The notes beneath the pieces are model-generated. The model did no database searches. It worked only from the letters and a program-made list of their open reading frames with translations, and was not told the DNA's origin. Of a stretch of 53,712 nucleotides of DNA, positions 1-53,712 are shown piece after piece (the stretch's first letter is position 1; each line of letters opens with the position of its first letter). The stretch is from contig NZ_JAATJG010000017.1 in the NCBI RefSeq assembly GCF_011927765.1, forward strand, positions 1 to 53,712, in the 5' to 3' direction. The stretch is from Wenyingzhuangia aestuarii (lineage in GTDB: Bacteria > Bacteroidota > Bacteroidia > Flavobacteriales > Flavobacteriaceae). Both the position numbers and the translations under genes were made by a program.

Positions 1-69
1 CGAGTACCTTTTGAAAAGCGAGTAAGGAAAGCACGACCCTTCCAAAGCTTTGGTAGGGGAATGCCCTAA
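1..69 (+). CDS. Possible C-terminal end of a truncated gene
   Basis: Frame 1 is open from the window edge to a TAA at 67-69 and encodes 22 residues rich in Arg and Lys, ending FQSFGRGMP. I do not recognise a family. The stretch is about 48% G+C, clearly above the neighbouring DNA, so a structured RNA end or a repeat is an alternative. It contains the small palindrome CCAAAGCTTTGG. Nothing in it decides between these readings. Confidence 0.25.
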   Translation, partial: RVPFEKRVRKARPFQSFGRGMP

Positions 70-169
70 AATAACTCTTATAATGTGTATGTTTTGAAAT
101 TATGAATTAGTACTATAACTAATGGTTAGGAATTAATTATTGCGTAAATTTATTTCTAATATATGTTAC

Positions 170-751
170 ATGGGATTACACTTTAATTTTAAGGAAATAG
201 TTACTGCAACTATGGTTTTATTTGCGGTAATTGATATTATAGGGAGTATTCCCATTATTATTGATTTGCGTAAAAAAGTAGGACATATTCAGTCAGGAAA
301 AGCAACGATTGTTTCTGCTATTATTATGGTTTTATTTTTATTTGTTGGAGATAAAATACTTGGGTTAATAGGAATTGATGTGAATTCCTTTGCTGTTGCT
401 GGGGCTTTTATTATTTTTTTCTTAGCGATTGAAATGATTTTGGGTGTTTCTATTTTTAAAGATGAAATATCAGAATCTACTTCTATTGTTCCTTTAGCTT
501 TTCCATTAATAGCTGGTGCTGGTACTATGACAACTTTAATTTCTCTAAGAGCTGAGTATCATGTTGAGAATATTGTGATTGCTATTATGGTTAATAGTAT
601 TTTTGTCCTTTTTGTATTGAAGGCTTCTAAAAGAATTGAAGCTACATTAGGTACGGTTGGACTTAGTGTATTAAGAAAAGTTTTTGGAATTATTTTGTTA
701 GCGATAGCTGTGAAATTGTTTGCAACGAATATTAATCAGTTATTAAATTAG
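170..751 (+). CDS. MarC family integral membrane protein
   Basis: Small multi-pass inner-membrane protein of the MarC/UPF0056 family. The family's function is not settled; an early link to multiple antibiotic resistance was not upheld. The family signature is seen at the N-terminus (FAVIDIIGSIPIIIDLRKK), followed by about six hydrophobic segments and the motif PLAFPLIAGAGTMTTLI, which is highly typical. The open frame extends upstream to a TTG at 140, but the ATG at 170 gives the usual N-terminus (MGLHFNFKEI), about 193 residues, so I prefer it. It converges on the DUF1080 lipoprotein gene and no operon partner is seen. Confidence 0.88.
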   Translation: MGLHFNFKEIVTATMVLFAVIDIIGSIPIIIDLRKKVGHIQSGKATIVSAIIMVLFLFVGDKILGLIGIDVNSFAVAGAFIIFFLAIEMILGVSIFKDEISESTSIVPLAFPLIAGAGTMTTLISLRAEYHVENIVIAIMVNSIFVLFVLKASKRIEATLGTVGLSVLRKVFGIILLAIAVKLFATNINQLLN

Positions 752-773
752 GATACTATTATGTACATAAAAA

Positions 774-802
774 AAGCTCATTTAAATTCATAAAATGAGC
801 TT
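774..802 (-). terminator. Terminator between marC-like gene and DUF1080 gene
   Basis: A 10-bp perfect stem (AAGCTCATTT / AAATGAGCTT) with a 9-nt loop. An A-run at 769-775 becomes a T-tract when read on the minus strand, so it best serves the reverse-strand DUF1080 gene; the plus-strand side lacks a T-tract. Confidence 0.7.
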
Positions 803-827
803 GTCTATAATTATTTAGATTTAACAA

Positions 828-1745
828 TTAGTATTCACAATCTGTGTTATTTTCTTTTATGTAGTATGATTTGTAATTTTTAGCTTTAGGATCTTTACAG
901 CCACAAAGGTTTAATAGTTTGATGTTTTTAAAGTCTACAGGTTGACTTTCTGCCTGCAGTGCAATATAACCTTGGGTTATAATTTCTTTTGTTTTTTGCT
1001 CCCATTTGTTTTGATTCATTCCCCATTTTTCCCATCTTTCTCCTCGTTTTTTCTTTTTAGTAAAGGTTTCTCCTATTTGAGGTTTTTTAAATTTTAATAC
1101 GGTATCATTTTCAATTATAAAAGTCATAGATTCTCCTCCCTTTACAATAGCTTCGGCATGAACCCATTGGTTTCCATTATAAGTTTTTGAATTTGAGTTT
1201 ATGCAATGTTTATAATCTACTTTATTATTATAAGTTAAAATAGTTCCAGGAGTACATACATTGGCTGTAGGTCTTTCTTGATTATTATTTAATCCACCTA
1301 AAAGTTGAAATTCTATAGATACTGGAAAGTTTTGGTTGAATTCGTTACTTTCTGCAGATTGTGAATGTAACATAACTCCACTATTTCTATTGTTAGAGGT
1401 AGAACCACCTTTTGTTTGTGTACCTGTAAACCTATAATCAAACACTAATTTGTAATATGAGTAGGGAGTTTTGTAATATAGGTGTCCAAATTTATTATCA
1501 AAGTTTTCATAATCATCATAAACAACGCGTAACATATTGTTTTCTGCTCTAAATGTGTTTTTGTAATTATGATTTAATTTTTCTCCAGTAAATTTAATAT
1601 CCCAATCGTCGAGATTTTTTCCGTTAAATAGTTGAATCCAATCTTCTTTTTGACTAATAGATTCTTTGGTTTTTATGGATTTACAACTTGATATTACAAG
1701 AAGTATTAATAAAAAGGAACTACTAAGTTTTAAGTAATGTGTCAT
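828..1745 (-). CDS. DUF1080 (3-keto-disaccharide hydrolase-like) lipoprotein
   Basis: Predicted exported lipoprotein of 305 residues. A hydrophobic signal ends in a lipobox at Cys21 (VISSC), followed by lysines. The body matches the DUF1080 / 3-keto-disaccharide hydrolase family, a LamG-like jelly roll: it opens with WIQLFNGKNLDDWDIKF and contains RNSGVMLHSQ and VSIEFQLLGG, and ends with YIALQAESQPVDFKNIKLL. Family members are linked to cleavage of 3-keto-glycosides, but substrate cannot be told here. The last 24 residues carry a separate Cys-rich motif, GCKDPKAKNYKSYYI...CEY, a variant of the GCxDPxAxNY...DGSC tails common on Bacteroidetes surface proteins. It lies alone, with its own terminator. 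Confidence 0.85.
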   Translation of the reverse strand: MTHYLKLSSSFLLILLVISSCKSIKTKESISQKEDWIQLFNGKNLDDWDIKFTGEKLNHNYKNTFRAENNMLRVVYDDYENFDNKFGHLYYKTPYSYYKLVFDYRFTGTQTKGGSTSNNRNSGVMLHSQSAESNEFNQNFPVSIEFQLLGGLNNNQERPTANVCTPGTILTYNNKVDYKHCINSNSKTYNGNQWVHAEAIVKGGESMTFIIENDTVLKFKKPQIGETFTKKKKRGERWEKWGMNQNKWEQKTKEIITQGYIALQAESQPVDFKNIKLLNLCGCKDPKAKNYKSYYIKENNTDCEY

Positions 1746-1779
1746 TTTATAAGTTTATAAAGCTAAATATATAGAAAAT

Positions 1780-1820
1780 AAAAACTCCTTTAAGTACAAA
1801 CTGTACTTAAAGGAGTTTTT
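1780..1820 (-). terminator. Strong terminator downstream of rimK-like gene
   Basis: An 18-bp perfect stem (1780-1797 with 1803-1820) and a 5-nt loop, flanked by A/T runs, in the gap between two same-strand reverse genes. It ends the RimB-RimK fusion transcript before the DUF1080 gene. Confidence 0.85.
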
Positions 1821-1838
1821 ATAGGATAGAAAAGAAAT

Positions 1839-3212
1839 TTAAATAGTTACATATTTTAATTTTTTTTCTATTGCTTGAATAATGTTTCCTGCAATGTCTT
1901 TACCAGTTGCATTTTCAATTCCTTCTAACCCTGGAGATGAGTTTACTTCTAGTAAAAGAGGTCCTTTGTTAGAGCGAATTAAATCGACTCCTGCAACAGG
2001 TAGATTTAAAATTTTAGCTGATTTTAAGGCTAGTTTCTTTTCTTCTGAAGAAATTCTAACAATAGAAGCGGATCCTCCTTGGTGAATATTAGCTCTAAAC
2101 TCCCCTTTAGCTGCAGTTCTTTCTATAGAAGCAACTACACGACCATCTACTACAAAACATCTTAAATCTTTACCATTAGCCTCTCTAATAAATTCCTGAA
2201 CCAAGATATTTGCGTTTAAACTTTTAAAGGCATTAATTACAGATTCAGCTGCTTTGTTAGTTTCGGCCAAAACAACTCCTTTTCCTTGCGTACTTTCTAA
2301 TAATTTAATGATTAATGGAGCTCCACCTACCATGTGAATTAAATCTTTAGTATCTAATGGAGATTTTGCAAACCCAGTAGTAGGAATGTGAATATCGTTT
2401 TTAGAGAACAGTTGAGATGAAAACAATTTATCTCTAGATGATGAAATAGATTCAGCTTCGTTTAAACAATATGTCCCTAAAGATTTAAACATTCTAAGTA
2501 AAGCACAACCATAAAAAGTCATACTTGTTTTAATACGTGGAATCACAGCATCAAAATCATTAATAACATTTCCTCCTCTATATCTAATTTCTGGAGTAGC
2601 AGTATCTAATTTCATGTAACATTGTTGCACGTTTAAAAAGACCATTTCATGACCTCTTGCACGACCAGCTTCCATTAATCTTTTGTTAGAATACAATTCT
2701 GGATTACTAGCTAGTACAGCTATTTTTAATCCCGATTTTTTCATCACAAAAGTTTCGTATTTTTTGTCAATTTCTTCATCAGGAATATTTCCCATTAAAA
2801 ATTCTTCAGAAGGATTTACAATCATTCTGTTTTCCATAGCTTGTCTACCTAATAACATTTTAAATTCCATGTTATCTCTATCGGCTAAGGTCAATTCTAT
2901 GTCCCAAGTTTCATTCCCCATGGTTACTGGAGAAGAAATTACGTATCGTTTTTCAGGAATACCAGATGAACTTTTAATAATTCTAGTCGCTATTATTTTA
3001 GATTCACATTCTATAGAAATACTTCTGTTTTCTGTTAGAGGTTGAATATAAAAACGTACCCAGTTTTCTTTGTTTTTTTTATATGTTGTGATATCAGTAG
3101 CTTGTATAGATGATGTTTTAGCACCAGAATCTACTCTAGCTTTGATAGCAGGAATATTTAGTTTGTCAAAATGACACCATTCTTTATTTCCTACAATAGT
3201 TAACTCACTCAT
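1839..3212 (-). CDS. RimB-like protease / RimK ATP-grasp ligase fusion
   Basis: A 457-residue two-domain protein. Residues 1 to about 145 resemble the RimB/putative zinc-protease family with a retropepsin-like fold, with the motif [10 protein letters not shown] around Asp28 and MLLGRQAM. Residues about 165-457 are an ATP-grasp alpha-L-glutamate ligase of the RimK family, showing [55 protein letters not shown] and the metal-binding end [15 protein letters not shown]. RimK adds glutamates to the C-terminus of ribosomal protein S6. In gammaproteobacteria RimB and RimK are separate proteins that work together, so the fusion suggests adding and trimming in one polypeptide. Target in this organism is not shown. 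Single-gene transcript with its own terminator. Confidence 0.88.
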
Positions 3213-3331
3213 GAATATTTATTTTTTTTCGAATGTAAAGGTAATCATATGTTGTTTGTGTTACCTCAATATTAAATTTAAAGATAGCTTATTTTCTTTA
3301 TTTTAATGCTTTTATAATCATATTGAATTGC

Positions 3332-3339
3332 TATATTTG
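3332..3339 (+). promoter_or_regulatory. Likely -7 box of the his operon promoter
   Basis: TATATTTG matches the Bacteroidetes -7 consensus TAnnTTTG and lies 17 nt before the leader-peptide ATG. No clear -33 TTG at the usual distance was found. Confidence 0.6.
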
Positions 3340-3356
3340 TCACAGAAATTAAGAAC

Positions 3357-3404
3357 ATGAATTCAATTAAATTACATCATCATCACATCCAGTACTGCGC
3401 TTAA
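3357..3404 (+). CDS. hisL: Histidine operon leader peptide
   Basis: A 15-codon open reading frame, MNSIKLHHHHIQYCA, with four consecutive His codons (3375-3386: CAT CAT CAT CAC) followed by a TAA that falls inside the antiterminator strand. It sits between the promoter and a terminator hairpin and upstream of hisG. Its role is regulatory: ribosome stalling at the His codons when charged His-tRNA is scarce should allow transcription into the operon. Too short for routine gene finders. Confidence 0.88.
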   Translation: MNSIKLHHHHIQYCA

Positions 3405-3479
3405 GCGAGTTGGAAGGACTATGTTGTAATTAGAACATATTTTTCAAACCCGTTTGAGCTATCTCGAACGGGTTTTTTT
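3400..3479 (+). promoter_or_regulatory. his attenuator: antiterminator and terminator
   Basis: Terminator: AAACCCGTTTGAG (3446-3458), loop CTAT, CTCGAACGGGTTT (3463-3475) and a T-run to 3479; one G-U pair. Antiterminator: CTTAAGCGAGTT (3400-3411) can pair with AACCCGTTTGAG (3447-3458) in 11 of 12 positions, two of them G-U, which would dissolve the terminator. The 5' strand overlaps the leader stop codon, so a ribosome that finishes the leader covers it and lets the terminator form, while one stalled at the His codons leaves it free. This is the standard attenuation geometry. Confidence 0.85.
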
Positions 3480-3512
3480 ATTTTAGAAATTGATTATAAA
3501 CTATATATACCA

Positions 3513-4370
3513 ATGAGCACGTTAAAAATTGCCATTCAAAAATCTGGAAGATTAAATGAAGATTCTTTACAACTTTTAAAAGAGTGTGGAATTTCAATAG
3601 ATCATCGTAATGCACAGTTAAAAGCTACAGCAAGAAATTTTCCATTAGAAGTTTTTTATTTAAGAAATGGTGATATACCTCAGTATTTAGAAGATGGTGT
3701 TGTTGATATTGCTATTTTGGGAGAAAATACATTAATTGAAAAAGGTGATAATTTACCAATAGTAGAGCGTTTAGGTTTTTCTAAATGTAAAGTTTCTTTA
3801 GCGGTGCCTAAGGATGTTGAATATACTGGACTTTCTTATTTTGAAGGGAAACGTATTGCTACTACTTATGTAAAAACTTTAGATAAATTTTTAAAGGAAA
3901 AAGGAATTTCAGCATCTTATCATCAAATTGCAGGATCTGTAGAGATTGCTCCAAATATTGGTTTGGCTGATGGTATTTGTGATATTGTAAGTTCTGGAGG
4001 TACATTATTTGCTAATGGATTAAAAGAGGCAGAGGTAATGTTTTGGTCAGAAGCAGTGTTGACAAAATCACCTGTTTTATCGACTGATAAACAAGCTTTG
4101 CTAGATAAACTACAATTTAGAATTCAATCTATTTTAAAAGGTAGAGCGTTTAGATATGTATTGTTAAATGCTCCAAATAATAAGGTTGATGAGATTATTA
4201 AAGTAATTCCAGGAATGAAATCTCCTACGGTTTTACCTTTAGCTCAAGAAGGGTGGAGTTCTATACATACGGTAATTCCTAAAGATAAATTTTGGGAAAT
4301 ATTAGATGAGTTAAAAGCTTTAGGAGCAGAAGGTATTTTAACAACGGAGATAGAAAAAATGGTATTATAA
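3513..4370 (+). CDS. hisG: ATP phosphoribosyltransferase, long form
   Basis: First enzyme of histidine synthesis: joins ATP and PRPP to give phosphoribosyl-ATP, in the cytoplasm. At 285 residues it is the long form, with a C-terminal ACT-like regulatory domain (from about residue 210, through GMKSPTVLPLAQEGWSSIHT) that normally binds histidine for feedback inhibition. The catalytic part begins LKIAIQKSGRLNEDS and has the PRPP-binding region around GICDIVSSGGTLFANGL. It is the first structural gene after the attenuator, so transcription is controlled by His-tRNA supply and activity by histidine. Confidence 0.97.
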   Translation: MSTLKIAIQKSGRLNEDSLQLLKECGISIDHRNAQLKATARNFPLEVFYLRNGDIPQYLEDGVVDIAILGENTLIEKGDNLPIVERLGFSKCKVSLAVPKDVEYTGLSYFEGKRIATTYVKTLDKFLKEKGISASYHQIAGSVEIAPNIGLADGICDIVSSGGTLFANGLKEAEVMFWSEAVLTKSPVLSTDKQALLDKLQFRIQSILKGRAFRYVLLNAPNNKVDEIIKVIPGMKSPTVLPLAQEGWSSIHTVIPKDKFWEILDELKALGAEGILTTEIEKMVL

Positions 4371-4373
4371 ATT

Positions 4374-4460
4374 AGTACAAAGTACAGAGTACAGAGTACA
4401 AAGTATTAAGTAAAATAGTCTAAGATAAATTGAAGACTTTGTACTTAATGCTTAATACTT
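4374..4460. repeat. Period-7 tandem/inverted array between hisG and hisD
   Basis: The gap is built of 7-bp units: TACAAAG, TACAGAG, TACAGAG, TACAAAG, TATTAAG in tandem. The downstream half is an inverted copy of such units: AAGTATTAAG (4401-4410) pairs with CTTAATACTT (4451-4460), and AGTACAAAGT pairs with ACTTTGTACT (4436-4445). The RNA could form a long imperfect hairpin between the cistrons. Confidence 0.8.
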
Positions 4461-4467
4461 ATAACAA

Positions 4468-5751
4468 ATGAAAACATACAATAATCCAGCAAAAAATACA
4501 TGGGCAAGAATAACCCAACGTCCGGCTAAAGAGGCTAATACGTTAGGTACTACTGTAAAAGCTGTTTTTGATGATATAAAAGAGAAGGGAGATGTTGCTT
4601 TAAAACAATATACTCAAAAATTTGATGGAGTTACTTTATCAGATTTAAAAGTTTCTCAGCAAGAAATAGACGATGCAATTCCTTTGGTTTCACAAGAATT
4701 AAAGGATGCTATTGTATTGGCTAAAAACAATGTAGAAAAATTTCATACTTCTCAAAAAATTGAGAAAAAAATAATTTCTACCGTAAACGGTGTAGATTGT
4801 TGGCAAGAAATGAAACCTATAGAAAAAGTAGGTTTGTACATTCCTGGAGGTTCAGCTCCTTTGTTTTCTACTATTTTAATGTTGGGAGTTCCGGCAAAAA
4901 TAGCAGGAGCAAGTAAAATAGTCTTGTGTACACCACCATCAAAAGATGGAACTATCCATCCAGCAATTTTGTTTGCTGCCCAACTAGTAGGTGTTACAGA
5001 AATCTACAAATTAGGAGGGATTCAAGCTATTGCAGCGATGACCTATGGTACGGAATCTGTCCCAAGTGTGTATAAAATATTTGGACCAGGAAATCAATTT
5101 GTAACCGCAGCAAAACAATATGCTTTAACACAAGGTTTGGCTATTGATATGCCTGCAGGACCTAGTGAAGTAATGGTTGTTGCAGATAAAGATGCCGATG
5201 CTAGTTTTGTGGTAGCAGATTTATTATCACAAGCAGAACACGGTGCGGATAGTCAGGTAATTTTAGTTACCGCTTCTCAACAATTAATTGATGAAGTTCA
5301 AATAGAATTAGACAAACAATTGGCTGAGTTGCCAAGACAAGAGGTAGCTACCTTGGCTATTGAAAACTCTAGTGCTATTTTAATAGATAGTATTGCAGAT
5401 CAAAATGAATTGATTAATGCCTATGCTCCAGAACATTTAATTTTAAATGTATTGAATGAAGATGTGTATTTAAGTGAAATTGTAAATGCTGGATCTGTAT
5501 TTATTGGACCTTTAACTCCAGAAAGTGCGGGTGATTATGCTTCGGGAACCAATCATACTTTACCTACGAACGGATACGCTCGTATGTACAGTGGTGTGAA
5601 TTTAGATGCATTTACGAAGAAAATTACCTATCAAAAAATAACAAAAGAAGGAATCTTAAACATAGGACCTGCTATTGAATTGATGGCTGCAGCCGAAGGT
5701 TTAGATGCTCACAAAAATGCAGTAACCTTAAGATTAAAGAGTTTGAAATAA
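4468..5751 (+). CDS. hisD: Histidinol dehydrogenase
   Basis: Zinc enzyme that oxidises L-histidinol to L-histidine with two NAD+ in the last two steps of the pathway. The 427 residues match the usual length. Signatures seen: VGLYIPGGSAPLFSTILML, the NAD-binding stretch KIFGPGNQFVTAAKQYA, DMPAGPSEVMVVAD, the conserved LLSQAEHGADSQ, and the zinc-region motif INAYAPEHLIL followed by GDYASGTNHTLPT. Second cistron of the operon, separated from its neighbours only by tandem-repeat spacers. Confidence 0.97.
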   Translation: MKTYNNPAKNTWARITQRPAKEANTLGTTVKAVFDDIKEKGDVALKQYTQKFDGVTLSDLKVSQQEIDDAIPLVSQELKDAIVLAKNNVEKFHTSQKIEKKIISTVNGVDCWQEMKPIEKVGLYIPGGSAPLFSTILMLGVPAKIAGASKIVLCTPPSKDGTIHPAILFAAQLVGVTEIYKLGGIQAIAAMTYGTESVPSVYKIFGPGNQFVTAAKQYALTQGLAIDMPAGPSEVMVVADKDADASFVVADLLSQAEHGADSQVILVTASQQLIDEVQIELDKQLAELPRQEVATLAIENSSAILIDSIADQNELINAYAPEHLILNVLNEDVYLSEIVNAGSVFIGPLTPESAGDYASGTNHTLPTNGYARMYSGVNLDAFTKKITYQKITKEGILNIGPAIELMAAAEGLDAHKNAVTLRLKSLK

Positions 5752-5836
5752 TTAGTACAAAGTACAAAGTACGGAGTACAGAGTATTTAGTAACAAAGAA
5801 ACTTAGGAATTTGTACTTAATACTTAATACTAATTG
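5752..5836. repeat. Period-7 tandem/inverted array between hisD and hisC
   Basis: Left half reads TACAAAG, TACAAAG, TACGGAG, TACAGAG, TATTTAG. The right half, read on the minus strand, is TATTAAG, TATTAAG, TACAAAT. Same unit family as the hisG-hisD gap but in different number and order; it runs almost to the hisC start codon. Confidence 0.8.
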
Positions 5837-5840
5837 AATT

Positions 5841-6884
5841 ATGAGTTTCGATTTAAAAAATATAATCAGAGAAAATGTAGCCAATATGAAAGCTTACTCT
5901 TCGGCAAGAGATGAGTTTACTGGAACTACAGATGATATGGTTTTCTTAGATGCGAATGAAAATCCGTTTGAAAATGGAGTTAATCGTTATCCGGATCCCA
6001 TGCAAAAGACTGTAAAGTCTGAATTGGCAAAAATTAAAGAAGTTGCTCAAGAAAATATTTTGTTAGGAAATGGTTCTGATGAAGTCATCGATTTAATTTT
6101 ACGTGCTTTTTGTGAACCTAAAGAAGATAATATCATCACTTTGCCACCTTCATACGGAATGTATGATGTGTCGGCAAATTTGAATAATATCAGCATTAAA
6201 GAAGTTCCTTTAAAAGAGAATTTTCAACCTAATGTTGCTAAAATATTAGAAACAGTTGATGCCAATACCAAAGTGATTTTCTTGTGCTCTCCAAACAATC
6301 CATCAGGAAACTTGTTTGATTATGCCAATGTAAAAGCTATTGTGGAAGGTTTTAACGGATTGGTGGTTGTAGATGAAGCTTATATAGATTTTGCATCGGA
6401 ACCAAGTTGGGTGACACGTTTAGAAAAACATCCGAATTTAATTGTAAGTCAAACCCTATCTAAAGCATTTGGTATGGCAGGAATTCGTTTGGGAGTTTGT
6501 TATGCATCTGCCGAAATTATTGCTGTATTAAACAAAATTAAACCTCCATACAACGTTAATGAGTTAACACAGCAAAAAGCTTTAGAACGTTTGTTGGCAT
6601 ATGAAGATGTACAAGAAGAAATTGAGGCTATTTTGGTAGAACGTGACAATTTAGAAATTGCGTTAAAAGAGGTTTCTTTTGTGGAGAAAATATATCCAAG
6701 TGATGCCAATTTCTTGTTGGTAAAAGTAGATGATGCTACAAAGCGTTACACTCAACTAATAGAAAAAGGAATTGTGGTACGTAATAGAACCACTCAAGTA
6801 TTGTGTGAAAATACCTTACGATTTACGGTAGGAACTATTAAAGAGAATATTGCCTTAATGAAGGCGTTAAAGGAGATTGAATAG
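5841..6884 (+). CDS. hisC: Histidinol-phosphate aminotransferase
   Basis: PLP-dependent class I/II aminotransferase that converts imidazole-acetol phosphate and glutamate to L-histidinol phosphate. 347 residues, normal length. Seen: LDANENPFENGVNRYPDP near the N-terminus, LGNGSDEVIDLI, CSPNNPSGN, VVVDEAYIDF, and the PLP-lysine motif SQTLSKAFGMAGIRLG with the Schiff-base Lys at about 208. Third cistron of the his operon. Confidence 0.96.
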   Translation: MSFDLKNIIRENVANMKAYSSARDEFTGTTDDMVFLDANENPFENGVNRYPDPMQKTVKSELAKIKEVAQENILLGNGSDEVIDLILRAFCEPKEDNIITLPPSYGMYDVSANLNNISIKEVPLKENFQPNVAKILETVDANTKVIFLCSPNNPSGNLFDYANVKAIVEGFNGLVVVDEAYIDFASEPSWVTRLEKHPNLIVSQTLSKAFGMAGIRLGVCYASAEIIAVLNKIKPPYNVNELTQQKALERLLAYEDVQEEIEAILVERDNLEIALKEVSFVEKIYPSDANFLLVKVDDATKRYTQLIEKGIVVRNRTTQVLCENTLRFTVGTIKENIALMKALKEIE

Positions 6885-6976
6885 TACTGAAAAAGTACAG
6901 AGTACAAAGTAGTTAGTACAGAGTTTTTTGTTGTTAAAATATACTTATTACTCAGTACTTTGTACTAAATACTAAA
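6885..6976. repeat. Period-7 tandem/inverted array between hisC and hisB
   Basis: Left units TACAGAG, TACAAAG, TAGTTAG, TACAGAG; right half on the minus strand TATTTAG, TACAAAG, TACTGAG, TAATAAG. Third spacer built from the same heptamer family. Confidence 0.8.
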
Positions 6977-6981
6977 AGAAT

Positions 6982-8121
6982 ATGAAAAAAGTTTTATTTA
7001 TAGACAGAGACGGTACCCTTTGTATTGAACCGCCTGTAGATTATCAATTAGATAGTTTAGAAAAGTTAGAGTTTTACCCAAAAGTTTTCCGTTACCTAGC
7101 AAGAATTGCTGAGGAATTGGATTACGAATTGGTGATGGTAACCAATCAAGATGGATTGGGAACAGATTCTTTTCCAGAAGATACATTTTGGCCTGCTCAA
7201 AACAAGGTGATTCAAGCTTTTAAGAACGAAGGAGTAGAATTTGCTGCTGTACATATAGATAAAACTTTTCCGCATGAAAATGCTGAAACTCGCAAGCCTA
7301 GAACAGGTTTGTTAACGCAGTATTTTGATAAAGAAAAATACGATTTAGAAAATTCTTTTGTGTTAGGTGATAGAATTACCGACATGGAATTGGCTAAAAA
7401 TTTAGGAGCTAAAGGAATCTTTTTATCAGAAAATCCTGAATTGGGTGCTGATGAAGTAGAGGCTGATGTAAAAGCAATTCAAGATTGCATCGCTTTAACT
7501 TCTACGGACTGGAAAACTATTTATGAATTTTTAAAATTAGAAGATAGAGTTTCAGAAATCACAAGAAATACCAACGAAACTAAAATTTACATCAAACTAA
7601 ATTTAGATGGTTCTGGTAAAAATGATATTTCTACAGGAGTAAAATTCTTTGACCATATGTTAGATCAAATTGGTCGTCATGGTTCTATGGATTTAACGGT
7701 AAAAGTAGATGGAGATTTAGAGGTTGATGAACATCACACTATAGAAGATACCATGATTGCTTTAGGAGAATTGTTCCATAAAGCCTTAGGAAATAAATTA
7801 GGAATAGAACGTTATGGATTCTGTTTGCCAATGGATGATTGTTTGGCACAAGCTGCTGTAGATTTTGGAGGAAGACCATGGATTGAGTGGGATGCTGAAT
7901 TTAATCGAGAAATGATTGGAGACATGCCTACCGAAATGTTTTTCCACTTGTTTAAATCGTTTACAGACGGAGCCAAATGTAATTTAAACGTAAGAGCAGA
8001 AGGAAAAAACGAACATCACAAAATTGAAGGGATTTTTAAAGCTTTTGCAAAAGCAATGAAAATGGCTGTAAAACGTGATGCGAATAAAATGTTTTTACCA
8101 AGTACGAAAGGAGTATTATAG
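6982..8121 (+). CDS. hisB: Bifunctional histidinol-phosphatase / IGP dehydratase
   Basis: Carries two non-consecutive steps. Residues 1 to about 165 are a HAD-type histidinol-phosphate phosphatase with the nucleophile motif [10 protein letters not shown] (Asp8, Asp10), [10 protein letters not shown] and [15 protein letters not shown]. Residues about 185-379 are imidazole-glycerol-phosphate dehydratase with [13 protein letters not shown], the metal-binding [23 protein letters not shown], and [13 protein letters not shown]. The fused form is known from enterobacteria and Bacteroidetes. Length 379 fits. Fourth cistron. Confidence 0.96.
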
Positions 8122-8126
8122 AAAAC

Positions 8127-8194
8127 AGTAGTTAAGAATTTAAGAAGTTAAGAAGCTACTTAACTCCTCATTTCCTTAACTCCTTAACTACTAA
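8127..8194. repeat. Period-8 tandem/inverted array between hisB and hisH
   Basis: The left half repeats AGTTAAGA, ATTTAAGA, AGTTAAGA. The right half on the minus strand repeats AGTTAAGG, AGTTAAGG, AAATGAGG, AGTTAAGT. Different unit and period from the gaps before it, but the same tandem-plus-inverted design. Confidence 0.75.
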
Positions 8195-8201
8195 AATAAA
8201 T

Positions 8202-8783
8202 ATGAAAATAGTAATTATAAACTACGGAGCAGGAAACATACAATCTATCCGATTTGCCATTGAGCGATTGGGATACGATGCTATTTTAAGCAACGATGTT
8301 GAAGAAATAAAAAGTGCAGATAAAGTCATCTTTCCAGGAGTGGGAGAAGCAAGTTCTGCCATGAAAATGTTAAAAGCTACCGGGTTAGATACTGTAATTC
8401 CAACCTTAACACAACCTGTTTTAGGAATTTGTTTGGGAATGCAATTGATGTGTAAATATTCTGAAGAAGGAGATACCACAGGATTAGGTGTTTTTGATGT
8501 AGACGTAAAACGTTTTGAGAACATTGTAAAAGTCCCTCAAATAGGATGGAACCAAATTAGCGGTTTGGGATCTAAGATTTTTAACAATGTTAAAGAAGGT
8601 GCTTACATGTATTTGGTACACAGTTATTATGCACCTTTAACTAAAGAAACTATTGCGACTACGGAATATGGGATTCAATACTCTACAGCATTGCAAAAAG
8701 CTAATTTTTACGGAGTGCAATTTCACCCAGAAAAAAGTAGTACAGACGGAGCTCAGATATTAGAGAATTTTTTGAATCTGTAG
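8202..8783 (+). CDS. hisH: Imidazole glycerol phosphate synthase, glutaminase subunit
   Basis: Class I glutamine amidotransferase that feeds ammonia to HisF in making imidazole-glycerol phosphate and AICAR. 193 residues, standard. The nucleophile elbow is PVLGICLGMQLM with Cys77; the His-Glu pair lies in YGVQFHPEKS near the C-terminus; the N-terminus IVIINYGAGNIQS is typical. It partners HisF, two genes downstream. Confidence 0.97.
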   Translation: MKIVIINYGAGNIQSIRFAIERLGYDAILSNDVEEIKSADKVIFPGVGEASSAMKMLKATGLDTVIPTLTQPVLGICLGMQLMCKYSEEGDTTGLGVFDVDVKRFENIVKVPQIGWNQISGLGSKIFNNVKEGAYMYLVHSYYAPLTKETIATTEYGIQYSTALQKANFYGVQFHPEKSSTDGAQILENFLNL

Positions 8784-8803
8784 TTGTTTGTTTTAGCAAC
8801 CAG

Positions 8804-8831
8804 AACGAACAACGAACAACGAACAACGAAT
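8804..8831. repeat. Four 7-bp repeats directly before the hisA start
   Basis: AACGAAC three times followed by AACGAAT, ending at the base before the hisA ATG (8832). The region that would hold a ribosome binding site is therefore repeat sequence. No clean inverted half; a GTTGTTTGTT-like stretch just upstream may pair weakly. Confidence 0.8.
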
Positions 8832-9557
8832 ATGAGAATTATACCAGCCATAGATATTATTGACGGACAATGTGTTCGTTTGTCTAAAGGAGATTACAAT
8901 ACTAAAAAAGTATATAATGAAAACCCTTTAGAGATTGCCAAGCAATTTGAAGCTCACGGAATAGAGCATTTACACTTGGTGGATTTAGATGGAGCCAAAG
9001 CAAGCCATATTGTAAATCATAAAGTTTTAGAACAAATAGCAACGAAAACAACCTTAAAAATTGATTTTGGTGGTGGTTTAAAAACCGATGAAGATTTAAA
9101 AATAGCTTTTGAATCTGGAGCCAATCAAATTACAGGAGGAAGTATTGCAGTAAAAAATGCAGCTGTTTTTAAAAGTTGGATTGCAAAATTTGGAGCAGAT
9201 AAAATTATTTTAGGAGCCGATGCAAATAATGAAAAAATTGCAGTTAGTGGTTGGTTAGAAGAATCTGATGAAGATTTGATTCCTTTTATTCAAGGATATC
9301 AAAAAGAAGGAATTCAATATGTAATTTGTACAGATATTGCTAAAGACGGAATGTTACAAGGTCCTTCTTTTGATTTGTATGAAAAAATATTAAAAGAATG
9401 TCCTAAAGTAAAATTAATTGCAAGTGGAGGAATTTCTACTTTTGATGAATTACCAAGATTAAAAGAATTAGGATGTGAAGGAACCATTGTTGGAAAAGCG
9501 ATTTACGAAAACAGAATCAGCTTAAAACAATTGGAAGATTTTATTATAGGAAAGTAA
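8832..9557 (+). CDS. hisA: ProFAR isomerase
   Basis: Amadori isomerase converting ProFAR to PRFAR on a TIM barrel. I start it at 8832 ([20 protein letters not shown]), the family N-terminus; the open frame continues 16 codons upstream but these are encoded by the AACGAAC repeats. The catalytic Asp is in PAIDI, and a second Asp follows in [16 protein letters not shown]. The phosphate-binding loops ([21 protein letters not shown]) are present. 241 residues. Sixth cistron. Confidence 0.96.
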
Positions 9558-9558
9558 C

Positions 9559-9627
9559 AAGTATGAAGTAAAAAGTAACAAGAATTTAGAAGTCTTGCTA
9601 CCTGTTACTTGATACCAGATACCAAAA
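9559..9627. repeat. Period-7 tandem/inverted array between hisA and hisF
   Basis: Left units AAGTATG, AAGTAAA, AAGTAAC, AAGAATT. The minus strand of the right half reads GGTATCT, GGTATCA, AGTAACA, GGTAGCA. Distinct unit sequence from the upstream gaps but the same period and arrangement. Confidence 0.72.
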
Positions 9628-9629
9628 TT

Positions 9630-10385
9630 ATGTTAGCAAAAAGAATAGTTCCTTGTTTGGATATAAAAAACGGACGTACTGTAAAAGGTGTCAATTTTGT
9701 AGATTTGCGTGATGCAGGAGATCCTGTAGAATTGGCAAAAAAATATGCAGCAACAGGAGCAGACGAATTGGTGTTTTTAGACATTTCTGCAACTGAAGAA
9801 CGTAGAAGAACTTTGGTGAATTTAGTAAGAGATGTAGCTGCACAAGTAAACATTCCGTTTACCGTAGGTGGTGGAATATCATCTGTAGAAGATGTTGATA
9901 TTTTATTGCAGAATGGAGCTGATAAAGTTTCTATCAATTCATCAGCAGTAAAAAGACCACAATTAGTGAATGAGTTGTCTCAAAAATTTGGAAGTCAATG
10001 TGTCGTAGTTGCTATTGATGCCAAAAAGATTGATGGAGAATGGATTGTGCATTTGGTAGGAGGTAAAGTTCCTACAGAGTTGAATTTATTTGACTGGGCA
10101 AAAGAGGTTGAAGAAAGAGGAGCAGGAGAAATTTTGTTTACTTCTATGAATAACGATGGAACCAAAGATGGTTTTGCCAACGATGCTTTGGCTCGTTTGT
10201 CAGAAGAATTAAACATTCCTATTATTGCAAGTGGTGGAGCCGGAAATGTGCAACACTTTATAGATACTTTTAAAGATGGAAAAGCAGATGCCGCTTTGGC
10301 AGCAAGTGTGTTTCATTTTCAAGAAATTGAAATTCCAGATTTAAAACAAGAGTTAAAAAAACAGGGAATTCCTGTAAGGTTATAA
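9630..10385 (+). CDS. hisF: Imidazole glycerol phosphate synthase, cyclase subunit
   Basis: TIM-barrel partner of HisH that turns PRFAR and ammonia into imidazole-glycerol phosphate and AICAR. The ATG at 9630 ([20 protein letters not shown]) gives the exact family start; the longer frame from 9609 lies in the repeat spacer. Catalytic Asp in CLDIKNG and Asp in [13 protein letters not shown]; phosphate loops FTVGGGI and IIASGGAGN are seen. 251 residues. Confidence 0.97.
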
Positions 10386-10400
10386 ATAGATTTTCTAAAA

Positions 10401-10545
10401 CATCTCGACTCCGCTCGATGAACTTTTTAGAATATTTACGATAAATATAACAGTGAAGAGTTTGGTTAAACTGTAAAAACTGTGGTAAAATAATAAAATT
10501 GATTGTCATTTTGAATTGCTATGGTCATCGAGCGTAGTCGAGATG
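10401..10545. repeat. Inverted pair of 21-bp repeats between hisF and hisIE
   Basis: CATCTCGACTCCGCTCGATG (10401-10420, extending one base) recurs as its reverse complement at 10525-10545 with one mismatch in 21. The left copy also sits inside TTCTAAAA (10393-10400) / TTTTTAGAA (10424-10432). G+C of the units is well above the surroundings. Repeats of this look are scattered through many flavobacterial genomes as far as I recall; mobility is not shown here. Confidence 0.8.
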
Positions 10546-10580
10546 AAAAATATAGAATTCGATAATAAAACATAAATCAA

Positions 10581-11174
10581 ATGGAAATTAAATTTGACGA
10601 AAAAGGACTAGTTCCTGCAATTATACAAGATGCTGAAACTAAAAATGTATTGATGTTAGGATACATGAATCAGGAAGCATTTGATAAAACGTTAACGACT
10701 AATAAAGTTACTTTTTACAGCAGATCTAAAAAAAGATTGTGGACCAAAGGAGAGGAAAGCGGAAACTTTTTAGAACTGGTTTCAATTAAGAATGATTGTG
10801 ACAAAGACACCTTGTTAATTCAAACAAAACCCGTTGGGCCTACGTGTCACAAAGGAACAGATACATGTTGGGCAGAAGAAAATACAGAGAATTTTGGTTT
10901 TTTATCTACGTTAGAAAATGTTATCACAGAGCGTGTAAAAAACAAAGATGTTCAAAAATCTTATGTAGCTAGTTTATTTGCCAAAGGAATTAATAAAGTA
11001 GCTCAAAAAGTAGGAGAAGAAGCTGTAGAAACAGTAATTGAAGCTATGGATAATAACGATGAATTGTTTTTATACGAAGCAGGAGATTTGTTGTTTCACT
11101 ATTTAATGTTGTTACAAGCAAAAGGATTTACCTTAAAAGATATTACGGCTGAATTGAGAAAACGTCAGAAGTAA
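10581..11174 (+). CDS. hisIE: Phosphoribosyl-AMP cyclohydrolase / phosphoribosyl-ATP pyrophosphatase
   Basis: Fused enzyme for steps two and three. Residues 1 to about 100 are HisI, with LMLGYMNQEAFDKTL, TFYSRSKKRLWTKGEESGN and the zinc Cys motif GPTCHKGTDTCW. Residues about 108-197 are HisE, an all-alpha MazG-like pyrophosphatase, with SYVASLFAKGINKVAQKVGE and EEAVETVIEA. Length 197 is normal for the fusion. It is the last gene of the operon and is followed by a clear terminator. Confidence 0.96.
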   Translation: MEIKFDEKGLVPAIIQDAETKNVLMLGYMNQEAFDKTLTTNKVTFYSRSKKRLWTKGEESGNFLELVSIKNDCDKDTLLIQTKPVGPTCHKGTDTCWAEENTENFGFLSTLENVITERVKNKDVQKSYVASLFAKGINKVAQKVGEEAVETVIEAMDNNDELFLYEAGDLLFHYLMLLQAKGFTLKDITAELRKRQK

Positions 11175-11196
11175 ATTGTTTATAAATAGTACATTC

Positions 11197-11236
11197 AAGC
11201 CCTAGAAAATTTATTTTCTAGGGTTTTTGTTTTTTA
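11197..11236 (+). terminator. Terminator of the his operon
   Basis: Stem CCCTAGAAAAT (11200-11210) / ATTTTCTAGGG (11213-11223) followed by TTTTTGTTTTTT. Lies 25 nt after the hisIE stop. Confidence 0.88.
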
Positions 11237-11242
11237 TATTTG
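11235..11242 (+). promoter_or_regulatory. Likely -7 box for pcm
   Basis: TATATTTG fits TAnnTTTG and lies 17 nt before the pcm ATG, directly after the his terminator. No convincing -33 element. Confidence 0.5.
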
Positions 11243-11258
11243 TGTTCCTATTGCAACT

Positions 11259-11915
11259 ATGAAAGATACATTTAAACATCAAGGATTAAGAAACAGATTG
11301 ATTACTGTTTTACAAACTAAAGGGGTTACAGATCACGCTGTGTTATCTGCTATAAAAACAATTCCAAGACATTTGTTTATGGATTCTAGTTTTGAGGAAT
11401 ATGCTTATCAAGATGTGGCATTTCCTATTGCAGCAGACCAAACTATTTCTCAGCCTTATACGGTAGGTTTTCAGTCTCAGTTGCTAGAAATTAAACCAGG
11501 TGAAAAAATATTAGAAATAGGAACGGGGTCAGGTTATCAAACAAGTGTATTGGTAAGCTTAGGGGCTCATGTGTACACTATTGAAAGACAGCAGGAGCTG
11601 TTTAAAAAAACACAGTTGTTATTGCCTAGGCTAGGATACAAGCCTAAACATATGTATTTTGGTGATGGTTACAAAGGGTTACCACAATTTGCCCCTTTTG
11701 ATAAAATTATAGTGACTTGTGGAGCTCCATTTTTACCGAAACCTTTATTAGCACAATTAAAAATTGGAGGACGAATGGTAATTCCGGTAGGGGATGCTCA
11801 ACAAATGATGACTTTAATTACTCGCAATTCTGCCAAAGAATTTGACAAGCAAATTATTGAAGAATGTGCTTTTGTACCAATGCTTACGGACAAAAGTCTT
11901 AAGAATTTTTCTTAA
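11259..11915 (+). CDS. pcm: Protein-L-isoaspartate O-methyltransferase
   Basis: SAM-dependent repair enzyme that methylates isoaspartyl residues in damaged proteins. 218 residues. Family marks: AIKTIPRHLFMD, DQTISQPYTVGFQSQLL, the SAM motif ILEIGTGSGYQTSVL, IIVTCGAPFLPKPLLAQL and GGRMVIPVGD. Its 3' end overlaps the convergent thioesterase gene by 17 bp (11899-11915), so there is no room for a dedicated terminator between them. Confidence 0.95.
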   Translation: MKDTFKHQGLRNRLITVLQTKGVTDHAVLSAIKTIPRHLFMDSSFEEYAYQDVAFPIAADQTISQPYTVGFQSQLLEIKPGEKILEIGTGSGYQTSVLVSLGAHVYTIERQQELFKKTQLLLPRLGYKPKHMYFGDGYKGLPQFAPFDKIIVTCGAPFLPKPLLAQLKIGGRMVIPVGDAQQMMTLITRNSAKEFDKQIIEECAFVPMLTDKSLKNFS

Positions 11916-12387
11916 TTGTTCTTATATTTCTTTCTCGTTCATCAAAAGTAGTTTCGGGTACGGGTAAAACTACTTCATTAAATAGTTCCATCAATTTAGA
12001 ACTATGCTCTCTGGTGGTGTTTTTCTTTAAATCTATATGAACAAAGGTCATCCAAGCAATAGCTTTTAACTTGTCTTTCTTTTTGTTAAACATTCGCATT
12101 TCTACCTTCATATGTTTTTTAGAAAACTCTATAGTTTGAGACTCAAAAGCAATTTCTTCCATAGTGTAAACCGGTAGAATATAAGCAAGCTGGGTACTAG
12201 AAACTACCCAGCCAATATGCTCTTCACGAATCATTTTAAAAATATCAATACCATAAGCGTTTAACACGTGATCTTCTCTTTGATTGATAAAATAATCAAT
12301 ATAACGACCATTGTTTAAGTGGTTAAAAGGATCACAATCTTGAAAACGAATTTTGGTACTGCTGGTTAATATTTTTGGTTTTTCCAT
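11899..12387 (-). CDS. Acyl-CoA thioesterase, 4HBT hot-dog family
   Basis: A 162-residue single hot-dog domain protein. The N-terminal TKIRFQDCDPFNHLNNGRYIDYF carries the conserved Asp and the central-helix signature of the 4-hydroxybenzoyl-CoA thioesterase/FadM type. It likely hydrolyses an acyl-CoA in the cytoplasm; the substrate is unknown. Start chosen at the ATG at 12387 (MEKPKILTSS) rather than the longer frame from 12414, because that would run into porX. It begins one base after the porX stop codon, so the two are almost certainly co-transcribed. Confidence 0.85.
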   Translation of the reverse strand: MEKPKILTSSTKIRFQDCDPFNHLNNGRYIDYFINQREDHVLNAYGIDIFKMIREEHIGWVVSSTQLAYILPVYTMEEIAFESQTIEFSKKHMKVEMRMFNKKKDKLKAIAWMTFVHIDLKKNTTREHSSKLMELFNEVVLPVPETTFDERERNIRTIKKNS

Positions 12388-12388
12388 G

Positions 12389-13939
12389 TTAATTTTTGGG
12401 ATTAAAAACGGCACAAGGAATAATCATTTCTTCTAAGGATATTCCTCCGTGTTGGTAAGTGTCTTTAAAATATTTTGTATAGTGATTTTGATTGTTGGGA
12501 TACACAAAAAACAAATTGTCTTTGGCAAAAACAAAAGAACTGTTCATGTGTTCTTGTGGTAAAAAAATCTGTTTAGGATCGTGTTCTGCATACACATCTT
12601 TTTCTTGGTACGTAATGCTTCGTCCTGTTTTGTATCTTAAGTTAGAGGCAATGGCTTTGGTTCCTATAACTTGTGTAGGTTTGCTACAGTTAATGGTACC
12701 GTGATCTGTAGTTAAAATTAATTTGGCATTGTCTTTTTGCGCTTTTTTAATCAATTCTAACATAGATGAGTTTTGAAACCAAGTTTCGGTTAAAGCTCTG
12801 TAAGATTTATCATCAGAAGCTAGCTCACGAATAACTTTGGTGTCTGTTTTGGCATGAGATAGCATATCTACAAAATTAAAAACAACCATGTTAAACTTAT
12901 TGTCTTTGTATTGATTGTAATTACTCAAGAGCTCTTTACCTGCTTTTTGATTACTTATTTTATGATAAGAAAAAGAATAATCTTTCTTTAATGTTTTTAA
13001 TTGACGTTTTAAAAACTCTTCCTCGTGCATGTTTTTACCACCTTCATCATTTTCACCCAACCAAATATCTTTATGTTTGGTAGCCATTTCTAAAGGAGTT
13101 AATCCAGAAAATATAGCATTTCTTGCATAATGTGTTGCGGTAGGTAAAATGCTGTAAAAAGGAATTTCATCTTGTTTTTTATAATGATTAGATATAATTC
13201 TTTCAATCATTAAATATTGATCATAACGAAGGTTATCAACCACAATAACTAAAGATTTTTCGGCACTTTCTATTTCGGGTAATATTACTGTCTTAAATAA
13301 TTGATGTGATAAAATAGGAGCATCATCATCATAAAACCAATCGGCATAATTCTTTTTAATAAACTTAAAAAATATTTGATTGGCTTCTTGTTTCTGACTT
13401 TCTAAAATTCCTAACAATCCGGCATCATCTATATTTTCCAATTCTAATTCCCAGTGCACTAGTTTTTTGTAAACATCTACCCATGCTTCGTGAGAATTTA
13501 CAGAAGCCAATTCCATAGATATTTTTCTAAACTCTTGTTGGTAATTAATAGTTGTACGCTCACTAATTAATCTATTGTGGTCTAAGTTCTTTTTTAAACT
13601 TAATAGTATTTGGTTAGGGTTTACAGGTTTAATTAGATAATCGGCAATTTTAGAACCAATAGCCTCTTCCATTAAATATTCCTCTTCACTTTTGGTAATC
13701 ATTATAATAGGAACATTAGAAACTATATTATTAATTTCTGTTAAGGTTTCTAACCCCGATAAGCCAGGCATGTTCTCGTCTAGAAAAATAACATCGTAGT
13801 TGTTTACTTTTACCAAATCCAATGCATCGGCACCGTTAGTACAAGGAGTAACTTGATAGTTTTTTTTCTCTAAAAAAAGAATATGAGGTTTTAATAAGTT
13901 GATTTCATCATCAACCCATAAAATTTGAATTTTATTCAT
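12389..13939 (-). CDS. porX: PorX, type IX secretion response regulator with PglZ domain
   Basis: A 516-residue regulator. Residues 1-120 are a CheY-like receiver with acidic pocket VDDE (10-12) and phosphoacceptor Asp54 in VIFLDENMPG, then Lys in YLIKPVNP. The remainder is a PglZ/alkaline-phosphatase-fold domain with VVDNLRYDQY, LPTATHYARNAIFSG, VFNFVDMLSHA and LTTDHGTI. PorX, paired with the sensor PorY, controls type IX secretion genes in Porphyromonas and gliding Bacteroidetes; its PglZ domain has nucleotide phosphodiesterase activity in characterised homologues. PorY is not in this window. Its presence implies that some extracellular enzymes here may leave by T9SS. Confidence 0.92.
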   Translation of the reverse strand: MNKIQILWVDDEINLLKPHILFLEKKNYQVTPCTNGADALDLVKVNNYDVIFLDENMPGLSGLETLTEINNIVSNVPIIMITKSEEEYLMEEAIGSKIADYLIKPVNPNQILLSLKKNLDHNRLISERTTINYQQEFRKISMELASVNSHEAWVDVYKKLVHWELELENIDDAGLLGILESQKQEANQIFFKFIKKNYADWFYDDDAPILSHQLFKTVILPEIESAEKSLVIVVDNLRYDQYLMIERIISNHYKKQDEIPFYSILPTATHYARNAIFSGLTPLEMATKHKDIWLGENDEGGKNMHEEEFLKRQLKTLKKDYSFSYHKISNQKAGKELLSNYNQYKDNKFNMVVFNFVDMLSHAKTDTKVIRELASDDKSYRALTETWFQNSSMLELIKKAQKDNAKLILTTDHGTINCSKPTQVIGTKAIASNLRYKTGRSITYQEKDVYAEHDPKQIFLPQEHMNSSFVFAKDNLFFVYPNNQNHYTKYFKDTYQHGGISLEEMIIPCAVFNPKN

Positions 13940-13984
13940 GAGGCAAGAATATGTTAATTACTAACTATAAAGGAATTAGATTTT

Positions 13985-13992
13985 TATATTTG
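13985..13992 (+). promoter_or_regulatory. Likely -7 box for HD phosphohydrolase gene
   Basis: TATATTTG matches TAnnTTTG, 22 nt before the TTG start codon at 14015. Confidence 0.5.
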
Positions 13993-14014
13993 TGGTACAC
14001 TAAAAGTACAAAAA

Positions 14015-15247
14015 TTGAAAAGCTTGTCCAATAAAGTTAAGATTATAAACGATCCCATCTATGGGTTTATTACAATTCCGAACAAATTAATTTTCGATTT
14101 AATAGAACACCCTTATTTCCAGCGCTTAAGAAGAATTACCCAAATGGGAATGTCTAACTTAGTGTATCCAGGAGCGCATCACACACGTTTTCATCATGCA
14201 GTTGGTTGTATGCATTTAATGCAAAAAGCCATTTCTGTATTGCAAAACAAGGGAATAGAAATTTCTGAAAAGGAGAAAAATTCGGTTTGCATTGCTATTT
14301 TATTGCACGATATTGGTCACGGACCCTATTCACATGCTTTAGAACATAGTATTGTAGAAGGAGTTAGTCACGAAACTATTTCGTTAATTTTTATGAAAGC
14401 TCTAAATAAAGAGTTTAAAGGAAAATTAGATTTAGCCATTGAGATTTTTGAAGGCAAATACAAAAGAAAATTCCTAAATCAATTAGTATCTAGTCAGTTA
14501 GATGTTGATAGAATGGACTACCTAAAACGTGATAGTTTTTACACAGGAGTTGCCGAAGGAAATATAAGTTCTGAACGTTTAATAGATATGTTAAACGTGG
14601 TAGATGATAAGTTGGTAGTAGAAGAAAAAGGAATTTACTCTGTAGAAAAATTTATAGTAGGTCGTAGATTAATGTACTGGCAAGTTTATTTGCATAAGGC
14701 AGGAGTTGTGGCCGAAAAAATGTTGGTAAATTTATTAGCTAGGGCTAAATATTTGGCAAGTCAAGGAGTAGAGTTGCCATCTAGTAAAGCTTTACATTAT
14801 TTTTTATATAAAGAAATAGATGCCAATTTTGATAGTGAAACCCTTAAAATATTTTCTAGATTAGACGATTATGATATTTTATCAGCCATAAAAGATTGGA
14901 TTAGTCACGATGATAAAGTATTATCACTATTATCAGAAATGATAATTAACAGAAAATTATTAAAAGTTCAATTAAGTAACCAACCTTTTAAAGATGAATA
15001 TATTGCTTTGGTTAGAAACAATATGGAACAAAACGGATGGACCCAAGAAGAGATGAAATATTTCTTTATTCTTGATACTATTAGTAATCAAGCATATAAC
15101 GATACAGAAAGCAAAATATATTTATATTATAAAAATGGTCAAATTGTAGATATTGTAGAAGCATCCGACCAATTAAACATTCAAGCTTTAACAAAGCCTG
15201 TTGTAAAACACTTTCTTTGTTATCCTAAAGGCATCAAAATGGCCTAA
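14015..15247 (+). CDS. HD-domain phosphohydrolase (SAMHD1-like)
   Basis: A 410-residue HD-superfamily protein. The N-terminus IINDPIYGFITIPN and FQRLRRITQMGMSNLVYPGA with RFHHAVGCMHLM are hallmarks of the SAMHD1/YwfO-type dNTP triphosphohydrolases. The metal-binding HD pair is in ILLHDIGHGPYSHALEH, and the later Asp is in SQLDVDRMDYLKRDSFYTG. It probably hydrolyses dNTPs, but the substrate is inferred. The start is a TTG; the next in-frame ATG lies too far inside the conserved region. Confidence 0.88.
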   Translation: MKSLSNKVKIINDPIYGFITIPNKLIFDLIEHPYFQRLRRITQMGMSNLVYPGAHHTRFHHAVGCMHLMQKAISVLQNKGIEISEKEKNSVCIAILLHDIGHGPYSHALEHSIVEGVSHETISLIFMKALNKEFKGKLDLAIEIFEGKYKRKFLNQLVSSQLDVDRMDYLKRDSFYTGVAEGNISSERLIDMLNVVDDKLVVEEKGIYSVEKFIVGRRLMYWQVYLHKAGVVAEKMLVNLLARAKYLASQGVELPSSKALHYFLYKEIDANFDSETLKIFSRLDDYDILSAIKDWISHDDKVLSLLSEMIINRKLLKVQLSNQPFKDEYIALVRNNMEQNGWTQEEMKYFFILDTISNQAYNDTESKIYLYYKNGQIVDIVEASDQLNIQALTKPVVKHFLCYPKGIKMA

Positions 15248-15263
15248 ATAGATTTTAATTTTA

Positions 15264-15271
15264 TATTTTTG
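15264..15271 (+). promoter_or_regulatory. Possible -7 box directly upstream of lpxD
   Basis: TATTTTTG fits TAnnTTTG and ends only 6 nt before the lpxD ATG at 15278, which would place the start of transcription at or next to the start codon. Confidence 0.4.
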
Positions 15272-15277
15272 CGGATA

Positions 15278-16282
15278 ATGGAATTTAAAGCAACACAGAT
15301 AGCTGAAATTTTAGGAGGAGAAATCGTAGGAGATTCATCAGCTACAGTTTCTACTTTGTCTAAAATAGAAGAAGGAGAAAAAGGGTCTATGACTTTTTTA
15401 TCAAATCCTAAGTATACACAATATATTTATTCAACAAACGCATCGGTCGTTATTGTCAATAAATCGTTTGAAGCCACTAAAGAAATTAAAGCAACTTTAA
15501 TTAAAGTAGAAGATGCTTATCAGGCTTTTACTCAGATTTTAGAATTCTATAACGAATATAAAAATCAAAAGTCAGGTATAGAATCTCCGGTAAGTATATC
15601 GGATACCGCAACTTTGGGAGAAGATTTGTATATTGGAGCTTTTGCCTATATTGGAGCAAATGTAACTATTGGTAACAATGTAAAAGTATATCCAGGATGT
15701 TACATTGGAGACAATGTAACAATAAAAGAGAATACTACTTTGTATGCAGGCGTTAAAATTTATGCTGATTGTGAAATAGGAAGTCATTGTAAAATACATG
15801 CAGGAGCTGTTATTGGAGCCGATGGATTTGGTTTTGCACCTACCAGTAGTGGTACATATACAACAATTCCACAAATAGGAAATGTAATTATTCAAGATAA
15901 TGTAGATATAGGAGCTAACACTACTATTGATAGAGCAACTATGGGATCTACCATTATAAAACAAGGAACTAAGTTAGATAACTTAATTCAAATTGGTCAT
16001 AACGTGGTTGTAGGAGAAAATACTGTAATTGCTGGACAAACAGCAATAGCAGGTTCTAGTACTATTGGTGATTATTGTATGATAGGAGGACAAGTAGGAA
16101 TTGCTGGACATATTAAGATTGGTAAAAATGTTAAAGTCTCAGCAAAATCAGGAGTTACTAAAAACACAAAAGACAATGTTGTGTTAAGAGGTATTCCTGC
16201 TATGGACTACAGTGATTATAATAAATCATATGTGTATTTTAAGAGATTACCCCAAATTGTAGAAGAGTTAAAAAATAAATAA
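15278..16282 (+). CDS. lpxD: UDP-3-O-acyl-glucosamine N-acyltransferase
   Basis: Third enzyme of lipid A synthesis: transfers a 3-hydroxyacyl chain from ACP to the 2-amino group. 334 residues from ATG 15278 ([19 protein letters not shown]); the frame extends only three codons further to a TTG. An N-terminal uridine-binding domain ([15 protein letters not shown]) precedes many hexapeptide repeats of a left-handed beta-helix, with the catalytic His region [15 protein letters not shown]. First of the lpxD-lpxC/fabZ-lpxA-efp series, all closely spaced. Confidence 0.95.
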
Positions 16283-16305
16283 AAAGCTTTTAAAAAAGTA
16301 AAAGG

Positions 16306-17694
16306 ATGCTAAAACAAAAAACAATCCAAAAAGAAGTAACATTAACGGGTATAGGTTTACATACAGGTAAAAATGTTACCATGGTATTTAAACCAGCTCC
16401 AGAAAACTACGGATATGCGTTTGTGCGTGTAGATTTAGAAGGAAATCCAACTATTGAAGCAAAAGTAGAATATGTTACCGAAACAGAAAGAGGTACTAAT
16501 TTAGAAAAAAAAGGAGTTAGTATTAATACGTCAGAACATGTTTTGGCTGCTGCAGTAGGATTGCAAATAGATAACTTAATTATTGAAATTGATGCATCTG
16601 AACCTCCAATAATGGATGGTTCTTCTAAATTTTTTATAGAAGCATTAGAATCTGCTGGTATTGCAGAACAAAATGCTCCTGTAGAAGAATATATTGTAAA
16701 AGAAGTAGTTTCTTATAAAGATGAAGCAACAGGTAGTGAAATTATTTTAATGCCTGCTGATGAGTATCAAATAACTACTATGGTAGATTTTGGAACTCAA
16801 ATTTTAGGAACCCAAAATGCTACTTTAGATAGTATTGCAAAGTTTAAAGAAGAAATTTCTGCAGCAAGAACCTTTAGTTTTTTACATGAATTAGAAATGT
16901 TGTTAGAACACAATCTTATTAAAGGAGGTGATTTAAACAATGCTATTGTTTATGTTGATAAAGAAATATCTGCTGAGACTTTAGAAAGATTAAAAAAAGC
17001 ATTTGGAAAAGACGAAATTAAAGTAACTCCAAATGGAATTTTAGATAACCTAGAATTGCACTGGGCTAACGAAGCTGCAAAGCATAAGTTATTAGATGTT
17101 ATTGGAGATTTAGCATTAGTAGGAACTCGTATTAGAGGAAAAGTAATAGCTAACAAACCAGGACATAAAATAAACACCTTATTTGCAAAACGTTTGGCAA
17201 ACATCATTAAGCAAGAAAAACGCAAAAGTGTTCCTACTTACGATTTAAACCAACCGCCTTTAATGGATATCAACCAAATTATGAAGTTGTTACCACACAG
17301 ACCACCATTCTTGTTAATAGACAGAATTTTGGACTTAGGTGATGATTTTGTAGTAGGAATGAAAAACGTATCTATGAACGAGCCTTTCTTTGTAGGACAT
17401 TTTCCAGAAGCACCTGTAATGCCTGGAGTTTTACAAGTAGAAGCTATGGCTCAATGTGGAGGTATTTTAGTGTTAAGCACCGTTCCAGATCCAGAAAATT
17501 ACTTAACCTATTTCATGAAAATGGACAATGTTAAGTTTAAGCAAAAAGTATTACCTGGAGATACATTAATATTTAAGGCAGAATTAATTTCGCCTATTAG
17601 AAGAGGAATATGTCATATGAGATCTGTTGGTTATGCTAACGGAAGAATAGTAGTAGAGGCTGAATTAATGGCTCAAATAGCAAGAAAAAAATAA
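16306..17694 (+). CDS. lpxC/fabZ: LpxC-FabZ fusion: deacetylase / hydroxyacyl-ACP dehydratase
   Basis: A 462-residue bifunctional protein typical of Bacteroidetes. Residues 1 to about 305 are the zinc deacetylase LpxC, the committed step of lipid A synthesis, with TLTGIGLHTGKNV, INTSEHVLAA, EPPIMDGSSKFF, RTFSFLHELE and the zinc-region HKLLDVIGDLAL. Residues about 320-462 are FabZ, 3-hydroxyacyl-ACP dehydratase, with LLPHRPPFLLIDRI (His331) and the hot-dog helix GHFPEAPVMPGVLQVEAMAQ. The fusion joins the two enzymes that compete for the same hydroxyacyl-ACP pool. Confidence 0.97.
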   Translation: MLKQKTIQKEVTLTGIGLHTGKNVTMVFKPAPENYGYAFVRVDLEGNPTIEAKVEYVTETERGTNLEKKGVSINTSEHVLAAAVGLQIDNLIIEIDASEPPIMDGSSKFFIEALESAGIAEQNAPVEEYIVKEVVSYKDEATGSEIILMPADEYQITTMVDFGTQILGTQNATLDSIAKFKEEISAARTFSFLHELEMLLEHNLIKGGDLNNAIVYVDKEISAETLERLKKAFGKDEIKVTPNGILDNLELHWANEAAKHKLLDVIGDLALVGTRIRGKVIANKPGHKINTLFAKRLANIIKQEKRKSVPTYDLNQPPLMDINQIMKLLPHRPPFLLIDRILDLGDDFVVGMKNVSMNEPFFVGHFPEAPVMPGVLQVEAMAQCGGILVLSTVPDPENYLTYFMKMDNVKFKQKVLPGDTLIFKAELISPIRRGICHMRSVGYANGRIVVEAELMAQIARKK

Positions 17695-17698
17695 AAGG

Positions 17699-18481
17699 AT
17701 GAATCAACCATTAGCATATGTGCACCCAGGGGCAAAAATAGCTCGTAATGTTGTTATTGAACCATTTACAACCATTCATAACAATGTAAAAATAGGTTCA
17801 GGAACATGGATAGGGTCTAATGTAACTATTATGGAAGGAGCTGTAATTGGAGAAAATTGTAAAATTTTTCCTGGAGCAGTAATATCTGCAATGCCACAAG
17901 ATTTAAAATACGACGGAGAGGAAACATCTACTATTATTGGTAACAATGTTACTATTAGAGAGTGTGTAACCATTAACCGTGGTACTACAGATAGAATGAA
18001 AACCGTAATTGGAGACAATTGTTTAATTATGGCCTACTGTCACGTAGCTCATGATTGTATTGTTGGAGACAATTGTATTTTTTCTAACGGAAGTACTTTA
18101 GCAGGACATGCAAACGTAGGAAACAATGTTATTTTAGCAGGTATGACTGCAATTCATCAGTTTTGTTCTATTGGAGACCATGCTTTTGTAACCGGTGGTT
18201 CTTTGGTAAGAAAAGATGTTCCTCCGTTTGTAAAAGCAGCAAGAGAGCCTTTATCTTATGTAGGAATAAATTCTGTAGGATTAAGAAGAAGAGGTTTTTC
18301 TACAGATAAAATTAGAGAGATTCAAAACATATATAGAATCTTATTCCAAAGTACTTATAATAATACGCAAGCAATTCGAATTATTGAAGCTGAAATGGAA
18401 GCAACAAGTGAAAGAGATGATATCATTAAATTCATCCAAAATTCACAAAGAGGAATCATGAAAGGATATTTTAGTAATTAA
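17699..18481 (+). CDS. lpxA: UDP-GlcNAc acyltransferase
   Basis: First lipid A enzyme: moves a 3-hydroxyacyl group from ACP to UDP-GlcNAc. 260 residues of hexapeptide repeats, starting AYVHPGAKIARNVVIEPF, with YCHVAHDCIVGDNCIFSNG (catalytic His region), LAGHANVG and LAGMTAIHQFCSIGDHAFV, then a C-terminal helical bundle (RRRGFSTDKIREIQNIYR). Starts four bases after lpxC/fabZ, so translation is probably coupled. Confidence 0.96.
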   Translation: MNQPLAYVHPGAKIARNVVIEPFTTIHNNVKIGSGTWIGSNVTIMEGAVIGENCKIFPGAVISAMPQDLKYDGEETSTIIGNNVTIRECVTINRGTTDRMKTVIGDNCLIMAYCHVAHDCIVGDNCIFSNGSTLAGHANVGNNVILAGMTAIHQFCSIGDHAFVTGGSLVRKDVPPFVKAAREPLSYVGINSVGLRRRGFSTDKIREIQNIYRILFQSTYNNTQAIRIIEAEMEATSERDDIIKFIQNSQRGIMKGYFSN

Positions 18482-18497
18482 GAATAAAAAATTATAG

Positions 18498-19064
18498 ATG
18501 GCAACAACATCAGATATTAGAAACGGATTGTGTATTGTATACAATAGCGATACTTACAAAGTAGTAGAGTTTCAACACGTAAAGCCAGGAAAAGGACCTG
18601 CATTTGTAAGAACTAAATTAAAAAGTTTAACATCAGGTAAAGTAATTGATAATACTTTTTCTGCTGGACACAAAATAGACGAAGTAAGAGTAGAAACTAG
18701 AAAGTACCAGTATTTATATGCAGAAGGTGATACTTTTAACTTTATGAATACAGATGATTACAACCAAATCACTTTGGAAAGATCAGCTTTAGATGCTCCA
18801 GATTTATTAAAAGAAGGAGAAATAGTTACTATTATTGTACGGTCTGAAGATGAAATGCCATTATCGGTAGATATGCCTCAATCTGTAATTTTAGAAGTTA
18901 CTTACACAGAGCCAGGTATTAAAGGAAATACAGCTACAAATGCAACCAAACCTGCAACGGTAGAAACAGGAGCATCTGTAAACGTACCCTTGTTTATTAA
19001 TGAAGGAGACAAAATTAAAATTGAAACTGCAAAAGGAACTTATCAAGAAAGAATTAAGTCTTAA
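18498..19064 (+). CDS. efp: Elongation factor P
   Basis: Relieves ribosome stalling at polyproline. 188 residues with three beta-barrel domains. The tip loop of domain I, KPGKGPAFVRTKLK, has Lys32 at the position that is modified in many species; the modification used here cannot be read from the window. Domain III ends in the signature NVPLFINEGDKIKIET. Last gene of the lipid A group, followed by a strong terminator. Confidence 0.96.
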   Translation: MATTSDIRNGLCIVYNSDTYKVVEFQHVKPGKGPAFVRTKLKSLTSGKVIDNTFSAGHKIDEVRVETRKYQYLYAEGDTFNFMNTDDYNQITLERSALDAPDLLKEGEIVTIIVRSEDEMPLSVDMPQSVILEVTYTEPGIKGNTATNATKPATVETGASVNVPLFINEGDKIKIETAKGTYQERIKS

Positions 19065-19087
19065 AGTATTGCAATTAAATAAATTGT

Positions 19088-19123
19088 AAAAGCCCAAAAC
19101 AAAATATCGTTTTGGGCTTTTGT
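19088..19123 (+). terminator. Terminator after efp
   Basis: Perfect 13-bp stem AAAAGCCCAAAAC (19088-19100) / GTTTTGGGCTTTT (19109-19121), loop of 8 nt and a short T-rich tail. Confidence 0.88.
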
Positions 19124-19193
19124 TATAAAATTAGCACAGTTTTACAATTCTGTGATAAAAAAAATAAAAGAAGATATATTGTAAACAAATATT

Positions 19194-19201
19194 TATATTT
19201 G
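19194..19201 (+). promoter_or_regulatory. Likely -7 box for sucD
   Basis: TATATTTG, an exact TAnnTTTG, 35 nt upstream of the sucD ATG in the only gap behind it. Confidence 0.55.
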
Positions 19202-19236
19202 TTCGCAACGAATTTTCAATAAAAAAATAAAATTAA

Positions 19237-20121
19237 ATGAGTGTTTTAGTAAATAAGGATTCTAAAATTATAGTTCAAGGATTTACTGGGAGTGAAGGAA
19301 CTTTCCATGCTTCTCAAATGATTGAATACGGAACAAACATCGTAGGTGGAGTTACTCCAGGAAAAGGAGGACAAGAACACTTAGGTAAACCTGTTTTTAA
19401 CACTGTACAAGATGCAGTTGTAAAAGCTGGAGCCGATACTACTATTATTTTTGTACCACCAGCATTTGCTGCGGATGCAATTATGGAAGCTGCAGAAGCA
19501 GGTATTAAAGTAATTATTTGTATTACTGAAGGTATTCCTGTAGCAGACATGGTAAAAGTAAAAGGATACTTAGAAGGAAAAGAAGCTCGTTTAATAGGAC
19601 CTAACTGTCCAGGAGTTATTACTCCAGGAGAAGCTAAGGTTGGTATTATGCCAGGTTTTATTTTTAAGAAAGGTAATGTTGGTATTGTTTCAAAATCAGG
19701 AACGTTAACTTACGAAGCTGCTGACCAAGTTGTAAAACAAGGTTACGGTATTACAACAGCAATTGGTATTGGTGGAGATCCAATTATTGGAACTACAACT
19801 AAAGAAGCTGTTGAAATGTTAATGAATGACCCAGAAACAGAAGCAATTGTAATGATTGGTGAAATTGGAGGTCAGTTAGAGGCTGAAGCTGCAAGATGGG
19901 TAAAAGCTGATGGTAACAGAAAACCAGTTGTAGGATTTATTGCTGGACAAACTGCACCTGCAGGACGTACTATGGGACATGCTGGAGCTATTGTAAGTGG
20001 TGAAGGAGAATCTGCACAAGCTAAAATGGAAATATTAGCAGAAAACGGAATTCACGTTGTTGCATCACCTGCAAAAATTGGAGAAGCTATTGCTAGCGTA
20101 TTGGCTAAAGTAGCTCAATAA
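19237..20121 (+). CDS. sucD: Succinyl-CoA synthetase, alpha subunit
   Basis: TCA-cycle enzyme subunit that carries the phosphohistidine intermediate and binds CoA. 294 residues. Seen: [69 protein letters not shown], and the phosphohistidine loop [18 protein letters not shown] with His248. The beta subunit gene sucC is not adjacent, a common arrangement in Bacteroidetes. Followed 23 bp later by fabG. Confidence 0.96.
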
Positions 20122-20144
20122 GAATACTAGAAAGAAACTATTTT

Positions 20145-20894
20145 ATGGGATTATTAGAAAATAAAACAGCAATTATTACCGGAGCGACTAGAGGAATTGG
20201 TAAAGGAATTGCTTTAGAATTTGCAAAGCAAGGTGCTAATGTTGCTTTTACTTATAGTTCATCTGTAGAGGCTGCAAATGCTTTAGAAGCAGAATTAGCT
20301 GCTATGGGAGTAAAAGCAAAAGGATATCAATCTAACGCTGCAGATTTTGATGCTGCTCAAGCTCTAGCTGCAGACGTATTAAAAGAATTTGGTACTATTG
20401 ATGTGTTAATCAACAATGCAGGAATTACCAAAGACAATTTATTAATGCGTATTTCAGAAGATGATTTTGATAAAGTAATTGAGGTAAACTTAAAATCGGT
20501 ATTTAACTTAACCAAAGCTGTTATTCGTCCTATGATGAAACAAAGAGCTGGATCTATTATTAACATGAGTTCTGTAGTAGGAGTTCAAGGAAATGCAGGT
20601 CAAACTAATTATGCTGCTTCTAAAGCAGGAATGTTAGGGTTTAGTAAATCGGTAGCTTTAGAATTAGGATCAAGAAACATTCGTTGTAATTCAATAGCTC
20701 CAGGGTTTATTGAAACTGAAATGACAGCTAAGTTAGATGAAGCTGTTGTAGATGGATGGAGACAAGCTATTCCTTTAAAAAGAGGAGGTCAACCAGAAGA
20801 TATTGCAAATGCATGTGTGTTTTTAGCTTCTGATATGTCTGCATATATTACAGGGCAAACATTAAATGTTGATGGTGGTATGATTACTGCTTAA
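20145..20894 (+). CDS. fabG: 3-oxoacyl-ACP reductase
   Basis: Short-chain dehydrogenase that reduces 3-oxoacyl-ACP with NADPH in fatty acid synthesis. 249 residues. Rossmann motif ITGATRGIGKGIA (about 11-23), NNAGITKDNLLMR, the Ser143-Tyr156-Lys160 triad in NMSSVVGVQGN...NYAASK, and the C-terminal YITGQTLNVDGGM. A tight match to FabG rather than to other short-chain dehydrogenases. A terminator follows. Confidence 0.94.
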   Translation: MGLLENKTAIITGATRGIGKGIALEFAKQGANVAFTYSSSVEAANALEAELAAMGVKAKGYQSNAADFDAAQALAADVLKEFGTIDVLINNAGITKDNLLMRISEDDFDKVIEVNLKSVFNLTKAVIRPMMKQRAGSIINMSSVVGVQGNAGQTNYAASKAGMLGFSKSVALELGSRNIRCNSIAPGFIETEMTAKLDEAVVDGWRQAIPLKRGGQPEDIANACVFLASDMSAYITGQTLNVDGGMITA

Positions 20895-20916
20895 TACAAA
20901 TAAAATAATAATTTTT

Positions 20917-20954
20917 AAACTGCCCTAAAGCATTGACTTTAGGGCAGTTTTTTT
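20917..20954 (+). terminator. Terminator after fabG
   Basis: Perfect 14-bp stem AAACTGCCCTAAAG (20917-20930) / CTTTAGGGCAGTTT (20937-20950), loop CATTGA, then a T-run. Confidence 0.9.
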
Positions 20955-20977
20955 ATATTTATACAAACCTATTTTAC

Positions 20978-21556
20978 ATGACTATTTCTGACGTTAAAGA
21001 GAAAATTTTAGCAAATACATGGAAACCTTTAAAGTTGTTTTCTTACCAATACAAACGATCTGATGGTAACGTAGTAAAACAAGTAAGAGAAGTTTACGAT
21101 AAAGGTGATGGAGCAGCAGTTTTTATGTACAATAAAACCACAAAAAAAGTGCTGTTAACTCAGCAGTTTAGAATGCCAGCTTATATTAATGGATTACCAG
21201 GTGGAATAGTTACAGAAGTTCCTGCAGGAATGTTAGATAAAGACGATCCAGAAACATGTATTATAAGAGAAATAGAAGAAGAAACAGGTTATAAAGTACC
21301 CAGTGTTACTAAAGTAAGAGACTGTTTTATGACTCCAGGTGCGGTTACCGAAATAACTCATATGTTTATTGCTGAATACAATGAATCTATGAAAGTTTCC
21401 AAAGGGGGGGGATTAGAAAATGAACAAGAAGACATTCTTGTTTTTGAGATGAGTTTTGATGAAGTTAAAAGAAGCGTAGAAAACAATGAAATTAAAGATG
21501 CAAAAACATTAATTTTGTTACAATATGCATGGATTCATAATTTATTAAACGATTAA
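20978..21556 (+). CDS. nudK: Nudix hydrolase, NudK-like GDP-mannose pyrophosphatase
   Basis: A 192-residue Nudix hydrolase that, by resemblance to E. coli NudK, splits GDP-mannose into mannose-1-phosphate and GMP. The match runs through VREVYDKGDGAAVFMYN, LLTQQFRMPAY, the Nudix box AGMLDKDDPETCIIREIEEE, TPGAVTEITHMFIAEY and the C-terminal NNEIKDAKTLILLQYA. I start it at ATG 20978 (MTISDVKEKI) because the frame upstream runs back into the fabG terminator. A run of eight G at 21404-21411 encodes the Gly-rich SKGGGLENEQE loop and is striking in this AT-rich DNA. Confidence 0.88.
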   Translation: MTISDVKEKILANTWKPLKLFSYQYKRSDGNVVKQVREVYDKGDGAAVFMYNKTTKKVLLTQQFRMPAYINGLPGGIVTEVPAGMLDKDDPETCIIREIEEETGYKVPSVTKVRDCFMTPGAVTEITHMFIAEYNESMKVSKGGGLENEQEDILVFEMSFDEVKRSVENNEIKDAKTLILLQYAWIHNLLND

Positions 21557-21599
21557 ACACAATTAATAACGTAAATTACAACTAAAATAAAGGATTATA

Positions 21600-22064
21600 A
21601 TGGAGAAAGTAATAATCAATAGCTTTGAAGATTTTAAAGCTTATGAAGGTAAAGAGATTGGTGTTTCTGATTATTTAGAAATTCCACAAGACAGAATCAA
21701 TCAATTTGCAGATGCAACATTGGATCATCAATGGATTCATTGCGATGCTGAAAAAGCAAAAGATGGTCCTTTTGGAACTCCTATAGCTCATGGTTATTTA
21801 ACACTTTCTTTAATGCCCTATTTATGGGAGCAAATAATAGAAGTAAACAACAGTAAAATGTTGGTGAACTATGGTATTGAAAAATTAAGGTTTAACAAAC
21901 CAGTTACGGTTAATAGCAAGGTTAGATTAAGAACTAAATTAAAATCTATAGAGAATTTAAGAGGTATTTCTAAAGCCGTATTATCTATTAATATAGAAAT
22001 AGAAGGAGAACGCAAAACAGCTTTAGATGCTGATATTGTATTCTTATATCACTTTGTAAACTAA
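21600..22064 (+). CDS. MaoC-like hydratase/dehydratase
   Basis: A 154-residue single hot-dog protein of the MaoC/(R)-enoyl-CoA hydratase family. The active-site stretch FADATLDHQWIHCDAEKAKD has the catalytic Asp and His, followed by GPFGTPIAHGYLTLSLMPYL. It likely hydrates a trans-2-enoyl-CoA or dehydrates the hydroxyacyl form; the chain length is unknown. Followed after three bases by a small unknown gene and then an SPFH-family gene, probably one transcript. Confidence 0.88.
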   Translation: MEKVIINSFEDFKAYEGKEIGVSDYLEIPQDRINQFADATLDHQWIHCDAEKAKDGPFGTPIAHGYLTLSLMPYLWEQIIEVNNSKMLVNYGIEKLRFNKPVTVNSKVRLRTKLKSIENLRGISKAVLSINIEIEGERKTALDADIVFLYHFVN

Positions 22065-22067
22065 GAA

Positions 22068-22340
22068 ATGCATACTACAGAAGAAGTAAAACAGTTAGTG
22101 CAACAAAACATTCATCAAATTAAAATTAGTGAATTTGTAGCAGAAGGAGGGTGGCCAAATATAGATGCTATAGATGTTGCTATTTTTAGTCAAGTAGAAG
22201 AAAATGAGCTAGAAACAATTAGTTTGCATATTTTGTATACTGTAGACAAAGCAGGTTGTTGTTTTATACCCGGAGGAGAAGAACAGAAGAGATTGCCTAA
22301 AGTAGTAACAATCTTTAATAATAGCGTTAAAATTTTATAA
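22068..22340 (+). CDS. Small protein of unknown function
   Basis: A 90-residue protein I do not recognise. It is predicted soluble, acidic and without a signal peptide. It contains FVAEGGWPNIDAIDVAIFSQ and a central Cys pair in VDKAGCCFIPGGEEQKRLPK. It is tightly packed, 3 bp after the MaoC-like gene and 1 bp before the SPFH-family gene, and codon use resembles its neighbours, which supports it as a real gene. The context suggests a link to membrane or lipid function but gives no more. Confidence 0.7.
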   Translation: MHTTEEVKQLVQQNIHQIKISEFVAEGGWPNIDAIDVAIFSQVEENELETISLHILYTVDKAGCCFIPGGEEQKRLPKVVTIFNNSVKIL

Positions 22341-22341
22341 A

Positions 22342-23172
22342 ATGAATAACAATCAAAGTTTGAATATCCCTAAAGGACTTCCATTAATTATTATCATTGC
22401 AGTTGTAGTGATTGTATTTATTTCCAAATCGGCTTTAACCATAGATTCTGGTAAAGCAGGAGTTTTGTACAAAACTTTTGATGGTGGTGTAGTTACCGAT
22501 GAGCCAGCTTTAGGAGAAGGATTTCATTTAATAGCTCCTTGGAATAAGGTGATTGTTTATGAAGTTCGTCAACAAGAATTATTCGAAAAAATGAAGGTTT
22601 TATCTTCTAACGGATTGGATATTATATTAGAAGTAACTGCTTGGTATTTACCTCAAAAAGATAAAATAGGTAGATTACATCAGCAAAAAGGTCAAAGTTA
22701 TTTAGAATCGGTTATTAAGCCTTCTTTAAGATCTGCAGCACGTTCTGTAGTAGGTAGGTATACCCCTGAACAAATTTATTCTAGTAAAAGAGATGTAATT
22801 CAGGAAGAAATTTTTGCAGAAACTAAAAAGATTTTAGATGATCAGTTTATTCAGTTAAATGATGTTTTGGTGAGAGATGTAACGTTGCCTCCAACAATTA
22901 AAACAGCCATTGAAAACAAATTAAAACAAGAGCAAGAGTTTTTAGAATATGAGTTTAGATTAGAAAAAGCTCATAAAGAAGCGGAACGTCAAAAAATTGA
23001 TGCAGAAGGAAAAGCTATTGCGAACAAAATTTTAAGTGAATCTTTAACTGATAAAATTTTAATGGAAAAAGGAATTGAAGCTACTAAAGAGTTAAGTAGT
23101 TCTCCAAATGCCAAAGTAATTGTAATAGGTTCTGGTAAAGCAGGATTGCCTATTATATTAGGAAATCAATAA
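22342..23172 (+). CDS. SPFH/Band 7 (prohibitin-like) membrane protein
   Basis: A 276-residue membrane-anchored scaffold protein. A single N-terminal hydrophobic segment (about 12-30, LPLIIIIAVVVIVFIS) is followed by an SPFH domain (about 40-215) with SGKAGVLYKTFDGGV, GEGFHLIAPWNKVIVYEVR and VLVRDVTLPPTIKTAIENK. A charged, coiled-coil-forming stretch (EQEFLEYEFRLEKAHKEAER, continuing QKIDAEGKA) comes next. Prohibitin-like oligomers organise membrane microdomains. Its role here is inferred from family only. A terminator follows. Confidence 0.9.
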   Translation: MNNNQSLNIPKGLPLIIIIAVVVIVFISKSALTIDSGKAGVLYKTFDGGVVTDEPALGEGFHLIAPWNKVIVYEVRQQELFEKMKVLSSNGLDIILEVTAWYLPQKDKIGRLHQQKGQSYLESVIKPSLRSAARSVVGRYTPEQIYSSKRDVIQEEIFAETKKILDDQFIQLNDVLVRDVTLPPTIKTAIENKLKQEQEFLEYEFRLEKAHKEAERQKIDAEGKAIANKILSESLTDKILMEKGIEATKELSSSPNAKVIVIGSGKAGLPIILGNQ

Positions 23173-23188
23173 GATAAACCACATAGTT

Positions 23189-23228
23189 AAAAAAGCCTTC
23201 ACTAATTTAGTGAAGGCTTTTTTTTTGT
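23189..23228. terminator. Bidirectional terminator between SPFH and ACT-domain genes
   Basis: Long stem AAAAAAGCCTTCACTAA / TTAGTGAAGGCTTTTTT centred at 23206, with T-runs on both strands. It serves the two convergent genes. Confidence 0.88.
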
Positions 23229-23249
23229 TAAAATTATAAAAAAAGAAAC

Positions 23250-23909
23250 TTAATTCTTTTTCATATCTATTAAAATAGAAAAGGTTTTGTTAATGTCTTC
23301 TTCCTTAACTACAATAGTAATTTCGTGTGTGGTAGATATAATTTCTTGTACAGGAATATCTGCCCAAGCTAATTGTTTTAAAATAAAATAATAAATTCCA
23401 GATTGCTGAGAATTGGACTTTGGCAACTTAATGGTAATAGAAGCTAATTCTTTAGAAGAAGATAATAATTGCTCCGTTTTAAAAATTTGAGTAACCTTAT
23501 CGTGTAATTTTTTACTGGTGATTAAATTCGTCTCAAAAATACCTTGGGAAATGGTAAAGAAATAGTCTTTGTCTTCACCAAATTCATGAATCAAATCTGA
23601 AATACATTTTAACAACGTTGGAGTGTTTTTAAATGTAAAATTTCCTAGGTCAGAACGCACAATAAAATCACCTAAAGTAAGGGTTATTTTCTTGATGTTC
23701 TTCCTTATTTTTAAAATACTGGACGGAGATAGTCTGTTGATAGCCATCATGATAGCTCCAGATTTTACATCTTTATTTAAATCTTTTTCAACGTCTGGCT
23801 GAATCACTCTAGCCAAAGATGAAACGTTGATTAATTTGTCATTTAAAGCCTCTTCTAAGAAAGGTGTTTTTCTAATAATTCCCTCTACAGATTCTTGTAT
23901 GGTTTTCAT
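23250..23909 (-). CDS. ACT-domain protein divergent from lysC
   Basis: A 219-residue cytoplasmic protein with no catalytic motif I can see. The C-terminal half resembles the paired ACT domains of aspartokinases: IYYFILKQLAWADIPVQEII...HEITIVVKEEDINKTFSIL. The N-terminal half is helical (VSSLARVIQPDVEKDLNKDV). ACT domains bind amino acids, and the gene is divergent from aspartokinase, with 148 bp between their start codons. It may sense an aspartate-family amino acid; that is inference. Confidence 0.7.
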   Translation of the reverse strand: MKTIQESVEGIIRKTPFLEEALNDKLINVSSLARVIQPDVEKDLNKDVKSGAIMMAINRLSPSSILKIRKNIKKITLTLGDFIVRSDLGNFTFKNTPTLLKCISDLIHEFGEDKDYFFTISQGIFETNLITSKKLHDKVTQIFKTEQLLSSSKELASITIKLPKSNSQQSGIYYFILKQLAWADIPVQEIISTTHEITIVVKEEDINKTFSILIDMKKN

Positions 23910-24057
23910 ACGTGTTCAAATTTTAACAATTCGTATTAAGATGTAAAGATATTATTATTTTTTTGTTCAAATAAGACATTTGTGAAACCTTTGCATTTTT
24001 ATTGCAAATATTTTTTTTTGGATAAAAATTAAATAACTGAAACTAGAAACAACTATT

Positions 24058-25374
24058 ATGAAAGTATTAAAATTTGGAGGTACTTCTGTTGGGAGCCCAA
24101 AGAGTATAAGGGAAGTGGCTAACATTGTTAGAAATGTTGAGGGGAAAAAGACAGTGGTCTTATCTGCAATGTCTGGGACTACAAATTCATTACACGAAGT
24201 TGCCGATCATATCATCAATTATAGAGAAGAGGAAGCAAATGACTTAATTAACGATTTAATTGCTAAATACGTTGATGTAGTAAATGAGTTGTTATCAGAA
24301 AAAGCGAATCAAGATGAAGCAATTGCTTTGGTTTCTGATCGTTTTGAGTTTATTAGAGAACATATTGGTATTGAAATTCCATCTTCTCAAATAGAAAAAA
24401 ATATTGTGGCACAAGGAGAAGTTTTATCAACTAACTTGTTCAATTTTCATTTAAAAGAAGTTGGAGCTAGCGCATTGTTAGTATCTGCTTTTGATTTTAT
24501 GGCTATTGATGAAGCTAACGAACCTGTAATTTCTAAAATTACAGAAGAGTATGGTAAAATTGTTGCTGCTAACCCAACTACAGAAATTTTTGTAACACAA
24601 GGGTATGTTTGTAACAGCCACACTGGTAAAATAGACAACTTAAAAAGAGGGGGATCTGACTATTCTGCTTCTTTAATTGGTGCTGCTATTGTTGCTGAAG
24701 AAATTCAAATTTGGACAGATATTGATGGAATGCACAATAACGATCCTCGTTTTGTAGAGAACACCTTTTCTTTAAAAGAAATTTCTTTTGATGAGGCAGC
24801 AGAGTTGGCTTATTTTGGAGCTAAAATTTTACATCCGCAATCTGTAATACCTGCACGCAAAGCTAATGTGCCTGTATTGTTAAAAAACACATTTGAGCCA
24901 GATGCACCAGGAACAATTATTAAAAATTGTAAAGTACCAAGCGGAGTAAGAGCTATTGCAGCCAAAGATGGTATTACAGCAATAAAGATTAAGTCTTTCC
25001 GTATGTTAATGGCTTACGGTTTCTTAAAAGGGGTATTTGAGGTGTTTGAGAAGTATAAAACTTCTATAGATATGATTACCACATCAGAAGTTGCAGTTTC
25101 TGTTACTATTGATGATATTACTCATTTAAACGAAATTGTTGCAGAGTTACAAGAGATTGGTTCTGTTGACGTAGATACTGATTTAAGTATTGTTTGTTTG
25201 GCAGGAGATTTTTCTGAGCAAAACGCGGGTTCTAGCACAGCTATTTTTAGCAGTTTGTCTAACATTCCTATTCGTATGATTTCTTATGGAGGTTCTAATT
25301 ACAACGTTTCGTTGGTAATTAATACAGAGAATAAGAAAGAAGCATTAGTAGCGTTAAATAATGGTTTATTTTAG
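24058..25374 (+). CDS. lysC: Aspartate kinase
   Basis: Phosphorylates aspartate at the start of the lysine, threonine, methionine and diaminopimelate pathways. 438 residues, monofunctional. Kinase domain: KFGGTSVGSPKSIREV at the N-terminus, VVLSAMSGTTNSLHEVADH, GEVLSTNLF, LKRGGSDYSASLIGAAI, IWTDIDGMHNNDPR and AAELAYFGAKILHPQ. Two ACT domains follow from about residue 305 (FEKYKTSIDMITTSEVAVSV and ISYGGSNYNVSLVI), the site of feedback control. No riboswitch-like structure is visible in front of it. Confidence 0.95.
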   Translation: MKVLKFGGTSVGSPKSIREVANIVRNVEGKKTVVLSAMSGTTNSLHEVADHIINYREEEANDLINDLIAKYVDVVNELLSEKANQDEAIALVSDRFEFIREHIGIEIPSSQIEKNIVAQGEVLSTNLFNFHLKEVGASALLVSAFDFMAIDEANEPVISKITEEYGKIVAANPTTEIFVTQGYVCNSHTGKIDNLKRGGSDYSASLIGAAIVAEEIQIWTDIDGMHNNDPRFVENTFSLKEISFDEAAELAYFGAKILHPQSVIPARKANVPVLLKNTFEPDAPGTIIKNCKVPSGVRAIAAKDGITAIKIKSFRMLMAYGFLKGVFEVFEKYKTSIDMITTSEVAVSVTIDDITHLNEIVAELQEIGSVDVDTDLSIVCLAGDFSEQNAGSSTAIFSSLSNIPIRMISYGGSNYNVSLVINTENKKEALVALNNGLF

Positions 25375-25420
25375 TAGATAATTATTTTTAATTTGAGGTG
25401 TTCAAATCAAAAAATAGTTT

Positions 25421-25428
25421 TATTTTTG
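25421..25428 (+). promoter_or_regulatory. Likely -7 box for the 53-residue membrane protein
   Basis: TATTTTTG fits TAnnTTTG and lies 35 nt before the ATG at 25464, after the lysC stop. Confidence 0.45.
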
Positions 25429-25463
25429 CAATTATAAAACACGAACAAAAGATTTAAGATAAA

Positions 25464-25625
25464 ATGGATATTTCACAATTCTCAGGATTTTTAGCATTCT
25501 TATTTGTATTTACAGCTGGATTTTGGTTGTTAATTTTCTTATTAACATTTGTAGTTCCTTATTGGATTACAGGAACTATTATAGAAAACATCAAATTAAA
25601 AGCAGAAGCTAAAAAGAATAAATAG
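25464..25625 (+). CDS. Small membrane protein, 53 residues
   Basis: A short open frame starting MDISQFSGFLAFLFVFTAGF and ending with a basic, lysine-rich tail (KLKAEAKKNK). It has one long or two short hydrophobic segments (about residues 7-34) and the turn PYWITGTIIEN. It has its own promoter-like box upstream and a strong terminator right after it, which supports it as a real, separately transcribed gene. I do not recognise the family. The topology would leave the basic tail in the cytoplasm. Confidence 0.7.
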   Translation: MDISQFSGFLAFLFVFTAGFWLLIFLLTFVVPYWITGTIIENIKLKAEAKKNK

Positions 25626-25648
25626 TAAAATATTTCATTCAACAATAT

Positions 25649-25684
25649 AAAAGCCTAGTAGAAAAATTCTACTAGGCTTTTTTT
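25649..25684 (+). terminator. Terminator after the small membrane protein gene
   Basis: Perfect 15-bp stem AAAAGCCTAGTAGAA (25649-25663) / TTCTACTAGGCTTTT (25667-25681), loop AAA, T-tail. Confidence 0.9.
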
Positions 25685-25732
25685 ATGGTGCCTCCATTGC
25701 CTTTTGTATCTTTATTTTATTAGAATAGAACT

Positions 25733-26707
25733 ATGAACTTACAGTTTACTCAAACCTTACTTAGTAGTACTAAAGCTAGCAATGCTCTGGAATTAGAAGT
25801 AATTCAAACCTTGTGGAGTGGTTATGGTAAAATTGTACGTTATCAACTTTTAGATAGTCCTATTGAGCAAGCAGTTGTTAAATGGGTACAGTTGCCTAAG
25901 CAACAAAAACATCCTAGAGGGTGGAATACCAATTTGTCACACAGGAGAAAAGTAAAATCGTATCAGGTAGAAACTAACTTTTACAAAACCTATGCAAGTC
26001 GGTGTGATGCATCTTGTAGAATTCCCCAACTATATGCTTTTGATACTTATAAGGATGATGTTTTATTAGTTTTAGAAGATCTAGACTTGGCAGGTTTTTC
26101 TGCTAGGGTTCATTCTGTTTCTTGGCATCATATAAATGCATGTGTACAATGGTTGGCAAATTTTCATGCTACATTTTTACAGCAACAACCTAAAGAATTG
26201 TGGCAGGTAGGAACATATTGGCACTTAGAAACCAGGCCCGAGGAACTAGCCGTTTTAGATGATAAGGCTTTAAAGAAAGTTGCTGCTAAAATTGATGAAA
26301 AATTAAACAACGCTAGGTACACAACTTTTGTACATGGAGATGCTAAATTGGCTAATTTTTGTTTTTCAGAAGATGGTGTAAAAGTAGCTGCTGTGGATTT
26401 TCAATATGTTGGTGGTGGTTGTGGAATGAAAGATCTAGCTTATTTTATGGGAAGTTGTTTGTCTGAAGAAGATTGTAGAGAATATGAGCCAGAAATTTTA
26501 GATTTATATTTTAACTGTTTAGAAAAAGCAATACTAGTTAAAAAGATAGCAGTTGATTTTAAGGAAGTAGAAAAAGAATGGAGAAGTTTGTTCCCTGTAG
26601 CATGGACAGATTTTCATCGATTTTTAAAAGGATGGAGTCCTTCTCATTGGAAAATTAATAGTTACAGTGAGCAAGTAGCACAACAAGTAATTAAAGCATT
26701 AAAATAA
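25733..26707 (+). CDS. Small-molecule phosphotransferase, EcKinase/choline-kinase-like
   Basis: A 324-residue kinase of the aminoglycoside phosphotransferase / ecdysteroid-kinase-like group. The catalytic loop is [17 protein letters not shown] (HxDxxxxN) and the metal-binding Asp is in [26 protein letters not shown] corresponds to the hinge. The substrate is unknown. It is followed one base later by an inositol-monophosphatase-family gene, so a kinase and a phosphatase for small phosphorylated molecules are coupled. Confidence 0.8.
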
Positions 26708-26708
26708 T

Positions 26709-27545
26709 ATGGAATTAAGCATACAAGATTTAGAAGCGTTACGAGTAATTGCTAAAAAAGCAGCTCTAAAAGCAGGAGCACATGTAATAGCTTGTTTTGG
26801 AACCGATTTTAAAATAGGAAGTAAAAATAAAGGAGGAAGTTTGGCCGCAGATGTTGTAACAGAGGTTGATCTTAAATCTCAAGAAATTATTTTTTCTAGC
26901 TTACAAGAAAGTATTAATAAGTACGATTTAGGTTGGTTAGGAGAAGAATCGGAAGATGATAGAAGTAGATTGACAAAAGATTATTTTTGGACCGTAGATC
27001 CTATTGATGGAACTCTACCGTTTACTAAAAAAACTCCAGGCTTTGCTGTGGCTATAGGTTTGGTAGCTAAAAATGGTGAAGCCGTTGTAGGGGTGGCTTA
27101 TGATCCTTATCACAATCATTTATACGATGCAGTCAAAGGAGGTCAGGCATATAAAGACGGAGAAGTTTTTAGCATTCAATACCATAAAAATAAAGGGTTA
27201 ACTTTTTATAGCGATTTAAGTTTTGTTTCCTCAGGATCACATCAATATTTGGTACAATCTTTAGAAAGAATTTCTTTAGAAAAATACAATGCACCTTTGG
27301 AGGTTGTAACGCATCAAGGAGCTATTATTAATGCTATGTGTGTGTTAGAAAATGCTCCGGCAGTTTACATAAAACCACATAGGGACAAACAAGGAGGAGG
27401 TTGTGCCTGGGATTTTGCAGCAAGTGTTTGTATTGCCGAGGCAGTAGGTTGTACTCCTACAGATTATTTTGGAAATAAAATAAATTTAAACAAAGAGGAA
27501 AATACCTATATGAACAACGAAGGAATTAAATACGAAGTTTGGTAA
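26709..27545 (+). CDS. Inositol monophosphatase family protein
   Basis: A 278-residue Mg2+-dependent phosphatase of the IMPase/CysQ fold. Seen: ADVVTEVDLKSQEII, the metal-binding GEES, WTVDPIDGTLPFTKKTPGFA (WxVDPIDGT) and the second metal site GGGCAWDFAASVCIAEAVG. It could act on inositol phosphate, on 3'-phosphoadenosine 5'-phosphate as CysQ does, or on a sugar phosphate; the sequence alone does not decide. Coupled to the upstream kinase. Confidence 0.85.
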   Translation: MELSIQDLEALRVIAKKAALKAGAHVIACFGTDFKIGSKNKGGSLAADVVTEVDLKSQEIIFSSLQESINKYDLGWLGEESEDDRSRLTKDYFWTVDPIDGTLPFTKKTPGFAVAIGLVAKNGEAVVGVAYDPYHNHLYDAVKGGQAYKDGEVFSIQYHKNKGLTFYSDLSFVSSGSHQYLVQSLERISLEKYNAPLEVVTHQGAIINAMCVLENAPAVYIKPHRDKQGGGCAWDFAASVCIAEAVGCTPTDYFGNKINLNKEENTYMNNEGIKYEVW

Positions 27546-27553
27546 TATTGGGT

Positions 27554-28336
27554 TTATCCTAAAATTTCAAACTCAATATTTACATCCACCTCTGGCCATT
27601 CAGAATGTCCGTCTAGTTTTACGTTAATAATTTTATCAATGACATCAAAACCTTTGGTTACTTGTCCAAAAACCGTATGTTCACCATCTAAATGACTACA
27701 ATCTAAATCTGTTTGTATGATAAAAAACTCAAAAGGGTTTGATTTTTTACCAGGGTTATTTACCCATCTTCTGGCAGCAGACAAAGCACCACGTTTGTGA
27801 GTAATACCCTCTCTAAATTCAGGAGGAAGTTTGTAATTGTTTAGTTGAATGCGATAAGTATCTACAATTGTTTTTTCTGACCAACCTCCTTGAATAATAA
27901 AGTCTTTTACAATTCTATGAAAACAGGTTTTATTGTAGTAACCATTTTTAATTAAATAAAGAAAACTAGCTCTGTGTAACGGGGTTTCTTTGTAAAGAGT
28001 AATGTGTATGTTCCCAAGTCTAGTTTTTAACAAAAGCTTGGTTTCAGGATTTTTTCTTCCATAATCTAAAAAAAAGCTTTTTACATTTTTATGATTGATA
28101 ATATCATTAACTAAAAGCTTTTTTTTAGGAATTTGAGCTAATAAAGAATCTTTAATTTCTTGTAGCGTAGGCTTTTTAGGCTCTTTTTTTAGGGAACTTT
28201 TTTGTATTGTTTTTACTACAGCCTGTTTTTTTTCTGTTTTTGATTTTTTGGTGTCCGAAGAACAGTTACAGATCAAAAAAGAAATACACAAAACTTTTAG
28301 TAGCGCATAGATCTGTTTATTCAATAATACCAGCAT
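27554..28336 (-). CDS. Cyclophilin-type peptidyl-prolyl isomerase lipoprotein
   Basis: A 260-residue predicted lipoprotein. The N-terminal hydrophobic segment ends at Cys23 or Cys25 (FLICNCSSD). A Lys/Ser-rich linker to about residue 100 precedes a cyclophilin domain (about 103-260): FHRIVKDFIIQGG, GALSAARR, SNPFEFFI, DGEHTVFGQVTKGFDVIDKI. It should catalyse proline isomerisation of exported proteins in the envelope. Its start overlaps the ppx 3' end by 20 bp, so the two are co-transcribed. Confidence 0.87.
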   Translation of the reverse strand: MLVLLNKQIYALLKVLCISFLICNCSSDTKKSKTEKKQAVVKTIQKSSLKKEPKKPTLQEIKDSLLAQIPKKKLLVNDIINHKNVKSFFLDYGRKNPETKLLLKTRLGNIHITLYKETPLHRASFLYLIKNGYYNKTCFHRIVKDFIIQGGWSEKTIVDTYRIQLNNYKLPPEFREGITHKRGALSAARRWVNNPGKKSNPFEFFIIQTDLDCSHLDGEHTVFGQVTKGFDVIDKIINVKLDGHSEWPEVDVNIEFEILG

Positions 28337-29216
28337 ATAAACTTTTTACAATTCCGTCTGACAATCCAATTTTAGGAACATAAATGCGTTTTGCATTGGA
28401 CCATTTCATGGCAGATAAGTATATTTTTGTAGCGGGTATAATTACATCGGCTCTATCTTGATTTAAATTTAATTCAGAGATACGTTCATCGTAGCTCATG
28501 GTTTTTAAATACTTGTAATTGGCTTTCATGTAAATAAAAGATAGGGGAGAGCCATCTGTTCTACCAGACATTTTGTAAATTTTGTTAATGTTACCACCAG
28601 ATCCAATTAAAGAAATATTTTTAATGTCTTCGGTGTGTTTTTTAACCCATTCTTTCATTTCATCCCACTCGTCTTTTAAATTGTCTTTTTGGTTCAGCAT
28701 TCTTACTGTCCCCATTTTAAAAGATTTAGATCTGTCTATTTTCCCTTTTTTGTAAATCGTCATTTCTGTACTACCCCCACCTACATCAACATATAAGTAA
28801 GATTTACTACTGTCTAGTAATTCCCCTAAATCTGTAGTAGCAATAATTTTAGCTTCTATTTTACCGTCAATAATATCTATTTTAACACCGGTCTTTTTTA
28901 AAATTCTATCAATAACATAGTCTCCGTTAGAAGCATCTCTCATAGCAGAGGTTGCACAGGCTTTGTATTTAACAACTCCATGAACACTCATTAACAATTG
29001 AAAAGCATTCATAGCATCCGTTAGTCTAATAATTTTCTTTTCAGAAATTTCACCAGAAACAAAAGTGTCTTCTCCCAAACGAATTGGAACACGGATTAAT
29101 GCTGCTTTCTTAAATTTTACACTTGTATTGTCTTCCTTTTCTATAACATCCATAATTAGTAATCTAACTGCGTTAGAACCTATATCAATGGCTGCGTATT
29201 TTTGAATTTTAATCAA
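28317..29216 (-). CDS. ppx: Ppx/GppA phosphatase
   Basis: Degrades polyphosphate chains or converts pppGpp to ppGpp. At 299 residues it is the short form, without the C-terminal HD domain of E. coli Ppx. Seen: YAAIDIGSNAVRLLI, KACATSAMRDASNGDYV, YLYVDVGGGSTEMTIY and LIGSGGNINKIYK. Part of a reverse-strand cluster symporter-pdxH-sixA-ppx-cyclophilin. Confidence 0.9.
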   Translation of the reverse strand: MIKIQKYAAIDIGSNAVRLLIMDVIEKEDNTSVKFKKAALIRVPIRLGEDTFVSGEISEKKIIRLTDAMNAFQLLMSVHGVVKYKACATSAMRDASNGDYVIDRILKKTGVKIDIIDGKIEAKIIATTDLGELLDSSKSYLYVDVGGGSTEMTIYKKGKIDRSKSFKMGTVRMLNQKDNLKDEWDEMKEWVKKHTEDIKNISLIGSGGNINKIYKMSGRTDGSPLSFIYMKANYKYLKTMSYDERISELNLNQDRADVIIPATKIYLSAMKWSNAKRIYVPKIGLSDGIVKSLYAGIIE

Positions 29217-29248
29217 GATAATATGGTTTTAATTATACTAGAGTTTCT

Positions 29249-29740
29249 TTATTTTTTATGATGTCTTGGAAATTCTTTTAAAATTGTTTTTCCCGGTTTC
29301 ACATTTTTCCAATGCTCTGTGTCAAACTGAATTCCAATAACTCCACAGGTAGGTACATGGGCAATAGGTTCGCTTCCAAAAGAATTTACAAAATCGTTAA
29401 TTCCGTGGTCGTGACTAAAAACAATGGCAGAGTCATAAGCATCATCTAGTGCTCTAATTGTTTTTACCAAGTATCCATCACTAAAGCTATACAAAGATTT
29501 GTTAATTTTCAAGTTTGCCATAGGAAAACCTAGTACATTACAAAAAATAATTCCTGTATGTAATGCTCTGTTGGCACAGCTAGCAATAAAAGTATCTGGC
29601 TTAGCTATTTTTTTCTTTAAAGCTTTTGCAACAATATAGGCATCTTTAATACCTCTTTTCTTTAATGGCCTATCGATGTCCTCTATCCCTTCATATTCCC
29701 ATGAAGATTTTGCATGTCTTACGATATATATTGTTTTCAT
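29249..29740 (-). CDS. sixA: SixA-type phosphohistidine phosphatase
   Basis: A 163-residue histidine phosphatase of the phosphoglycerate-mutase superfamily. The catalytic motif is IYIVRHAKSSW (RHA), with the second His in VFSHDHGINDFVNSFG. SixA removes phosphate from histidine phosphotransfer domains in E. coli, so a role in phosphorelay or other phosphohistidine control is plausible. Sits 32 bp upstream of ppx on the same strand. Confidence 0.87.
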   Translation of the reverse strand: MKTIYIVRHAKSSWEYEGIEDIDRPLKKRGIKDAYIVAKALKKKIAKPDTFIASCANRALHTGIIFCNVLGFPMANLKINKSLYSFSDGYLVKTIRALDDAYDSAIVFSHDHGINDFVNSFGSEPIAHVPTCGVIGIQFDTEHWKNVKPGKTILKEFPRHHKK

Positions 29741-29759
29741 AATTTTTTAAGTACAGGGG

Positions 29760-30407
29760 TTAAGGGGCTAATCTTTCAATTTTCCACTCAAAATTTTCTA
29801 ATAAAGTATATCTTATTCTGTCGTGCATTCTGTTAGGTCTACCTTGCCAAAATTCAATAGAAATGGGTTTTATTATATAACCACCCCAATGTTCTGGTCT
29901 AGGAATTTCTTTTCCTTTAAATTTTTGCGTGTAGTTTTCTAATTGTTGATTTAATTCTTCTTTAGAGGCAACTACTTGGCTTTGGTTAGATGCCCACGCA
30001 CCTAATTTACTACCATCGGGTCTAGTATCAAAATATCCATCAGATAAATTTGACTGTATTTTCTCAGCTTTTCCTTTAATGATCACTTGTTTTTCTTGAT
30101 GCTCCCAAAAAAAGGAAGCACAAACATTTGGATTGTTGGCTATGGCTCTTCCTTTTTCGCTATTATAATTGGTGTAAAATATAAATCCTTCCCAAGTAAA
30201 ACGCTTTAATAAAACAATTCTGTTTTTAGGAAATCCATCCAATCCTATGCTAGCAATGTTCATGGCATTGGTTTCTAAGCCTGTTTCGGCTTCTTCTACC
30301 TCGTAAAACCACTTCTGAAAAAGCTCTATAGGGGCTTCAGGAATTGCTGTTTCTAACAATTCTCCCTTTTGATAGGTTTTTCTATAGTTACTTAAATCCT
30401 TATTCAT
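29760..30407 (-). CDS. pdxH: Pyridoxine/pyridoxamine 5'-phosphate oxidase
   Basis: FMN enzyme that makes pyridoxal 5'-phosphate, the cofactor used by HisC among others. 215 residues. Seen: [58 protein letters not shown] and the C-terminal [16 protein letters not shown]. Its start overlaps the symporter 3' end by 8 bp. Confidence 0.95.
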
Positions 30408-31863
30408 GTTTGTCTTTAATCATATAAAGTCCTAGGTATGTGATGATTCCGTTAATTAATAATAATTCGTAACCAAACTGAAATCCGTTAAACAAACTAG
30501 CACTGTATTCATTTATAAAATAACTAAAAATAATAGCAATAATGGCTATAAATAATACCCATTTATCTTTAATGTTATGTTTGGTAAAAATACCAAAAGA
30601 AAACAACCCTAATAAGGGACCATAGGTAAAAGAAGCTACTTTTAAAAGATTGCTAATTACGTTGTCACTTAATATGTATTTAAAAGAAATAATAGTTAAA
30701 ATTAAAACCAAAGACATATAAATATGGGTTTGCTTTCTAATTTTTTCTTGCTCTTTTTTTGCTTTGGTTTCAATTTTTAGAAAATCAATACAAAAAGAAG
30801 TGGTTAATGATGTTAAAGCGCTGTCGGCACTAGAGTAGGCAGCTGCAATTAATCCCAATACAAATAAAATAGAGGCTCCTATTCCCAAACCTCCGTTTAA
30901 GGCAATTTCTGGGAATAACAAATCGGTTTTAGCTTTACCATCTACTACGGGAATGCTAATGTTTTCTTTTTGAGCGTAGGTAAATAGCAAAGCTCCTAAT
31001 ATTAGAAATAGAAAGTTAATAATTATAAGAGATGGAGCTAAAGACATCATGTTCCATTGTGCTTCTTTAGAATTTTTACAAGCTAAGTTTTTTTGCATCA
31101 TGTCCTGATCTAAACCTGTCATGGCAATGGCAATAAAAGCACCTCCTAAAACAGATTTTAACCAATAGTTTTTGGTGTTAACATCATCTGTAAAAAATAT
31201 TTTCCCATAATTACTGTATTCTTGAGAGCTTATAAAATCAAAAAGATTGGTGTTTAGTTTTTCTAACAACAAGTACCCAATTACAATTAAGGCGGTTAGC
31301 ATAAAAAGGGTTTGTAGCGTATCTGTCCATATAATGGTTTTAATTCCTCCTTTAAAAGTGTAAATCCAAATAAGCAATACAGAAAAAACAACGGTAAATT
31401 CAAAACGAATGTTCCATGCATCAAAAATAAAATATTGTAAAACAATGGCTACCAAGTACAATCTAAACGATGCTCCAAGGACTCTAGAAACTAAAAAAGA
31501 AGCAGCTCCAACTTTGTGACTATTGGTTCCAAAACGTTGCTCTAAATAGCCGTAGATGGAAGTAATGTTGTATTTGTAGTAAAGGGGAAGTAAAATGTAG
31601 GAAATAACTACATATCCTAAAAAATAACCAAAAACTACTTGCATGTAACTAAATTGGCTAGTAGCTACCCAACCCGGAACGGAAATAAAAGTTACCCCAG
31701 ATAAAGAAGCTCCAATCATTCCAAAAGCGACTACGTACCAAGGTGCTTTTTTGTTGGCTTTAAAAAAAGTATCGTTGTTGTTTTCTTTTCCTGTTATTAC
31801 AGATATTGCATATAATACAATAAAATAAATTCCGATAATTAAAGCAATGGTAGTAGGTGTCAT
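30400..31863 (-). CDS. Sodium:solute symporter family transporter
   Basis: A 487-residue protein with about thirteen membrane segments of the SSS family. It begins [20 protein letters not shown], with [20 protein letters not shown] and the sodium-site region near [18 protein letters not shown]. Substrate cannot be assigned: SSS members carry sugars, amino acids or vitamins. It is divergent from recR and overlaps pdxH downstream, and it is not obviously part of the galactan locus, which starts beyond recR. Confidence 0.88.
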
Positions 31864-31924
31864 TTAGTGTATTTAATATGACTACAAATTAAATATTTTT
31901 TTTATTCTATTCCCGCTATATATG

Positions 31925-31932
31925 TACATTTG
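31925..31932 (+). promoter_or_regulatory. Likely -7 box for recR
   Basis: TACATTTG fits TAnnTTTG and ends 7 nt before the recR ATG at 31940, in the 76-bp divergent gap with the symporter. Confidence 0.45.
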
Positions 31933-31939
31933 TGGACTT

Positions 31940-32557
31940 ATGGATTTTTCATCAAAACTTTTAGAAAGTGCCGTTAACGAAGTGTCTCAATTACCAGGAA
32001 TTGGTAAGAGAACTGCTTTGCGTTTGGTACTGCATTTATTAAGACAGCCTAAAGAGCAAACAGCGTATTTAACCCGTGCGTTAGATAATTTGGTTACAGA
32101 AATTAAGTTGTGCGAAAATTGTCATAACATATCTGATGTAGAGCTTTGTGAAATATGCTCTAGTCATAAAAGAGACGAAACGACTATTTGTGTGGTAGAA
32201 GATGTGCGTGATGTAATGGCTATTGAAAATACAGCTCAGTTTCAGGGAATGTATCATGTGTTAGGAGGTAAAATTTCTCCTATGGAAGGAATTGGTCCTA
32301 ACAATTTAAAAATAGAAAGTTTAGTAGAAAAAGTAAAAAGTGGAAAAGTAAAAGAATTGGTTTTTGCTTTAAGTTCTACTATGGAAGGGGATACAACCAA
32401 TTTTTATATTTACAAACAAGTAAAAGATTTAGATGTAAAAATATCTGCCATTGCCAGAGGAATTTCTGTAGGTGATGAATTGGAATATGCAGATGAGGTT
32501 ACTTTAGGAAGAAGTATTTTAAATAGAATTCCTTTTGAAAACAGTTTAAGACAATAA
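31940..32557 (+). CDS. recR: Recombination protein RecR
   Basis: Works with RecO and RecF to load RecA at gaps. 205 residues from ATG 31940 ([20 protein letters not shown]); the frame extends six codons upstream, overlapping the promoter-like box. Helix-hairpin-helix [17 protein letters not shown], Cys4 zinc finger [17 protein letters not shown], and a Toprim domain ([49 protein letters not shown]) are in the usual order. Confidence 0.95.
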
Positions 32558-32597
32558 AAAAATCCTCTTTAGTACTTACTAAAGAGGATTTTTTTAA
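32555..32597. terminator. Bidirectional terminator between recR and dauD
   Basis: Stem AAATCCTCTTTAGTA / TACTAAAGAGGATTT with an A-run on the left and a T-run on the right. It ends both recR and the convergent anhydrogalactose operon and marks the left border of the galactan locus. Confidence 0.88.
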
Positions 32598-32614
32598 TCT
32601 TAAGATTTAAGAAG

Positions 32615-33250
32615 TTATATTTTTGTTGCTTTTTTAATGGCATCAAAATGTACTTTTAAAGCTACTTTATCACCAGAAGCAATAATATTCTTATCAAATA
32701 AAGAACCACCCATTCCACAACCAACAACACCCACTTTAAAAAAGTCTGCAATGTTGTTTTTATCAACACCACCTGTAGGTAATAATTTAATGGTGTTTAA
32801 AGGTCCTAAAATATCTTTAATGTATTTGGTTCCCAACTGTGTTGCCGGAAAAATTTTAACAGCACTAGCTCCTAAAGACCAAGCTTTGTAAATTTCGGTA
32901 GGAGTATAGGCTCCTGGAAAAACAGGGATTTTATGTGCTACACAGTAACTAATTACGTCTTCATCAATTACAGGAGTTACAATAAATTGAGATCCTGCAT
33001 CTAAAGCACGTTTTAAATCATCCATATTGCAAACCGTACCTGCTCCAACATTTAAGGTTGGGTATTCTTTAGCTAAAGTAGCAATAGATGCTTCTGCATT
33101 TTCAGAATTCATAGTAATTTCTACTGTGTAAAAACCACTATCTATATAAACAGGTATAATCTCTTTTATTTGCTCCATAGAAAACCCTCTCATAATTCCT
33201 ACAACAGGAGTTTCGTTATATTTTTCCCAAGAAAATGTTGATTTAGACAT
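32615..33250 (-). CDS. dauD: 2-keto-3-deoxy-6-phosphogalactonate aldolase
   Basis: Class I aldolase of the KDPG/KHG family, 211 residues, that should split KDPGal to pyruvate and glyceraldehyde-3-phosphate. The Schiff-base Lys132 is in GASAVKIFPATQLG, the catalytic Glu44 in YTVEITMNS; VGAGTVCN, FIVTPVID, PGAYTPTEI and LLPTGGVDKNN are family marks. On its own it could act on the gluconate isomer, but its operon, with a DgoK-like kinase and a cycloisomerase, points to the galactonate series. Its start overlaps the kinase gene by 8 bp. Last gene of the operon. Confidence 0.85.
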   Translation of the reverse strand: MSKSTFSWEKYNETPVVGIMRGFSMEQIKEIIPVYIDSGFYTVEITMNSENAEASIATLAKEYPTLNVGAGTVCNMDDLKRALDAGSQFIVTPVIDEDVISYCVAHKIPVFPGAYTPTEIYKAWSLGASAVKIFPATQLGTKYIKDILGPLNTIKLLPTGGVDKNNIADFFKVGVVGCGMGGSLFDKNIIASGDKVALKVHFDAIKKATKI

Positions 33251-34184
33251 GTGCTGCTATTATTTTTTTGTGTCCTATTAATAAAGCTTTGTCAATCCTA
33301 TCTGCATCAAAACAAATAACTGTTTGATGTGTTTGATCCAAAGCCAATTTGTATAATTCGTATAAAATGCCTGTAGTGGCAATGTACACTTGTTGATGAG
33401 TGTTTTTTAAATACGCTAGTTCTCCGCCAATTAACAAACCAGATAAAAAGTAAAAGTTTTCTTCTTTGGTTTTGTTTTGTAATAAATCATTTGCTCTGAT
33501 GGAGAATAAAGAAGAAAGGTGTTGGTTTTCTAATCCTTTATTAACTCCTTCTATAAATGCAGGTTCCAATTCTTTGCTCCAATCTGTTTTAATGATAGAA
33601 TTTGTTAAAAGTGTGTTTTTACGAATCACATCAAACAATTCACCTGTCATATGGGTAGTAAAAGAAGTGAAAACACCATTTTTAAAAGTGATGTGCTTGC
33701 TGTGTGTTCCTGGCAATAGTAACACACCCTCTTTATCTGTTGGAATGTGTTTAGACAATCCAATGGCTTGGATTTCTTCACCTCTCATAACATCTGCAGT
33801 AGTTTTAGCTCCCGATACTAAAATAAGCTCCAATCCATTTTCTGATATTGTTTTGCTAAGTAAATTAGCTCCATTAAAATGAATAGGCATGTCTACATAA
33901 GGCAGTTCAACCATACCAATACTAGAAGTAGCCATTCCAGAAGCAACAATAATTGGTGTTGCCCCTGTAAATTTTAAGGCTTTAATTTCAGTTTTTAGAT
34001 AATTAGCAAAGTAGGATGTTTGCGTTTCTGCTTGATGACTTTCTGTATACTGTTGATGTAGTTTTTTTACACCCACATTTGTACTATGTTCAGCTATTAC
34101 TTCTAAAGTAGAGGTGTTTACTAAACGCAATCTAAAATTAGAGGTTCCCCAATCGCAACTAATAAATGTTTTTGGTAAAGACAT
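33243..34184 (-). CDS. dauC: 2-keto-3-deoxygalactonate kinase
   Basis: DgoK-family sugar-acid kinase of 313 residues that should phosphorylate KDGal to KDPGal. ASKHA-type fold: FISCDWGTSNFRLRLVN (phosphate loop), PIIVASGMATSSIGMVELPY, LLLPGTHSKHITFKNG and THMTGELFDVIRKNTLL. These are close to DgoK signatures. It lies 3 bp after the aldehyde dehydrogenase gene and overlaps the aldolase gene. Confidence 0.87.
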   Translation of the reverse strand: MSLPKTFISCDWGTSNFRLRLVNTSTLEVIAEHSTNVGVKKLHQQYTESHQAETQTSYFANYLKTEIKALKFTGATPIIVASGMATSSIGMVELPYVDMPIHFNGANLLSKTISENGLELILVSGAKTTADVMRGEEIQAIGLSKHIPTDKEGVLLLPGTHSKHITFKNGVFTSFTTHMTGELFDVIRKNTLLTNSIIKTDWSKELEPAFIEGVNKGLENQHLSSLFSIRANDLLQNKTKEENFYFLSGLLIGGELAYLKNTHQQVYIATTGILYELYKLALDQTHQTVICFDADRIDKALLIGHKKIIAAHV

Positions 34185-34187
34185 AGG

Positions 34188-35630
34188 TTATAATTGTACG
34201 CTAATTCTTTTTCTGATTAAATAATCTTCTAAGGCAAATTCAGAACAATCTACACCAATACCACTATTTTTAATTCCACCATGTGGCAAGTAGATATCGT
34301 ATTTTACACCGTTTATTTGTACCTCTCCAAAAGCTAATTTTTGAGAGAAATAAGTTTGTGTTTCTTTGTTTTCTGTAAATACATACGATGCCAATCCAGC
34401 ATCTGTATTATTGGCCAATTCTAATACTTCTTCTTTAGAGGTAAAAGGAACAATTAAAGCAACAGGTCCAAAAATTTCGTGCTCTAAAACTTCTGATTTT
34501 GGATTACTTAATTTAATAGCTGTAGGTTCAAAGAAATATCCAGGCTTGTCAATTGCTTTTCCTCCTGTAATAATTTTACCTCCTTCGGAAACAGCTTGGT
34601 TTACAATATTCTGAACTCTAGTAACCGAAACTTTATTTGCCAAAGGTCCCATGTCTGGTTTTTGTTCTTTTCCAAAACCTACAGAAGTAGCTTCAAATTT
34701 AGCTTTCATTCCAGCTATAAACTGATCTATTACCGCTTCATGTACATAAAATCTATTTGGAGCTACACAAATTTGACCTGTGTTTGCTGTTTTTAAAATA
34801 GAACCAATGTTAATGGCATTTTCTAGGTTGGCATCTTCACAAACAATAAAAGGTGCGTTTCCTCCACATTCCATACTATATTGTTTGATAGAGGTTTTGC
34901 TACTTTGTTCAATTAGTTTTTGAGCAGTTTTGGTAGAGCCAATCATAGTAATTAATTGTGGAATAGTGCTTTCACACAAAGGAATTCCTACGTTTTCTAA
35001 ATCTCCACAAATAACATTTATAACACCTTTAGGAAAGTTAATCTGTTCACAAATTTCTCCAATTAAATAGGCAGAAATAGGAGAGAATTCAGAAGGTTTT
35101 AAAATAATACTACATCCGGCAGCTAGGGCAGGACCTAATTTAAATCCAAGGTTTAACAAAGGAAAATTATAAGCCAAAAATGCAACAGCAACACCTAAAG
35201 GTTGTTTAATAACTGTATGCGTATGTGTACCTTCTTTATCTTTTATATCTAAATCTTGTACTTTTAGAATTTCTTCTGCATAGTACTGTAATGAATTGGT
35301 AATGCTTGTAACATCCTCTTCAGAACCTTCCCAAGTTTTTCCCATTTCAAAAACAATAGCTTCACGTAGGTCGTTTGCTCTTTCTAAAATAGCATCTCTA
35401 AGTTTGTGCATCCAAGAAACTCTTTCAGAAACTGGTATTTGAGACCAATATTCAAATCCTTTTTGAGCTGCATCTAAAGTACGTAAAGTATCTTCTTTAG
35501 TAGCCCAACTAATGGTTGCAATAGCTTGTTCTGTTCCTGGACAAACTACTTCAAAAGTACTGTTGTTTGTTGCAGAAACTAATTGTCCATCAACGTATAA
35601 ATCTTTATGTCCAAATAATAAATTACTCAT
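34188..35630 (-). CDS. dauA: 3,6-anhydro-D-galactose dehydrogenase (aldehyde dehydrogenase family)
   Basis: NAD(P)+-dependent aldehyde dehydrogenase of 480 residues. Catalytic Cys288 is in NTGQICVAPNRFYV, Glu254 in YSMECGGNAPF, the oxyanion Asn155 in FLAYNFPLLN and the cofactor Lys178 in ILKPSEFSP. The family alone is broad; the position between a KDGal kinase and an enolase-type cycloisomerase makes the anhydrogalactose-oxidising role of DauA the best reading. Start set at ATG 35630 (MSNLLFGHKDLYVDGQLVS); the longer frame runs into the upstream gene. Confidence 0.85.
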   Translation of the reverse strand: MSNLLFGHKDLYVDGQLVSATNNSTFEVVCPGTEQAIATISWATKEDTLRTLDAAQKGFEYWSQIPVSERVSWMHKLRDAILERANDLREAIVFEMGKTWEGSEEDVTSITNSLQYYAEEILKVQDLDIKDKEGTHTHTVIKQPLGVAVAFLAYNFPLLNLGFKLGPALAAGCSIILKPSEFSPISAYLIGEICEQINFPKGVINVICGDLENVGIPLCESTIPQLITMIGSTKTAQKLIEQSSKTSIKQYSMECGGNAPFIVCEDANLENAINIGSILKTANTGQICVAPNRFYVHEAVIDQFIAGMKAKFEATSVGFGKEQKPDMGPLANKVSVTRVQNIVNQAVSEGGKIITGGKAIDKPGYFFEPTAIKLSNPKSEVLEHEIFGPVALIVPFTSKEEVLELANNTDAGLASYVFTENKETQTYFSQKLAFGEVQINGVKYDIYLPHGGIKNSGIGVDCSEFALEDYLIRKRISVQL

Positions 35631-35635
35631 AAGGC

Positions 35636-36790
35636 TTATTTTATAAAAATTTTGGTATTGGCTTGGCAAGAATATTTTTGCAAAGCATCTTCATCAATAT
35701 CTACTCCTAATCCCGGATTGGTAGGGACTGTTAATACACCATTTTTAATAATTAAACTGTGTTTAACTACTTCATCTCTTAACGGATTTTCTGTTCTGTC
35801 TAATTCCATAACAGGTTTGTCTGAATACATTCTTCCTGGATTTTTGTCTAAGTTAGCAACTAAATGCACAGCTGCACTAATAGCAATCCAAGTTCCCCAA
35901 GTATGTGGTACTACATCTTTAGAATAGGTTTGAGCTAGAGAGGTAATTCTTTTTACTTCTGTAAAACCTCCTGTAGCACAAATATCTGGTTGTGCAATGT
36001 CTACACAATCGTTGTCAAATAATCTTTTAAATCCGTGTTTTAAATATTCACACTCACCACCTGCAATAGGAATAGAGGTTCTAGAGCGTAATTTTCTATA
36101 TCCGTCATAATCTTCAGGAGATACGGGTTCTTCAAACCAAGATATATTATATTTTTCTACGTTTAATGCTAGTTCTAAAGCTTCTTTATAAGAATAAGCG
36201 TGGTTGGCATCAATCATTAGTTTAACATCATCTCCAATAGCTTCTCTTACTGCTTTTACATAAAGAGTATCTTGTTCAATACCTAATCCAACTTTCATTT
36301 TAATAGCTTTAAAACCTTCGGCTTTGTAACCTAAAGCTTCATCTACTAATTTTTTTTCTAAGTTTTCACATCTCTCAAAATACAATCCTGTTGCATACGG
36401 ATGAATTTCAGGGTTTTTTACTCCTCCTAAAAGAACAGAAACAGGTTGATTTAAAATTTTACCTTTTAAATCCCAAAGCGCAACGTCAATAGCACTTACT
36501 GCTGCTTGAAAAACTCCACTTCTACCAAAATCTAAAGATCGCAAGTACATTTCTTGCCAAATACATTCATTTTCTAATGCATTTTTTCCAACAATAAAAG
36601 GTCTAAAGAATTCAATTCCTGCTTTAATAACATCTGCAGGACCATAACCTTCTCCCCATCCATAAGTACCATCTTCTAAGGTAATTTTTACCAAACATAT
36701 TTTTCTAGTATCATATTGCCATTGCGAAAAATAAAATGGCTCGTCTAGTTTACTAGTTAGTACGTAGGGTGTAATTTCTTTAATAATCAT
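35636..36790 (-). CDS. dauB: 3,6-anhydro-D-galactonate cycloisomerase (enolase superfamily)
   Basis: A 384-residue member of the mandelate racemase branch of the enolase superfamily. A capping domain (1-125) precedes a TIM barrel. Metal ligands Asp194 (MIDANHAY), Glu220 (SWFEEPVSPEDY) and Glu246 (IAGGECEYLKHG), acid/base Lys164/Lys166 (AIKMKVGLG) and His296 (VVPHTWGT) are all present. In the known pathway this enzyme opens anhydrogalactonate to 2-keto-3-deoxygalactonate. A galactonate or fuconate dehydratase is the main alternative; the operon content favours the cycloisomerase. Confidence 0.83.
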   Translation of the reverse strand: MIIKEITPYVLTSKLDEPFYFSQWQYDTRKICLVKITLEDGTYGWGEGYGPADVIKAGIEFFRPFIVGKNALENECIWQEMYLRSLDFGRSGVFQAAVSAIDVALWDLKGKILNQPVSVLLGGVKNPEIHPYATGLYFERCENLEKKLVDEALGYKAEGFKAIKMKVGLGIEQDTLYVKAVREAIGDDVKLMIDANHAYSYKEALELALNVEKYNISWFEEPVSPEDYDGYRKLRSRTSIPIAGGECEYLKHGFKRLFDNDCVDIAQPDICATGGFTEVKRITSLAQTYSKDVVPHTWGTWIAISAAVHLVANLDKNPGRMYSDKPVMELDRTENPLRDEVVKHSLIIKNGVLTVPTNPGLGVDIDEDALQKYSCQANTKIFIK

Positions 36791-36855
36791 AATAATGACT
36801 TTTTGTATATGTACGCATGATGAACTTTATCAGTACGCTTAAGTTAATTTCTTGC

Positions 36856-37881
36856 TTATAAAGTATTAGAGTACGCTAATACACAAGTAGCGATAATGAT
36901 AATTCCAATTCCTAACAATAGTATTTGAAAAGGTTTAGCTACATTTTTCCATTCTCCAGATCTGTATGCCCAAATGTTACTGATGATTAATGAAATCCCC
37001 AACATCATTGGCCAAGCAATCATAGTTCCTATATCTCCCATTAAAGCAACTCCTTGTCCGTAAGTTCCTAGAGCAGCAAACCATAATAATCCTGCAATTA
37101 CAGACCATTTTAAGGCTTTCCCCATTTCTGGAGTTTTAAAAGAATTGAATGATTTGTTTTTGATTAATAAGAATAAAGAGTATCCTAAATTCATAACATA
37201 GGCACCTGCTAAAACAACTACCCAACGAGCTAGTGCTGTGTTTCTTTGTAAAGCACCTGCTTTTTCTGCAATTTTTCCAATTTCAGAAGTGTTGTCAAAA
37301 CCAACGGCTAACATGGCAGATAAAATTCCACTAGCAGAAGCTATTAACAATCCTGTTTTAAAGTCTTTTCCTTTTTTAATACCTTCTATTTCTCCACCTT
37401 GTTCTGCTAAAAGTTTATCTCTTTTTAAACCAGCAATGGTTACTACAATTACGGCAATGGCTAACAATACCAATCCAATTAATAAATATGGAACACTCGC
37501 AGGGTTTAAAGAATCGTATTTTAAAAACATAGGAATTAAAGCACCTACAATAGAACAAAGCCCCATTACAATTCCGTAGGTTAAAGACATTCCAATATAT
37601 CCTACAGAAACTCCAAACATAATTCCTCCAATACCCCATCCAAAACCAAGTGCAGCACCAGACCAAATTTCGTTACTAGGAGCCTGAGCAATCACATCAA
37701 ATAAATTGGGTACCACTAACAGAGCCCATATTAAAGGAAAAATAACCATGGCCACTGTTGCGTGAACAATCCACCAAGCTTCCCATTTTAAAGGAGCTAT
37801 GTATTTCATTCCTAAACCAAAGCTTCCTTGAAATAAACTAGCAAATAAGATTAATGCTATTGCAATTAAATATGTGTCCAT
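36856..37881 (-). CDS. RhaT-like sugar:proton symporter
   Basis: A 341-residue transporter with about ten membrane segments, similar to the L-rhamnose-H+ symporter RhaT (same length). Marks: LFQGSFGLGMKYIAPLKWEAWW, GALIPMF, SAMLAVGFDNTSEIGKIAE and GIGGIMFGVSVGYIGMSLTYG. It is first in the anhydrogalactose operon, so it probably brings anhydrogalactose, or galactose, across the inner membrane; that substrate is inferred. I start at ATG 37881 (MDTYLIAIALILFAS); the longer frame to 38025 adds 48 residues of untypical sequence that run into the repeat region upstream. Confidence 0.82.
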   Translation of the reverse strand: MDTYLIAIALILFASLFQGSFGLGMKYIAPLKWEAWWIVHATVAMVIFPLIWALLVVPNLFDVIAQAPSNEIWSGAALGFGWGIGGIMFGVSVGYIGMSLTYGIVMGLCSIVGALIPMFLKYDSLNPASVPYLLIGLVLLAIAVIVVTIAGLKRDKLLAEQGGEIEGIKKGKDFKTGLLIASASGILSAMLAVGFDNTSEIGKIAEKAGALQRNTALARWVVVLAGAYVMNLGYSLFLLIKNKSFNSFKTPEMGKALKWSVIAGLLWFAALGTYGQGVALMGDIGTMIAWPMMLGISLIISNIWAYRSGEWKNVAKPFQILLLGIGIIIIATCVLAYSNTL

Positions 37882-37897
37882 AGTTTTAAATATTAAT

Positions 37898-37956
37898 TTT
37901 TTAAAATAGTTGTTAGTAAAGTGAACTTTTAGCAAGTCCGTTATTTTTAAAATAGT
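37898..37956. promoter_or_regulatory. 13-bp direct repeat upstream of the rhaT-like/dau operon
   Basis: TTTTTAAAATAGT occurs at 37898-37910 and again at 37944-37956, each followed by AGTAAAG within 20 nt. The copies lie 17-75 bp upstream of the transporter start codon, in the 281-bp divergent gap with the AraC regulator gene. AraC-type proteins often bind direct repeats, so these are candidate operators. The rest of the gap holds AT-rich DNA and no gene. Confidence 0.4.
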
Positions 37957-38162
37957 ACTTTTTTTACAGTAAAGAATGTGTTGTAGTATTCTATTGATAA
38001 GTATTATTTGTGTTTCTGAAAACAAATTTCGTTAATAATTATCCAATAAATTAACAACAGTTTACCAAAACAAGTACCTTATTGACATATCATCAAATTA
38101 GCAGTCTTTTTTTGATAAAATATGTTATTTTTATAGTTCATAAATAAAACAACGTATTAAAA

Positions 38163-39029
38163 TTGAAGATTTTACAAAAAAAAATCACACCCTCTAACAA
38201 AAGTTTTTCGGTGTATAAGAATACCAAACCTTATTTGGATGAGTCTTGGCACTTGCATCAAGAGCTAGAACTTATCTATATAATAGAAGGTACGGGTACT
38301 TGTTTTATAGGGGACAATGTTCACGAATTTTCTTCGGGTGAATTGGCTTTAATAGGTTCTAATATGCCACACTTATGGAGAAACTCAGAAGATTATCATA
38401 AAGACATTACTTTAAAAGCTGAGGTAATCATATTGCATTTTAACGAAGATTTTTTAGGAAAAGAGTTTTTTGAGAAAAATGAAATGGTTTTAATGAAAAA
38501 CCTAATCAGTAAAGCAAACAACGGAATTGCTTTTTTAGACGAAAAGGTTAAAGCCTATGTTGCTAGTGAATTAGAAAGACTAATTAGTTTAACAGGTTTT
38601 AAAAGTATACAGTGTATGCTTAATATATTAGATGCATTATCGTGCACTAAAGATGTAAAGGAATTTGCAAGTAACGGATATACAGAAAAGGTATATGTAA
38701 AAGATTCTCAACGCTTAGAAAAAGTATATCAATATGTATTGTCTAATTTAAGTAGAGAGATTCATTTAGATGAGGTCGCAGAAATTGCTCACTTGGGAGT
38801 TTCTCCGTTTTGTAGATTTTTTAAGAAAAGAATGCATAAAACTTTTTCTCAATTTTTAAACGAGGTTCGAGTAGGGTATGCTTGCAAACTATTAATAGAA
38901 AATAAATTATCTATTTCTGAAGTTACTTATAGTTGTGGATACAATTCACAAACTAATTTTAACAGACAGTTTAAAAAAATAAAAGGTATTAATCCTAAAG
39001 CCTACCAAAAAATGTATTTAGATAACTAA
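38163..39029 (+). CDS. AraC family transcriptional regulator
   Basis: A 288-residue regulator. An N-terminal cupin domain (about 20-110) has the metal/ligand-type motif SWHLHQELELIYIIEGTGTC and SSGELALIGSNMPHLWRN. Two C-terminal helix-turn-helix motifs follow: EIHLDEVAEIAHLGVSPFCR and LSISEVTYSCGYNSQTNFNR, ending INPKAYQK. It starts at a TTG (38163). It lies between the divergent transporter/dau operon and the GH2 gene and is the likely local regulator, responding to a small sugar such as anhydrogalactose; the ligand is inferred. Confidence 0.9.
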   Translation: MKILQKKITPSNKSFSVYKNTKPYLDESWHLHQELELIYIIEGTGTCFIGDNVHEFSSGELALIGSNMPHLWRNSEDYHKDITLKAEVIILHFNEDFLGKEFFEKNEMVLMKNLISKANNGIAFLDEKVKAYVASELERLISLTGFKSIQCMLNILDALSCTKDVKEFASNGYTEKVYVKDSQRLEKVYQYVLSNLSREIHLDEVAEIAHLGVSPFCRFFKKRMHKTFSQFLNEVRVGYACKLLIENKLSISEVTYSCGYNSQTNFNRQFKKIKGINPKAYQKMYLDN

Positions 39030-39059
39030 ATCATAGCACACACTTATTAATGTTTAAAA

Positions 39060-39081
39060 GTTCTGTTATATGTAATAGAAC
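39060..39081. promoter_or_regulatory. Inverted repeat before the GH2 gene
   Basis: GTTCTGTTA (39060-39068) TATG TAATAGAAC (39073-39081), 8 of 9 pairs plus one wobble. It lacks a T-tract, so it is a poor terminator for araC and could instead be an operator for the GH2 gene, whose ATG is 31 nt away. Confidence 0.35.
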
Positions 39082-39108
39082 AGTATTACTGCACCGTAAA
39101 TTAAATAA

Positions 39109-42354
<3,246 letters not shown>

Positions 42355-42368
42355 TTAAAAAATAGAAA

Positions 42369-42689
42369 ATGGAATACAAATTTAGTCACATAGGAATCCC
42401 AACAACAGAAGAAAAAGAATGGGATGGTTTTTTTGAACCAGGAAAGGTACATTTTACAGAGTTTGACAAAGATGAATTTTTGGTAGAATGGGTAAAGTTT
42501 GATGCTGATAGTCCTTGGCATGAGTTGGTAACTACAAAACCACACGTAGCGTATTTAGTAGATAATATTGAAGAAGCTATTCAAGGAAAAGAAGTAATTG
42601 TAGAAGCTTTTAGCCCAGCAGAAGGAGTTAGAGTGGTGTTTATTGCTCATAACGGATCTCCTGTTGAATTTATGGAGGTGAAAGCGTAA
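42369..42689 (+). CDS. Small VOC (glyoxalase-like) protein
   Basis: A 106-residue cytoplasmic protein of the vicinal oxygen chelate fold. Marks are FSHIGIPTTEEKEWDG at the start, PHVAYLVDNIEEAIQGKEVI, and the ending VFIAHNGSPVEFMEV with the metal-type Glu. Metal-site residues are only partly recognisable. It is 14 bp after the GH2 gene and shares its terminator, so it probably belongs to the galactan locus. A role in handling a reactive sugar or ketoacid is possible but not shown. Confidence 0.75.
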   Translation: MEYKFSHIGIPTTEEKEWDGFFEPGKVHFTEFDKDEFLVEWVKFDADSPWHELVTTKPHVAYLVDNIEEAIQGKEVIVEAFSPAEGVRVVFIAHNGSPVEFMEVKA

Positions 42690-42712
42690 ATTTTAGATTA
42701 GTATATATTCTT

Positions 42713-42749
42713 AAAACAGGATTGAAATATGTTTCAATCCTGTTTTTTT
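42713..42749 (+). terminator. Terminator after GH2-VOC
   Basis: Perfect 15-bp stem AAAACAGGATTGAAA (42713-42727) / TTTCAATCCTGTTTT (42732-42746), loop TATG, T-run. The A-run on the left may also help end the convergent regulator gene. Confidence 0.9.
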
Positions 42750-42769
42750 GTGATTATTGATTTAGATAA

Positions 42770-44317
42770 TTATATACTACCTATAAATGCAGTTAAATTT
42801 GTTTTCCTATCTAATTTTATTTTTTTTCTAAGTCTGTGTCTAGCCACGTTTACACTTCCTAAAGAAATACCAAGTAAATAAGCCATTTCTTTACCGGTAA
42901 AGTTTAATTTAATCAATGCGCATAATTTTAGTTCTGCAGCACTTAAATTTGGAACCTTTTTTTGCAAACGCTCGTAAAAACCTTTGTTTTGAGTTGTAAA
43001 ACGCTGGTTAAAATCTTCCCAAAGATTTCCGGAGTTTTTATCAATGGATTTTATCAAGCTTTTGGTGCTAGAACTTTTATCAGTCTCTAACAGTTGAGTT
43101 TTTAAGGTGTTGATAATTTCTTCTTTTTCAATTAGTTTTAGGGTGTTAACGGTTAGTTCTTTATTATTTGCTTCTATCTTTTTTTCTGCTTCCTCTTGTT
43201 CTAGTTGATGTTTTTTAGAACGAACTTTTATCCAAATAAATATACCTACTAATACAAAAGCAAAAACGACAACAATCAAGCAAATTTTATAGTTCAGTAT
43301 TTTTTGTTCTATCTCAGCATATTTTAATTTTTGAAAACTAACCTGCTGGTTAGATTTAATCAATTGATCTCTGTAATGATCTTTTAGGGTTAAAAAACTT
43401 TGAGTGGCTTCATTTCTGGGATTCAGGTATTTATTATTAATGTTTCTAGATTTTTGAAGGTATTTGTATGCTTCTGTAGCTTTTCCTTTTTTATATAACA
43501 AGTTTGCGTACTTGGCATATACATAAGCTTTAAAAAAGAGGTATTCTTCATGTGTGTCTTTAGTGTCAATAGATTTTTTAAAGTATTTTTCAGATAGGTC
43601 TAATTGATTGATGTTACTGTATACTTTACCTAAATCAGCATATAAAATGACTAGAAAATGATTGTTTTTGGTAGAGTTTTCTATTTGTTGAATAGATTGC
43701 TTGAGTAATTGTATGGCTTTTTTGTAGTTTTTGTCCCAAATATAAGTACAGGCTACTTTCTCTTTTAGGTAAATCTGATAATCAAAATTTAATTGTTGCT
43801 TGGTAGCGATTGTTTTACAAGTATCTACATATTTTAGAAGTAGTTCTTTGTTTTCTATGCGTTGGTAGTACAATGCTAGGTTAAAGTAAGAGTTTAATAA
43901 GTCGGGGTGATAGTCTTTGTAGTACTCTTTAAAATATAGGTTCGACTTTTTAAAATTATTACCAGCATTATCATCTTGTTTAAATATGTAGTTTAAAATT
44001 CCTTGTTCTCTATGGGCTTGTGCTAATTGTAATTTATTATCAATCTGATATGATAAAAACAGAGCCTCTCCAGCAAGATTAAAAGCAGTTCCATAGTTCA
44101 AATCTTTACGGTGATATCTACTTAAAAGGATTAAATTTTTAACGATCAATGTAGTGTCTTGCTTTTGTAAAGCATATTGATAGTCTTTTTCAATTTTTTT
44201 TACATTATTTAAGATTGTTTTAGATTCAATTTTAAATAAGTCAAACTGTTGTGCATGTAAAGTTATGTTTATGAACAAAAGTATGTATGTTAATTTTGTT
44301 TGTATTGATAAACTCAT
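42770..44317 (-). CDS. Membrane-anchored TPR regulator with LuxR-type HTH
   Basis: A 515-residue protein with an unusual layout: signal peptide (1-22, ending LHAQ), periplasmic TPR-like helical repeats (about 35-320), one membrane segment (about 345-367, ICLIVVVFAFVLVGIFIWI), a coiled coil rich in Glu and Lys, and a C-terminal LuxR/GerE-type DNA-binding domain (about 455-512: LSAAELKLCALIKLNFTGKE, YLLGISLGSVNVARHRLRKK). The DNA-binding end would face the cytoplasm. Such proteins are known in Bacteroidetes but few have a proven signal. It is divergent from the sulfatase gene, so it probably regulates that group. Confidence 0.85.
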   Translation of the reverse strand: MSLSIQTKLTYILLFINITLHAQQFDLFKIESKTILNNVKKIEKDYQYALQKQDTTLIVKNLILLSRYHRKDLNYGTAFNLAGEALFLSYQIDNKLQLAQAHREQGILNYIFKQDDNAGNNFKKSNLYFKEYYKDYHPDLLNSYFNLALYYQRIENKELLLKYVDTCKTIATKQQLNFDYQIYLKEKVACTYIWDKNYKKAIQLLKQSIQQIENSTKNNHFLVILYADLGKVYSNINQLDLSEKYFKKSIDTKDTHEEYLFFKAYVYAKYANLLYKKGKATEAYKYLQKSRNINNKYLNPRNEATQSFLTLKDHYRDQLIKSNQQVSFQKLKYAEIEQKILNYKICLIVVVFAFVLVGIFIWIKVRSKKHQLEQEEAEKKIEANNKELTVNTLKLIEKEEIINTLKTQLLETDKSSSTKSLIKSIDKNSGNLWEDFNQRFTTQNKGFYERLQKKVPNLSAAELKLCALIKLNFTGKEMAYLLGISLGSVNVARHRLRKKIKLDRKTNLTAFIGSI

Positions 44318-44484
44318 TATTTACAGTGTTTTAAGTTTTTTAAAAGAACTAAATGTTAAGTAATTTTTAGACTTTTTTTTATCTATGTTAACTTTATGTA
44401 ATTCTAAAATTAGTGATTTAAAATTCAATTGCAGCTAAATTAGACAAACGAATTTAATCTTAAATAATTTTTAAAATTTCATAG

Positions 44485-46083
44485 ATGACGAAGTATTTAA
44501 AAATAGGAACTCTTTTCTTTTTTAGTGTTGTTTTAGCAAGTAAGAAACCAAAACCTAATGTGTTGTTTATTGCAGTTGATGATTTAAGACCTGAGTTAGG
44601 TTGCTACGGATCAGATATAGCCATTACGCCAAACATAGACAAGTTGGCAAGTCAAGGATTGTTGTTTAACAAGGCATATTGTCAACAAGCCATTTGTGGT
44701 CCCTCAAGAGCTAGTATTATGACAGGTATACGACCAGAGAATAGTGGTGTGTTTCATAATTACTTAAAGTTTAGAGAGGCAAATCCTAATGTTAAAACTT
44801 TACCACAAACCTTTATAGACAACGGATATCAAGCGGTAAGCTATGGAAAAATATTTCATCATGGAGATAGGGATCAAGCATCGTGGAATAGAATACCGTT
44901 AAAAGGGGATTCTAAAAAATTAGCTAAAATGGGTTTTGCTTTACCAGAAAATCAAAAGATTAGAGTAGATAGCAAAAAAGAAATGTTTGCCAAGTATGGA
45001 GCTGTTGCCAAGTATGGATTGGCTATGGGGCCTGCGTATGAATGTGCAGATGTACCAGACGATGCTTACAAAGATGGTTTTAACGCAGCGTTAACCATTC
45101 AGACATTAAGAGATTTAAAACAAGAAAAAGGTAAGCCTTTCTTTTTAGGAATAGGCTTTCATAAGCCACATTTAAATTGGGTTGCTCCCAAGAAGTATTG
45201 GGATTTATATGATGCTTCTAAAATCAAGCTAACCAATCAAAAGAATCAACCTGAAAACGGTGCAACTGTTGGATTACCACCTTCTTTTGAGTTGCGTGTG
45301 CGTAGTGGGATTCCCAAAAAAGGAGATCTGGATAAGGAATTACAACTTACATTAAAACATGCTTATTTAGCTTGTGTTAGTTATGTAGATGCTCAGGTAG
45401 GTAAAATTCTAAATGAGTTGGATGTTTTAGGAATGAGAGACAATACCATTGTAGTGTTGTGGAGTGATCATGGGTACCATTTAGGAGACATGGGACATTG
45501 GGGAAAGGCCACGAATTACGAAATTGCTACACGTGTTCCTTTTTTAATTTCTACTCCAGAAATGCCATCAAAAGTAAGAGGTAAGAAAACAAATGCCTTG
45601 GTAGAATTACTAGACATCTATCCTACATTGTGCGATTTGGCTCAAATACCAACTCCAGAAACAGCAGAAGGAAAAAGCTTAGCTCCTTTGTTAAAAAATC
45701 CTAAGAAAAAAATAAGTAAATGGGCAATGAGTGTATTCCCATCACCTGCTTTAAGAGAATGGGGAGCTTATCCTATTAGACCTGCTATGAGAGAAACTTT
45801 CTTTGGCCCTTTGTTAAAAGAAGTAGAAGCTAAAATAAAAAGGCAACAAGGAAATAAATGGAACAGGGAGTTGTTTGAAAATAATGTAATGGGCTATGCA
45901 GTAAGAACCGATAAGTACAGAGTGATTTTTTGGAAAGATAGAACTAAAAAAAATGCGGAACCTCTTTATGTAGAGTTGTACAATCATAAAACTGATCCTA
46001 ACGAAACTAAGAATATTGCAAAGAGCAACCCAAAAATAGTAAAGAAGTTATACAAGCAATTTAAAGGAATTACAAAATATTAA
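44485..46083 (+). CDS. S1 family sulfatase, iduronate-2-sulfatase-like
   Basis: A 532-residue exported sulfatase. A short signal peptide (about 1-19) precedes KPNVLFIAVDDLRPELGCYG. The formylglycine site is CGPSRASIMTG with Cys71 (C-x-P-S-R), to be converted to formylglycine by a maturase not in this window. Metal and catalytic regions: GIGFHKPHLNWVAPKKYW, VVLWSDHGYHLGDMGHWGK. The overall look is that of the S1_7/iduronate-2-sulfatase subfamily; S1_7 enzymes occur in Zobellia carrageenan metabolism as I recall. Substrate is inferred to be a sulfated carrageenan-type oligosaccharide. The FAD oxidoreductase gene begins 5 bp later. Confidence 0.9.
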   Translation: MTKYLKIGTLFFFSVVLASKKPKPNVLFIAVDDLRPELGCYGSDIAITPNIDKLASQGLLFNKAYCQQAICGPSRASIMTGIRPENSGVFHNYLKFREANPNVKTLPQTFIDNGYQAVSYGKIFHHGDRDQASWNRIPLKGDSKKLAKMGFALPENQKIRVDSKKEMFAKYGAVAKYGLAMGPAYECADVPDDAYKDGFNAALTIQTLRDLKQEKGKPFFLGIGFHKPHLNWVAPKKYWDLYDASKIKLTNQKNQPENGATVGLPPSFELRVRSGIPKKGDLDKELQLTLKHAYLACVSYVDAQVGKILNELDVLGMRDNTIVVLWSDHGYHLGDMGHWGKATNYEIATRVPFLISTPEMPSKVRGKKTNALVELLDIYPTLCDLAQIPTPETAEGKSLAPLLKNPKKKISKWAMSVFPSPALREWGAYPIRPAMRETFFGPLLKEVEAKIKRQQGNKWNRELFENNVMGYAVRTDKYRVIFWKDRTKKNAEPLYVELYNHKTDPNETKNIAKSNPKIVKKLYKQFKGITKY

Positions 46084-46088
46084 GAATC

Positions 46089-47996
46089 ATGAAGAGAAGA
46101 GATTTTTTTAAGAAAGGAGTACAAGGTGCTGTGGCTGCTACTATTTTACCAGTTAGTAGCATGGCTGCTGGTGAAATATTGAATGAGGGACATTTAGAAA
46201 TAAAAAAAGAAGAGCGTTCAGGTGCCAATATTATTAGAAAGAAAACACTTGAGTATGAAGTTGTAGTTGTTGGTGGTGGTGTAGCCGGAGTTTGTGCTGC
46301 TGTATCTGCTGCAAGAAATGGAGCCAAAACTATTTTGGTTCAAGATAGACCGGTACTTGGGGGGAATGCATCTAGTGAAATTAGAGTGCATTTAAACGGT
46401 GTTACACATTTAAAAGATGGAAGACCAGAACGAGAAACAGGGGTGGTAGAAGAAATTTTATTGCACAATCGTTTTCACAATCCTCAAGAATCCTATCCTG
46501 TTTGGGATCATATTTTGTATGATTACGTAACTGCTACACCAAATTTAAAAGTGATTTTAAATACATCGGCCATAGAAGCTACAACTAAAAATGATAAAAT
46601 TACTTCGGTACGTTGTTGGCAATTAACAACCGAAACAGAAATTACCATTAACGGAGAAATTTTTATTGATTGTTCTGGAGATGGATTAATGGCAGCAACA
46701 GCAGGAGCCTTGTTTAGAAGTGGTAGAGAAGGAAAAGCTGAATTTAATGAGAAGTATGCTCCAGATGAACCAGATGGTTGGAAAATGGGGGCTACTATTT
46801 TATTAAGTTGTAAAGATATGGGAAAGCCAATGCCTTATGAAGCACCGCATTTTACCATTCCCTACGATTATAAGAATGCACACAAGCACAGAAAGTTAAA
46901 ACACTTTACAGAAGGTGTTTGGTGGGTAGAAGTAGGTAGTGATAAAGATATTATTGGAGAGTTTGAAGAGAACAGAGAAAAGTTAATGGGCTATGCATAT
47001 GGAGTTTGGGATTATATAAAAAAGACCAATCCTAAAGCAGAGAACTATGCTTTAGATTGGGTGTGTTCTCTACCTGGTAAAAGAGAGTCTAGACGATTTT
47101 TAGGGGATTATATTCTTAGTGAACCAGATATGTTAGGTTACAAACATTTTAAAGATGCCGTAGGATACGGTGGATGGTCTTTAGATGAACACAACCCAGG
47201 AGGAATTGAAAATATAGGCGAACCTCCAAGTTATTTTCATGAAAGATTTGTACGTGTTTATGAGATCCCATACCGAAGTTTGTATTCTAAGAATATTAAA
47301 AATTTGTTGTTTGCAGGTAGAAACATTAGTCAAACACATATTGCTTTGTCTTCAACAAGACTACAAGGTACTTGTGCAACCATGGGGCAAGCAGTAGGAA
47401 CAGCAGCAGCTTTATGTATTGACAAAGGTGTATTGCCAAGAAAAATTTATACCAAACACATAAATCAATTGCAGGAGCAGTTGTTAAGAGATGATGCTTA
47501 TATTCCAAATAGACCTTCAAAAGACGACAAAGATTTAGCAAAAAAAGCGAGTGTTATTTTTGCTTCGTCAACTACTTCTGGAAACGCAAAATTATTGATA
47601 GATGGATACTCTAGAGATGTTGAAGATAACATTCATCACTGGCAATCGGAAGGTTTACATGCAAATGTTCAATTAGAATGGGACAAACCCATAAAATTAT
47701 CTAATGTGATGGTTAAGTGCGATACCAATACAAGACGTAATTTATTAATGAGAAAAGATTCTAGGAACGACGGAAAGTTTACCAATACTGTACCTGTAGA
47801 AATGTTAAAGTCATTAGATTTGGAGGTAAGAGTAAATGGAAAGTGGGTTAAGGTTGCAGAAAATACCAGCAATAGAAAGAGGTTGATACAATTTTCTTTT
47901 GATACTATAAAGACCACTGCCATTAGACTTAATTTAAAAGAAACTTATGGAGTAGCAAATATTCGTTTGTACGAAGTAAGATGTTACGAAGCTTAA
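46089..47996 (+). CDS. Tat-exported FAD-dependent oxidoreductase
   Basis: A 635-residue protein of the FAD_oxidored (PF12831) type. The N-terminus MKRRDFFKKG...AATILPVSSMAAG is a twin-arginine signal, meaning it is folded with its cofactor before export. The dinucleotide-binding motif YEVVVVGGGVAGVCAAVSAA (about 56-75) is followed by RPVLGGNASSEIRVHLNG, EIFIDCSGDGLMAATAGALF and LFAGRNISQTHIALSSTRLQ. The last ~140 residues (HHWQSEGLHANVQLEWDKPI to VANIRLYEVRCYE) resemble a discoidin-like carbohydrate-binding domain. The substrate is unknown; the domain and neighbours point to a periplasmic sugar or oligosaccharide. Coupled to the upstream sulfatase gene. Confidence 0.85.
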   Translation: MKRRDFFKKGVQGAVAATILPVSSMAAGEILNEGHLEIKKEERSGANIIRKKTLEYEVVVVGGGVAGVCAAVSAARNGAKTILVQDRPVLGGNASSEIRVHLNGVTHLKDGRPERETGVVEEILLHNRFHNPQESYPVWDHILYDYVTATPNLKVILNTSAIEATTKNDKITSVRCWQLTTETEITINGEIFIDCSGDGLMAATAGALFRSGREGKAEFNEKYAPDEPDGWKMGATILLSCKDMGKPMPYEAPHFTIPYDYKNAHKHRKLKHFTEGVWWVEVGSDKDIIGEFEENREKLMGYAYGVWDYIKKTNPKAENYALDWVCSLPGKRESRRFLGDYILSEPDMLGYKHFKDAVGYGGWSLDEHNPGGIENIGEPPSYFHERFVRVYEIPYRSLYSKNIKNLLFAGRNISQTHIALSSTRLQGTCATMGQAVGTAAALCIDKGVLPRKIYTKHINQLQEQLLRDDAYIPNRPSKDDKDLAKKASVIFASSTTSGNAKLLIDGYSRDVEDNIHHWQSEGLHANVQLEWDKPIKLSNVMVKCDTNTRRNLLMRKDSRNDGKFTNTVPVEMLKSLDLEVRVNGKWVKVAENTSNRKRLIQFSFDTIKTTAIRLNLKETYGVANIRLYEVRCYEA

Positions 47997-48183
47997 AAGA
48001 AGAAAGGTTAGTTGATTAAAGAAAACTTACCAACTATAGAGTTCCTAATAAACAAATCTTCTGTTGATAAGGTATAAATCTTAATTGCCTATTTTTCTTT
48101 TTAACAAGGTGTTATAAGTCAATTTAGTACTATTACAGGGTAAAATAGATTGATAAAATACTATAATGTTTTGCTTAATTTGT

Positions 48184-48218
48184 AATATGAAAGAATAAAA
48201 ATAATTATTTCTCATATT
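48184..48218. promoter_or_regulatory. Imperfect inverted repeat upstream of the S1_19-like sulfatase
   Basis: AATATGA (48184-48190) and TCATATT (48212-48218) are perfect inverted arms around an AT-rich core in the 251-bp gap that separates the two halves of the enzyme cluster. No T-tract follows. Possible operator; the rest of the gap shows no gene. Confidence 0.3.
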
Positions 48219-48247
48219 ATAAGCTTATTTGTTAAAACATTATCAAA

Positions 48248-49636
48248 ATGAATAGATTTTTATTATTGGTATTGTTGGTGTTAAGCCAACAATACTTTTT
48301 TGCCCAAAAAAAGCCCAACATTGTCCTTCTATTTGCAGATGATGCAGGTTATATAGATTTTGGATTTCAAGGAAGTAAGGTGATGAAAACTCCTAACTTA
48401 GATAAATTGGCAAAATCTGGAGTTATTTTTAAACAAGGTTATGTTTCCGATCCTACTTGCGGACCTTCAAGAGCAGGATTAATGACAGGAAAATACCAAG
48501 CAAGATTTGGGTACGAAGAAATTAACGTTCCTGGTTATATGAGTGATCATTCTGCCTTAAAAGGAGATGAAATGGGATTGCCATTAGACCAAAAAACAAT
48601 AGGAAATTACTTACAAGAACAAGGGTACAAAACAGCTGTATATGGAAAATGGCATTTAGGAAATGCAGATAGATTCCATCCTTTAAACAGAGGTTTTGAT
48701 GAGTTTTATGGTTTTAGAGGAGGAGCAAGAAGTTATTTTGCGTACAAAAATCCTAAAGGAGATCATAAAATGGAAACAAACTTTGGTAAGTATGAAGAGC
48801 CAGACCATTATGCTACTGATGTTTTTGCAGAAAAAGCAGCAGACTTTATAGAAAGAAATAAAGAAAATCCTTTTTTTATATACCTTTCTTTTAATGCAGT
48901 GCACACCCCTATGGAAGCTACTGAAGAAGATTTAAAACAATTTCCAAACTTAACAGGAAAAAAACAGCAATTAGCAGCTATGACTCTAGCTTTAGATAGA
49001 GCTTGTGGTACTGTGTTAAACAAACTTAAAGAGCTAAAACTTGATGAAAATACAATTGTGGTTTTTAGTAACGACAATGGAGGACCATCCGATAAAAATG
49101 CCTCTACAAATAAACCTTTAAGTGGAACCAAATCAAATCATTTAGAAGGAGGAATTAGAGTACCGTTTTTAATGAGTTGGCCTGCTAAAATTAAATGTAA
49201 ATCTACTTATGATTATCCGGTTATTACCTTGGATTTATTACCTACTTTTTATGCAGCAGCAGGTGGAAATGTTCAAAAGTTAACCGATGTAAATGGTGTT
49301 AATCTTGTTCCTTTTGTTACTGGGCAAAAAGAAGGAAGACCACACGATATTTTATTTTGGAAAAAAGAAACAAGAGCTGTGGTTAGAGAAGGAGATTATA
49401 AATTAATTCGTTTTCCAGACAGACCTGCAGAGTTGTATGATGTACCTAACGATATTTCTGAGCGTTATAATTTAGCTAACAAATATCCTGATAAAGTAAA
49501 AAGTATGTATCAAAAACTTTTTGATTGGGAAATGACCCTAGAACGTCCGTTGTGGTTGTTAAAAAGAAAGTACGAGCAATACGATATTGACAGAATGAAC
49601 AAGTATAGAGAAGGATGGATTCCTGCAAAAGAATAA
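48248..49636 (+). CDS. S1 family sulfatase, S1_19-like
   Basis: A 462-residue exported sulfatase. Signal peptide 1-20 (ending FFAQ), then [21 protein letters not shown]. The formylglycine site is [20 protein letters not shown] with Cys71. Other marks: [42 protein letters not shown]. The [14 protein letters not shown]-QxRFGYE pattern is close to the S1_19 subfamily, whose members remove 4-O-sulfate from galactose in kappa- or iota-carrageenan oligosaccharides. The next gene, GH16, begins 10 bp later. Confidence 0.9.
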
Positions 49637-49646
49637 AACAATCAAT

Positions 49647-50630
49647 ATGAAAAAAATAAGCATTTTAATGTTGTCAACTTTATTTGTGGCAATAGCATGT
49701 AGTAAAAAAACAAATCCATCAGCAACTCAGAACAAAACAAAGGTAGTTGTACCTTTTTCAGACCCTATAAATACAGGTAATTGGGTGTTAAATACTGCAG
49801 TAAGTGATGAGTTTGATACAACTAGTTTAGATCGAGATAAATGGCATGTTGTAGGAGAACTAAATAACGGAATTCCTAGTTATAAAAATCCAGACAGACC
49901 GCAAAGAGAAGATTGGATAGGTAGAGCTCCTTCTCAATTTTCTGGAGATAATTATCGCTTAGAAAACGGAATGTTAAAATTAGAAACCAGATGGGAGCCA
50001 GATTTTGCTTTTAGTGATAAAACAGATAAAGTAGCAGGAAAAGATATAAAGCACGAGAACATTACTACGGCTTGTATTATTGGTAGAAAAGAATTTTTAT
50101 ATGGTTATATGGAAATTAAATGTAAAGCTGCCGATGCTGAAATTTCTAGTGCATTTTGGGCTACAGGAGGGCAAACAGAATTTGATATGTTTGAGTTTTT
50201 TGGAGATCATAGACAGCCTAAAAAAGAAGCCGCTGGTAAAGACAAAGAACTTTGGTGGTCTATGCATGATTGGAGTAAAACAGGAAAAGGAAAAACTACT
50301 TATACAGAACATAAATATTTTGATTTTAGAGTAGCTGATGATTTTCATGTATACGGATATGATTGGAACGAAAACGGAGTTAAAATTTATGTAGACGGAA
50401 AATTGTTTAGAGACGTATCTAGAAAACAAATTAACGAGTGGGACGATGTAAAATTAAGTAAAGGAGGAAACGGAGCTGCAGAAAATTATGTAATTACCCA
50501 TCCTCTTAAAATTTGGTTAGATCAAGAAACGTTTCCATGGCATGGAGTTCCAGATTCTAAAGAAGATTTACATCCATCAGGAAAAGTGGATTTTGAAATA
50601 GACTATGTAAGAGTTTGGCAAAAGAAATAA
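49647..50630 (+). CDS. GH16 endo-galactanase lipoprotein
   Basis: A 327-residue lipoprotein of glycoside hydrolase family 16 (laminarinase-carrageenase clan). Lipobox at Cys18 (VAIACSKK). The catalytic ExDxxE motif is QTEFDMFEFFGD with nucleophile Glu178, Asp180 and acid/base Glu183. YGYMEIKCKAADAEISSAFW precedes it and the domain ends VDFEIDYVRVWQKK. The context, a desulfating, anhydrogalactose-releasing locus, points to kappa- or beta-carrageenase or furcellaranase rather than laminarinase. It probably sits on the outer membrane and makes the first cuts. The subfamily is not certain from inspection. Confidence 0.88.
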   Translation: MKKISILMLSTLFVAIACSKKTNPSATQNKTKVVVPFSDPINTGNWVLNTAVSDEFDTTSLDRDKWHVVGELNNGIPSYKNPDRPQREDWIGRAPSQFSGDNYRLENGMLKLETRWEPDFAFSDKTDKVAGKDIKHENITTACIIGRKEFLYGYMEIKCKAADAEISSAFWATGGQTEFDMFEFFGDHRQPKKEAAGKDKELWWSMHDWSKTGKGKTTYTEHKYFDFRVADDFHVYGYDWNENGVKIYVDGKLFRDVSRKQINEWDDVKLSKGGNGAAENYVITHPLKIWLDQETFPWHGVPDSKEDLHPSGKVDFEIDYVRVWQKK

Positions 50631-50661
50631 AAAGTAACAAACAATATAATTATAAAATAAG

Positions 50662-52692
50662 ATGAGGAAGTTAATCACAAGCGCGTTAAGCGTATTCATG
50701 TTGAGTGCAGGTTTTGCTCAAGAACGTGCAATCTTAAATCATACACACAGTAAACATGTTAAGCTAAAAAGTATTAACATGGGAGATTGTCATTGGACAG
50801 AAGGTTTTTGGGCAGACAAGTTTAAGGTAGCAGAAGAATCTATGATTCCTTATATGCGTAAAGTTTTAACAGGAGATGTGGGTCATGCGTTAAACAATTT
50901 TAAAATTGCAGCAGGTTTAAAAAAAGGAGAGCACAAAGGAATGCGTTGGCACGACGGAGACTTCTATAAGTTTATGGAAGCAGAGTGTTATTTATATGCG
51001 CAAAATAAAGACAAAGCTTTGTTAACAGAGTTAGACGGCTACATTGATATTATTAAAAAAGCGCAAGCTGAAGATGGGTATTTGCAAACACAAATTCAGT
51101 TGAATAAAGATGTAGATCGTTACGAAAATCGTAAGTACCACGAAATGTACAATTCGGGGCACTTTTTAACAACAGCTTGTATTCACTACAGAACTACTGG
51201 GCAAAGAAACATGTTAGATTTGGCTATTAAGCATGCCAATTTACTATATACTCAATTTATGCCAGATAATAAATTGTTGGGTCGTTTCGGATTCAATCAA
51301 ACTCAAATTATGGGATTGGTGGAATTGTACAGAACTACTCAAGATGAGCGCTATTTAAAACTAGCAGAAAAATTCATCAACAACAGAGGAAAGTATAAAG
51401 TAACTGAGGTTTCTACAACAGTAGGATATCCTATTGGAGATATGGTACAAGAGCGTACACCGTTGCGTAAATCTAGCGAAGCTGTAGGACATGCTGTATT
51501 GGCATTGTATTATTATGCAGGAGCTGCAGATGTGTATGCAGAAACTGGAGAGCAATCTTTAATTGATGCTTTAGATAGATTGTGGTACAATGTTACAGAG
51601 CAAAAAATGTATGTAACGGGAGCTTTAGGACAAACTCACTACGGAGCATCTACCAACAGAGATAAAATTGAAGAAGGTTTTATTGATAAGTATATGATGC
51701 CTAACTTAACGGCTTATAACGAAACTTGTGCAAATGTTTGTAACTCTATGTTTAGTTACCGTATGTTAGGATTACATGGAGAGTCTAAATATGCAGATAT
51801 TATGGAATTGGTATTGTACAACAGTGCCTTGTCTGGAATTAGTTTAGATGGAGAACATTATTACTATGCAAACCCATTAAGAGTAATAGAAGGTTCTAGA
51901 GATTACAAAAAAATGAATACAGAGTATCCAACACGTCAGCCTTACTTAGACTGTTTCTGTTGTCCTCCAAACTTGGTTAGAACTATAGCAAAAGTATCTG
52001 GATGGGCATATAGTTTGGCAGAAAACGGAGTAGCGGTAAACTTGTATGGTGGAAACAAATTAGAAACTAAAATGTTAGATGGTTCTAAGTTGGTTTTAAA
52101 TCAAGAAACACAATATCCTTGGGAAGGAGCGGTTAAGTTAACTGTAGAAAAAGCAAAACGTTCTGCTTTTGATGTTATGTTAAGAATTCCTAACTGGGCT
52201 AACGGAACAAAAGTAATGGTAAACGGAAAAGATGCGGGTGTTAAAGTAACAGCAGGAGAATTTGCAACCATTAACCGTAAGTGGAAAAAAGGAGATGTAG
52301 TAACTATTGAGTTCCCAATGGATGTTTATTTTGTAGAAGGACATTCTAGAATAGAAGAAGTTAGAAACCAAGTGGCAGTAAAAAGAGGTCCTGTAGTATA
52401 TTGTTTAGAATCTGCAGATTTACCTAAAGGTGCTAAAATTGTTGATGCTTATATTAAAGGAGATGCTTCAGCTTTAAAAGCAGAATACCGTCCAGACTTT
52501 TTAGGAGGAGTTACAGCTATTACAGGAGAGTTGTTATTACGTAAAGATAAATCAGATGCTAAAATGTATAACAAAGTAAGCAAGCCAACTTTACAAAGCT
52601 ATAAAACTACCTTAGTGCCTTATTTTTCTTGGTCTAATAGAAATGGTGGAAAAGAAAGTGAAATGAGTGTTTTCTTACCTGTAGTTTGGTAA
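50662..52692 (+). CDS. GH127 exo-hydrolase, probable alpha-1,3-(3,6-anhydro)-D-galactosidase
   Basis: A 676-residue exported GH127/DUF1680 protein. Signal peptide 1-19 (ending GFAQ). The (alpha/alpha)6 barrel has DGYLQTQIQL and HEMYNSGHFL; the zinc/nucleophile site known from HypBA1 is complete here: Glu354 and Cys356 in YNETCANVC, and Cys431, Cys433 and Cys434 in YLDCFCCPPNLVR. GH127 was first described as beta-L-arabinofuranosidase, but in the Zobellia carrageenan system GH127 and GH129 enzymes release anhydrogalactose from oligosaccharide ends. With the Dau operon nearby that role is the better fit. Last gene of the cluster, before a strong terminator. Confidence 0.88.
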   Translation: MRKLITSALSVFMLSAGFAQERAILNHTHSKHVKLKSINMGDCHWTEGFWADKFKVAEESMIPYMRKVLTGDVGHALNNFKIAAGLKKGEHKGMRWHDGDFYKFMEAECYLYAQNKDKALLTELDGYIDIIKKAQAEDGYLQTQIQLNKDVDRYENRKYHEMYNSGHFLTTACIHYRTTGQRNMLDLAIKHANLLYTQFMPDNKLLGRFGFNQTQIMGLVELYRTTQDERYLKLAEKFINNRGKYKVTEVSTTVGYPIGDMVQERTPLRKSSEAVGHAVLALYYYAGAADVYAETGEQSLIDALDRLWYNVTEQKMYVTGALGQTHYGASTNRDKIEEGFIDKYMMPNLTAYNETCANVCNSMFSYRMLGLHGESKYADIMELVLYNSALSGISLDGEHYYYANPLRVIEGSRDYKKMNTEYPTRQPYLDCFCCPPNLVRTIAKVSGWAYSLAENGVAVNLYGGNKLETKMLDGSKLVLNQETQYPWEGAVKLTVEKAKRSAFDVMLRIPNWANGTKVMVNGKDAGVKVTAGEFATINRKWKKGDVVTIEFPMDVYFVEGHSRIEEVRNQVAVKRGPVVYCLESADLPKGAKIVDAYIKGDASALKAEYRPDFLGGVTAITGELLLRKDKSDAKMYNKVSKPTLQSYKTTLVPYFSWSNRNGGKESEMSVFLPVVW

Positions 52693-52741
52693 TAACATCA
52701 GAATTTATTTTAAGGATGTAATTACTTTTAATACCTATCAT

Positions 52742-52788
52742 AAAATGCGTTCAGTTAAGTGTTTACTTAATTTGAACGCATTTTTTTT
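52742..52788. terminator. Terminator after GH127
   Basis: Outer stem AAAATGCGTTC (52742-52752) / GAACGCATTTT (52774-52784), inner stem TTAAGT / ACTTAA, then eight T. The A-run on the left also suits the convergent lipoprotein gene. It marks the right border of the galactan cluster. Confidence 0.87.
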
Positions 52789-52806
52789 GTGGATGAATTT
52801 TAGAAT

Positions 52807-53439
52807 TTAAAAATTAACACACACATTTTTATTTACAATAACTTCTTTGCTTAGTATTTGTAAATCTCCTTTAGGGCTAATCATTACATGATGTTTTTCT
52901 ATTACATAAGGCTCACAGATGCTAATTTCTTTTTCAGCAATTAGTTCATATCCTTTATCTGTTTCTTTTATAAAGACAGGATTATTAGTTGTTAAGGTAT
53001 TGTAACCACTGTTTTTAAGTAACCAATAGGCTTCTTGTATTGTGTTGATATCTCCCAAAAACTCCAGTAAAAGATCTTTATTTTGATAAAATTTAAGAAT
53101 AGAAAATTTGTTAGATGTTTCAAAACGTATGAGTTTATAGCAACAATGAGCACACTCCCCAAGAAAGTGATGAATAGGGTGTTGAAAGTTTGCTTTTGTA
53201 TACTCAGTTTTTAATTCTTCACTTTGTTTTCCTTTGGCATAGTTAACTAAAATACGATACTCACCATTTTCTCCATTAGAACATTCTTCACTATAATCCC
53301 AATAAGATATATTTTTATTAGGATCAAAATTTTGAACGTCAAGTTTAGTAATTTCTTTAAATTCACTTAAATTAATAAAGGTCTGGTTACGCTCACAACT
53401 CAATAAAAATAAGATTAGCAGAAGGCTTATTTTCTTCAT
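52807..53439 (-). CDS. Hypothetical lipoprotein
   Basis: A 210-residue predicted lipoprotein I do not recognise. The signal peptide ends in a lipobox at Cys15 (LFLLSCERN). The mature part has the Cys-rich motif LGECAHCCYKLIRF (residues about 109-122) and several further Cys residues near the C-terminus (SICEPYVIEKHHVM, NVCVNF), which suggests disulfide bonds in the envelope or a bound metal. It stands alone between the galactan cluster terminator and the insertion sequence, and nothing ties it to either. Confidence 0.7.
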   Translation of the reverse strand: MKKISLLLILFLLSCERNQTFINLSEFKEITKLDVQNFDPNKNISYWDYSEECSNGENGEYRILVNYAKGKQSEELKTEYTKANFQHPIHHFLGECAHCCYKLIRFETSNKFSILKFYQNKDLLLEFLGDINTIQEAYWLLKNSGYNTLTTNNPVFIKETDKGYELIAEKEISICEPYVIEKHHVMISPKGDLQILSKEVIVNKNVCVNF

Positions 53440-53624
53440 AAATAATAATGTTTTTTAAATAGATGAAATTATCTCCATAAGGTTGCGTATTTTCTTTAGT
53501 ATAAGTAGTACACAGCTGTTTTAGTCTAAGTTAGTAAGTTTTAGCTGTGGTTGTTGGTAATTGTAAAAATACACTTTAAAAAGCACCTATATTAAAGAAC
53601 AAAAAAAAGGGGTCGGCAATAGAG

Positions 53625-53712
53625 TGCCCCCAAAATGTTAGACACAATTTGGGGGTATTTTTATGTCTAGAAAAGTAAAATACACATTAGACTTTAAACA
53701 AGAATGTGTGAA
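53625..53712 (+). mobile_element. Left end of an IS3-family insertion sequence (truncated by the window)
   Basis: The sequence beginning TGCCCCCAAAATGTTAGACA resembles the terminal inverted repeat of IS3-family (IS150-like) elements. CCCCCAAA (53627-53634) and TTTGGGGG (53648-53655) form a hairpin just inside the end, in front of the transposase start. The outer boundary and any target duplication cannot be checked because the other end is outside the window. Confidence 0.75.
53663..53712 (+). CDS. IS3-family transposase OrfA, N-terminal fragment
   Basis: ATG at 53663 starts MSRKVKYTLDFKQECV, the typical opening of the helix-turn-helix OrfA protein of IS3-family elements, and is cut by the window edge. 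The gene would bind the element ends and, through frameshifting with orfB, make the transposase. Confidence 0.75.
   Translation, partial: MSRKVKYTLDFKQECV

Follow-up and report, generated by a model that had tools for sequence, protein, structure and literature searches.

Inverted heptamer arrays between the his genes of Wenyingzhuangia aestuarii: probable relatives of S23-coding intervening sequences

Introduction

The intervening sequences (IVS) of 23S rRNA genes that carry an S23 (IVP) open reading frame (ORF) are known from Coxiella and Leptospira, and their presence is sporadic (PMC4990558). The Coxiella IVS has 428 nt and holds the S23 ORF with tandem heptamers beside it, and the results in Coxiella suggested that the S23 protein is not made in vivo (PMC4990558).

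Heptameric repeats have been reported from intergenic DNA, with GGGAATC in Xanthomonas and GGGGA(T/C)T in Nostoc (PMC4692102), inverted heptamer pairs being found in 70 and 75 cases in Xanthomonas; that article also cites an earlier report on heptanucleotides in Calothrix. Direct TAACTGA repeats are present in Beggiatoaceae, Cyanobacteria and Bacteroidetes, Gramella forsetii being among the few flavobacteria that have them (PMC4679880). The latter study deals with a single heptamer in direct repeat, for which a role as translational binding site was suggested, and mentions neither S23 nor intervening sequences, and in PMC4692102 S23 is mentioned zero times and no link to it is stated. Our literature search found no paper joining heptamer repeats with IVS, each being known separately. 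REP/RAYT palindromes and MITEs, for their part, have a fixed consensus and a transposase.

Here we analyse the his operon in a window of 53,712 nt (the whole contig NZ_JAATJG010000017.1 of W. aestuarii), in which the gaps between genes had been described, from the sequence alone, as repeat arrays that look like the product of a general process, with no formal description known. This last point was only partly right, as heptamers repeated between genes, and heptamers in inverted pairs, had been described in other phyla (PMC4692102, PMC4679880).

Results

The his genes and their seven gaps were found at the positions predicted, with gene identities backed by NCBIfam. Period 7 was detected in five of the seven gaps and period 8 in hisB-H, the sole octamer gap among them, in such a way that the original prediction of an array in every gap stands for six. 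For the seventh it went too far: hisF-IE reaches no more than 5.5 (period 7) and 6 (period 8) and holds two REP-like palindromes. The features are as follows.

4374..4412, + strand: hisG-D 5' arm, AGTACAA/AGTACAG/AGTATTA heptamers (period-7 score of the gap 22; TRF period 7 at 4374-4405, score 50; end 4412 set by eye)
4433..4462, + strand: hisG-D 3' arm, inverted copies (inverted repeats; RNA fold z -4.84)
5754..5792, + strand: hisD-C 5' arm, heptamers (period-7 score 17.5)
5813..5833, + strand: hisD-C 3' arm (inverted repeat)
6892..6929, + strand: hisC-B 5' arm, heptamers (inverted repeat; period-7 score 10.5)
6938..6973, + strand: hisC-B 3' arm (inverted repeat)
8127..8158, + strand: hisB-H 5' arm, AGTTAAGA octamers (inverted repeat; period-8 score 19)
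8159..8192, + strand: hisB-H 3' arm, CTTAACTC octamers (inverted repeat)
8783..8794, + strand: hisH-A, short 5' partner of the array (RNA fold)
8804..8831, + strand: hisH-A array, AACGAAC x3 + AACGAAT (period-7 score 20; stops exactly before the hisA ATG at 8832, as predicted)
9561..9586, + strand: hisA-F 5' arm (inverted repeat; period-7 score 9.5)
9590..9622, + strand: hisA-F 3' arm, TACCTGT TACTTGA TACCAGA TACC (inverted repeat)
10401..10421, + strand: hisF-IE REP-like palindrome copy 1, not a heptamer element (inverted repeat)
10525..10545, - strand: hisF-IE REP-like palindrome copy 2 (inverted repeat; same core as copy 1)

The predicted design of a tandem array followed by its inverse was seen in the other heptamer and octamer gaps, whereas hisH-A consists of a 3' array with a 12-nt 5' partner. 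Against 30 dinucleotide shuffles, stem scores were above the shuffled maximum in hisG-D, hisC-B, hisB-H, hisA-F and hisF-IE, and below it in hisD-C (12.2 vs 12.6) and hisH-A (7.1 vs 8.1). With hisF-IE set apart, the RNA folds of the six gaps gave z values from -3.1 to -4.8, and, as in the 23S rRNA IVS, complementary borders form a stem. The core of the hisF-IE palindrome has 64 copies genome-wide versus 0 for its reversed control; such a conserved high-copy palindrome, a trait of REP/RAYT elements, was found in this gap only, and no fixed high-copy sequence was seen in the other six.

The frequency of the arrays was measured against shuffled sequence (30 shuffles per gap in the host genome and the relatives, 10 in the survey of his loci), with the genes of unannotated genomes called by our own ORF script. 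In 0.85 Mb of the host genome, period-7 arrays were present in 18 of 304 co-directional gaps (0.8 expected) and in none of 90 divergent or 65 convergent ones (Fisher p 0.0006). The congener G004 has them in 17 of 162 co-directional gaps (0.3 expected) and in 3 of 61 divergent or convergent gaps, which makes the co-directional bias of this genome, taken alone, weak. A set of 80 public loci supplied 334 his gaps with a length of 25-200 nt; period 7 was detected in 100 of these (1.8 expected) and period 8 in 17 (0.7 expected), any other period appearing in at most 3, and 48 of the 80 loci have at least one period-7/8 array. Tandem 7-nt units thus stand above chance in intergenic DNA of the host, of G004 and of the his loci, far from the shuffled level that had been named as evidence against a general spacer-building process. 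The process is not universal: arrays are absent or rare in the co-directional gaps of three other Flavobacteriaceae sampled (G020, 0/153; G027, 2/141; G031, 0/146).

Comparison with congeners showed a fast turnover of sequence under a constant design, as the unit differs by gap and species and period 7 stays. Conservation, which would have pointed to ordinary regulatory DNA, was mixed and often lacking: among 115 orthologous pairs of ORF-less gaps, 46 are less than 60% identical, 21 at least 75% identical and 48 in between, the hisD-C gap being 96% identical to that of G004. Both arms change units together between species whose genes are 84-93% identical, and whole arms are replaced between near-intact flanks. 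The best off-site match of the whole hisC-B element in seven genomes of the genus was the hisB-H gap of G005, with 84% identity over about 88 nt.

We compared G.U and A.C mismatches between arms. The arrays gave G.U:A.C ratios of 97:118 and 37:46, and terminator-like stems 20:4 (p 0.0004 and 0.0009), the terminators having been selected by a T-rich tail and being unmatched to the arrays in base composition. Since G.U is not in excess over A.C, the pairing looks made at the DNA level rather than kept by RNA, and at 37:46 the arrays lack the tolerance of G.U over A.C that marks the RNA-selected stems of intrinsic terminators. The comparison is a simple discriminator of DNA-made from RNA-selected hairpins. 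Among 38 elements, G outnumbers C in the 5' arm of 27, C outnumbers G in 7 and the two are equal in 4, hence the 3' arm adjoining the start codon is mostly poor in G. The units gave no sign of adenine mutagenesis of the DGR kind, as variation by consensus base is not adenine-biased in the 5' half (A 0.119, C 0.122, T 0.172, G 0.042) or the 3' half (A 0.108, T 0.104, C 0.092, G 0.079).

In relatives, the hairpin loop can be occupied by a gene for S23 (23S_rRNA_IVP, PF05635). The hisH-A gap carries it in the congeners G001, G003, G005 and G006, with a length of 428-483 nt, alike in size to the 428 nt given for the Coxiella IVS, and the W. gilva protein from this gap matches PF05635 at 4e-38. In G002 the gap has 43 nt and the same 3' end as the S23-bearing forms, which is what a deletion form of such a gap would look like. 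The dN/dS of S23 is 0.03-0.39 for pairs with computable dS, a dS that is often above 1; the genes look to be under purifying selection, unlike what the results in Coxiella suggested. The elements of the window are all ORF-less, with no S23 gene in any of them, and the seven S23 genes of the host genome lie outside this contig. The connection with S23 and IVS had been missed in the original prediction.

For a wider sample, a profile was made from 12 proteins of his gaps, chosen by eye, and 60 S23 genes were kept of 66 matches, the best-scoring among the matches listed, in which those 12 may recur. Complementary flanks were found in 46 of the 60, versus 16% of swapped pairs and 67 of 400 control ORFs (random frames of at least 150 aa from the same loci); arms were below the cut-off in the other 14, and because the S23 loci are partly orthologous to each other the 46/60 do not stand for 60 independent events. 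A period-7 array flanks 21 of the 60 versus 78 of the 400 controls, many of those from his loci, so in the flavobacterial set the link between S23 and arrays is weak when judged by period alone; G020 has four S23 genes, yet the 400 kb read of it contain no array. ORF-less arrays and S23 arms have 10-mers in common (40/45, background 175/358), a significant result whose background is too high to build on. Across different loci, S23 sequence and arm sequence are uncorrelated (Spearman -0.006), which led us to reject an S23 type dictating the unit sequence and means that no action of S23 on the arms is required. When S23 pairs from the same locus are at least 70% identical, 23 of 24 have units in common, as expected from plain descent. 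The Avd model matched one of two S23 proteins, with 37.5 bits against a cut-off of 80.

Plasmids of other phyla, cyanobacterial ones included, also carry S23 genes between heptamer arms. From 28 records, 21 were fetched and 20 loci measured (the split gene L318 was left out, L317 was measured by the second of its two annotated pieces, and the ends of the unannotated frames L312 and L314 were set by hand); the controls were 45 CDS, S23 neighbours excluded, from two plasmids refetched with larger flanks, where 1/19 and 3/15 of the gaps not next to S23 had period-7 arrays. A period-7 array flanked 14 of the 20 loci versus 5 of the 45 control CDS, complementary arms 14 of 20 versus 1 of 45 (25% with swapped arms), and both together 9 of 20 versus 0 of 45. 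In Azospirillum, the LSU (23S) rRNA itself contains an S23 element with heptamer arms.

Discussion

The six his gaps probably hold ORF-less, IVS-like hairpin insertion elements of a family whose long form carries an S23 gene. Their arms are inverted arrays of 7-nt, sometimes 8-nt, units, and in the long form the gene for S23, a four-helix-bundle protein, sits in the loop between like arms, which is the architecture of the S23-coding IVS of 23S rRNA genes. With these IVS they share the stem of complementary ends, the S23 ORF of the long form, the tandem heptamers (in Coxiella) and the sporadic presence; they differ in being placed between protein genes, not in rRNA, and in being mostly ORF-less. 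The elements strongly prefer gaps between co-directional genes, and the hairpin may be harmless where RNA breakage costs nothing, as with the rRNA IVS. These are excised by RNase III without religation, and the hairpin in the his mRNA would probably be cut by the same enzyme. The elements may spread by copying or by short-tract recombination, with a DNA-level process that would keep rewriting the arms. The elements have inverted arms; no insertion with target duplication was demonstrated, and no transposase was identified in the long form.

A neutral local copying of DNA, in which the polymerase slips by preference in steps of 7 nt and hairpins serve as templates for repair (template switching), would generate arrays and keep them homogeneous in any tolerant non-coding gap, with S23 genes as passengers, and we consider it unlikely. 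It agrees with the DNA-symmetric pairing, the fast turnover of length and sequence and the independence of S23 and units across loci, and slippage linked to the active site of the polymerase has already been proposed for heptamers in work cited in PMC4692102. Slippage, however, would also be expected in the longer divergent gaps of the host genome, where none of 90 has an array, and neither the replacement of whole arms between near-intact flanks nor the copy at a non-orthologous gap is slippage; the complementary arms that enclose S23 genes of several phyla are also left unexplained.

Hairpins selected in RNA, as inter-cistron stem-loops for mRNA processing, stability or translation insulation, had been offered in the original prediction, and the bias toward co-transcribed gaps, the folds better than shuffles and the G-richer 5' arm speak for them. 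They seem improbable to us, and are disfavoured as the cause of arm matching, because G.U is not above A.C as it is in terminators; besides, the 80 loci have 538 his gaps in all, of which 117 measure 10 nt or less, so the species concerned do without the hairpin. Ordinary repeat families filling the gaps (palindromes associated with REP/RAYT or GIY-YIG) hold for hisF-IE, and palindrome-bordered inserts occur in hisC-B of G002, G005 and G006 and in gaps of other loci, one checked ORF of such inserts being GIY-YIG; motifs had suggested a RAYT for the ORF of L102/L106, and the L102 protein had no match in Pfam at 0.001. As a general account this is very improbable, and for the other six gaps it is refuted, since they have no fixed high-copy sequence and their units vary at a constant period 7. 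Those six resemble REP/RAYT palindromes and MITEs as small non-coding palindromic gap inserts with ORF-bearing relatives, and differ in the missing fixed consensus and in S23 as the loop ORF. S23 is not known to have an enzyme activity.

The IVS-like elements resemble the Xanthomonas and Nostoc repeats in their degenerate tandem 7-nt units, mostly intergenic, with length and sequence varying among relatives (PMC4692102), and the TAACTGA repeats as intergenic heptamers often upstream of start codons (PMC4679880). Here many units coexist and S23 is possible between the arms, in contrast with one unit family per genome in PMC4692102. It is conceivable, and we propose it only tentatively, that the heptamer repeats in intergenic DNA of Bacteroidota, Cyanobacteriota, Xanthomonas and further groups form one superfamily with the rRNA S23 IVS, as mobile hairpins whose arms would be rewritten jointly at the DNA level by a 7-nt-step process involving an Avd-like S23, and which would persist where cuts in the transcript are harmless.

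The literature found offers no accepted explanation of heptameric repeats and no function for the S23 protein. These two unexplained things are brought together by the S23 genes that lie between heptamer arms in Flavobacteriia, on plasmids of cyanobacteria and within a 23S rRNA gene, and each gains a testable partner. Part of a large bacterial family has its operon spacers occupied by fast-replaced elements, which affects the reading of such gaps as regulatory DNA, and the same elements may help explain the puzzling seven-letter repeats of several bacterial groups.

Repeat Arrays in the his Gaps

The window, which is contig C17 of a 3.53 Mb draft genome, carries hisG-D-C-B-H-A-F-IE, with gene identities assigned according to NCBIfam. 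The original observation that every his gap is a repeat array was confirmed for five gaps of period 7 (scores from 9.5 to 22) and for hisB-H, of period 8 (score 19), whereas hisF-IE has neither period. Compared with shuffled sequences, six of the window his gaps gave fold z values from -3.1 to -4.8. The hisF-IE gap contains a REP-like palindrome in two inverted copies (window 10401-10545), the core of which, CTCGACTNCGCTCGA, has 64 exact genomic copies, including 25 on contig C14.

The his gaps of 80 public loci were also measured. The 538 gaps were distributed in such a way that 117 had up to 10 nt, 23 had 11-24 nt, 334 had 25-200 nt and 64 were longer. Among those of 25-200 nt, with the expectation taken from 10 shuffles each, period 7 was detected in 100 (1.8 expected) and period 8 in 17 (0.7 expected), and each of the remaining periods between 4 and 12 appeared in 0 to 3 gaps, around expectation. 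At least one period-7/8 gap was present in 48 of the 80 loci.

Other palindromes were seen in these gaps. An insert with a terminal TGAAACAAGTTCAGG-type palindrome was found in L037, L042, L051, L055, L056 and L075, and the same type in the hisC-B gaps of the congeners G002, G005 and G006 (L187, L189, L190), with TGATTAACAAGTTAATCATG or a near copy located at the next start codon. In L042 these palindromes flank a GIY-YIG ORF (PF01541), most other inserts being similar by eye. Such inserts make up a second type of palindromic element within the his gaps. The hisC-B gap of L102 and L106 has a 203-aa ORF enclosed by CCCTGATAGGG-type palindromes, which from its motifs we take to resemble a REP-associated transposase; the L102 copy had no match in a Pfam search at 0.001.

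Genome-Wide Frequency of the Arrays

For the survey of the own genome, genes were called in 0.85 Mb, and gaps of 25-400 nt were compared with 30 dinucleotide shuffles each, taking a period-7 score of at least 10 as an array. Arrays were found in 18 of 304 co-directional gaps (0.8 expected), in none of 90 divergent gaps (0.6 expected) and in none of 65 convergent ones (0.2 expected). When periods 4-13 were scanned in the co-directional gaps, none but 7 was in excess, 14 being its harmonic. In the congener G004 the figures were 17/162 co-directional (0.3 expected), 1/37 divergent and 2/24 convergent, and in three further family members arrays were few or absent (0/153, 2/141 and 0/146). The arrays are real, and their frequency is far above chance.

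A co-directional gap (G000:C4:44611-44757) holds around 13 near-perfect TCGTGAG heptamers without an inverted arm. A period-8 TTCTTTGT array (G000:C1:330194-330380, score 34) lies in a divergent gap, and is the sole period-7/8 array scoring at least 10 among divergent and convergent gaps in the surveyed part of the genome.

S23 Genes between the Arms

In 12 of the 80 public his loci, a long gap contains a small ORF, chosen by eye, similar to S23 (23S_rRNA_IVP, a four-helix-bundle protein), usually bordered by a matching pair of arms; the two tested in Pfam (L031 and L032) both match PF05635. The own genome has seven S23 genes, and at least one was found in 41 of 60 genomes (the own and 59 relatives) and in none of 14 control genomes. 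The flanks of 60 distinct S23 genes, all with both sides present, were compared by aligning the 80 nt upstream with the reversed 80 nt downstream, at a cut-off score of at least 12. Complementary flanks were detected around 46 of the 60, compared with 15.9% of swapped pairs and 67 of 400 control ORFs, many of which are his genes. A flanking period-7 array gave a weaker separation (21/60 against 78/400). The hisH-A gap carries S23 in G001, G003, G005 and G006; in G002 it has 43 nt and shares with these the 3' end and a portion of the 5' arm, which fits a deletion form of the S23-bearing gap. In the window (48 nt) and G004 (72 nt) it has other units. At four orthologous sites dN/dS of S23 genes was 0.03 to 0.39, for pairs with computable dS, which was often above 1. 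By sequence, the solved structures nearest to the S23 protein are 2gsc (XCC0516) and 2rld.

A tblastn search with one S23 protein gave 28 plasmid records, mostly cyanobacterial, of which 21 were retrieved and 20 measured. A period-7 flank array was present in 14 of these loci, complementary arms in 14, at least one of the two in 19 and both in 9, the corresponding control CDS from two of the plasmids giving 5/45 for the array, 1/45 for arms and 0/45 for both; 25% of swapped arms passed the cut-off. Some arms, as in Pseudanabaena, are direct, not inverted. At L297, L300 and L307, on cyanobacterial plasmids, S23 is flanked by cas genes (cas6 and cas4 at two of the loci, cas10 and a cmr3-family gene at one).

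The S23 match of Azospirillum lipoferum (L312, plasmid AZO_p2) lies in a stretch that is bacterial LSU rRNA end to end (Rfam), and its frame is bordered by GGACAGA-type heptamers at one end and by the inverse of these at the opposite end. This intervening element, which has S23 and heptamer arms, thus lies within a plasmid-borne 23S rRNA gene. PMC4990558 describes the Coxiella rRNA intervening sequence (IVS) as 428 nt long with complementary borders and an S23 ORF, preceded by tandem heptamers of variable number, and excised by RNase III.

Origin and Turnover of the Arms

If RNA selection maintained the pairing, one would expect G.U mismatches to be better tolerated than A.C ones. The G.U:A.C ratio was 97:118 in 112 his array hairpins (from 165 gaps with a stem of at least 12), near the share expected from arm composition, and 37:46 in 38 hairpins of the own genome, G004 and another family member (G020), versus 20:4 in 43 terminator-like control stems (Fisher p 0.0004 and 0.0009). 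The arrays show no G.U excess, so the matching of the arms seems to reflect their formation, ongoing or recent, at the DNA level. There is also a strand bias: the 5' arm has more G than C in 27 of the 38 hairpins, less in 7 and the same in 4.

Turnover was followed in eight genomes (the own, six congeners and Ochrovirga), with mean hisB/F/C nucleotide identities of 84-93%. Of 115 orthologous ORF-less gap pairs, 46 were less than 60% identical, 48 intermediate and 21 at least 75% identical, with equal mean gene identity at both extremes (0.886 and 0.881). Judged by eye, both arms switch together between species. Set against G004, the closest congener, the window shows replacement of four of the six gaps that were compared. 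Of 32 flanking segments of 60 nt around these four, 31 were at 0.82-1.00 and one at 0.70. G001 and G004 share a hisC-B gap at 0.99 identity, the nearest flanks being at 0.83 and 0.92; near flanks of certain other shared gaps are equally high, as expected for short recombination tracts. Across the seven genomes of the genus, the window hisC-B element has its best match off its own site in the G005 hisB-H gap, a non-orthologous position (84%, E 3e-20).

Relation to Known Elements

Intergenic heptamers are described in PMC4679880 and PMC4692102, many of the latter in inverted pairs, and the word S23 is absent from both texts. Heptamers were noted in one IVS in PMC4990558, and the searched passages of PMC8700078 just list four-helix-bundle genes. 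No general link between heptamer arrays and S23 elements was found in the literature searched, which covered few subscription papers. By location, the his-gap elements differ from the rRNA IVS class and are not members of it; the best interpretation of the six array gaps is that they hold IVS-like hairpin elements which lack an ORF and sit between cistrons.
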